Shown: piece after piece, positions 1 to 35,162 of the stretch
How positions within the stretch are numbered: position 1 is the first letter of the stretch
Layout: the number at the start of each line of letters is the position of its first letter
Program-made: the position numbers and the translations under genes
The notes under the pieces: model-generated
The model's database searches: none
Seen by the model: only the letters and a program-made list of their open reading frames with translations
What the model was told of the DNA's origin: nothing
NCBI GenBank assembly: GCA_001767455.1
Contig: MELC01000064.1
Location: forward strand, 49,153 to 84,314
Length of the DNA: 35,162 nt
DNA from: Acidobacteria bacterium RIFCSPLOWO2_12_FULL_66_21
GTDB lineage: Bacteria; Acidobacteriota; Vicinamibacteria; Vicinamibacterales; 2-12-FULL-66-21
Direction of reading: 5' to 3'

Positions 1-30
1 CAGCACCCCTCAGCACCCCTCAGCACCCCT
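1..30. repeat. Three perfect copies of a 10-bp unit at the window edge
   Basis: The unit CAGCACCCCT occurs three times head to tail, ending three bases before the stop codon of the aldehyde dehydrogenase gene. The array starts at the first base of the window, so its true length is unknown. It belongs to the same general class as the other short-unit arrays found at gene ends in this window. Confidence 0.9.
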
Positions 31-33
31 CCT

Positions 34-1542
34 TCAGACGTGTTCGACGTCGATCTGCGCGCGCTGGAGCTTGCCGCTGAAGTCGATGTAAATCGACTTC
101 CACTCGGAGAACACGTCGAGCGCGGCGCTCCCGGCTTCGCGATGGCCGTTGCCGGTGTTCTTCGTGCCGCCGAACGGCAAGTGCACTTCGGCGCCGATCG
201 TCGGCGCGTTCACATAGAAGATGCCGGTATACAGGTCCCGCATCGCCGTGAACGCCTGATTGATGTCCTGCGTGTAGACGGACGCGGAGAGCCCGTATTC
301 CACGTCGTTGCCGATCGTGATTGCCTCCTCGAGCGAGCGGCACGGGATGACCGACACGACGGGCCCGAAGATCTCCTCGCGCGCGATCCGCATCCGTGGA
401 TCCACGGCCGTGAAGATCGTCGGCTCGTGGAAGAACCCCTTCGCCAATGTCCCCTTGTCGAGACGGTTGCCGCCGCACGCGAGCGTCGCCCCCTCGCCCT
501 TGCCGATCCGTACGTAATCCATCACGGTCTGGAGCTGCGACTCGCTGTTGGAGGGGCCCATCTCGGTCTCTTCCTTCAAGCCGTCGCCGACGACCAGCGC
601 CTTGGCGCGCGCCACGAACTGCTCCACGAACGCCTTGTACACCTTCTCGTGGACGACGACGCGACTGGCCGCCGTGCAGCGCTGGCCGGTGGTGCCGAAG
701 CCGCCCCAGAGGCAGCCGTCGACGGCGAGCTCGAGGTTCGCGTCGTCCATGATCATGATGACGTTCTTGCCCCCCATCTCGAGGTGCACTTTCTTGAACG
801 TCGGCGCCGCCGCCTCGTTCACGATCCGGCCGACGTCGGTCGAGCCGGTGAACGAGATGACGCGAACGGCCTCGTGGGTACTCAGGGGGTTCCCGACCTG
901 ACGCCCGTCGCCCGTCACGAAGTTCACGACGCCTTTCGGGATGCCGGCGTCCTCCAGCACCTTGACGAAGTTCAGCGCGGACAGCGGCGTCTGCGATGCG
1001 GGCTTGAACACCACGGTGTTCCCGCAGACGAGCGCCGGCATGATCTTCCACGAGGGGATCGCCATCGGGAAGTTCCACGGGGTGACGATCGAGCAGACGC
1101 CGAGCGGCTGCCGCACCGACATCGCGAACTTGTTGCGCAGCTCCGAAGGCACGGTCTGGCCGAACATGCGGCGCCCCTCGCCGGCCATGTAGAAGGTCAT
1201 GTCGATGGCCTCCTGCACGTCGCCGCGTGTCTCGCTGAGCACCTTGCCCATCTCGCGCGTCATGTCCCGCGCGAGCTGCTCCTTGCGCTCGACGAGAATC
1301 TGCGCGGCGCGGAACAGCAGCTCGGCGCGCTTGGGCGCCGGCACGAGCCGCCAGTGTTGGTACGCGCGCGACGCGGCGTCGATCGCCGCCTCGACGTCCT
1401 TGCGCGTCGATTTCTGGAAGAGGCCGATGAGGTCGTCCGTGTTGGCCGGGTTCCGGTTCTCGAACGTCTCACCCGAGGCTGACGGCGCCCAGCGGCCGTC
1501 GACGTAGTTGTTGTACGTAGTCGCGCTCACCGTGATAGGCAT
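34..1542 (-). CDS. NAD(P)+-dependent aldehyde dehydrogenase family protein
   Basis: A 502-residue protein of normal length for the ALDH superfamily, which oxidises aldehydes to carboxylic acids with NAD(P)+ in the cytoplasm. Visible landmarks are the TPWNFP segment with the oxyanion-hole Asn (N157), the cofactor-binding Lys in VFKPAS (K180), the FTGS glycine motif (231-234), the general-base Glu in LEMGGKN (E255) and the nucleophile in GQRCT (C289). All catalytic residues are present. The C-terminal stretch around [20 protein letters not shown] is a recognisable ALDH signature, but I cannot name the substrate. The gene is not tightly linked to its neighbours. The ATG at 1542 lies only nine bases below a TATAAT box, so the mRNA may be nearly leaderless. 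Confidence 0.93.
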
Positions 1543-1551
1543 AACGGATCG

Positions 1552-1580
1552 ATTATAGCGGGGGGAAATAGAAGGGTGAA
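1552..1580 (-). promoter_or_regulatory. Likely promoter of the aldehyde dehydrogenase gene
   Basis: On the minus strand a perfect TATAAT (1557-1552) is preceded by a 17-bp spacer and TTCACC (1580-1575), a four-of-six match to the -35 consensus. A start site about seven bases below the -10 box would fall next to the ATG at 1542, leaving little or no leader. This is inferred from consensus matching only. Confidence 0.5.
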
Positions 1581-1600
1581 ATGTAGAAGTTAGAATGTAG
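1568..1600. repeat. Degenerate TAGAA-type short repeat
   Basis: Loosely repeated words (tagaag, gtagaag, tagaatgtag) sit just upstream of the aldehyde dehydrogenase promoter and overlap its spacer. The words resemble the GTAGAAC units of the hairpin at 33040-33080. The array is short and imperfect, so this is a tentative member of the local short-repeat class. Confidence 0.4.
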
Positions 1601-1667
1601 GTCTCTGTTTAGCGTGTCGAGATATTCAGCGGTTGTGTCCCGCTGCACGCGCCGACGGCTTTCAACG

Positions 1668-1934
1668 CACGAAGACCACGAAGCTCACGAAGTTCACGAA
1701 GACTGTACGGGACAGCCCACAGCGGGCGCGAGTCCTGATACGGCTGGACCGTCGAGCGCCGGCCGCATGACTTGCGAGGCCGGCGGTGCAGGACAGCCGG
1801 AACCCGCAAACGCAAACAGCTCGGGATCGAGTGCTGCTTGCGTTTGCGGGTTCCGACTGTCCTTGCCGCGCTACGCGCGGCTCGACGGTTCAGCCGCTGC
1901 GCGAGGGGTCTTCGTGTCCTTCGTGTCCTTCGTG
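1668..1934. repeat. Cross-shaped intergenic repeat element, copy 1
   Basis: Four CACGAAG units with exact 9-bp period (1668, 1677, 1686, 1695) are mirrored by three inverted CTTCGTG units with 9-bp period (1910, 1919, 1928). Inside them, 1741-1756 pairs with 1881-1896 (15 of 16). Next come a 29-nt side hairpin (1757-1785, CGCCGGCC/GGCCGGCG) and a 15-nt side hairpin (1866-1880, CCGCGC/GCGCGG). An inner stem of 30 bp follows (1791-1820 with 1833-1862, 28 of 30 matched; on the minus strand both mismatches are G-U wobbles). The element occupies most of the 455-base gap between the PilZ and aldehyde dehydrogenase genes; I see no gene in that gap. A second copy of the same design lies at 30019-30291. 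Confidence 0.9.
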
Positions 1935-1997
1935 ATCTTCCTGAAAAGCCGTGGCCCGTCTCAGCGTGACTCGGGTGCTGCATTCATCGTCTCACGC

Positions 1998-2375
1998 TCA
2001 CAACTCGTCCGCGATCTCGGCGTCCACGATCGCGGGCATGGTGCGCGCGTCTTTCTGGGCCTCGACGAATTCGCGGATGGCGGCGCGGGCATGGTCGGAC
2101 GGCTCGACGAACTCGACCCCGGTGCGGTACAGGACCGCCCCCTGCGCCAGCTCGCCAATCTGGCAGTGCACGATTCTCCCCTTGACGACGACGGAGCGGG
2201 TGCCGAGCGACAGGCGGAAGTCGTGGAGGGAATCGAGGTGCAGCGCGAAGGTCGTTTCGATCTGCGCGCCACGCTCGCTCATGTCGAGGATCGTCATCGG
2301 CTCGAACACCGTGACCTCCCCGGTGACTTGTCCCGGGATCGGGATCCGCTCGGTGTCGCGCTTTTCGTCGTTCAA
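1998..2375 (-). CDS. PilZ domain protein, probable c-di-GMP receptor
   Basis: A 125-residue single-domain protein. It carries both halves of the PilZ c-di-GMP binding signature: RxxxR at residues 6-10 (RDTER) and DxSxxG at 31-36 (DMSERG), followed by the expected beta-rich segments. PilZ proteins change conformation on binding cyclic di-GMP and pass the signal to motility, secretion or polysaccharide targets; the target here is unknown. The start is a TTG five bases after the stop of the upstream gamma-glutamylcyclotransferase-like gene, and there is no clear ribosome binding site, so translation may be coupled. Its presence in the same window as two HD-GYP proteins is suggestive but they are 18 kb apart. 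Confidence 0.85.
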   Translation of the reverse strand: MNDEKRDTERIPIPGQVTGEVTVFEPMTILDMSERGAQIETTFALHLDSLHDFRLSLGTRSVVVKGRIVHCQIGELAQGAVLYRTGVEFVEPSDHARAAIREFVEAQKDARTMPAIVDAEIADEL

Positions 2376-2380
2376 GCCCG

Positions 2381-2782
2381 TTATCGAACCTTGACGTGTT
2401 CGAGGTAGTCGCCCGACGCGATGCGCTCGGCGTGGCCGAGCGGGGCGTTGTAGAAATACACCCAGGCCTGCTCGGACGTCCCGTCCGGCAGCGTCACCAG
2501 CGTCTGCGCCCGCAGGTACAGGCTGCGGTCGGGCTCGTCGGGCGTATAACCTTCGATCTCGTCGAGCGCCGCAAGGACGGCCGCCGGGTCGATCATCGAG
2601 TAGACCTCGCCCCAGACGATCCCGTCGGGGTCTGGAACCGCGGCGGGGTAGATGCCGACGTCGAACAGCGCCGCCTCGATCGAGCCGCGGCCGACGTACG
2701 AGAGCTTGGGATCGATCCCGACGCGACGCCGCCGGTCGAAACCCGCCATCAGAGTGCCGTAGAAGAAAACGAGGTCAGCCAA
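2381..2782 (-). CDS. Gamma-glutamylcyclotransferase (AIG2-like) family protein
   Basis: About 133 residues. The N-terminus reads VFFYGTLMAG, the substrate-loop signature of the GGCT/AIG2 fold, and EIEGY near the middle is the usual position of the catalytic acid. The family cleaves gamma-glutamyl amines or dipeptides to 5-oxoproline, though many bacterial members have no known substrate. The reading frame stays open far upstream, but that region contains the terminator of the preceding gene. The first ATG would cut the YGTL motif, so I chose the TTG at 2782; another TTG lies six codons upstream. The gene is probably co-transcribed with the PilZ gene five bases downstream. Confidence 0.8.
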   Translation of the reverse strand: MADLVFFYGTLMAGFDRRRRVGIDPKLSYVGRGSIEAALFDVGIYPAAVPDPDGIVWGEVYSMIDPAAVLAALDEIEGYTPDEPDRSLYLRAQTLVTLPDGTSEQAWVYFYNAPLGHAERIASGDYLEHVKVR

Positions 2783-2812
2783 GGATGCACGAGAGTACAA
2801 CGGGTCGGGTCC

Positions 2813-2844
2813 AAAAGAAAAGGGCCGGCTCGACGGCCGGCCCT
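2813..2844 (-). terminator. Intrinsic terminator of the exported-protein gene
   Basis: AGGGCCGGC and GCCGGCCCT (2821-2844) form a nine-bp GC-rich stem with a six-base loop. On the minus strand it is followed directly by a T-rich run (TTTTCTTTT, from 2821 down to 2813). It sits 22 bases beyond the TAA at 2866, the classical place and shape for a Rho-independent terminator. Confidence 0.85.
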
Positions 2845-2865
2845 GGTAGAGAGGGTTCAGGCGGC

Positions 2866-3876
2866 TTACTGCTGGCCGGCCGCCTTCGGCAGCATCTGGA
2901 GGATTTCCGCCGGCACGATGAACGACAGGGCCACCGTCTTGCCGGTTCCGCTCAACCGCAGCGAGTCGACGAGGCCGGCGCTGCGCGGGTCGGACTGCGC
3001 CTGCAACCGGGCGAGCGCCAGCACGCCGCGGACGACGTCGCGGAGAGCCTCGGCGGCCTGGTCGTCGCGGGCCTCGGCGCGCAGCGAGCCCGAGATCCCG
3101 CCGTTGATGTGCCCAGCCGCGGCGAACCACTTGACCGCGGGCATCTTGCTCAGGATCTGGTCGGGCAGCTTGGCCTGGGAGGCCAGGACGTCGAAGCGCC
3201 CCACCGCCCACACATTGTTCGTCCCGCCGATGTCGCGCACGAGCTCCATCATCTCGTTGTTGCTGGTGATGCTCTGCGCGCTGGCCTGCGCGTCGATCGC
3301 CTTCTTGACGGCCGGCCCGTCCCCGACGGCGATCAGCCCGGTCTCGAGGAACGCGAGCACGACCTGATGCGCTCCGTGGGGGACCTGAACCGCCGTGCCG
3401 GCCTCAGGCGAGGCCACCGCCGCCCCGGCCGGAGCGGACACGAGCCGCTTCCCGTGATACTGCTCGACCGTTCCACCGTGCTCGCGGGCCACGGTCTCGA
3501 GCAAGCTGTCGTTGAACCGGCCGCGCGCGACCACGAGAGGCGAGGTCGGCTCGGAGCCGGGGGCAACGGCCACGACCACGTAGTCGATGTCGCGCTCGAT
3601 GTCGATGCCGGTCTGCCGCTCGAATTCCTGCTGGCCAGGTTCGTGCGCTGGCATCGCCTCCTTGAGACGGCCACGCAGCTCGGAGTTCATGATGGCGGTG
3701 ACGTCCGCGTACGCGACGACCGACGCATCGGCCGGCACATATCGCAGCTCGTTCGCGACCGGAGACGCGGAAACCGCCTGGAATCCGCCCGTGTAGTAGG
3801 CCACGAGGCCGGTGCCGAGGCCAATGGCGAGAACTGCCGCCGAGCCGGCCATGAAATACCGGGTCCTGTTGGTCAT
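2866..3876 (-). CDS. Exported or membrane-anchored protein of unknown function
   Basis: A 336-residue protein that I do not recognise. It opens with MTNRTRYFMAG followed by a hydrophobic stretch (about residues 10-30), which looks like an uncleaved signal anchor or signal peptide. The rest is a soluble, mixed alpha/beta periplasmic-type domain with several Asp/Gly-rich turns and no cysteines of note. The start at 3876 is supported by an AGAGGG ribosome binding site six to seven bases upstream and a TATAAT box at 3901-3896. The open frame extends further upstream but without a start as good. It stands alone, with its own terminator at 2813-2844. Confidence 0.8.
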   Translation of the reverse strand: MTNRTRYFMAGSAAVLAIGLGTGLVAYYTGGFQAVSASPVANELRYVPADASVVAYADVTAIMNSELRGRLKEAMPAHEPGQQEFERQTGIDIERDIDYVVVAVAPGSEPTSPLVVARGRFNDSLLETVAREHGGTVEQYHGKRLVSAPAGAAVASPEAGTAVQVPHGAHQVVLAFLETGLIAVGDGPAVKKAIDAQASAQSITSNNEMMELVRDIGGTNNVWAVGRFDVLASQAKLPDQILSKMPAVKWFAAAGHINGGISGSLRAEARDDQAAEALRDVVRGVLALARLQAQSDPRSAGLVDSLRLSGTGKTVALSFIVPAEILQMLPKAAGQQ

Positions 3877-3895
3877 ATGAAACCCTCTCTGGCGG

Positions 3896-3901
3896 ATTAT
3901 A
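3896..3901 (-). promoter_or_regulatory. -10 box of the exported-protein gene
   Basis: A perfect TATAAT on the minus strand, 19 bases upstream of the ATG at 3876 with an AGAGGG ribosome binding site between. The hexamer at the -35 distance (GAACCT or AACCTT) is poor, which would suit an activated promoter. Confidence 0.55.
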
Positions 3902-3944
3902 CAGAGTTGGTGGGTAAAAGGTTCCGTAGTTCTTGTTCGTAACT

Positions 3945-3958
3945 GTCCGGATCCGGAC
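3945..3958. promoter_or_regulatory. Perfect 14-bp palindrome, candidate operator
   Basis: GTCCGGATCCGGAC is an exact palindrome 44 bases upstream of the TATAAT at 3896-3901. A wider pair, GTTCGT (3934-3939) and ACGAAC (3982-3987), flanks it. The position upstream of a promoter with a poor -35 box suggests an activator or repressor site, but no regulator is identified. Confidence 0.35.
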
Positions 3959-4046
3959 GGCTTACAGGAGAAGGGGAGCACCACGAACAGGAGAAACCTG
4001 TTGAATTTCGTGACAAACCCGGCCAGCGGGACCGCGGTGGTTGCCT

Positions 4047-4931
4047 CTACTGTTCGAGGACATATTCCCGGCGTTCGACGACCCAGCCGGCCAGCGCCAG
4101 GAACACCACCCAGATGACGGCCAGCCACAGGAGGCTGCTGGTAAGCGGCGGACTCTCGCGGAAGATGCCCTGGATGAGGCTGAGCGTGTTGTCGCTCGGC
4201 ATGGCGTGGGGCACCAGCGCCTGCAGGTAGTACGCGACGGTGAACCGCTTCAAGTAGCCCGGGAACGCCAGCGCCGCCTGCTCCCAGCCGAAGATGAAAA
4301 TCAAGCCGATGAGGAGGGGCCGCTTGAACTTCGTGCCGATGAACCCGAACAGCGCGCCGTAGACCGCGAGCCCCAGGGCCAGCAGCGCCAGGTCCTTGAC
4401 CAGGTCGATGAATGACCCGCCCAGACTCCCCTGCATGGGAACGATGAGCAGGTAGACGAGCATCACCGACGGCAGGACGACGAAGATGGTGCAGGCCAGG
4501 TACGCGAGGTACTTGCCGAGCAGCACGGCGGCGCGGCGGATCGGCCGCGTGAACAGATAGGTGATCGTCTTGTCTTCCACCTCGTCGGCCATCAGGGCGG
4601 TCCCGTAGAACACGCCAAGCACGGGGACGGTGAACCGAAGGTAGAACACCCAGATCATCAACCCGAAAATCGCGGGTCCGGTCATCCGGATCGACTGCCG
4701 CACCCCGTTCTGCGTCGTCTCGTGCGTGTCGAGAATCGGCGCGCCGAGCGCGACGAGCAGCCGCAGGAACGCGGCAATGACGACGGGGGCCGCCACGACG
4801 AGCAGCATGAAGATCGTCCGCCGCGACCAGAGCATCTCTCCCAGCGACAGATCGAAGATGCGGAGGCTCGACGCGAGGACCGGCGGCGCTGCGGCAGGTC
4901 CTGGGCGGTGTGCGGCGGGTTCGTTGGTCAT
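4047..4931 (-). CDS. ABC-2 type transporter permease (second permease of the operon)
   Basis: A 294-residue integral membrane protein with about six hydrophobic segments. It contains a conserved cytoplasmic stretch, MADEVEDKTITYLFTRPI, typical of ABC-2 permeases in which a D/E-rich helix precedes a 'TYL..RP' motif. It should pair with the ATPase encoded immediately upstream. The ATG at 4931 is five bases after that gene's stop codon; a GTG at 4940 overlapping the stop as GTGA is an equally good alternative and would add three residues. The transported substrate cannot be told from sequence. Confidence 0.88.
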   Translation of the reverse strand: MTNEPAAHRPGPAAAPPVLASSLRIFDLSLGEMLWSRRTIFMLLVVAAPVVIAAFLRLLVALGAPILDTHETTQNGVRQSIRMTGPAIFGLMIWVFYLRFTVPVLGVFYGTALMADEVEDKTITYLFTRPIRRAAVLLGKYLAYLACTIFVVLPSVMLVYLLIVPMQGSLGGSFIDLVKDLALLALGLAVYGALFGFIGTKFKRPLLIGLIFIFGWEQAALAFPGYLKRFTVAYYLQALVPHAMPSDNTLSLIQGIFRESPPLTSSLLWLAVIWVVFLALAGWVVERREYVLEQ

Positions 4932-4936
4932 GGCGC

Positions 4937-5860
4937 TCACTTCACCAGGTACTGGAACACCGCCGCCAGGTTGTCGTCGGGCGAGGTGACCTCGTCGATC
5001 GTGCCGTACTCGCCGCTGGCCGCCAGCTCGGTGAGGCGCGCGTAGAACGCGTCGGGGGTTCCGGTCTCGACCGTGACCGCGCGATCCTCGAACTTCATGC
5101 TGCGGACGTCGGCGCGATCCAGGAAATCGCGCGCCAGGCCGCGCGGATTCTCGGCGCGCACGTATACGGTGTGCGGGTGCGTGTCGATGAGCGCGCGGAT
5201 CGAGTGCACGTCCCCCTCGGCGAGGATCCGCCCGTTGTTGATCAGCAGGATGTTCGCGGTCATCGCCTCGATCTCGTGGAGGATGTGGCTGGAGACGATG
5301 ACGCTCTTGCCCGCCCGCGCCCACTCGCGAACCAGCCGGATCGTGCGCCGGCGGGCCAGCGGATCCATGCCGGCCAGCGGCTCATCGAGGATCAGCAGCT
5401 CGGGATCGTGCACGATGGCCTGGGCGAGCTTCACGCGCTGGCGCATGCCCTTGCTGTACGCGCCGATCTTCTTCCCCGCGGCGTCCATCAGATCGACGGC
5501 GACGAGCGCGCGGCGCGCCGCCTCGTTCGCCTCGTTGTCGCTCAGGCCGTTCAGCCGCACCAGCGCCGTGAGCCACTCGAGACCCGTCATCCGCTCGTAG
5601 AACGCATCCTGATCCGGGCAGAAGCCTATCCGGAAGAACAGCCGCGGATTGCGCCAGATCGGTTCGCCGAAGACCGCCACCGTGCCCTTGCTGGGCTTCA
5701 GCTGGCCGGTGATCAGCTTCATGAGCGTGGACTTGCCCGCGCCGTTCGGCCCGAGCAGCCCCGTGATGCCGGCAGGCACCGTGACGCTGACGTCGTTCAG
5801 CCCGATGACCTGGCCGTACCACTTCGAGACGTGATCGGCGGAAATCAAGGGGACGCTCAC
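4937..5860 (-). CDS. ABC transporter ATP-binding protein (second ATPase)
   Basis: A 307-residue cytoplasmic ATPase. The Walker A GPNGAGKST, the signature YSKGMRQR, the Walker B LLILDEPLAGMDP and the switch His in SSHILHE are all present, followed by a C-terminal domain of about 90 residues as in ABC-2 drug/lipid exporters. The start is the GTG at 5860, which overlaps the upstream permease stop as GTGA. A longer open frame exists but would run through the permease gene. It presumably powers the permease that follows it. Confidence 0.92.
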   Translation of the reverse strand: MSVPLISADHVSKWYGQVIGLNDVSVTVPAGITGLLGPNGAGKSTLMKLITGQLKPSKGTVAVFGEPIWRNPRLFFRIGFCPDQDAFYERMTGLEWLTALVRLNGLSDNEANEAARRALVAVDLMDAAGKKIGAYSKGMRQRVKLAQAIVHDPELLILDEPLAGMDPLARRRTIRLVREWARAGKSVIVSSHILHEIEAMTANILLINNGRILAEGDVHSIRALIDTHPHTVYVRAENPRGLARDFLDRADVRSMKFEDRAVTVETGTPDAFYARLTELAASGEYGTIDEVTSPDDNLAAVFQYLVK

Positions 5861-6696
5861 GTCACCACCTCCACGCCGCGGACCCGGCGCTCCAGCACCG
5901 ACAGCGACAGCACGATGAGCCCGAGGATGACGATGAGCGACACCGGCCATGGCGTGGCGTAACGCGGCTTGAGCCGGAAGATCACGTCGATCACCTGCGC
6001 GAGATTGGCGGTGAGGGACAGCCACGACAGCCGCGAACTGCCCGTAATCGCGAACATCGCGCCGTAGATCGCGCTCGTGAAGAACACGATGCCCGCATAC
6101 AGGATGCCGACGTAACGGGCGCTCTTCGAGAGCGACGAGAGCGCGAGCATCGTGAACGTGGCGACGAGCGCCTGGAGCAGCGCCGCGACGGTGATCGCGG
6201 GGAACAGGAAGAGGTTCGCCTTCACGAACGCGAAGCTGCCGGCAAACAGCACCTGAAGGAGGAGGAGGAGCAGCGCCGGGACGAGCGTGATGAGCAGCAG
6301 GAAGGCGAACAGGACCGCCGCCTTGCCGGCGATGTACTCCGCGCGCATCAGCGGCTTCGACAGGTAAATCTGCAGCGCGTTGGCGCGGCGGTCGTTGGCG
6401 ATGAGGCCCGCCCCGACATAAATGGTGATGATGAACACGAAGAAGTCCTGGTGCTCGAGGAACTGTCGGAAGGTCTCGGGCGTCGGCGCGAACATCGCCA
6501 CCTGGGCGAAGTTCGTGGTGACGTACACCTGCACGGCGCGGACGAGGAACGGCAGCCACGCGAAAATCAGCAGGCCGAGAAACGCGCGCTTTCGCAGGAA
6601 CGTCATCGCGCCGGCCGTCCCGATGACGGTCCACGCGAGGCCGGGCGTCGACCGTCCCCCCGCGTACCGCCGGTAGCTCTGGTCGTGGATCGGCAT
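5857..6696 (-). CDS. ABC-2 type transporter permease (first permease of the operon)
   Basis: A 279-residue membrane protein with about six hydrophobic helices, including a very Leu-rich one near residues 127-150. The motif RRANALQIYLSKPLMRAEYIAG is shared in pattern with the 'TYLFTRPIRRAAVLLGK' stretch of the second permease, so the two are paralogues. The ATG at 6696 shares its first base with the stop of the upstream ATPase gene (TGATG), and its own stop overlaps the next start. This tight chain makes co-translation of the four ABC genes very likely. Confidence 0.88.
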   Translation of the reverse strand: MPIHDQSYRRYAGGRSTPGLAWTVIGTAGAMTFLRKRAFLGLLIFAWLPFLVRAVQVYVTTNFAQVAMFAPTPETFRQFLEHQDFFVFIITIYVGAGLIANDRRANALQIYLSKPLMRAEYIAGKAAVLFAFLLLITLVPALLLLLLQVLFAGSFAFVKANLFLFPAITVAALLQALVATFTMLALSSLSKSARYVGILYAGIVFFTSAIYGAMFAITGSSRLSWLSLTANLAQVIDVIFRLKPRYATPWPVSLIVILGLIVLSLSVLERRVRGVEVVT

Positions 6697-7661
6697 CAGT
6701 TCTCCCCGACGGCTTTCGCGAACACGTCCTCGAGCGTCGGCACGCTCGGCCGGAGGTGCCGCACCTGCACGCCATGCGCCGCCGCGAGCCGGAACAACGC
6801 GCGCTGATCCTCGCCCGCGGGCACGAACACCCGCATGACGTCCTCGTCGGTCGAGTGGCAGTCCATGCCCGCCGCGCGCAGCACGTCCAGGAACTCCGGG
6901 AGGTTCCCTTTGATGCGTAGCTCGAACACGCGGCCCGACGGTCCCTTCAGCTCCGCGATGGGCCCCTGCGCGACGACCTCTCCCTTGTCCATGACGATCA
7001 CGTGATCGCAGGTGTACTCGACGTCGGGAAGGAGGTGCGACGAGAGAATCAGGTTGACGTTCTTGTTGTGCGCGAGATCCTTGATGAGCTCGAGCATCTC
7101 ATCGCGCCCCTTCGGGTCCATGCCGTTGGTGGGCTCGTCGAGGAACAGCAAATCCGGGTCGTGCACGAGCGCCTGCGCGAGCTTGATGCGCTGCTTCATG
7201 CCGGTCGAGTAGGTCTCGACGTTGCGGTACCGCGCCTCCCCGAGGCCGACGTAATAGAGGACCTCGTGCGCGCGCTGCATCGCGTCGACCGACGGCAGCC
7301 CGGCGAGCTGGCCGCAATACGCGACGAAGGAAACCGCGTTCATCCCGGGGATGTGCGCGTCGCTTTCCGGCATGTATCCCAGGCGCGCGCGGATGTCGAG
7401 CGGCCTGGTCGCCACGTCGAGTCCCAGGACCGTCATGCGCCCGTCGTCCGGCTTGATGAATCCGAGCAGTGCCTTGAGCATCGTGCTCTTGCCCGCCCCG
7501 TTCGGTCCGAGCAGGCCGACCGCGCCGCCGGCAAAGCGCGCGGTGACGGCCTTGAGCGCCGGGTTCGTGCCGAACTTGACGGTCACGCCGTCGAGCTCGA
7601 CGACGGTGCCGGGAGCGGCGGCCACAGGTGGGACCGATGGGGCGGTGTCAGTGGTCTCCAA
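6696..7661 (-). CDS. ABC transporter ATP-binding protein (first ATPase)
   Basis: A 321-residue ATPase with Walker A GPNGAGKST, signature YSTGMKQR, Walker B LLFLDEPTNGMDP, switch SSHLLPD and a C-terminal accessory domain. It is the first gene of a four-gene operon (ATPase, permease, ATPase, permease), the layout of a doubled ABC-2 exporter. The start called is a TTG at 7661. A TATAAG box (7675-7670) lies only nine bases upstream, so either the message is nearly leaderless or translation starts slightly downstream in the Pro/Ala-rich N-terminus. Confidence 0.9.
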   Translation of the reverse strand: METTDTAPSVPPVAAAPGTVVELDGVTVKFGTNPALKAVTARFAGGAVGLLGPNGAGKSTMLKALLGFIKPDDGRMTVLGLDVATRPLDIRARLGYMPESDAHIPGMNAVSFVAYCGQLAGLPSVDAMQRAHEVLYYVGLGEARYRNVETYSTGMKQRIKLAQALVHDPDLLFLDEPTNGMDPKGRDEMLELIKDLAHNKNVNLILSSHLLPDVEYTCDHVIVMDKGEVVAQGPIAELKGPSGRVFELRIKGNLPEFLDVLRAAGMDCHSTDEDVMRVFVPAGEDQRALFRLAAAHGVQVRHLRPSVPTLEDVFAKAVGEN

Positions 7662-7774
7662 ACGCCTACCTTATACGCGATTACAGGATTTTCTGTTTCC
7701 TTCTTCGCTCGGTGGGGCCCCTCGTAACGTTCCCCACCTCGCTGCGCGCCCGCGGGCTTGCGGCCGCAGGCGCT

Positions 7775-8344
7775 TCACAGCGAGCCCTTCAACCCGAGCG
7801 CCTCTGCGCGCTTGCGCATGAAGGCAATCACGTTGCGAATGTGCTCGTCGAGCGGCAGGCCGAGTTCCTCCGCGCCTTTCCGAAGGTCGTCGCGGTTGAC
7901 GGCCCGCGCGAACGCCTTGTCCTTCATCCGCTTCATCACCGACGAGGCCTCGAGGTCGAGCACGCTCTTCGACGGGCGGACGAGCGCGCAGGCCGTGACG
8001 AACCCCGACAGCTCGTCGCACGCGAACAGCGCGTGCTCGAGCCGCGACTCGCGCGGCACACCCGAGTAGTCGGCGTGCGACAGAATCGCGCGGGTCACCC
8101 ACTCCGGGTATCCCCTCGCTCGAAGGATCTCGACGCCGCGGAACGGATGGTTCGTCGCATCCGGATAGCGCTCGTAGTCGAAATCGTGGAGGAGCGCCAC
8201 GACCGCCCAGTCCTCTTCCGGCTCGCCCCACAGCCGCGCGTAGCCGCGCACGGCCGCTTCCACGCCCAGCATGTGTTTGCGCAGGCTCTCGCTCTGCGTG
8301 TACTCCGTCACCAGCGCCCAGGCGTCGTCTCGAGACAGTTGCAC
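7775..8344 (-). CDS. HD-domain phosphohydrolase family protein
   Basis: A 189-residue protein of the HD superfamily. The metal-binding set H24, H53-D54 (LLHDFDYE) and D110 (ACDELSG) is complete, so it should be an active metal-dependent phosphohydrolase, but the substrate is not evident. This is a stand-alone HDIG-like domain, unrelated in layout to the HD-GYP proteins further right. The start is a GTG one base beyond the stop of gltS, indicating coupling to it. The 113-base gap to the ABC operon contains an imperfect GGTGGGG/CCCCACC inverted repeat but no T-run. Confidence 0.85.
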   Translation of the reverse strand: MQLSRDDAWALVTEYTQSESLRKHMLGVEAAVRGYARLWGEPEEDWAVVALLHDFDYERYPDATNHPFRGVEILRARGYPEWVTRAILSHADYSGVPRESRLEHALFACDELSGFVTACALVRPSKSVLDLEASSVMKRMKDKAFARAVNRDDLRKGAEELGLPLDEHIRNVIAFMRKRAEALGLKGSL

Positions 8345-8345
8345 G

Positions 8346-9584
8346 TCAATGCACCCAGTTGATGAAGGTCGTGATGATCAGCGCGTTGGTGAAGTCGATG
8401 AAGAACGCGCCGACCATGGGCACGACGAGAAACGCGCGGGGCGCCGAGCCGAAGCGCTCCACGATGGCTTCCATGTTCGCGACCGCGTTCGGCGTCGCGC
8501 CCAGCCCGAATCCACAGTGGCCGCCGGCCATGACCGCCGCGTCGTAGTCACGCCCCATGACGCGGTAGGTCACGAAGTAGGCGTACGCGCCCATCATGGC
8601 CACCTGCACCATGAGAATGATGAGCATCGGCACGGCCAGGTCGAGCAGCTCCCACAGCTTCAGCGACATGAGCGCCATCGCAAGGAACAGCGACAGCGCG
8701 ATCGTGCCGATGTCGTCCACGGTCCGCTGCTCGATCCTGACGATACGCGTCAGGTCCATCGTGTTCCGGAAGACGGCCGCGACAATCATCGCGCCGATAT
8801 ACGCGGGCAACGTCGCGTAGGCGTGCAGCCACGCGCTCAACAGGCTGCCGCCCCACATCGCGACGAGGATGATTGTAATGATCTTGAGGAGCGTGTACGC
8901 CGTCGCGGGGTTCCCGGCAGGTTCGACGTCGATCTCCTCGTCGAGCGAATCGAGCTCGGCGGCGACGGCCGCCGCTTCCCGCGTGACGGTCCCGGGCGTG
9001 TGTTTCGGGTGATGCCGCCGAATCAGCGCGGTCGCGATCGGACCGCCAATCAGCCCGCCGCTCACCAGGCCGAACGTCGCGGCGGCCATCGCCAGCGTCA
9101 CACCGGCCGGGAACCCGTACTGGTCCTCCATCAACTTGCCGAAGGCGGCGCCCGTCCCGTGGCCGCCTGTCATCGTGATGGAACCGGCGATCAGGCCGAG
9201 AAACGGGTGGACCCCGAGCAGTTTCGCGAGCGCCACGCCGACGCCGTCCTGCAGGACCGCGAGGGTCGAGGCGAGCAGGAAGAACAGCAGCACCTGCGGT
9301 CCGCCGACGCGCAGCAGCGCCAGGCTCGCGCCGAGTCCGATCGTCGTGAAGAACGCGATCATCAGCGGCGCCTGCAGCGTGGTGTCGAACTCGAACCCGA
9401 GCACGCCGGTCAGGCGCAGCGCCAGGCCGACCGCCGCGAACAAAAAACCGCCGACGACCGGCGCCGGGATGTTGTACCGATCCAGTACCGCGACCCGCCG
9501 CCTGATGCCGTAGCCCAGGAAGAGCACGACGGCGGCCAGGGCCAGCGTCTGGATCATGTCGAGATGAATGACGAGTGAAGGCAT
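8346..9584 (-). CDS. gltS: Sodium/glutamate symporter GltS
   Basis: A 412-residue inner-membrane carrier with about ten or more hydrophobic helices. Two diagnostic re-entrant-loop motifs are seen in inverted halves: TGGHGTGAAFG (about residue 140) and GGHCGFGLGATPNAVANME near the C-terminus. The family imports L-glutamate with Na+. Length matches the family. The cytoplasmic loop between halves is enriched in Glu/Asp (ELDSLDEEIDVE). The 30-base spacer to the upstream OmpA-family gene is made entirely of a heptamer array and contains no Shine-Dalgarno sequence, so initiation probably depends on coupling. Confidence 0.93.
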   Translation of the reverse strand: MPSLVIHLDMIQTLALAAVVLFLGYGIRRRVAVLDRYNIPAPVVGGFLFAAVGLALRLTGVLGFEFDTTLQAPLMIAFFTTIGLGASLALLRVGGPQVLLFFLLASTLAVLQDGVGVALAKLLGVHPFLGLIAGSITMTGGHGTGAAFGKLMEDQYGFPAGVTLAMAAATFGLVSGGLIGGPIATALIRRHHPKHTPGTVTREAAAVAAELDSLDEEIDVEPAGNPATAYTLLKIITIILVAMWGGSLLSAWLHAYATLPAYIGAMIVAAVFRNTMDLTRIVRIEQRTVDDIGTIALSLFLAMALMSLKLWELLDLAVPMLIILMVQVAMMGAYAYFVTYRVMGRDYDAAVMAGGHCGFGLGATPNAVANMEAIVERFGSAPRAFLVVPMVGAFFIDFTNALIITTFINWVH

Positions 9585-9586
9585 GG

Positions 9587-9614
9587 CTGGAAGCTGGCAG
9601 CTGGAAACTGGAAA
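9587..9614. repeat. Four-unit heptamer array filling an intercistronic spacer
   Basis: CTGGAAG, CTGGCAG, CTGGAAA and CTGGAAA lie head to tail and abut the CTA that is the complement of the TAG stop of the OmpA-family gene at 9615-9617. Together with two bases the array makes up the whole gap between that stop and the ATG of gltS. Confidence 0.85.
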
Positions 9615-10472
9615 CTATTCCTCGTTCAGTTTCTTCAATTCCACCCGCCGGTTCTGCGCGCGCCCGGCGTCCGTGGTGTTGTCCGCCACGGGCTGCGCAT
9701 CGCCGTATCCTTTCGCGACGAGCCGCCCCGGCGCAATCCCCTTCGCGGTCAGCCAGGCGACAACGGTCTTCGCGCGCTGCTCGGACAGGCCGAGATTGGC
9801 GGCTTTCGCCCCGACGTTGTCCGTATGACCCTGCACCTCGAAGCGCCACTCCTGGTGCTCCTGCAGCAGCTTGAGGACCTCGCCGAGCGGCTGCTCGGAT
9901 CCCGCTTGCAGCGTGGCCTTGCCGGTATCGAAGTTGATGCCATACACGGCGACCGACCCCGTCTTGATCACCGCGTCCGCCATGGCGCTCGCATCGGCCG
10001 TGAGCTGCTGCTCCATCTCCTGCACTTTGACCGTGGTCAGCGTATACGCCGTGATGTCGTTCACGAGCCACGCGCCAACGCTGATCCACTGGGGACCCTT
10101 GCGCGCGGTGATCGCCGGATCGTCCTCCTGGGGCTTCGACGTGTACACGATGGTATAGCCGGCGGTCTTCAAAGCGCTCTCGGCGTTGCGCACGACCTGC
10201 AGCATTGAGTACTTTGCCGGGCAGTAGTACTTGATCGTTTCGACCGCCCCTTCGAGCGGCTTCATTGACGAGTCCGTCTCGGCCGGCCCAACCCGCACCT
10301 CCGTGGCGTCGAACTCCTTCGTGCTGCACTCGACAATCGTGCACCCGGCCATCCGCGTCAGGAGCTTCGAATCCTTGCAACCTTCTTCGTCGGGATCGCC
10401 GGGCCTCTGGGCCCATGCGGATCCCGCGCCGAGCATCAGCCCGGCCGCCACGAACCACGCGATACGTCTCAT
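9615..10472 (-). CDS. OmpA-family outer-membrane/peptidoglycan-linked protein
   Basis: A 285-residue protein with a signal peptide (MRRIAWFVAAGLMLGAGSAWA) and four to five cysteines in the first 85 residues. The C-terminal OmpA-like domain spans about 165-285. Its landmarks are INFDTGKATL (179-188), GHTDNVG (215-221) and NRRVEL (274-279), the residues that bind diaminopimelate in peptidoglycan. The N-terminal 160 residues are a separate alpha/beta domain rather than a barrel. The start at 10472 has a GGAGG site eight bases upstream. It lies between tsaD and gltS with short repeat arrays on both sides. Confidence 0.92.
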   Translation of the reverse strand: MRRIAWFVAAGLMLGAGSAWAQRPGDPDEEGCKDSKLLTRMAGCTIVECSTKEFDATEVRVGPAETDSSMKPLEGAVETIKYYCPAKYSMLQVVRNAESALKTAGYTIVYTSKPQEDDPAITARKGPQWISVGAWLVNDITAYTLTTVKVQEMEQQLTADASAMADAVIKTGSVAVYGINFDTGKATLQAGSEQPLGEVLKLLQEHQEWRFEVQGHTDNVGAKAANLGLSEQRAKTVVAWLTAKGIAPGRLVAKGYGDAQPVADNTTDAGRAQNRRVELKKLNEE

Positions 10473-10480
10473 GCTCGGAT

Positions 10481-10485
10481 CCTCC
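10481..10485 (-). promoter_or_regulatory. Ribosome binding site built into a repeat unit
   Basis: GGAGG on the minus strand, eight bases before the ATG at 10472. It is the last, slightly altered unit of the octamer array at 10484-10540 (CCTGGAA becoming CCTGGAGG). Confidence 0.7.
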
Positions 10486-10540
10486 AGGTTCCAGGGTTCC
10501 AGGGTTCTGGGGTTCTGGGTTAGAACCCTAGAACCCTAGA
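10484..10540. repeat. Octamer array between tsaD and the OmpA-family gene, with internal inversion
   Basis: Read on the plus strand, units of the type AGGGTTCC/AGGGTTCT run for about 30 bases and then invert to AGAACCCT units. GGGTTCT and AGAACCC can pair as a hairpin. The complement of the tsaD stop codon (10536-10538) lies inside the last units, and the ribosome binding site of the next gene lies inside the first. The array therefore replaces nearly all of the 63-base spacer. Confidence 0.85.
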
Positions 10541-11657
10541 GCGTGAGCCCCGCCTCCGCATTGAAATCGAGCGGACCCGGCCCGCGCGAGCGGAGCCGGC
10601 GCAGCCCCGCCGCGCCAATCATCGCGGCATTATCCGTCGAGAGCGCGAGCGGCGGCACAAATACGGGAATCAGGTGGCGGCGGCCGCGCGCGTCCGCTTC
10701 GGCGCGCAGGCGGCTGTTCGCCGACACGCCTCCCGCGATGCCGATGCTGCGCGCACCAAGCCAGCCCGCCGCCTCGAAGGTGCGGTCGAGCAGCGCGTCG
10801 ACGACGACGCGCTGGAAGCTCGCGCAGATGTCGGCGACGTCGCCGGGCGGAAGCGTGACGCCCGAGGCGTCGGAGGCGGCCGCCTTCCCCGCCGCGACGC
10901 CGCCGGTCCGCTCCCGAACGAGCCGGAGCACCGCCGTCTTCAGGCCGCTGAAGCTGAAATCCAGCCGCCGCGCGACGTCCGGCGGCAACAGTCCGTCGGC
11001 GGTCGCCCGCGGCCGATTGCGATCGGCGTGGGTGAGGCGGGCGACGGGAAAATCCACCGCGCGGTCGTTGCCCTCGCGGGCCATCCGATCGATCGCCGGG
11101 CCGCCCGGATAGCCCAGGCCCAGCAACTTCGCCACCTTGTCGTACGCCTCTCCCGCCGCATCGTCACGCGTGCGGCCGATGAGGCGGTACTCGCCAGGCG
11201 CCGGCACGAGGTACAGGCTCGTGTGCCCGCCCGACACGACGAGAACCGCCGCGGGCAGCGGGAGCTCGCCGTGCGCGAGCGTCAACGACTCGATGTGGCC
11301 GGCGAGGTGGTGGACCGGAACGACCGGAAGGCCGCGCGACCAGGCGAGCGCCTTCGCGAACGCGACACCCACCAGCAGCGACCCGACGAGACCGGGTCCC
11401 TGCGTCACCGCGAGCGCCCCCGCGTCGTCCAGCGTCATGTCGGCCGCCGAGAGCGCCGCCTCGACCACGCCGCAGATGTCGCGGACGTGCTGGCGGGAGG
11501 CCAGCTCCGGGACCACGCCTCCCCATTCGCGATGAATGGCGACCTGCGACGCGACGATATTCGAGCGCAGCGCCCAGGGACGCGCGCTGTCTCCCGTTTC
11601 GGCGATCACCGCTGCCGCGGTTTCGTCGCACGAGGTTTCGATGGCGAGCAGGTTCAT
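10536..11657 (-). CDS. tsaD: tRNA N6-adenosine threonylcarbamoyltransferase TsaD
   Basis: A 373-residue protein matching the Kae1/TsaD family, which transfers threonylcarbamoyl to A37 of ANN-decoding tRNAs with TsaB and TsaE. It opens with LAIETSCDET. It carries the metal-binding HHLAGH (H117, H121), the ATPase-fold VSGGHTSLYLV, GYPGGPAIDR and the C-terminal STDNAAMIG with the third metal ligand. A segment rich in Ala/Asp near residues 250-270 is slightly longer than usual. TsaD is normally essential, so the gene is expected to be functional. Its stop codon falls inside a repeat array. Confidence 0.96.
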   Translation of the reverse strand: MNLLAIETSCDETAAAVIAETGDSARPWALRSNIVASQVAIHREWGGVVPELASRQHVRDICGVVEAALSAADMTLDDAGALAVTQGPGLVGSLLVGVAFAKALAWSRGLPVVPVHHLAGHIESLTLAHGELPLPAAVLVVSGGHTSLYLVPAPGEYRLIGRTRDDAAGEAYDKVAKLLGLGYPGGPAIDRMAREGNDRAVDFPVARLTHADRNRPRATADGLLPPDVARRLDFSFSGLKTAVLRLVRERTGGVAAGKAAASDASGVTLPPGDVADICASFQRVVVDALLDRTFEAAGWLGARSIGIAGGVSANSRLRAEADARGRRHLIPVFVPPLALSTDNAAMIGAAGLRRLRSRGPGPLDFNAEAGLTL

Positions 11658-11686
11658 ATCGGGTGTTCAGTGTCACGGCTTGCCTC

Positions 11687-11810
11687 GCCGAAGCGCCAGA
11701 GGCGCGAAGGCGGGTGCCAGGGGCTCGGTATCAGATGCTGGGCTCGCCGCGCCGATTTGTCCCGCCGAAGCGTCGCGACGGCGGAAGCGCCGGAGGCGCG
11801 GAGGCGGGTG
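11687..11810. repeat. Pair of 30-bp direct repeats, each with an internal hairpin
   Basis: 11687-11716 and 11781-11810 match at 27 of 30 positions. Each contains GCGCC-RGA-GGCGC, a five-bp hairpin with a three-base loop. The first copy lies between tsaD and mtnA; the second is translated as part of the extended C-terminus of the MtnA-like protein. Between them is another pair of related GCCGAAGC words. Confidence 0.85.
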
Positions 11811-12855
11811 CGATTGTGTCGAACGCGCGCGGCAGCGACTCGCTGTAGGGAGGCGTGAAGATGCCGCGCTCGGTGATGATGCCCGCGATGTACCGGTGCG
11901 GCGTCACGTCGAACGCGGGGTTCCTGGTCTTCGCGCCCACCGGCGTCAGCCGCCACGTCCGGAGGTGCGTGATCTCGCGCTGGTCGCGTTCTTCGATCGG
12001 AATGTGATCGCCGTCGGGCGTCGCGAGATCGATCGTCGACAACGGGGCGGCCACATAGAACGGCAGCTTGTGCTCGTGGGCGAGGACGGCCACCGTGTAC
12101 GTGCCAATCTTGTTGGCGGTGTCGCCGTTGGCCGCGATGCGATCGGCACCGACGATGACGACGTCGATCTCGCCGGCGCGCATCAGCGGCCCGGCCATGC
12201 TTTCAGTGATGACCGTGGTATTGATCCCGTCGCGGACCAGCTCCCAGGCGGTCAGCCTCGCGCCCTGCAGAAACGGACGGGTCTCGTCGGCGAAGACCGC
12301 GATCTGCTTCCCCTGCTCCACCGCGGCGCGGATGACGCCGAGCGCCGAGCCGTACCCCGCCGTGGCGAGGGCGCCCGCATTGCAATGCGTCAGCACGCGC
12401 GCGCCGTCCGGCAGGACCTCGGCGCCGAAGCCGCCCATCGATCGGCAGTTGGCGACGTCCTCGTCGTGAATCGCGCGCGCCTCGCGCTCCAGGCGTCCGG
12501 CGAGCTCCTCCGGCGACTCCCCCGCCAGCGCGCCTTCCGAGAACGCGCGCTTCATCCGGGCGATCGCCCAGAAGAGATTGACGGCGGTCGGGCGCGTGGC
12601 GCCCATCATCTCGCAGATCTTCTGAAACTCGACGGCGAACTGCCGCGTCCCTTTCGCGGTGCTGCGGCGCAGGCCGAGCGCGATCCCCATCGCCGCGGCC
12701 ACGCCGATCGCCGGCGCCCCGCGGATCACCATCGTGCGGATCGCGCGGGCGACCTCCTGGGCGGTGTGGCAGCGGACGTAGATCTCTTCGGCCGGCAGCT
12801 TGCGCTGATCGACCATGACGATCACGTCGCCCTGCCAGTCTATCGTCGGAAGCAT
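11731..12855 (-). CDS. mtnA: MtnA-like methylthioribose-1-phosphate isomerase family protein
   Basis: A 374-residue protein of the MtnA family, which converts aldose-1-phosphates (classically 5-methylthioribose-1-phosphate) to ketose phosphates. The phosphate-binding IRGAPAIG (44-51), the catalytic Cys in THCNAG (C158) and the catalytic Asp in GADRIAANGDTANK (D238) match the known C160/D240 pair. The family fold appears to end near PPYSESLPRAFDT. The last 26 residues are Pro/Ala/Arg-rich and are encoded by a repeat. Neighbours are nucleoside phosphorylases, transporter and deaminase rather than methionine-salvage enzymes, so the natural substrate could be another pentose-1-phosphate. Confidence 0.9.
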   Translation of the reverse strand: MLPTIDWQGDVIVMVDQRKLPAEEIYVRCHTAQEVARAIRTMVIRGAPAIGVAAAMGIALGLRRSTAKGTRQFAVEFQKICEMMGATRPTAVNLFWAIARMKRAFSEGALAGESPEELAGRLEREARAIHDEDVANCRSMGGFGAEVLPDGARVLTHCNAGALATAGYGSALGVIRAAVEQGKQIAVFADETRPFLQGARLTAWELVRDGINTTVITESMAGPLMRAGEIDVVIVGADRIAANGDTANKIGTYTVAVLAHEHKLPFYVAAPLSTIDLATPDGDHIPIEERDQREITHLRTWRLTPVGAKTRNPAFDVTPHRYIAGIITERGIFTPPYSESLPRAFDTIAPASAPPALPPSRRFGGTNRRGEPSI

Positions 12856-12862
12856 GGTGTCC

Positions 12863-13462
12863 CTATCTCAGCAATCTGGCGTCGAACGGCATCGGCAGCA
12901 GCGACGAAAGGCGGTACCGTCCGGCCGGGCCATTGAGGTTTCCCACGATGATATCGATGTCGCCGCAGTACTCCCAGAGGAGCTGGCGGCACGGCCCGCA
13001 CGGCGGCGTCGGCTCCCCGGTGTCGGCGACGATGGCCATCCGCGTGAAGACAGCGTGGCCGTCCGACAGCGCCTTGACGAGGGCGACGCGCTCGGCGCAC
13101 AAGGTCAGGCCGTAGGTGGCGTTCTCGATGTTGCAGCCGCCGATCACCTGCCCGTCGCTGGTTTCGAGCGCCGCGCCTACCTGGAAGTTGGAGTAGGCGG
13201 CCCGCGCGTGGGTACGCGCGTCGGTCGCGGCGGCGATGAGCGCCATTTCCGCGTCGAAGTTCGCCGAGGCGGTCAGCTCGATCGGGACGGGCTGCCACTC
13301 GGCCTCGTTGCGGCGGTCTCGGCCGGTGCGGCGATCCGTATCCCGCCGTTCCTGGCCGCTGCGGCGCTCTCCCTGGATTTCGGCGACCGCCTTCGACCGG
13401 CGGTCGGCTCCGCGCCGGCGCTCCCCGGCCCGCCGTTCGCGCTGCCTGCGGCGCTCTTCCAC
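12863..13462 (-). CDS. cdd: Cytidine deaminase with an Arg/Glu-rich N-terminal extension
   Basis: The C-terminal 135 residues are a standard zinc-dependent cytidine deaminase: CNIENATYG, the catalytic CAER and the zinc-binding PCGPCRQLL. It converts (deoxy)cytidine to (deoxy)uridine, feeding the pyrimidine-nucleoside phosphorylase of the same block. In front lies an unusual stretch of about 50 residues made of RR-containing words (RRRQRERR, GERRRGADRR, GQERRDTDRRTGRDRR). I chose the GTG at 13462 because a strong AAGGGGGAG site sits six bases before it. A TTG at 13495 overlapping the upstream gene is possible and would lengthen the extension to about 63 residues. Total length 199 residues against about 130 for the family. 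Confidence 0.9.
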   Translation of the reverse strand: MEERRRQRERRAGERRRGADRRSKAVAEIQGERRSGQERRDTDRRTGRDRRNEAEWQPVPIELTASANFDAEMALIAAATDARTHARAAYSNFQVGAALETSDGQVIGGCNIENATYGLTLCAERVALVKALSDGHAVFTRMAIVADTGEPTPPCGPCRQLLWEYCGDIDIIVGNLNGPAGRYRLSSLLPMPFDARLLR

Positions 13463-13468
13463 GGGCCA

Positions 13469-13477
13469 CTCCCCCTT
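13469..13477 (-). promoter_or_regulatory. Strong ribosome binding site deciding the cytidine deaminase start
   Basis: AAGGGGGAG on the minus strand, six bases upstream of the GTG at 13462 and five bases downstream of the stop of the purine nucleoside phosphorylase gene. It favours this start over the TTG at 13495. Confidence 0.7.
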
Positions 13478-13481
13478 GCGC

Positions 13482-14300
13482 TCAGAGTCGCTCAATGGTC
13501 GCCTCCAGCAGCGCGGAGAATTCGCCGCGCACCCGATTGGCCACCTCCATCACTTCGTCGTGCTTCAGCGGCCGGGGAAGCACGCCCGCGGCGGGGTTGG
13601 TGATGCACGAGACGCCGAGCACCTCCATTCCCATGTGCCGCGCGACGATCGCTTCCGGCACGGTGGACATGCCCACCGCGTCGGCGCCGACGGTCCGAAG
13701 GTAGCGGATCTCGGCGGGTGTTTCGTAGCTCGGCCCGGCCAGGGCGGCATAAACGCCGTGCGCGACCGCCACACCCGTCGCCCGCGAGGCGTCGTCAGCC
13801 TTCCCGCGCAGCCGCGCCGAATACACCTCGCTCATGTCGGGGAAACGCACGCCAAACCGATCGTCGTTCGCGCCGATCAGGGGATTGCACCCCATGAGGT
13901 TCAGGTGATCGTCGATGACCATCAGCGTTCCTGGCTTGAACCCTTTGTTCACGCCCCCGGCCGCGTTGGTGAGAATCAACGCCGGCACTCGCAGCAACCC
14001 GAGCACCCGCGTCGCGAACGTGATCGTAGGTGGCGTGTGTCCCTCGTAGTAGTGAGCGCGGCCCGACAATGCCGCGACCCGCCGTCCCGCAAGAGTACCC
14101 GCGACCAGCCTGCCCGCGTGGCCCACGACCGCAGAGGCGGGCCAATGCGGGATCTCCCCGTAGGGAATCGTCACCGCATCCGCAAGGCGGTTCGCGAAAT
14201 CCCCGAGTCCGGACCCCAGCACGACAGCGACGTCGGGGAGGGCGCCGATTCGCGATTGAAGCCAGTCCGCCGCCGCCCGAACGTTGTCGTAGTACTGCAT
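13482..14300 (-). CDS. punA: Purine nucleoside phosphorylase (trimeric, PNP class)
   Basis: A 272-residue cytoplasmic enzyme that splits inosine or guanosine with phosphate into base and ribose-1-phosphate. Landmarks: VVLGSGLG (phosphate loop), SGRAHYYEG, TNAAGGVNKGF, GPSYETPAEI with the purine-binding Glu, and GADAVGMSTVPE. The Glu and the following ITNPAAG Asn argue for 6-oxopurine specificity rather than methylthioadenosine phosphorylase, despite the mtnA-like gene nearby. The ATG at 14300 is preceded in frame by a GTG at 14303; the leader is a heptamer array, so any ribosome binding site would have to lie in it (ACGAGAG). Confidence 0.93.
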   Translation of the reverse strand: MQYYDNVRAAADWLQSRIGALPDVAVVLGSGLGDFANRLADAVTIPYGEIPHWPASAVVGHAGRLVAGTLAGRRVAALSGRAHYYEGHTPPTITFATRVLGLLRVPALILTNAAGGVNKGFKPGTLMVIDDHLNLMGCNPLIGANDDRFGVRFPDMSEVYSARLRGKADDASRATGVAVAHGVYAALAGPSYETPAEIRYLRTVGADAVGMSTVPEAIVARHMGMEVLGVSCITNPAAGVLPRPLKHDEVMEVANRVRGEFSALLEATIERL

Positions 14301-14304
14301 CACT

Positions 14305-14381
14305 CTCGTTACTCGTTACTCGTTACTCGTGGCTCGTGGCTCGTGGCTCGTTACTCGCTGCTCGGGGCTCGGGGCCCGGGG
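14305..14381. repeat. Eleven-unit CTCGTTA-type heptamer array
   Basis: Eleven consecutive 7-bp units: CTCGTTA x3, CTCGTGG x3, CTCGTTA, CTCGCTG, CTCGGGG x2 and CCCGGGG. The period is exact throughout. The first four bases are constant except in the last unit, while the last three vary in blocks. The array starts just above the purine nucleoside phosphorylase start codon and fills half of the 145-base gap to the transporter gene. Confidence 0.95.
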
Positions 14382-14390
14382 CTCGCTCGA

Positions 14391-14439
14391 AGCTGACAGC
14401 TGACAGCTGACAGCTGACAGCTGTCAGCTGATAGCTGAT
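14391..14439. repeat. Seven-unit AGCTGAC-type heptamer array
   Basis: Seven consecutive 7-bp units: AGCTGAC x4, AGCTGTC, AGCTGAT x2, followed by AGCTTTTTA, which runs into the complement of the transporter's TAA stop (14446-14448). It is separated from the CTCGTTA-type array by only nine bases. The AGCT core is itself a palindrome, so slipped hairpins are possible on either strand. Confidence 0.95.
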
Positions 14440-14445
14440 AGCTTT

Positions 14446-15810
14446 TTACAACAACGCGGCGGCAATCGAGGCGTTAATCAGCGTCGCGATGAAACCGGCC
14501 AGCAGCGCGCGGGAGCCGAGCCGCGCGAGATCGCCGCGCCTGGTCGGCGCCATGCCGCCGATGCCCCCGAGCTGGATGCCGATGGACGCGAAATTCGCGA
14601 AGCCCGTGAGCGCGTAGGTCGCCAGCGTGTACGACCGCGGGCTGATCACCCCTTGGTACTGAGTCGTCAGCTTGACGTAGGCGACGAACTCGTTCGCCAC
14701 GAGCTTCGTGCCGAGCAGGTCGCCGACCGCCGGGACGTCCTGCGCCGGGACCCCCATCAGCACGGCGACCGGCGCGAAGATCACCGCGAAGACACGCGCG
14801 AGCGTGAGCTGCGGGTTGATGAGGCCCAGCAGGTAATCGAACAGCGCGATGAAGGCCAGGAACGCGATGAGCATCGCCGCCACGTTGATCGCGAGCGTCA
14901 TCCCGTCGGACGCGCCGCCCGAGGCGGCGTCGATGGCGTTTTTGTGGATTTTCTCGACGGCGATCTTGACCTCGCCCCGCGTGGCCGGCTCCTCGAGCTC
15001 CGGGTACAGGATCTTCGACAGATACAGCCCGCACGGCGCCGCCATGACGCTGGTCGTCAGGATCGCGACCGGGTCCGCGCCAAGCGCGATGTAGACCGCC
15101 ATGACGCCGCCGGAGATCGTCGCCATCCCGCCCACCATCAGCGCCAGCAGCTCCGATTGCGTCATCGAGGAAATGTAGGGCTTGACGATGATCGGCGCCT
15201 CGGTCTGTCCCATGAAGACGTTCGCCACGGCCGACAGCGTCTCGGCGCCGCTCGTGCGCATCGCGAACATCATCGCGCGCGCGAACAGCTTCACGATGAA
15301 CTGGAGGACGCCGAAGTAGTACAGAACGGTGAAGAACGACGAAACGAAGATGATCGTGGGCAGGGCCGTGAACGCGAAGACGAAACCCTGGCCCTGGCCG
15401 AACACCGTGTCCATCGCCCCCTGATTCGCCAGCGCGCCGAACACGAACTGCGACCCCGCGTTGGTGAACTCGAGGAACCGCTTGACGATGTCGGCGACCT
15501 TGCTGAAGAACACGAACCCGGGGCGCACGCCCCCGATCTCCAGCTTCAGGATGAACAGGGCCAGCCCGAGCTGGAGCGCCATCCCCCACCCCACGGTTCG
15601 CCAGCTCACCGCGCGCAGATCGCGCGAAAATGCGGCGACGACGCTGATGAAGCAGATGATGCCCAGCACCGCCTGGACGCGCGGGTTGAGCGTCCCGCGC
15701 ATCGCGAACGCGCCGAGCGCCAGCGCCACGGCGAGCGCGCCCGCCATCAGGCGCAGGCCTCGATCCGGCGCGTGCGGGGAACGGGGGACGACGGGGGACG
15801 CCTCAACCAT
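14446..15810 (-). CDS. nupC: Concentrative nucleoside transporter (NupC/CNT family)
   Basis: A 454-residue inner-membrane protein with ten or more hydrophobic segments. Recognisable CNT stretches include GQGQGFVFAFTALPTIIFVSS, MGQTEAPIIVKPY (substrate-binding Gln/Glu), TSVMAAPCGL and the C-terminal YALTGFANFASIGIQ. The family imports nucleosides with H+ or Na+. The start at 15810 overlaps the stop of the upstream phosphorylase gene by eight bases (ATGGTTGA), so the two are coupled. It brings in the substrates for the phosphorylases and deaminase coded around it. Confidence 0.94.
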   Translation of the reverse strand: MVEASPVVPRSPHAPDRGLRLMAGALAVALALGAFAMRGTLNPRVQAVLGIICFISVVAAFSRDLRAVSWRTVGWGMALQLGLALFILKLEIGGVRPGFVFFSKVADIVKRFLEFTNAGSQFVFGALANQGAMDTVFGQGQGFVFAFTALPTIIFVSSFFTVLYYFGVLQFIVKLFARAMMFAMRTSGAETLSAVANVFMGQTEAPIIVKPYISSMTQSELLALMVGGMATISGGVMAVYIALGADPVAILTTSVMAAPCGLYLSKILYPELEEPATRGEVKIAVEKIHKNAIDAASGGASDGMTLAINVAAMLIAFLAFIALFDYLLGLINPQLTLARVFAVIFAPVAVLMGVPAQDVPAVGDLLGTKLVANEFVAYVKLTTQYQGVISPRSYTLATYALTGFANFASIGIQLGGIGGMAPTRRGDLARLGSRALLAGFIATLINASIAAALL

Positions 15811-17113
15811 GCAGGATCCTCTCGATGACCAAAGGCCGCGTCGATGGCGGCCTGTCGCTGATGACGATGGCCCGTTCGAGCAGCGGGAGCGCGTCGGCCA
15901 GCCCGTGCCCCCCGCGATGATGGACCATCAGCACGGGTTCGTTCGCCGCGGCCTGCGCGCCGGGCGGCAGCAGCACCTCGACGCCGACGCCCGGATCGAT
16001 ACGATCGTCGAGCCGGGCGCGTCCGGCGCCGAGCGCAACGGCGGCGCGGCCGACGCCCTCGGCCTCGAGCGCCGCGACATAGCCCGCCCGCGGCGCGCAC
16101 ACCGCGCGCCGGTCCGGCGCAGACGGCAGCCGCCCGTAGTCATCGGCCACGCGGGGATCGCCGCCCTGGCGCTCGATGACGCGGCGAAACACGTCCAGCC
16201 CCGCGCCCGACGCGAGCGCCGCACGCACGCGGACCTCTGCCGCCGGTTCGCCGGTCTCGACCCCGGAGGCGACGAGCATGCGGGCAGCCAGCAGCACCGC
16301 AAGCTCCTCGACATCGGCCGGCCCGTTGCCCTTCAGCGTCTCGATGGATTCGATGACCTCGAGGCTGTTGCCCACCATCCGGCCGAGCGGCGAATCCATC
16401 GACGTGATGACCGCCTCGGTCCGCACCCCGGCGGCCTCGCCGATGGCCACCAGCGATCGCGCGAGACGGCGCGAGTCATCGACCGTTTTCATGAACGCAC
16501 CGGCGCCGGTCTTGACGTCGAGGACCAGCGCGCCGATCCCTTCCGCGATTTTCTTGCTCATGATCGACGCGCAAATGAGCGGGATGCTCTCGACCGTCCC
16601 CGTCACGTCGCGCAGTGCGTACAGCCGGCGGTCTGCCGGCGCGATCTCGCTCGTCTGGCCGACGAGCGCGCAGCCCACATCGGTCAGGGCCGCGCGGAGT
16701 TCGGCGAGCGACAGCGCCGTCCGGAACCCGGGAATCGCCTCGAGCTTGTCGAGGGTGCCGCCGGTGTGTCCGAGACCCCGGCCGGACATCATCGGCACGC
16801 GCGCGCCGCAGGCGGTCGCGAGCGGCGCCAGAATCAGGGACGTCTTGTCGCCGACGCCCCCGGTGCTGTGCTTGTCGACCGGCGTTCGGTCCAGGCCCGT
16901 ATACGCCATGCGCACGCCCGAGGCGACCATCGCCTCGGTCAACCACGCGGTCTCCTCCATCGTCATGCCGCGGAGGAAGATCGCCATCAGCAGCGCCGCC
17001 GCCTGGTAGTCCGGCAGACTGAGATCGGTGATGCCGGCGATGAAGAAGTCGATTTCGGCGCGATCGAGCGTGCCGCCGTCCCGCTTCCGCCTGATGAGGT
17101 CAACGGCGCGCAT
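15803..17113 (-). CDS. deoA: Pyrimidine-nucleoside / thymidine phosphorylase
   Basis: A 436-residue protein with the family signature SGRGLGHTGGTLDKLE and the phosphate-binding KHSTGGVGDKTSL, plus the C-terminal alpha/beta domain ending about 430. It converts thymidine, deoxyuridine or uridine and phosphate to base and (deoxy)ribose-1-phosphate. It is the first gene of the salvage block, and the 126-base divergent gap to 17240 should contain its promoter. A CTATAGT/CCATAAT region near 17143-17160 is the likeliest -10 area, but I cannot assign a clear -35. Choice between deoA and pdp names depends on substrate preference. Confidence 0.94.
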   Translation of the reverse strand: MRAVDLIRRKRDGGTLDRAEIDFFIAGITDLSLPDYQAAALLMAIFLRGMTMEETAWLTEAMVASGVRMAYTGLDRTPVDKHSTGGVGDKTSLILAPLATACGARVPMMSGRGLGHTGGTLDKLEAIPGFRTALSLAELRAALTDVGCALVGQTSEIAPADRRLYALRDVTGTVESIPLICASIMSKKIAEGIGALVLDVKTGAGAFMKTVDDSRRLARSLVAIGEAAGVRTEAVITSMDSPLGRMVGNSLEVIESIETLKGNGPADVEELAVLLAARMLVASGVETGEPAAEVRVRAALASGAGLDVFRRVIERQGGDPRVADDYGRLPSAPDRRAVCAPRAGYVAALEAEGVGRAAVALGAGRARLDDRIDPGVGVEVLLPPGAQAAANEPVLMVHHRGGHGLADALPLLERAIVISDRPPSTRPLVIERILHG

Positions 17114-17239
17114 TCTGGATGGGTATCGGGCTGAAACCGGACACTACTATAGATTATGGACGGGGTTTGAAAAAGGGCTTTGGTTAACGAACTGCGAGGG
17201 CGCCTGGCTGACATAGACTGAACCGCGCAGGGCCTCTTC

Positions 17240-17904
17240 ATGTCTCCAAGGCGTCGCGCGGTGCTGATCGCGTTTGGATTACTTGGTCTCGGCGCGTCCG
17301 CCGTAGCCGGCTACGTCCATTACAACCTGCTGACGAACCCCGACCACGCGAGCTTCTGCGATATCTCCGCCGCCGTCAGTTGCACACAGGCATATCTGAG
17401 CCGGTACGGACGCGTCCTCGGGGGGCCGGTCGCGGTGGAGGGCGGCGTCTATTTCCTCACTCGAAAAGTACGACAGATCGGGCGGAGTTGCTCGTGCCGA
17501 AGCAGGTCCCGCTCGAGCCGGAGTGCAACCCCAACGTGCTGCGGGAAATTCACGCCGCAGCGTGCGAGGCGGCGGCGGCGTTCGTGATGGCCCGCGGCAC
17601 AGGATTCCAGCAGAAGCTCGATGACTGGCTGTTTGCGAATCAGGCGACGTTGAGCCGCGATGTGGTGCGGCGCGCGGCCAAGGACATCGCGGGCATTGCA
17701 GACTTCGATGCGCGGTACCAACGGGCGCTGCAGGAGGTCCGCACTGATGCGGGACTCGGCGGTGTAATGCAGGTGCAGTCCACGCCGACGATCTACCTGA
17801 ACGCACGGATGATTGCGGGCAGGGGACAAGTCCTGCCAGGTGCGCAAATCGTCGACGCGCTCGTCGACATCGCGCTGAAGAAGAAGGGAAGCAGCGACCC
17901 CTAA
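17240..17904 (+). pseudogene. Remnant of a VKOR-DsbA (disulfide-forming) fusion gene
   Basis: The first frame encodes a membrane helix followed by SFCDISAAVSCTQAYLSRYG and GGPVAVEGGVYFL, the start of a vitamin K epoxide reductase domain. Around 17460-17490 the homology jumps to another frame and to the C-terminal half of a DsbA-like thioredoxin: PLEPECNPNV, HAAACEAAAAF, a helical insert, and STPTIYLNAR with the cis-Pro loop. The remaining VKOR helices with their CXXC and the thioredoxin active-site CXXC are missing. Intact fusions of this kind are about twice as long. An internal deletion plus frameshift therefore seems to have killed the gene, unless the assembly is wrong. The C-terminal frame could be translated from an internal start but would lack catalytic cysteines. 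Confidence 0.8.
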
Positions 17905-17946
17905 CCCCTTTTAGAGCCATCGGTTAGAATAGTCCGCGTCCTTGAA

Positions 17947-20184
17947 ATGCCCGAAGCCACGCCTCTCTCGCCCGAGCTGTCGCGAAGCGTGTCGGTGCTG
18001 GCGCGAGCGCTCGTCACGGCCGCGCGCAACCTGACACTCTATCCAGCCGCCCATCCGACCGTGAAATCGTCGGTCGAACGCCTGCGCTCGGCGCTCGTCC
18101 AGGCGGCCGCGGGCGGCGTGCTGTCGTTCGGCGTCACCCCTGAAACCCTGCTGGTCGGAAGCACCGCGTGCGGCGCCGACGGGCCCGTCGCCGAGGCGGC
18201 GGCCTGGCTGCACCAGCGCGACATCCTGCAGTTGTCCTTCGCCGAGGCGGTGCCGCTCGACGCCCTGGACGCCCTGCTCGATCTCCTGTCGGATGACATT
18301 GCCTCGATCCGCGCGCGGGGCGGCCCCGCGAAGGCCTGGGCCCAGATCGGACACCCGGCCGTCGCAATCGAGCAGATCGACTTCGCGAGCGTGTTCGAGG
18401 ACCGCGACGACGTCAAGCACCCGGCGCGCCGCAAGGACGATCTCTGGCGCGCGATCGTGCGCGCCGTCACCGAACGCCGCAAGGCGCTCGACGAAGCGGT
18501 CCAGCGGCGCCTCCTCGAAATCTCCGGAGACGTCGTGGCGATCGGCGAACTGGCGCAGGACGTCATGGCGCCGAACTTCGCCGCCGACGGATCGCCGATG
18601 CTCACGTCCCAGGCGGCGGCGGTCATCGCGGCGTACCGGCACCTGGTGGCAATCGTCGAGGTGATGGAGCCGGCGCGGCGCACCGAGGTCATGCAGAACC
18701 TGGCCGCCGCCACGGCGTCGCTCGATCCGCGCGTCATCGTGCAGATGCTCGGCGGCCCGGACGAAGGCGGCGCGCCGGGCGGGGGCGGGCAGGCGACGGA
18801 CCTCAAGCGCGGGCTGGCCGCCGAGTTCGACGACTACAAGGTCGCGCAGCTCCTCGCGACAACCCTGGCCATCGACGGACAGGCGTCGGACCGGCTCGCC
18901 GGCGTGTTCGACACGATCGCGCCGGACGAACCGCGCAAGCGGCGCGTCCTGACGATGACCAAGTCGTTGCTGAGCGAGACCTCCTTCGGCAAGACGGGGC
19001 AGTTCCAGAACCTGTGGACGTCGATGGAGGAGCTGCTCCTGACCTACAACGAGCGGCCGTTCGTCTCCGCGCAATATCGGTCCGGCCTCGATCACGTCGG
19101 CGAGCGCGCGGCGACCATGTCGGCCGATCTGCCGGAGGACCTGGTCGGCCTGATGGACACGCTCGGCCAGGACAACGTCCGGCGGCTCTCGGCCATCCTC
19201 CTGATCGATCTCCTGAACCTCGAACGCGACCCGGCCCGCGCGCCGGAGGTCGCGCGCGACGTCGCGGCGCTCTGCGAGGACCTGCTGCTCGCCGGCGACT
19301 ACGACTCGGCGCTGACCGTGACCAGGGCGCTCGCCGAGCAGGCGGCCACCCCGTCGGCCGCCGCGTGCGGAGGGAGCCGCGTCGCGCTCGATGCGCTCAG
19401 CGAGAGCGCCGCGTTCCGCGAGACCGTGGACCTGCTCGGCGACATGGCCGACCGCGAAGCCACGATGCTCGCCGAGCTGTCGGCGGCGATCGGCCCGGCC
19501 GCGACCGACGCGCTAGGCCAGCATCTCGACGCGGAAGCCCTGACGCCGGGGCGCGCGCGCGCCACCGCCATCATCCGGAGCTACGGCGCGCGGGCGGTCA
19601 GCCGGATCGCGCCGCTCCTGTCCGGCCCGCATGCGTACGCGCAGGTGAACGCGATCGAGCTGCTGGGCGACATCGGATCGGCCGACGCCGTCCCGATGCT
19701 GCAGCCGCTGCTCCGCGGGACCCAGCCGCGCGTGATGCGGGCGGCGGTCGCCGCGCTGTCGAACATCGACGATCCGGCGGCGGCGCGGGCGGTCCACACC
19801 GTCCTTCGCGCGGCCACCGGCGAGCAGCGGCGCGCGGTCGTCGAGGCGCTCGTCGCCGAGCGGGATCCGCGCGTCGTGCCGGTCCTGGTCCGGATCCTCA
19901 ACGAGAGCCAGCCGCTCGGAAACGACCATCTCATCGTGCTGGAGACGCTCGGCGCCATGGGCCGCCTGGCGCACGACGACGCGGTGCCCCACATCGCGCG
20001 GGTCATGCGGCGCCGGAGCTGGCTCGCGCGCAAGAAGGTCCGCGCGCTGAAGCAGACCTCGCTCGACACGCTGCGGCAGATCGGGACGCCTGTCGCCGAG
20101 CGGGCGATCAGCGACGGAGCCGCGCAGGGAGACCGTCTGTTGCGCAAGCTCGCACGCGGCATGGGGGCGCAGGCCCATGGCTGA
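17947..20184 (+). CDS. HEAT-repeat protein with LY...HP N-terminal domain (first pair)
   Basis: A 745-residue cytoplasmic protein. Residues about 15-145 form a domain with the motif LTLYPAAHPTV and later GVTPETLLV and AIEQIDF; the same pattern opens the next three proteins. A helical middle part follows (about 160-500), then HEAT-like repeats to the end (for example AYAQVNAIELLGDIGSADAV and PRVMRAAVAALSNIDDP). I do not recognise a named family. It resembles the protein at 21535 along its length, including the LW..ME.LL..Y..R/DFVS segment, so the two are paralogues. Its stop overlaps the start of the HD-GYP gene by eight bases (ATGGCTGA), suggesting a protein partnership. HEAT repeats usually act as scaffolds. 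Confidence 0.88.
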   Translation: MPEATPLSPELSRSVSVLARALVTAARNLTLYPAAHPTVKSSVERLRSALVQAAAGGVLSFGVTPETLLVGSTACGADGPVAEAAAWLHQRDILQLSFAEAVPLDALDALLDLLSDDIASIRARGGPAKAWAQIGHPAVAIEQIDFASVFEDRDDVKHPARRKDDLWRAIVRAVTERRKALDEAVQRRLLEISGDVVAIGELAQDVMAPNFAADGSPMLTSQAAAVIAAYRHLVAIVEVMEPARRTEVMQNLAAATASLDPRVIVQMLGGPDEGGAPGGGGQATDLKRGLAAEFDDYKVAQLLATTLAIDGQASDRLAGVFDTIAPDEPRKRRVLTMTKSLLSETSFGKTGQFQNLWTSMEELLLTYNERPFVSAQYRSGLDHVGERAATMSADLPEDLVGLMDTLGQDNVRRLSAILLIDLLNLERDPARAPEVARDVAALCEDLLLAGDYDSALTVTRALAEQAATPSAAACGGSRVALDALSESAAFRETVDLLGDMADREATMLAELSAAIGPAATDALGQHLDAEALTPGRARATAIIRSYGARAVSRIAPLLSGPHAYAQVNAIELLGDIGSADAVPMLQPLLRGTQPRVMRAAVAALSNIDDPAAARAVHTVLRAATGEQRRAVVEALVAERDPRVVPVLVRILNESQPLGNDHLIVLETLGAMGRLAHDDAVPHIARVMRRRSWLARKKVRALKQTSLDTLRQIGTPVAERAISDGAAQGDRLLRKLARGMGAQAHG

Positions 20185-21538
20185 GCCGCGCGGATACGAC
20201 GAGCTCGTGCGCCGCCTTGCGGCCGCCGTCCGCGGGGCGTCGCTGTACAATGCCGACCACCCGCTCGTGCGCCGCGGCATCGACACGCTGACGGGCCTCG
20301 CGACGAGCGCGCTGCAGCACGACGATCCGATCGTCGTCGGCTTCATCGGCGACGAGGTCGTCGTCAACGCCCGGCGGCTGCTGCGCTCGGCCGCCATGCT
20401 GATCGGGTTCGCCCGCGACATGCGCGAGCGGCGGATCGAGAAGATCACCATCGCGCGCGGCGTCACCCGCGACGAGCTGCGGTGGTTCGTCATCGAGCTG
20501 GCCGATCGCCGGGCGGCGCGGCCGCTGGCCGCGCGCCTCGAACAGCGCGGCGTGCACCGGATCACCGTCGGCCGGATCAACGTCGAGACGGTGGAGGACG
20601 AGAACGCCGGCATCCAGGCGGCACGGCGGGTCTACGGGTCGGCGGTCGAAACCGCCGAAACGTTGTGGCAGGCCGCCAAGGCGGGCGACCAGCCCGATCC
20701 GAACGCCGCGCGGCGCATCATCGACAGCCTGGCCAAGCTGGTGTCGCAGGATCGCACGTCGCTGATGGCGCTGACCGCCCTCAAGAAGTACGACAGCTAC
20801 ACGTTCACGCACATGGTCAACGTCTCGGTGCTCTCGATGGCGCAGGCGCGGGCGCTCAACCTCGAGGGGCCGATGCTGAGGGAGTTCGGCTTTGCCGCGC
20901 TCATGCACGACATCGGCAAGGTGAACACGCCGCTCGAAGTGCTGAACAAGCCGGACAAACTGACGCGCGAGGAGTTCGACGTGATGAAGCAGCACGTCGT
21001 CGACGGCGCGCATATCCTCCGCCGCACGCCGGAGATGCCGGCGCTCGCCCCTGTCGTCGCCTTCGAGCACCACCTCCGGCAGGATCTCTCCGGCTACCCG
21101 GAGAAGATCGGGCACCGCGATCTGAATCTCTGTACGCAGATCGTCAGCATCGCCGACGTCTATGACGCGCTGCGGAGCAACCGCATCTACCGCGAAGGCC
21201 TGCCGAGCGAGCGCATCCGGGCGATCATGACGCAGAAGGACAGCCCGGCGTTCAACACGCGGCTGCTGCGGCGGTTCATCAACCTGATGGGGCTGTTCCC
21301 GGTCGGGACGCTCGTCAGGCTCGGCACCGACGAGGTCGGCGTCGTGACGCACGAGCACCCGATGGATCCGTTCCGGCCGCAGGTGAAGATCCTGCTGGAC
21401 CGGCTCGGCGAGCGCTGCGAGGAGCCCATCCTCGCCAACACGTGGGAAACCGACGACCGCGGCCAGTTCCGGTGGGCGGTCGTCGAAGCGGTGGATCCCG
21501 ACGCGGTGTCGCTCGATCCCCTGTCCTTCATGGCATGA
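20177..21538 (+). CDS. HD-GYP domain protein with LY...HP N-terminal domain; altered GYP motif
   Basis: A 453-residue protein. The N-terminal domain (about 1-135) has ASLYNADHPLV, GDEVVV and VGRINVE, matching the neighbouring proteins. The C-terminal HD-GYP domain (about 180-400) has H212 (HMVNVS), H244-D245 (LMHDIGK), the HVVDGAHIL His, H298-H299 and ADVYDAL. Family members hydrolyse cyclic di-GMP to pGpG or GMP. The signature reads HHLRQDLSGYP: the usual Gly after Asp is Leu304 and the Glu after the His pair is Leu300, so activity may be changed. Metal ligands appear intact. It is coupled on both sides by overlapping codons (ATGGCTGA before, ATGA after). Confidence 0.9.
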   Translation: MAEPRGYDELVRRLAAAVRGASLYNADHPLVRRGIDTLTGLATSALQHDDPIVVGFIGDEVVVNARRLLRSAAMLIGFARDMRERRIEKITIARGVTRDELRWFVIELADRRAARPLAARLEQRGVHRITVGRINVETVEDENAGIQAARRVYGSAVETAETLWQAAKAGDQPDPNAARRIIDSLAKLVSQDRTSLMALTALKKYDSYTFTHMVNVSVLSMAQARALNLEGPMLREFGFAALMHDIGKVNTPLEVLNKPDKLTREEFDVMKQHVVDGAHILRRTPEMPALAPVVAFEHHLRQDLSGYPEKIGHRDLNLCTQIVSIADVYDALRSNRIYREGLPSERIRAIMTQKDSPAFNTRLLRRFINLMGLFPVGTLVRLGTDEVGVVTHEHPMDPFRPQVKILLDRLGERCEEPILANTWETDDRGQFRWAVVEAVDPDAVSLDPLSFMA

Positions 21539-23748
21539 GCAATCCGCCGCCCGCCCCGCCGCCGCTCGACCCGCACGGCGCGCTGCGGCTCGCCGAATTC
21601 GCGCGAAGCTGCAAGGCCGCCGCGCGCGCGGTCGCCCTGTATCCGGGCAACCACCCCGCCATCGCGAGCTCGCTCGGCCGTCTCGCGGAAGCCACGACAC
21701 GGCTGACCGAAACCGGGCCGTTCCAGCTCCAGATCCACGCCGACACGCTGCTGCTCGACGGCGCGGCGCCCCAGAAGCCGGACGCCGCCGTCGGCGAGCT
21801 CGCCGAGGTGCTGCACCGCCACCTGATCGGCGCCCTGCGCGTGAATGCGGGGGCGGATGCCGACTCGTGGCGCACGCTCCTGCTGCTGCTGGCGCGATCG
21901 CCCGACGAGGTCCGCGCCGACGGCGGCATCTCGCACCTCTGGACGACGGCGGGCGGCCCGAGCCTCGAGATCCAGGAGATCGACTACGCCGAGGTGCTGC
22001 GCGAAAAGCAGGGGCATGCCGCGACGCTCGAACAGATCCTCGCCGCCGCACTCAGCGGCCCGCAGCTCCAGCTCGACGACTCCGCCATGCACGCGCTGCT
22101 CGACATCGTCGGCGACCCGGCGAAGCTCGCCGAGCTGATGGCGCGGCTCGACGAGAGCACGGCGGAGCAGGGCGTGGACGTGCGGACGGCGGCGTTTCTC
22201 AGCCTCTTGCGCGGCCTGGCCGAGTACGTGTCACGCACGCAGCCGGAGCGGCTCGAGGCGATCCTCGGGCAGATGGGGCACGCGGCCGGGCATCTCTCCG
22301 CCGACGGCATGCTCGCGCTGCTCGCGCAGCGGCAGCGTCCCGAAGCCATGGCCGGAACGATCGACGTCGTCGGGGCCGTCACCGATCGGATGAGCGACGG
22401 CTCGGTCGTGCAGTTCGTGTCCGGATCGGTCATCGCGGAGCGCGGTGCGACCGAGCGCCTGGCGCACGCCTTCCACGCCCTGGTGCCTGAGATCACCCGC
22501 CAGCGGCAGGTGCTCGCCCTCGCCGAGGAGGAGGTCGCCTCGTCGGAGCTCGGCCAGGAGCAGTCGTTCGCCGAGCTGTGGGAGCGCGTCGAGAGCATGC
22601 TCACGTCCTATTCGGACGCGGACTTCGTGTCGAAGGAGTACGGGCACGAGCTGACCTACGCCAGGACGCGGGCCGTGGAGGTCGAGCAGACGAGCGACGA
22701 CCCGCCGGAGCGCCTGAGTGCGTGGCTCACGACCGTGAGTGACGGCGCGCTGCGCTCGCTCGATCACCTCCTGCTGCTCGACCTGCTGGCGATCGAGGAG
22801 GACGCGCTCCGCTGGCGCGACCTGGCGCACACGGTCATCGGGCACGCGGAGGATCTGGTGCGGGTCGGCTATTTCGATCAGGCGTGGCAGCTCGCCGAGC
22901 GCGTGGTCGAGCAGGCCGGCGCCGACCCGGCCCGCGCGCCGTACGGCGCCACCGCCCTGGAGCAGTTCGGCCGCGGGACGATGATGAAGCACGTCGCGTC
23001 GCATCTGCGGATCGCCGACGACGAGGTGTACGAGCGGTTCATGCGGCTCTGCCATGCGATCGGCACGCCGGTGATCGCGCCGCTCGCCGAAGCGCTGTCG
23101 ACCGAACAGGACGCGCGGGCACGCCGGCGCCTGCGCGAGATCCTGCTCGGGTTCGGCGCGCGCGGGCGGGAATCCGTGCAGAAGTTGATGAGCGCGCCGA
23201 ACTGGGAGGTCCGCCGCACGGCCGCGTACCTGCTGCGTGAATTCGGCGGAGCCGAGGGATTGGAAGAACTGATCCCGCTGCTCAGCGACCCCGAGCCTCT
23301 CGTGCAGCGCGAGGCGATCCAGGGTCTCGTGCTGAACGGCAGCGACCGCGCGTCGGAGATCCTGATGCGGGCGCTGAGCACGACGACGGGGCGAACCCGC
23401 GAGACGCTCACGCAGGAGCTCGTCACGCTGCGCGACGAGCGCGCGGCGCCGCTCTTCTGTCATCTGCTGCGCCATCTCGATCGGCGCAAGCTGCAGAAGG
23501 TCTACATTGCGTCGATCGACGCGCTCGGCGCCTTCGGCGGGCCCGACGCGGTCGACGCGCTCAAGTTCGCGCTGCAGCAGGGAGACTGGTGGTCGCCGCT
23601 CAGCACGCGGCGGATTCGATCCGCGGCCGCCGCGGCGCTGCGGCGGATCGGCACCCCCGCGGCCGTGGATGTCCTGCGCGAAGCGTCGACGCACGGGCCG
23701 CGCGGCATGCGGGCCGCCGCGCGGGCGGAACTGGGCAGGCTCGGATGA
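21535..23748 (+). CDS. HEAT-repeat protein with LY...HP N-terminal domain (second pair)
   Basis: A 737-residue protein starting MSNPPPAPPPLD, with the start chosen at the ATGA overlap with the HD-GYP stop; a longer frame upstream lies inside that gene. The N-terminal domain (about 15-150) contains VALYPGNHPAI, ADTLLLDG and LEIQEIDYAEVL. A long helical part follows, then HEAT repeats near the end (for example WEVRRTAAYLLREFGGAEG and PEPLVQREAIQGLVLNGSD). It is a diverged copy of the protein at 17947, so the gene pair has been duplicated. No catalytic motif is visible. A scaffold or sensor role for the following HD-GYP protein is inference. Confidence 0.88.
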   Translation: MSNPPPAPPPLDPHGALRLAEFARSCKAAARAVALYPGNHPAIASSLGRLAEATTRLTETGPFQLQIHADTLLLDGAAPQKPDAAVGELAEVLHRHLIGALRVNAGADADSWRTLLLLLARSPDEVRADGGISHLWTTAGGPSLEIQEIDYAEVLREKQGHAATLEQILAAALSGPQLQLDDSAMHALLDIVGDPAKLAELMARLDESTAEQGVDVRTAAFLSLLRGLAEYVSRTQPERLEAILGQMGHAAGHLSADGMLALLAQRQRPEAMAGTIDVVGAVTDRMSDGSVVQFVSGSVIAERGATERLAHAFHALVPEITRQRQVLALAEEEVASSELGQEQSFAELWERVESMLTSYSDADFVSKEYGHELTYARTRAVEVEQTSDDPPERLSAWLTTVSDGALRSLDHLLLLDLLAIEEDALRWRDLAHTVIGHAEDLVRVGYFDQAWQLAERVVEQAGADPARAPYGATALEQFGRGTMMKHVASHLRIADDEVYERFMRLCHAIGTPVIAPLAEALSTEQDARARRRLREILLGFGARGRESVQKLMSAPNWEVRRTAAYLLREFGGAEGLEELIPLLSDPEPLVQREAIQGLVLNGSDRASEILMRALSTTTGRTRETLTQELVTLRDERAAPLFCHLLRHLDRRKLQKVYIASIDALGAFGGPDAVDALKFALQQGDWWSPLSTRRIRSAAAAALRRIGTPAAVDVLREASTHGPRGMRAAARAELGRLG

Positions 23749-23765
23749 AGAAGAGCACCGCATGA
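23745..23765 (+). other. Six-codon bridging frame between HEAT and HD-GYP genes
   Basis: ATG at 23745 overlaps the TGA of the HEAT-repeat gene (ATGA). The frame reads MKKSTA and stops with a TGA at 23763-23765 that overlaps the ATG of the HD-GYP gene. The purine-rich AAGAAG inside could also serve as ribosome binding site. It may be chance, but it preserves the ATGA relay seen at the other junctions. Confidence 0.4.
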
Positions 23766-25138
23766 CCGAGACGCCTCGCGCCGCTCAGTACGACGAGCTG
23801 CTCCGGAAGTTCGCCTCCGGCGTCCGCGCGGCCCAGTTGTATGCCGCCGACCATCCGCTGCGGATGCGCAACGTCGAGGCGCTGCTCACGATGCTGCGCG
23901 CGCTGCACCAGCACCAGCCGTCCATTGCCGTGGGCATCGTCGGCTCCGAGCTGGTCGTGTCGGACACGCCGCTGCCGAAGACGAGCGCAGCCATGGGCGA
24001 GCTCATCAAGCGGCTGAAGGACAACCAGATCGAGCGGATCGCCTTCGAACGCGGGATCGCCGGGGATGAAATCGGCGAGTTCGTGCTCGCCGTCGCGACG
24101 CTCGGAGCCAAGGACGCGGGCGCGGCGGCCGGGTGGGCGTTCCCGCACATCCGCGTCGGCCGCATCGTCACCGAGGACCGCCGCGCCGACGGCATCGCGA
24201 GCGACATGGCCGCGATCCGCCAGCTCTACTCCAATGCGGTCGCCGCCGCCGAAGTCGCGTGGGAGAGCGCCGCGACCGAAGGGCAGCCGGATCTGCCGAC
24301 CGCGCTGCAGACGATCGAAGGCCTCGCCGACGCCGTCACCCAGAACCGCACGGCGCTCGTCGCGTTGACGGCCATGCGCAAGTACGACAACTACACGTTC
24401 ACGCACATGGTCAACGTGTCGATCCTGACGATGGGCCAGGCCAGGGCGCTCGGCATCGAAGGCCGGCTCCTGCGCGAGTTCGGGCTGTCGGCGCTCATGC
24501 ACGACATCGGCAAGGTCCGCACGCCCAAGGAGATTCTGAACAAGCCCGACAAGCTGACCGACGACGAGTTCGCGATCATGCGGCGCCACACGGTCGACGG
24601 CGCCGAGATCCTGCGCCGCACGCCCGAGATGCCGATCCTCGCCCCCGTCGTCGCGTTCGAACATCACCTGCGCATCGACGGCACCGGCTATCCCTTCGCG
24701 GCGAAGCGCCAGGCGCTCAACGTGGGGACGATGCTGTGCGGCATCTCGGATGTGTACGACGCGATGCGGTCGCAGCGCGCGTATCAGCAGGCGTTTCCGA
24801 CCGACCGCATCCTGGCGGTGCTGAAGCGGAACGACGGATCGCAGTTCGACCAGCACCTGGTGCGGCGGTTCACGCAGCTGCTCGGCATCTATCCACCGGG
24901 CAACCTCGTCAAGCTCGGCTCGGGGGAAATCGCGGTCGTCACGCGCGTGCACGCGCCGGACCCGTACCGGCCGCGCGTGCGCGTCGTGTTCGGGAAGGAC
25001 GGATCGCGGCTGGACCTGCCATACGACCGTAACCTGTGGGAGGCTCAGGAGGACGGCACGCTCGACTCGGTCGTCGCGCCGCTCGACCCGGCCGCGTACG
25101 GCATCGATCCACTCACGCAGATGCAGGTGGACGGATGA
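23762..25138 (+). CDS. HD-GYP domain protein with LY...HP N-terminal domain; canonical GYP
   Basis: A 458-residue paralogue of the protein at 20177. The N-terminal domain shows AQLYAADHPLR, GSELVVSD, IERIAFERGI and IRVGRI. The HD-GYP domain has H215, H247-D248 (LMHDIGK), H301-H302 and HHLRIDGTGYP, so here the DGTGYP core is intact although the usual Glu after the His pair is Leu303. It is a likely cyclic di-GMP phosphodiesterase, acting in the cytoplasm since no membrane segment is seen. The ATG at 23762 lies 13 bases after the HEAT gene stop; a six-codon frame bridges that gap. Its stop overlaps the next start as ATGA. Confidence 0.92.
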   Translation: MTETPRAAQYDELLRKFASGVRAAQLYAADHPLRMRNVEALLTMLRALHQHQPSIAVGIVGSELVVSDTPLPKTSAAMGELIKRLKDNQIERIAFERGIAGDEIGEFVLAVATLGAKDAGAAAGWAFPHIRVGRIVTEDRRADGIASDMAAIRQLYSNAVAAAEVAWESAATEGQPDLPTALQTIEGLADAVTQNRTALVALTAMRKYDNYTFTHMVNVSILTMGQARALGIEGRLLREFGLSALMHDIGKVRTPKEILNKPDKLTDDEFAIMRRHTVDGAEILRRTPEMPILAPVVAFEHHLRIDGTGYPFAAKRQALNVGTMLCGISDVYDAMRSQRAYQQAFPTDRILAVLKRNDGSQFDQHLVRRFTQLLGIYPPGNLVKLGSGEIAVVTRVHAPDPYRPRVRVVFGKDGSRLDLPYDRNLWEAQEDGTLDSVVAPLDPAAYGIDPLTQMQVDG

Positions 25139-25593
25139 GTGAGGGACTTCGCAGCGTCATCGCCGCGGCCGCCGTCCTGGCCGCGGGCTTCACGTGGCAG
25201 TCGGTCCGCGCCGCCGCCATCCCGGTCAATGCCGCCGATCGCCTCGTCGCCGAGCTGCGCCTCGCGCAGATGGGGGCGCTGCTGCTCACGCTCGTCGCGG
25301 GGGCCTACATCGGATTCGCCGTGACGCATGAGGCACAGCCCGGCGTGGGGTTCGACATCGCGCTGGCGGTCGGATTCTTCGTGGCGGCGGCGACGACGAT
25401 CGTGCGCGAGCCGCGGCAGGCGCTCACGGTGCTGGCGCTGGCGTTCGCGGCGCACGCGATCGCGGATGTCGCGCACCGGCCCGGCTGGGTTCTGGCTGAA
25501 GACATCGCCCCGCGCTGGTACGCCATCGGCTGCGCGGTGTACGATGTCTACATCGGCGCGCTCTGTTACCTGCCCATCCTGAGGCGAACATGA
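25135..25593 (+). CDS. Small integral membrane protein of unknown function
   Basis: A 152-residue protein with about four hydrophobic helices (around residues 5-25, 40-62, 70-92 and 100-116) and a C-terminal hydrophobic stretch near 130-148. I do not recognise it. The start is set by the ATGA overlap with the HD-GYP stop, and its own stop overlaps the phosphatase start in the same way. That places it firmly inside this operon and suggests a membrane component related to either the HEAT/HD-GYP system or the phosphatase. Confidence 0.8.
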   Translation: MSEGLRSVIAAAAVLAAGFTWQSVRAAAIPVNAADRLVAELRLAQMGALLLTLVAGAYIGFAVTHEAQPGVGFDIALAVGFFVAAATTIVREPRQALTVLALAFAAHAIADVAHRPGWVLAEDIAPRWYAIGCAVYDVYIGALCYLPILRRT

Positions 25594-27248
25594 TCCGACG
25601 ATTCCGGCCGGTTGTCCTTTTCCTGCTCACGGCCGTGGCGGTCTCCCTCCCGGCGTCGCCGCGTGCCGGCCCGTCCGCCCAGACGAGCGCCCCGCGGGCG
25701 CCAAAGCTCGTGGTCATGGTCGTCGTCGACCAGATGCGCGCCGATTACCTCGAGACGTACTCGAGCGCGCTCAGCCACGGCCTGCGGACGCTGATGAAAG
25801 AGGGGGCGTGGTTCCAGCGCGCCGCGTATCCCTACCTGAACACGATCACCTGCGCCGGCCACTCGACCATCGGAACCGGGGCCTTGCCGTACCGTCATGG
25901 CATGGTGCTGAACGCGTGGTTCGACCGCGCGGCGAACAGGTCGCGCGAGTGCACGGGGGATCCGGCGACGACCAAAGTGAGCTACGGCGGGCTGACCGGG
26001 ACCAGCGACAGCCCGGCGGCGCTGCTCGTGCCGACGCTGGCGGAACAGATTCGAGACCACGCGGGCGCGCGCGCCATCGCCATTTCCCTCAAAGCGCGGT
26101 CGGCCATCGGCCTGGCCGGCCACAAGGCGGACGCCGTGGTCTGGTTCGACGATCGCGGCGCCTGGACCACCTCTTCTGCGTTCGCCAAGAGCCCGCCGGC
26201 GGTGTTCCAGCGCTTCATCGACGAGCACCCGCTGGCGGCCGAGGTCGGCAAGACCTGGGAGCGCACGCTCGATCCATCCGCCTACAAGCTGACCGACGAC
26301 GGCGTGGGCGAACGGCCGCCGTCAGGATGGACGAGGACGTTCCCGCATCCGCTCGGCACGCCCGGCGGCAAGGTCGACTCCGCGTTCCTGGGACAGTGGC
26401 AACGATCGCCGTTCGCCGACGAATACCTCGAGCGAATGGCCGAGGCCGCGATCGACGGCGAGAAGCTGGGCTCGGGGAGCGCGACCGACTACCTGGGTGT
26501 CAGCTTGTCGTCGCTCGACTACGTCGGCCATGCGTTCGGTCCCTACAGCCACGAAGTGCAGGACATGCTGGTGCGGCTGGACCGCACGACCGCGCGACTG
26601 CTGGCGCACCTCGACGCGCGGGTGGGCCGCGGCAACTACGTGCTCGCGCTCACCTCGGACCACGGCGTCGCTCCTATTCCCGAGCAGATCCCGGGGGCCG
26701 GGCGGCAATTGAGCCGCGAGGTCGGCGCCGCGATCGACGGCGCGCTGGGGCCGATCTTCGGACCGGGCAAGTACATGGCGTTCAGCGCGTACACGGACAT
26801 CTATCTGGCGCCTGGCGTGCTCGACCGGCTGAAGGCGGATGCGAAGGCGTCCGCGGCGGTTCTTGCGGCGGTAGGCGCCTTGCCGGGCATCGCGCACGCG
26901 TTCAGAAGCGACGAGATCAGCGACCCCGAGGTCCGCACCGATCCGGATCCGGTCAGGCGCGCCGCCGCGCTCGGTTATCATCCGGCGCGCAGCGGCGATC
27001 TGATCATCGTGCCGCGCGAACACTGGATCCTGTCGTCGAGCGCCACCACGCACGGCACGCTGTATCCCTACGATCAGCGCGTGCCGGTCATCTTCTTCGG
27101 GGCGGGCGTCAAGCCGGGCGAGTACACGGGCGATGTGACGCCGGCCGATGTCGCGCCGACCCTTGCCGCGCTCGCGCACGTCGCGTTCAAGAAACTCGAC
27201 GGCCAGGTGCTGACCGCGGCCGTGGCGCCGCGCGCGGGCTCAAAGTAA
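25590..27248 (+). CDS. PafA-like alkaline phosphatase (alkaline phosphatase superfamily)
   Basis: A 552-residue protein with a signal peptide (about 1-25). Active-site residues match the phosphate-irrepressible PafA type. These are the metal ligand D47 (VVVDQMR), the Thr nucleophile T87 (NTITCAGHS), N108 21 residues later as in PafA, and the Lys/Arg pair K168xR170 (SLKAR). The further metal ligands lie in SLDYVGHAFGP, TSDHGV and TTHGTLYPYD. It should hydrolyse phosphomonoesters in the periplasm without repression by phosphate. The start overlaps the previous stop as ATGA, so it is the last tightly coupled gene of the chain that begins at 17947. Confidence 0.9.
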   Translation: MIRRFRPVVLFLLTAVAVSLPASPRAGPSAQTSAPRAPKLVVMVVVDQMRADYLETYSSALSHGLRTLMKEGAWFQRAAYPYLNTITCAGHSTIGTGALPYRHGMVLNAWFDRAANRSRECTGDPATTKVSYGGLTGTSDSPAALLVPTLAEQIRDHAGARAIAISLKARSAIGLAGHKADAVVWFDDRGAWTTSSAFAKSPPAVFQRFIDEHPLAAEVGKTWERTLDPSAYKLTDDGVGERPPSGWTRTFPHPLGTPGGKVDSAFLGQWQRSPFADEYLERMAEAAIDGEKLGSGSATDYLGVSLSSLDYVGHAFGPYSHEVQDMLVRLDRTTARLLAHLDARVGRGNYVLALTSDHGVAPIPEQIPGAGRQLSREVGAAIDGALGPIFGPGKYMAFSAYTDIYLAPGVLDRLKADAKASAAVLAAVGALPGIAHAFRSDEISDPEVRTDPDPVRRAAALGYHPARSGDLIIVPREHWILSSSATTHGTLYPYDQRVPVIFFGAGVKPGEYTGDVTPADVAPTLAALAHVAFKKLDGQVLTAAVAPRAGSK

Positions 27249-27264
27249 GATGGCGCATCCCTCT

Positions 27265-27270
27265 GGAGGA
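27265..27270 (+). promoter_or_regulatory. Ribosome binding site deciding the metalloprotease start
   Basis: GGAGGA ends three bases before the ATG at 27274. It favours that start over the ATG at 27250, which follows the phosphatase stop by one base and has no such site. Confidence 0.6.
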
Positions 27271-27273
27271 CAC

Positions 27274-28914
27274 ATGTGGACAGTCTCCCGGCGCAGTCGC
27301 CGTCTGCGCGTCCTGCTACCGCTCGTCGCCTCGGTCCTCCTGATGCGGCCGTCGCTGCCGGCGCAATCGCGCCCCGGGCGTGTGGCCATCGCGCCCCAGT
27401 CCACGGCCGAACTGCGCGACTGGGATCAGCGGACCGTCCGGATGACGCGTGACGGCGATCTGCGGCTGCGGCAGACGCGGGAGGACGCGCTCATCCCCGG
27501 GCGCACGCACGAGCGGCTCGACCAGTACTACCGCGGGGTGCGCGTGTTCGGCGCGGACCTGACGCGCCAGCTCGGGAACGGCCAGGCGCCGTCCTCCTTC
27601 GGCTTCATCTACGACGGGATCGCGGTCGATCCGACGCCGGAGCTCGACGCGGACGCGGCCCGGGCCATCGCGGAGAAACAGTCCGGCGTCCTGCTCGGCC
27701 CGCTCGCCGAACCCGAGCTCGTGGTGCTCCCGCTCGACGCGGGCGGGTTCGCGCTGACGTGGCGGGTCCGCGCCGTGACGGGCATCGACATCCGGCAGTA
27801 TTTCATCGACGCGCGCACCGGCTCGGTCGTGCTCGAGTACAGCGACCTGCAGACGCAGACCGCCGTCGGCCGCGCGACGGGCGTGCTCGGCGACCCGAAG
27901 AAGATCGCCGCGTCCTCGGAGAGCGGACGGTTCACCGCCGTCGATCACCTGCGCCCGCCGCTCATCTCGACCTACGACATGCAGGGGAACCCCAGCCGCA
28001 CGAACAGCTATCTGAACGGGTTCGTCCAGCTCGCCCCGAGCGATCTCGCCTCGGACAGCGACAACGCCTGGACGGACGGGGCGATCTCCGACGCGCACGT
28101 CTACGCCGGCTACACCTACGACTATTACTTCACGCGATTCGGCCGGAAGGGGCTGGACAACGGCAACATCCGCATGGTGATGCTCGTCCATCCGGTGCGG
28201 CGCAGCGATTTCACGATTCCGTACTACACCCAGAATTCGATCTACTTCACCAACGCGTTCTATGCCGGCAACGGCGTGATGGCGTTCGGCGAGGGCCTTC
28301 CCCCCAACGTCACGCTTGGCGGGCAGGTCTGGGACTTTCTCGCCGGCGCCATCGACGTGGTGGCGCACGAGCTGACGCACGGCGTGACGGACTACTCGTC
28401 GCGCCTGATCTACCGGAACGAGTCGGGCGCGCTCAACGAGGCGTTCTCCGACATCATGGGCGCGAACGTCGAGTTCTTCTTCCAGCCGTCCGGGTCCGGG
28501 TCGATGAAGGGCGAATACTTGATGGGTGAGGATGTGGTGCGTCCCGACGGCATCCGGTCGCTCGCCGACCCGCTGTCGCAAGGGGATCCCGATCATTACA
28601 GCCGGCGCTTCCTGGGCACCAGCGACGGGGGCGGCGTGCACACGAACTCCCTCATCGCGAGCCACGCGTACTACCTGGCGATCGAGGGCGGCACGAACCG
28701 CACGTCGGGCCTCTCGGTGCAGGGCGTGGGGGCGGCAAACCGCGAGCAGATGGAGAAGGTGTTCTACCGCGCCTTCACGCAGTTCCTCACGGCGAGCGCG
28801 ACGTTCTCGTCGGCGCGCGCGGCCACGATCCAGGCGGCACGCGACCTGTACGGCGCGGGCGGCGCGGTCGAGCGCGCCGTGACCGACGCCTGGACCGCCG
28901 TCGGCGTCTTTTGA
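27274..28914 (+). CDS. Secreted thermolysin-like (M4) metalloprotease
   Basis: A 546-residue protein with a signal peptide (MWTVSRRSRRLRVLLPLVAS onward), a propeptide of roughly 200 residues with the FTP/PepSY-like pattern, and an M4 catalytic domain. The zinc site is HELTH (H365, H369) with the third ligand E389 in NESGALNEAFSD, 20 residues after the second His as in thermolysin. The substrate-stabilising His lies in DGGGVHTNSLIASHAYYL. The enzyme should be secreted and active as a neutral endopeptidase. It lies 25 bases after the phosphatase gene, or one base if the ATG at 27250 is used. Confidence 0.93.
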   Translation: MWTVSRRSRRLRVLLPLVASVLLMRPSLPAQSRPGRVAIAPQSTAELRDWDQRTVRMTRDGDLRLRQTREDALIPGRTHERLDQYYRGVRVFGADLTRQLGNGQAPSSFGFIYDGIAVDPTPELDADAARAIAEKQSGVLLGPLAEPELVVLPLDAGGFALTWRVRAVTGIDIRQYFIDARTGSVVLEYSDLQTQTAVGRATGVLGDPKKIAASSESGRFTAVDHLRPPLISTYDMQGNPSRTNSYLNGFVQLAPSDLASDSDNAWTDGAISDAHVYAGYTYDYYFTRFGRKGLDNGNIRMVMLVHPVRRSDFTIPYYTQNSIYFTNAFYAGNGVMAFGEGLPPNVTLGGQVWDFLAGAIDVVAHELTHGVTDYSSRLIYRNESGALNEAFSDIMGANVEFFFQPSGSGSMKGEYLMGEDVVRPDGIRSLADPLSQGDPDHYSRRFLGTSDGGGVHTNSLIASHAYYLAIEGGTNRTSGLSVQGVGAANREQMEKVFYRAFTQFLTASATFSSARAATIQAARDLYGAGGAVERAVTDAWTAVGVF

Positions 28915-28925
28915 ACGGAGTCGTG

Positions 28926-29687
28926 ATGCGCACCGTGACCGCCTGCGTTCTGTTCGTGCTGTCGCTCGCCGTGCCCTGCGCGGCGCAATCCGCAGCCCCT
29001 TCGACACGCTCAGGGCAGGCGCACCGCGGCTACGTGACCGTCAACGCGGGCTCGCAGCCGACCTCGCGCAGCTTCTCCGATCACTTCACGTTCGAACAGA
29101 ACGTGGAAACGGCCACGGTGGACCTGCGCTACCCGGTGAAAGCCGCCATCCTGTTCGACGGCGGCGGCGGCATCCGGCTGTGGCGGCAATTCGGCGTCGG
29201 TCTGTCCGTTTCACGCACGGCGCACGACAACGCCGCCTCGATCGAGGCGAAGAGCCCGCATCCCTTCTTCTTCAACCAGCCGCGCGCCGTGACCGGGACC
29301 GCCGCTGCCCTCACGCGGACCGAAACGGCCGCGCACCTGCAGATCCTCTACATGCGCCCCCAGACCGGCCACCTCCGATTGACACTCGGGGCCGGGCCCT
29401 CGCTGATCAACCTGGAACAGAAGCTCGTGACCGCGCTGCACATCACCGACGAGTACCCGTACGACACCGCGTCGCTCGGGTCGGCGGACACCGGGCGCAA
29501 GCGGAAGTCGGCGATCGGCTTCAACGCGGGCGCCGACGTGACGTGGATGTTCACGCGCCACATCGGCGCCGGCGTCCTCGTGCGTTTCACACAGGCGCAC
29601 GTGAAGCTCACGACGTCGGACAGCCGGACGATCGGCATTGACGCCGGCGGCGCGCAGGCAGGCGCCGGGTTGCGATTCTTCTTCTGA
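28926..29687 (+). CDS. Outer-membrane beta-barrel protein
   Basis: A 253-residue protein with a signal peptide (MRTVTACVLFVLSLAVPCAAQ). It has alternating hydrophobic/polar strands and a C-terminal run ending in GLRFFF, the aromatic end typical of barrels inserted by the BAM machinery. I cannot name its function. The ATG at 28926 has GGAG five bases upstream (28917-28920); a TTG at 28911 overlapping the previous stop is less likely. Just after the signal peptide the sequence PSTRSGQA is encoded by a short repeat-like insertion. Confidence 0.8.
   Translation: MRTVTACVLFVLSLAVPCAAQSAAPSTRSGQAHRGYVTVNAGSQPTSRSFSDHFTFEQNVETATVDLRYPVKAAILFDGGGGIRLWRQFGVGLSVSRTAHDNAASIEAKSPHPFFFNQPRAVTGTAAALTRTETAAHLQILYMRPQTGHLRLTLGAGPSLINLEQKLVTALHITDEYPYDTASLGSADTGRKRKSAIGFNAGADVTWMFTRHIGAGVLVRFTQAHVKLTTSDSRTIGIDAGGAQAGAGLRFFF
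28997..29014. repeat. Short REP-like sequence inside the barrel gene
   Basis: CCCTTCGACACGCTCAGG with the following GGC resembles a short oligonucleotide (cctTCGAC-A-GCTCagg type) that I remember recurring in many bacterial genomes, often between or inside genes. Here it is in frame at the junction of signal peptide and mature protein, where an insertion would be tolerated. Confidence 0.45.
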
Positions 29688-29690
29688 ACG

Positions 29691-30017
29691 ATGCGTCCCG
29701 CCGGACCCGAGTTCGCCTTCCGCGTCCTGACGGCCGTGTGCCGGATTCCCCCCGGCAAAGTGGCCACGTACGGCGACGTCGCGGCGGCGGCGGGCCGCCC
29801 GCGTGCGTGGCGCGCCGTCGGCAACATCATGCGCGACTGCCGGACGCCCGGCATTCCCTGCCACCGCGTTGTCGCCGCGTCGGGACAGCTCGGCGGGTAT
29901 GGTGGTAATGTCGGAATGAAGCGGGCGCTGCTCCACGCCGAAGGGGTGCTCATCTCGGGCACCCGCATCCGCGATTTCACGGCGCGCCGCTGGCGGAGGC
30001 CGCGGAGGAGACGGTGA
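29691..30017 (+). CDS. MGMT-type DNA alkyltransferase, DNA-binding domain only
   Basis: A 108-residue protein equal to the C-terminal domain of O6-alkylguanine-DNA alkyltransferases. It shows the winged-helix part (PPGKVATYGDVAAAAG, RAVGNIMRDC), the acceptor-site IPCHRVV and the GGYGG loop. The acceptor Cys is kept, so alkyl transfer is possible; alkyltransferase-like (ATL) proteins of this size normally have Trp there. It lacks the usual N-terminal domain. The last ten residues are almost all Arg (RRWRRPRRRR) and are coded where the downstream repeat element begins. It starts three bases after the barrel gene. Confidence 0.88.
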   Translation: MRPAGPEFAFRVLTAVCRIPPGKVATYGDVAAAAGRPRAWRAVGNIMRDCRTPGIPCHRVVAASGQLGGYGGNVGMKRALLHAEGVLISGTRIRDFTARRWRRPRRRR

Positions 30018-30018
30018 T

Positions 30019-30291
30019 CACGGAGACGATCACACGGAGGCACGGAGATCACGGAGACGCACGGAGACGCATGGCCGGTCTGGCCGCGCTTCGCGCGGTG
30101 AGGTGGCCTGAGATCCGCAAACGCAAACACGCGTCGAGTGCAGGCGTGCTTGCGTTTGTGGATCTCAGACCACCTCCAGACGCCGGCCGGAGGCACCCGA
30201 CGGCCGGCGCCAGACCGGCCACTGTGACCGCCGTCCGTCGGTGCTCTGCTTTTCGTGATCCGCGCGTCGCCGTGCCCTCCGTGGCTCCGTG
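30019..30291. repeat. Cross-shaped intergenic repeat element, copy 2
   Basis: Left arm: CACGGAG units at 30019, 30033, 30041, 30050 and 30060. Right arm: inverted CTCCGTG at 30277 and 30285 plus weaker ones. Inside, 30073-30083 pairs perfectly with 30210-30220. Then come a 15-nt side hairpin (30084-30098, CCGCGC/GCGCGG) and a 29-nt side hairpin (30181-30209, CGCCGGCC/GGCCGGCG). The inner stem is 33 bp (30100-30132 with 30144-30176, 30 of 33). The core words CCGCAAACGCAAACA and TGCTTGCGTTTG are shared with copy 1; most other stem sequence is not. The element fills most of the 389-base gap between the alkyltransferase and sigma-factor genes. In the remaining 30292-30406 I see no feature. Confidence 0.9.
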
Positions 30292-30406
30292 TAAAGGACC
30301 TTCGCCGCCGCTCCGAAGGACGACTGGAGCGCAGCCCTTCAAGGCTGCCGGCGCGCGAAAAAAGTAAACCAAATCCCCCCGTCCTCCGTTAACTCTGTCG
30401 TGAACG

Positions 30407-31051
30407 ATGGCCGCATCCTGGAATGCCGCAGGGCAACGCGAGCGCCGCATGATCCCGTCTAAGGTGACAGCGCACCCGGCCGCCGCGACGGGCGGGCCCG
30501 CCGGCCGCGCCGCCGACATGGCGCTCGTCGAGCGGTGCCGGAACGGGGACCTCGCCGCGTTCGAGGAACTGTACCGGGCGCACGCGGGCAAGCTGTTCAG
30601 CGTCGCCTGCCGGATGCTGGGCAACCCGAGCGACGCGGAAGACCTGCTCCAGGAAGTGTTCCTGTCGGCGCACCGCAAGCTGGAGACCTTCCGCGGCGAG
30701 TCCGCGCTCGGCACGTGGCTGTATCGCCTCGCGATGAACCAGTGCCTGGACTTCCTGCGCAGCCGCACGGCGCGGACTAACCAGGTCACCGGCACGCTCG
30801 ACGACGAGCCCGGGCTGTCGGACACGGCGTCGCGCGGGCTGGCGGAGCGGACGGTGGCGCGGATGGATCTGGAGCGCGCGCTGGTGCAACTGCCCGAGGG
30901 CTGCCGTGCGGCGTTCGTGCTGCACGACGTCGAAGGGTTCGAGCACCGGGAGGTCGCCGAGGCGCTGGGGATCGCCGAGGGCACGTCGAAGTCGCAGGTG
31001 CACAAGGCGCGGCTGCGGCTACGCGCCATACTGTCGGCGGCGAAATCGTGA
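30407..31051 (+). CDS. ECF-type RNA polymerase sigma factor
   Basis: A 214-residue sigma-70 family factor of the ECF group. Region 2 (about 38-105) includes LFSVACRMLGNPSDAEDLLQ and FRGESALGTWLYRLAMN; region 4 (about 150-205) includes LPEGCRAAFVLHDVEGFEHREVA and the recognition helix SKSQVHKARLRLR. It redirects RNA polymerase to a small regulon in response to an envelope or stress signal. The N-terminus before residue 38 is not conserved, so the start may be 30407 or the ATG at 30449; neither has a clear ribosome binding site. The anti-sigma factor follows after a 141-base repeat-filled gap. Confidence 0.93.
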   Translation: MAASWNAAGQRERRMIPSKVTAHPAAATGGPAGRAADMALVERCRNGDLAAFEELYRAHAGKLFSVACRMLGNPSDAEDLLQEVFLSAHRKLETFRGESALGTWLYRLAMNQCLDFLRSRTARTNQVTGTLDDEPGLSDTASRGLAERTVARMDLERALVQLPEGCRAAFVLHDVEGFEHREVAEALGIAEGTSKSQVHKARLRLRAILSAAKS

Positions 31052-31181
31052 ATTGGCGAATTGGTGAATTCGTGAATTCGTGAATTGTGATTTGAGCGGC
31101 AACGAGCCGCAGCGTCCAGCCGGACGGTCAGGCGCAGTGCCGCCAATTCACCAATTCACCAATTCACCGATTCACCGATTT
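31050..31181. repeat. Inverted pair of five-unit octamer arrays with central hairpins
   Basis: Left arm: GAATT at 31050, 31058, 31066, 31074 and 31082, an exact 8-bp period (unit GAATTSGT). Right arm: AATTC or GATTC at 31145, 31153, 31161, 31169 and 31177, the inverse at the same period. The 58-base centre holds GCGGC-AACGA-GCCGC (31096-31110) and GTCC-AGCC-GGAC (31114-31125). The sigma-factor stop codon (31049-31051) lies in the left arm. The element fills the gap between the sigma and anti-sigma genes and would be transcribed with them. Confidence 0.93.
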
Positions 31182-31192
31182 CAGAGATTCAG

Positions 31193-31954
31193 ATGATGGT
31201 GGAGTGCACGAGATACAGAACGTCGATTCAGGAGCTGGTGGACGGCACGCTGGGACCGATCCGCCGCGCCGAGCTCGATCTGCACCTCGATCAGTGCGAC
31301 GGCTGCCGCGCGCTCGCGTCGGACCTGCAGGCGATCCACGACGCCGCGGCGTCGCTCGAGCCGCTCGAGCCGCCGGGCGCCGTGTGGATGCAGATCGCCG
31401 GACGGCTGCGCCAGGAAGGACGCGTCTCGGCGCCGTCGATCGTGCGCGCCACGCCGCGGCACCGCGCCGTGCTCCTCGCGCTGGCGGCGGCGCTCGTCCT
31501 GGCGATCGGCGCATCGATCCTGCTCCTGCTGCCCGAGTTCCGCGCGACACGCGAGCAGGCGGGGCAGGCGACGACCGGCGAGGGCAACGCCACGGACGAC
31601 GTCACCGTCCAAAGCGTGGAAGCGGAATTCCGGCTGGCCGAGCAGCATTACCAGAACGCGATCAACAAGCTCGAACAGGCCGCGAAGCTGGATCAGGCGG
31701 CGGCCGGCGGCGGCATCGACCCGCAGACCGCGGCGGTGCTGCAGAAGAACCTGCAGGTGATTGACCAGGCGATTGCCGAGAGCCGCGCGGCGCTGCGATC
31801 GGAGCCGCAGAGCGCCCCCGCCCGCGACAGCCTGTTCGACGCGCTGAAACGGAAGGTCACGCTGCTGCAGGACACGATCGCGTTGATGAACGAGATGCGC
31901 AAGGGCAACCCGGCCGGCGGCGCGCAGCTCGTCGAGGGATTGAACAAGTCGTAG
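31193..31954 (+). CDS. Membrane-spanning zinc-finger anti-sigma factor
   Basis: A 253-residue protein. The N-terminus carries the anti-sigma zinc motif: C5, then H31xxxC35xxC38 (HLDQCDGC). A single membrane helix lies at about 92-113, followed by a periplasmic part with long helical, Gln/Ala-rich stretches likely to form a coiled coil. Such proteins hold the cognate ECF sigma factor at the membrane until a signal releases it. The gene order sigma then anti-sigma supports that pairing. The start MM at 31193 has no clear ribosome binding site and directly follows the octamer array. Confidence 0.9.
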   Translation: MMVECTRYRTSIQELVDGTLGPIRRAELDLHLDQCDGCRALASDLQAIHDAAASLEPLEPPGAVWMQIAGRLRQEGRVSAPSIVRATPRHRAVLLALAAALVLAIGASILLLLPEFRATREQAGQATTGEGNATDDVTVQSVEAEFRLAEQHYQNAINKLEQAAKLDQAAAGGGIDPQTAAVLQKNLQVIDQAIAESRAALRSEPQSAPARDSLFDALKRKVTLLQDTIALMNEMRKGNPAGGAQLVEGLNKS

Positions 31955-31988
31955 CGCGGCCCCTTGGGGCGCGTCGAAAGAAGACACC

Positions 31989-33047
31989 ATGTCGAAGAGA
32001 GCCACCACCCTGCTGACGATGGCCGCGGTCGCCGCGCTTGCGGCACCCTCATCGGCGCAGTCCATCTCCGAGCAGATCCGCGCCGTCAAACGCGCGGTGG
32101 AACACGCGGCCACGGTCCGGTACCAGCCGGGCGGCGAGACACAGACGGACCGCTCGACCCGCACCGTGAAGATCAGCGCGAACGGCGACATCGACATCTC
32201 GAATATCGCGGGGGACATCACCATCACGCGCGGCGGCGGCAGCAACGCGACGATCGAGATCGTGAAGACCGCCCGCGCCCGCACCGCCGCCGAAGCGAAA
32301 GAGATGCTCGGCCAGGTGCAGGTGGTCGTCGAGGAGCGCCCGGGCCGCGTGGAGATCCAGACGCGCTATCCGCAGCAGCGCAACGCCTGGATGGGATGGG
32401 GAAACCGCCGCGGCACCAACGTCTCGGTGGCCTTCACGATCACGGCGCCGGCGGGCGTCCGGATCGCGGCAAAGTCGGTGGCCGGCAGCGTCAAGGTGTC
32501 CGGGATCAAGGGAGAGCTCACGCTCGAGGCCGTGAGCGGCAGCGTTCGTGTCTCCGACGCCGGACGCATCTCGAGCGCCAAGTCGCTGGCCGGCGGCGTC
32601 GAGATTCTGGACAGCCGGCTCGACGGTGTGCTCGAGGTCTCGAGCGTCGCCGGCCCGGTCGTCCTGCGCCACGTGCGCGTGCGTCGTATCGAGGCAGGGT
32701 CCGTCAGCGGCGGCCTCACGCTCGAAGACGTCGAGTGCGATCGCGCCGAGCTGACTTCCTTCAGCGGCACCGTCGAGTTCACGGGCCCGCTGGCACGCGG
32801 CGGCCGCTACGAAATGAAATCGCACACCGGCGACGTACGGATCACGGTCACGGGGGGCGCCGGTTTCGAGTTCGACGCCACGACCTTCAGCGGGTCGCTC
32901 CGCAGCGACCTTCCCCTGACCAACCGGGCCGCCGAGCGGCCGGAACGCCGGATGACCCGCCGCAGCCTGCAGGGCACGTCCGGAGACGGCGGCGCCGTCC
33001 TCGAACTGAGCACCTTCTCCGGCAACGTCGTCATCTCGAAAAGGTAG
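31989..33047 (+). CDS. Exported DUF4097 (putative adhesin-like beta-repeat) protein
   Basis: A 352-residue protein with a signal peptide (about 1-24, ending SSAQS). The body is a series of short beta repeats of the form 'I...SVAGSVKVSGIKGELTLEAVSGSVRVS', the pattern of the DUF4097 family, which probably folds as a beta-solenoid. The biochemical role of the family is not known; it is often found beside ECF sigma/anti-sigma genes, as here, and may sense or respond to envelope stress. An AAGAAG site precedes the ATG. The stop codon forms part of a hairpin at 33040-33080. Confidence 0.85.
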   Translation: MSKRATTLLTMAAVAALAAPSSAQSISEQIRAVKRAVEHAATVRYQPGGETQTDRSTRTVKISANGDIDISNIAGDITITRGGGSNATIEIVKTARARTAAEAKEMLGQVQVVVEERPGRVEIQTRYPQQRNAWMGWGNRRGTNVSVAFTITAPAGVRIAAKSVAGSVKVSGIKGELTLEAVSGSVRVSDAGRISSAKSLAGGVEILDSRLDGVLEVSSVAGPVVLRHVRVRRIEAGSVSGGLTLEDVECDRAELTSFSGTVEFTGPLARGGRYEMKSHTGDVRITVTGGAGFEFDATTFSGSLRSDLPLTNRAAERPERRMTRRSLQGTSGDGGAVLELSTFSGNVVISKR

Positions 33048-33080
33048 AACGTAGAAGACCCACGTCTACGTTCTACCTTT
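33040..33080. repeat. Hairpin of inverted GTAGAAC heptamers at a gene end
   Basis: AAAGGTAGAACGTAGA and GAC (33040-33059) pair with GTCTACGTTCTACCTTT (33064-33080), about 17 bp with one bulged A. The left arm contains the TAG stop of the DUF4097 gene. Each arm has two phased copies of GTAGA(AC). The run of T after it is short, so it may protect the mRNA 3' end rather than terminate. Confidence 0.8.
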
Positions 33081-33107
33081 ATCCGCCACTGTCGGGTTTC
33101 ACGACGA

Positions 33108-33143
33108 ACGGGGCCGGTTTTGCCGGGTTTAGCCCCGTTTTTT
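33108..33143 (+). terminator. Intrinsic terminator after the sigma-factor operon
   Basis: ACGGGGC (33108-33114) pairs with GCCCCGT (33132-33138), with an inner CGG/CCG step, and is followed by six T residues. Its place, 60 bases after the DUF4097 stop and before the next gene's leader, fits a Rho-independent terminator for the sigma/anti-sigma/DUF4097 operon. Confidence 0.75.
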
Positions 33144-33305
33144 GTGGCACTTGCCTTGCTGCGCAAGAGCTCCAAGCCACCGCGCCAGCCGGCGCCGATA
33201 TATATTGTTGAGGTGCGGCGGGCGCACGAGCCTCTCGCCTGGGACCGACGACGGCCCAGCGCGATTTTCGCGAGTGAAGACGTCGCTCCGGAGGAGAATG
33301 TGGTT

Positions 33306-33779
33306 ATGAGAAAGCAGTGGGTTCTGGTGGGGATTCTGGCGGCCTCACTCTTTGCCGGTGATGCGCTGGCGCAGCACACGACGCCGAAAGTCCAGCCGGC
33401 GACCGCAGACGCCCCGACCGCGCCGGCAGGGGATCTGGCGCTCGGATCCGTGCGGTTGGCGCGCGCCGTCACCGCCGATGGCAAGCCGTTGCCGGCCGGC
33501 ACGTATCAGGTCCGGCTCACGGCCCAGGAGGCCAAGCCCGACGCCGTCGGCGCCAGCGAGAACATCGAGCGATGGGTCGAGTTCCTCCAGAAAGGCACCG
33601 TGAAGGGACGCGAGGTCGTCAGCATTGTCCCTGAGGCGGAAGTCAAGAATGTGGCGAAGGATGCGCCGCCCAAGGCAGGGATGTCGAAGGTCCAGACGCT
33701 CAAGGGCAACGACTACGTGCGGGTCTGGATCAACAAGGGTGGCAACCACTTCCTGATCCACTTCCCGACTGGCGCTTGA
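33306..33779 (+). CDS. Small exported protein of unknown function
   Basis: A 157-residue protein with a clear signal peptide (MRKQWVLVGILAASLFAGDALAQ). The mature part contains GSVRLARAVTADGKPLPAGTYQVRLT and VQTLKGNDYVRVWINKGGNHFLIHFP, a beta-sandwich-like pattern I cannot assign to a named family. GGAGG at 33290-33294 is 11 bases before the ATG at 33306 but five before a GTG at 33300, so translation may start two codons earlier. The gene follows a terminator and is therefore probably transcribed alone; a TATATT at 33201-33206 is the nearest -10-like word. Confidence 0.8.
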   Translation: MRKQWVLVGILAASLFAGDALAQHTTPKVQPATADAPTAPAGDLALGSVRLARAVTADGKPLPAGTYQVRLTAQEAKPDAVGASENIERWVEFLQKGTVKGREVVSIVPEAEVKNVAKDAPPKAGMSKVQTLKGNDYVRVWINKGGNHFLIHFPTGA

Positions 33780-33836
33780 CAGCAGGCGGCATGCAGCAGG
33801 CAGCCGGCAGTGGATCACACTGCCAGCTGCCAGCTG
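33780..33836. repeat. Inverted CAGCAGG heptamers between convergent genes
   Basis: CAGCAGG, CGGCATG, CAGCAGG and CAGCCGG follow each other with a 7-bp period from 33780. 33799-33811 then pairs with 33819-33831 (12 of 13) around a seven-base loop. The element begins right after the TGA of the small exported protein and ends at the complement of the RNase stop, filling the whole gap between two convergent genes. Confidence 0.85.
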
Positions 33837-35162
33837 TCATACGGCCATCAAGTCGAACTGCTCGTGGTGCAGGTGGGTGTCGGGCTTGATCGTCACCGGC
33901 CTGCCGAGCGTCTGCTGAAGATCGCGAAAGAGCGCGCTCTCCTCTTCCTTCAGCGCCCGGGCGATATCCGGATTCACCCGGAGGATCACCCCCGCGCCTT
34001 CGAGCTCGCTGGCGATTTTTTTCATCTCCGTCAGGATTTCAGCACAGATCGTCGACGCGGATTTGATCGAGCCGGAGCCTGAGCAGTACGGGCACGGCTC
34101 GGTCAGTTGACGCTCCAGGCTCTGCTTCACCCGTTTGCGGGTGACAATCACCAGGCCGAAGTCCGACACCTGGAGTGCCTTTGACGGCGACCGGTCCTTT
34201 CGCAGCTCCTTCTCGACCTCCTGGAAGACTTTCTGGCGGTTCTTCTTCTCCTCCATATCGATCAGGTCGAGAACGATGATGCCGCCGAGGTCCCGCAACC
34301 GAATCTGCCGGACGATTTCCTTGACTGCCTCCAGGTTGGTCTTGACGATCGTGTCCTCGAGCCGGCCGGTCCGCTTGCCGACGTAGCGTCCGGTGTTGAC
34401 GTCGATCGCGACGAGCGCCTCCGTCTGGTTGATGACGAGGTAGCCGCCGGACTTCAGCCAGACCTTCGGCCGCAGCGCCTTGTCGATTTCCCCCTGCACG
34501 CCGTACTCGTCGAAGATCGGGAACTCCTTCGAGTACAGCTTCACGCGCGGCAGCAGGTTGGGCATGATCCGCTCGACCAGGGCGACCACGCGCCGGTGTT
34601 CGCGCTCGTGGTCGATCCGGATCGCCGTGTAGTCCTCCGTCAGCAGGTCGCGCAGGAGCTTCGTGACGAGGCTCTGTTCCTGGAACAGCACGGCGGGGGC
34701 GCGGCGCGTCTCCATCCGCTGGTGGATCTCCGTCCAGATCTGGTGGAAGTACGCCAGGTCGCTGACGATGTCGTCCTTGGATCGGGCGGAGGCGGCGGTC
34801 CGGATGATGACACCCCCGGTGAAGCCGTGCTCCTCGCGGAATTCGCGGACGATGCCCCGCAGGCGGGCGCGCTCCTCGCGCGACTCGATTTTCCTGGAGA
34901 CGCCGACGTGGTCGACCGTCGGCATGAACACGAGGAAGCGTCCGGGCATCGTCACGTGCGAGGTGAGGCGCGCCCCCTTCGTGCCGAGCGGTTCCTTGAC
35001 GACCTGGACGAGGATCTCCTGCCCTTCCTTCAGCAGGTCTTCGATTTTCGGCGGGGCCCCCTGCACCCCGCCTAGCTCCCTCCGCTGCGCTCGCGCTTCG
35101 CCGCTCGCTCCGCTCCGGTCTTCACTGTTCGGCGGGGCCCCCTGCACCCCGCCTGGCTCCCT
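33837..35162 (-). CDS. rng: Ribonuclease E/G family endoribonuclease (5' end outside window)
   Basis: The visible 441 residues run from inside the S1 RNA-binding domain to the C-terminus. The catalytic Asp residues lie in VAIDVNTG and IIVLDLIDM, and the Zn-link cysteines in PCPYCSGSG. The protein ends soon after, so it is RNase G-like, without a long degradosome-scaffolding tail. It cuts single-stranded, AU-rich RNA and matures rRNA. The S1 part shows KEGQEILVQVVKEPLGTKGARLT. Just before it, where a surface loop is expected, sits an in-frame repeat (GGVQGAPP twice, 27 codons apart) that reaches the window edge. Confidence 0.94.
   Translation of the reverse strand, partial: REPGGVQGAPPNSEDRSGASGEARAQRRELGGVQGAPPKIEDLLKEGQEILVQVVKEPLGTKGARLTSHVTMPGRFLVFMPTVDHVGVSRKIESREERARLRGIVREFREEHGFTGGVIIRTAASARSKDDIVSDLAYFHQIWTEIHQRMETRRAPAVLFQEQSLVTKLLRDLLTEDYTAIRIDHEREHRRVVALVERIMPNLLPRVKLYSKEFPIFDEYGVQGEIDKALRPKVWLKSGGYLVINQTEALVAIDVNTGRYVGKRTGRLEDTIVKTNLEAVKEIVRQIRLRDLGGIIVLDLIDMEEKKNRQKVFQEVEKELRKDRSPSKALQVSDFGLVIVTRKRVKQSLERQLTEPCPYCSGSGSIKSASTICAEILTEMKKIASELEGAGVILRVNPDIARALKEEESALFRDLQQTLGRPVTIKPDTHLHHEQFDLMAV
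35047..35162. repeat. In-frame 81-bp-period repeat inside the RNase E/G gene
   Basis: 35047-35081 and 35128-35162 are identical but for one base. The 81-bp period equals 27 codons, so the frame is kept. Each copy contains GGCGGGG and CCCCGCC, able to pair as a seven-bp stem. The array may continue beyond the window. Confidence 0.9.

Follow-up and report, generated by a model that had tools for sequence, protein, structure and literature searches.

A dispersed cross-shaped repeat in Acidobacteriota intergenic DNA and its putative link to GxxExxY genes

Two intergenic regions of the window, the 35,162-nucleotide stretch of DNA analyzed here (C64:49153-84314 of the 6.48 Mb genome G000), contain a large and elaborately self-complementary element. 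What maintains such a fold between bacterial genes? The original prediction described a nested cross in both copies, ascribed their compensated differences to selection on a fold or to a mechanism that rewrites both arms together, and hinted at an RNA within the mRNA of the adjoining aldehyde dehydrogenase gene. The architecture was correctly perceived. Both copies fold into one four-way junction situated between inverted arms of tandem units, and both junctions are composed of an outer stem, a side hairpin denoted L (arms GCCGGCC/GGCCGGC), a long inner stem, and a second side hairpin denoted S (arms CGCGC/GCGCG). The folds are far more stable than expected from shuffling, with z-scores of -13.6 for copy 1 and -10.8 for copy 2, and none of 200 shuffles was equally good in either case.

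Copy 1 lies on the plus strand, read from L to S, between an aldehyde dehydrogenase gene (PF00171; 34-1542, minus strand) and a PilZ-domain gene (1998-2375, minus strand). The limits first assigned to it, 1668-1934, are too narrow: the outer inverted match extends to 1637-1703/1908-1970, giving a full extent of 1637-1970 that takes in TIR-like ends (GCTGCACGCGCCGACGGCTTT and AAAAGCCGTGGCCCGTCTCAGCGTG), arms, and core. The left arm (1668-1703) is built from four CACGAAG units that begin at 1668, 1677, 1686, and 1695 and thus repeat with a 9-nt period, and the right arm (1908-1943) carries the inverted CTTCGTG units (1910, 1919, and 1928). Inside the arms, the outer stem pairs 1741-1757 with 1880-1896 (94% paired) and encloses the L hairpin (1758-1784; GCCGGCC...GGCCGGC), the long inner stem (1790-1863, formed by 1790-1820 and 1833-1863, 94% paired), and the S hairpin (1866-1880; CCGCGCTACGCGCGG). 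Near its apex, the inner stem bears the motif AAACGCAAAC/GCTTGCGTTT and an A.C position, which becomes G.U on the minus strand. Both inner-stem mismatches of copy 1 are indeed G-U pairs on that strand, as the original prediction stated, but over 74 copies of the element neither strand is favored.

In copy 2, this element runs in the opposite orientation, the best match to R1, the covariance model used for genome searches, falling on the plus strand for copy 1 and on the minus strand for copy 2. Its arms and core span 30011-30293 on the minus strand. The predicted difference in arm units is seen directly, copy 1 being flanked by CACGAAG and copy 2 by CACGGAG. Within the four-way core (30072-30221, minus strand), a fully paired outer stem (30072-30084/30209-30221; 100%) holds the S hairpin (about 30084-30098) on the 5′ side of the inner stem (30100-30132/30144-30176, 91% paired) and the L hairpin (about 30182-30208) on its 3′ side. 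The side hairpins are equally long in the two copies (L measures 27 nt, or 29 nt with one more pair), but this equality is not a family trait, since L shortens to 17 nt at locus L004 and to 18 nt at L009. Copy 2 sits between an O6-methylguanine methyltransferase-type gene (PF01035; 29691-30017, plus strand), whose final codons (RRPRRRR) are read from the arm, as the element lies at its 3′ end, and a sigma-70 family (ECF-type) sigma factor gene (30407-31051, plus strand).

The window contains further palindromes of other kinds. Immediately to the right of copy 2, at 30329-30349, a small palindrome, GCGCAGCCCTTCAAGGCTGCC, resembles the GCAGCCC..GGGCTGC repeat that flanks the Y1 (RAYT-type) loci L016 and L017, a repeat that is probably the true REP family of G000. 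Positions 31059-31180 form a long palindrome whose arms consist of GTGAATTCG-like units. It is a separate tandem-arm palindrome family; of the 64 matches that window positions 28900-32100 have in the relative G002, most fall to stretches of it (about 31039-31184). Short-tandem-unit palindromes at 14390-14444, 33785-33846, 33040-33080, and 10498-10540 (GACAGCT, GGCAGCT, GTAGAAC, and AGGGTTCT) follow the same plan in other letters.

The two cross-shaped copies belong to a large family. Searched for exactly, the inner-stem motif turns up 14 times in G000 and the reversed control pattern not once, and all 14 copies share the same fold. A MAFFT alignment of these 14 (A1), made without structure and scored against a structure that derives from folds of the same sequences, is paired in 92.7% of 827 cells versus 82.3% after shuffling, and both sides have changed in 25 of its 60 pairs. 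The search with a covariance model that the original prediction called for, on the reckoning that only two copies genome-wide would tell against a selected fold, returned 43 intact copies and eight with the inner stem largely lost, that is, 51 copies in 6.48 Mb, a count that excludes further weak or contig-edge R1 matches. Six relatives drawn from three families of the order (G002, G004, G006, G011, G032, and G052) contributed 31 more. In the resulting alignment of 74 copies (A2), 93.9% of 4386 cells are paired versus 70.3% when shuffled, and both partners have changed in 53 of 60 pairs; restricting the count to the 31 foreign copies yields 93.2% versus 67.7% and again 53 of 60. A2 was fitted to the structure of the model and leans towards it, and A1 agrees with it. 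The expectation of a real, many-copy family with strong covariation was therefore borne out by the R1 search and by both alignments.

What is retained among the copies, and what is free to vary, follows a distinctive pattern. The letters of L and S and the apical motif AARC/GYTT are kept, while those of the outer and inner stems vary. At the apical position of the inner stem, read from L to S in 74 copies, the occupants are G.U (28), A.C (28), G-C (16), C.U (1), and A-U (1), such that a full A-U pair almost never occurs (1/74). In G104, G106, and G108, the layout is kept with other letters in six of seven excerpts, the seventh, L241, being a misplaced excerpt. Core and arm type go together: all 15 type-A cores have CACGAAG arms, and the 28 other cores have CACGGAG arms in 24 cases, CACGAAG arms in two, and a tie or none in two. 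Decay products are found as well: some cores lack the inner stem, an outer stem or arms may stand by themselves, and half elements form tandem arrays. Two such arrays, L150 and L153 (contigs C4 and C24 of G000), repeat a TIR-like end, a CACGAAG arm, and a spacer in units of ~115-120 nt. At L082 (G000, C64:17200-21400), a gene (259 aa aligned) lies between two truncated crosses ~1 kb apart, which differ in type and have CACGAAG and CACGGAG arms.

R1 matches occur in at least seven of 60 and at least nine of 193 genomes, G000 included in both, in tallies that scored the best 50 or best 15 of thousands of first-look candidates per genome; G036, which has a cross at L350, appears in neither. A GTDB-wide search with the exact pattern gave 72 stretches, among which only the Acidobacteria gp6 assembly AA36, L225, and L209 exceed 45 bits with R1, and most of the others look like chance. 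The original remark that no named family with this layout was known agrees with the Rfam search, in which the window gave nothing at or above a gathering score; across seven loci, Rfam matches were all below gathering, the weak ones being mostly miRNA-like hairpins. A literature search whose coverage left out most subscription journals found no paper on the family.

Where the copies sit, and what the same sites look like in relatives, bears directly on the opening question. Had the host selected a structured RNA or regulatory DNA, such as a terminator, attenuator, or processing site, and kept it locus by locus, the very stable fold, the strong covariation, and the intergenic position of all 43 intact copies (between called genes) would be expected. 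The gene contexts speak against this. With genes called by an in-house codon-usage script, as also for the strand and control counts below, 22 of the intact copies lie between tandem genes, 11 between convergent and nine between divergent genes, and one at a contig end, close to 2:1:1; in the tandem contexts, the element shares the strand of the genes in seven cases and opposes it in 15. The same gaps, moreover, are empty in relatives. Copy 2 is missing between the same two genes in nine of nine family relatives searched, where the gap between methyltransferase and sigma factor measures 2-207 nt between aligned parts, compared to 425-573 nt here. With limits taken from the G009 alignment, the DNA without counterpart in the nine relatives (copy 2 plus adjoining sequence) is 30002-30426, minus strand. 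A copy in G004 likewise has no counterpart in the corresponding gene gap of four other genomes (four gaps read): the two genes nearly touch in the congener G009 and also lie close to each other in G010, G002, and G000. In G008 this gap is ~312 nt shorter, judged by length only. Comparison of 51 own with 32 foreign element loci revealed no site at which both flanks match, the sole single-flank match being L055/L071 at 67% identity. The empty gaps are too short or too diverged to align, and no target-site duplication is definable. Nor are the copies fresh: among pairs taken with their flanks, the top-scoring one reaches 87.8% identity over 384 nt, and the closest cores are 94.7% identical.

The fate of stem pairs adds a temporal dimension. 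When own-genome copies at least 90% identical are compared, the stem pairs that differ comprise 20 that are broken in one copy, 18 kept through G-U, nine changed on both sides, and 10 others; among copies at 50-60% identity, double changes outnumber broken pairs by 7008 to 2088, the comparisons between copies not being independent in either set. Changes that break pairing as often as they keep it had been named as grounds for abandoning a selected fold, and this description fits the recent changes but fails for the old ones. Since recent changes break pairs about as often as they keep them and old ones mostly keep them, the fold was selected in the spreading lineage while single copies decay. 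Lacking a preferred gene side or strand, empty in the same gaps of relatives, and breaking pairs among its close copies, the element does not behave as the hinted RNA of the aldehyde dehydrogenase mRNA would; selection by the host at each locus is a very unlikely account that these observations already largely refute. Selection on the fold, one half of the original proposal, fits the older changes. The other half, a mechanism that rewrites both arms together, is unlikely given the G.U or A.C that 56 of 74 copies retain within the inner stem. A related rival is a mutational mechanism alone, with template switching between arms matching the palindromes regardless of any fold selection. The abundance of tandem-unit palindromes in the window and the existence of half-element tandem arrays count in its favor. 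Against it stand the same retained G.U or A.C position, the conservation of the letters of L and S across genera when those of the other stems are not conserved, and the broken pairs that stay unrepaired in near-identical copies. Template switching alone is thus the least probable of the accounts considered. As far as sequence comparison goes, the cross repeat is dispersed, was inserted at empty sites, and conserved its fold while spreading, and its reading as inserted mobile DNA, not a fixed host RNA, is well supported.

A candidate for the partner that once moved the repeat emerged in relatives. In the lead case, G108, a cross lies directly 3′ of a GxxExxY gene, and inverted CACAGAG-type arms surround both. 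Of 193 genomes of the class, 75 have matches to the corresponding Pfam family, PF13366. Among 54 GxxExxY loci, which were mostly best-scoring matches and not a random sample (30 + 4 + 20 with usable flanks, seven fragmentary or short loci left out), 46 have the gene lying between inverted tandem-unit arms, compared to one of 23 control genes, taken from 20 stretches of four genomes with an in-house gene caller. In L254 and L268, the best arm match consists largely of the two crosses, and 44 of 54 remain without them; the other eight loci are negative. The units themselves recur, with CACGAAG in L273, L350, and L367 and CACGGAG in L251, L253, and L366. The cross, too, is held in common: R1 detects it at E<1e-4 in 11 of 59 GxxExxY loci (L109, where the inner stem is lost, L116, L249, L254, L255, L258, L268, L272, L350, L355, and L358) versus none of 20 control stretches (best control E 0.08). 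Three of these (L109, L116, and L358) had been spotted by eye before the count, which is 8/56 without them; weak R1 matches at L248 (21 bits) and L267 (24 bits) were left out, and the remaining 48 of 59 loci have no cross at this threshold. A single cross, always at the 3′ end of the gene, is present in seven of the 11, and one cross on each side in the other four, the second one in L268 at E 7e-4. The arm elements of GxxExxY genes, defined here by inverted arms of tandem 7-10-nt units, and the copies in the window thus share their arms and an optional part, the cross, and differ in the gene, which is absent from the window copies. At L253 of G036, the upstream gene is common to eight congeners and the right neighbor differs, leaving no clean empty site; there, G128 has arms and a gene-less remnant, six congeners have nothing alike (two of them carry other palindromes), and L285 ends too early.

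The GxxExxY proteins carry the residue pattern of a PD-(D/E)XK nuclease. Residues D61, E71, and K73 of this pattern are kept in all eight aligned proteins, and the subsets scanned matched TIGR04256 (5/5, NCBIfam) and PF13366 (3/3, Pfam). Because a PDB profile search gave no relative, the predicted nuclease activity is read from the family name and these three residues. A ketol-acid reductoisomerase retrieved by a single-sequence PDB search (E 1e-4) is read as a chance match. Outside the Acidobacteriota, eight plasmid records were found and four GxxExxY genes were read. CACAGAG-type arms closely surround those of Bernardetia and Bacteroides (both Bacteroidota), with BLAST E values of 1e-5 and 7e-8. 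In Sphingomonas parapaucimobilis (L373, NZ_CP155749.1), the gene lies between fabD and fabG, which are usually adjacent, with short CGCGAAG-type arms that were recognized by eye and not by BLAST. The Gemmatirosa gene has no arms around it. Viral contigs and phages provided no confirmed GxxExxY relative with the queries used, the phage records having been searched with one query that gave no match. In the literature covered, which excludes most subscription journals, no functional paper on GxxExxY was found; a passage of PMC8934634 notes only such a domain beside a reverse transcriptase gene, and the word also occurs in PMC12085832.

These associations suggest a route by which the element could travel. 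The full relative would be a selfish unit consisting of inverted arms of tandem 7+2-nt units and a GxxExxY gene of the PD-(D/E)XK nuclease superfamily, at whose 3′ end some lineages also have the four-way-junction cross. In trans, the nuclease may recognize the folded arms or the junction and open donor or target DNA, upon which repair would copy the unit into a new intergenic site; gene-less derivatives could then spread in trans and subsequently decay. Enzymes that cleave four-way junctions are known among PD-(D/E)XK folds. We infer both the role of the GxxExxY nuclease as the mover and its target, be it the arms, junction DNA, or RNA. The copies in the window contain no gene, and a profile search revealed no PF13366 candidate in G000; hence, they could only be non-autonomous derivatives, and we read them as stranded relics of a GxxExxY element and of its past activity. 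Overall, movement through a structure-guided nuclease step followed by repair is the account that we consider somewhat probable.

Confidence in the nuclease account is held at that level because an S23-type element or a Y1 locus can also pass the arms test. The main rival, indeed, is another mover altogether, be it a single-strand transposase of the Y1/HUH type, an S23-type element, or a transposase that escaped notice, with the likeness to GxxExxY loci reflecting a tendency, common to small mobile genes, to lie within tandem-unit palindromes. Cross copies are present and a PF13366 match is absent in G000, G002, and G032, which counts against the nuclease as mover there, and G000 instead possesses three Y1 transposase matches (the transposase search covered PF01797 only) and four matches to S23 (PF05635), of which one does not reach the cut-off of the family; three of the four S23 loci and one of the three Y1 loci pass the arms test. 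However, BLAST, the only method applied there, recognizes a cross at none of the three Y1 loci (best E 0.004, 18 bases), for which reason Y1/RAYT was set aside as the partner; L016 and L017 are flanked by the different GCAGCCC..GGGCTGC repeat and L015 by none. The S23 arms differ in their units (CCAAACT, CAGCT-type, and CTCGTGG), and it is at GxxExxY genes that the cross itself occurs. Another mover thus seems rather unlikely. The S23 loci deserve mention in their own right: L244, L246, and L247 of G000 are four-helix-bundle matches with inverted arms of other units (L247 being the one below cut-off). Elements of a single kind may have branched into the S23 and the GxxExxY units.

Conceivably, the nuclease-guided route extends beyond this family. 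One may tentatively, and with considerable doubt, envisage a transposase-free selfish class that combines a compact PD-(D/E)XK nuclease gene, hairpin arms of tandem units, and a four-way core serving as substrate or nucleic-acid partner. The nuclease would either be junction-specific on a DNA core or work together with a core made of structured RNA; one arm would be marked for it by the kept G.U/A.C position, and many intergenic palindromes of the CACAGAG/CACGAAG type would be relics. If the nuclease account itself is right, a class of tandem-arm palindromes that lie unexplained between bacterial genes would gain an origin, the named protein family GxxExxY a candidate function, and mobile elements an example that works through the shape of a nucleic acid.

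How does the cross repeat compare with known systems? The nearest kinds are REP/RAYT, IVS/S23, and MITEs, and none agrees with it in all the defining features tested. Other non-autonomous intergenic repeats include ERIC, RU, and bcr. Literature on MITEs and such repeats includes PMC10969869 and PMC2759123. HEARO/IscB-type elements join a structured non-coding part to a nuclease ORF in one mobile unit; the structured part beside a nuclease ORF offers an analogy, qualified by the cross repeat being known here from its DNA alone. The GxxExxY family (TIGR04256/PF13366) comes with its gene between the same kind of arms and sometimes a 3′ cross, whereas G000 has no such gene. The cross repeat resembles MITEs in being short, gene-less, dispersed, and intergenic, with inverted ends and a foldable interior, and the MITE features of inverted ends, no coding capacity, and many copies are all present in it; it differs in its tandem 7+2-nt arms, its conserved four-way interior, and a likely partner gene of the PD-(D/E)XK superfamily. 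REPs, according to PMC3733652, are 20-40 nt long, bear a GTAG or CGTC tag, and may be found flanking RAYT genes. REP/BIME and RAYT systems scatter many extragenic palindromes through a genome, as is the case here, but the cross element is about 280-330 bp in size, and the Y1 genes of G000 have another repeat or none. Finally, the intervening sequences of 23S rRNA, portrayed in PMC4990558 as a selfish insertion in rRNA with one small ORF (S23) and no transposase, share the economy of such a unit, whereas the cross repeat lies between protein genes, is free of the S23 ORF, is linked to GxxExxY, and carries the cross.
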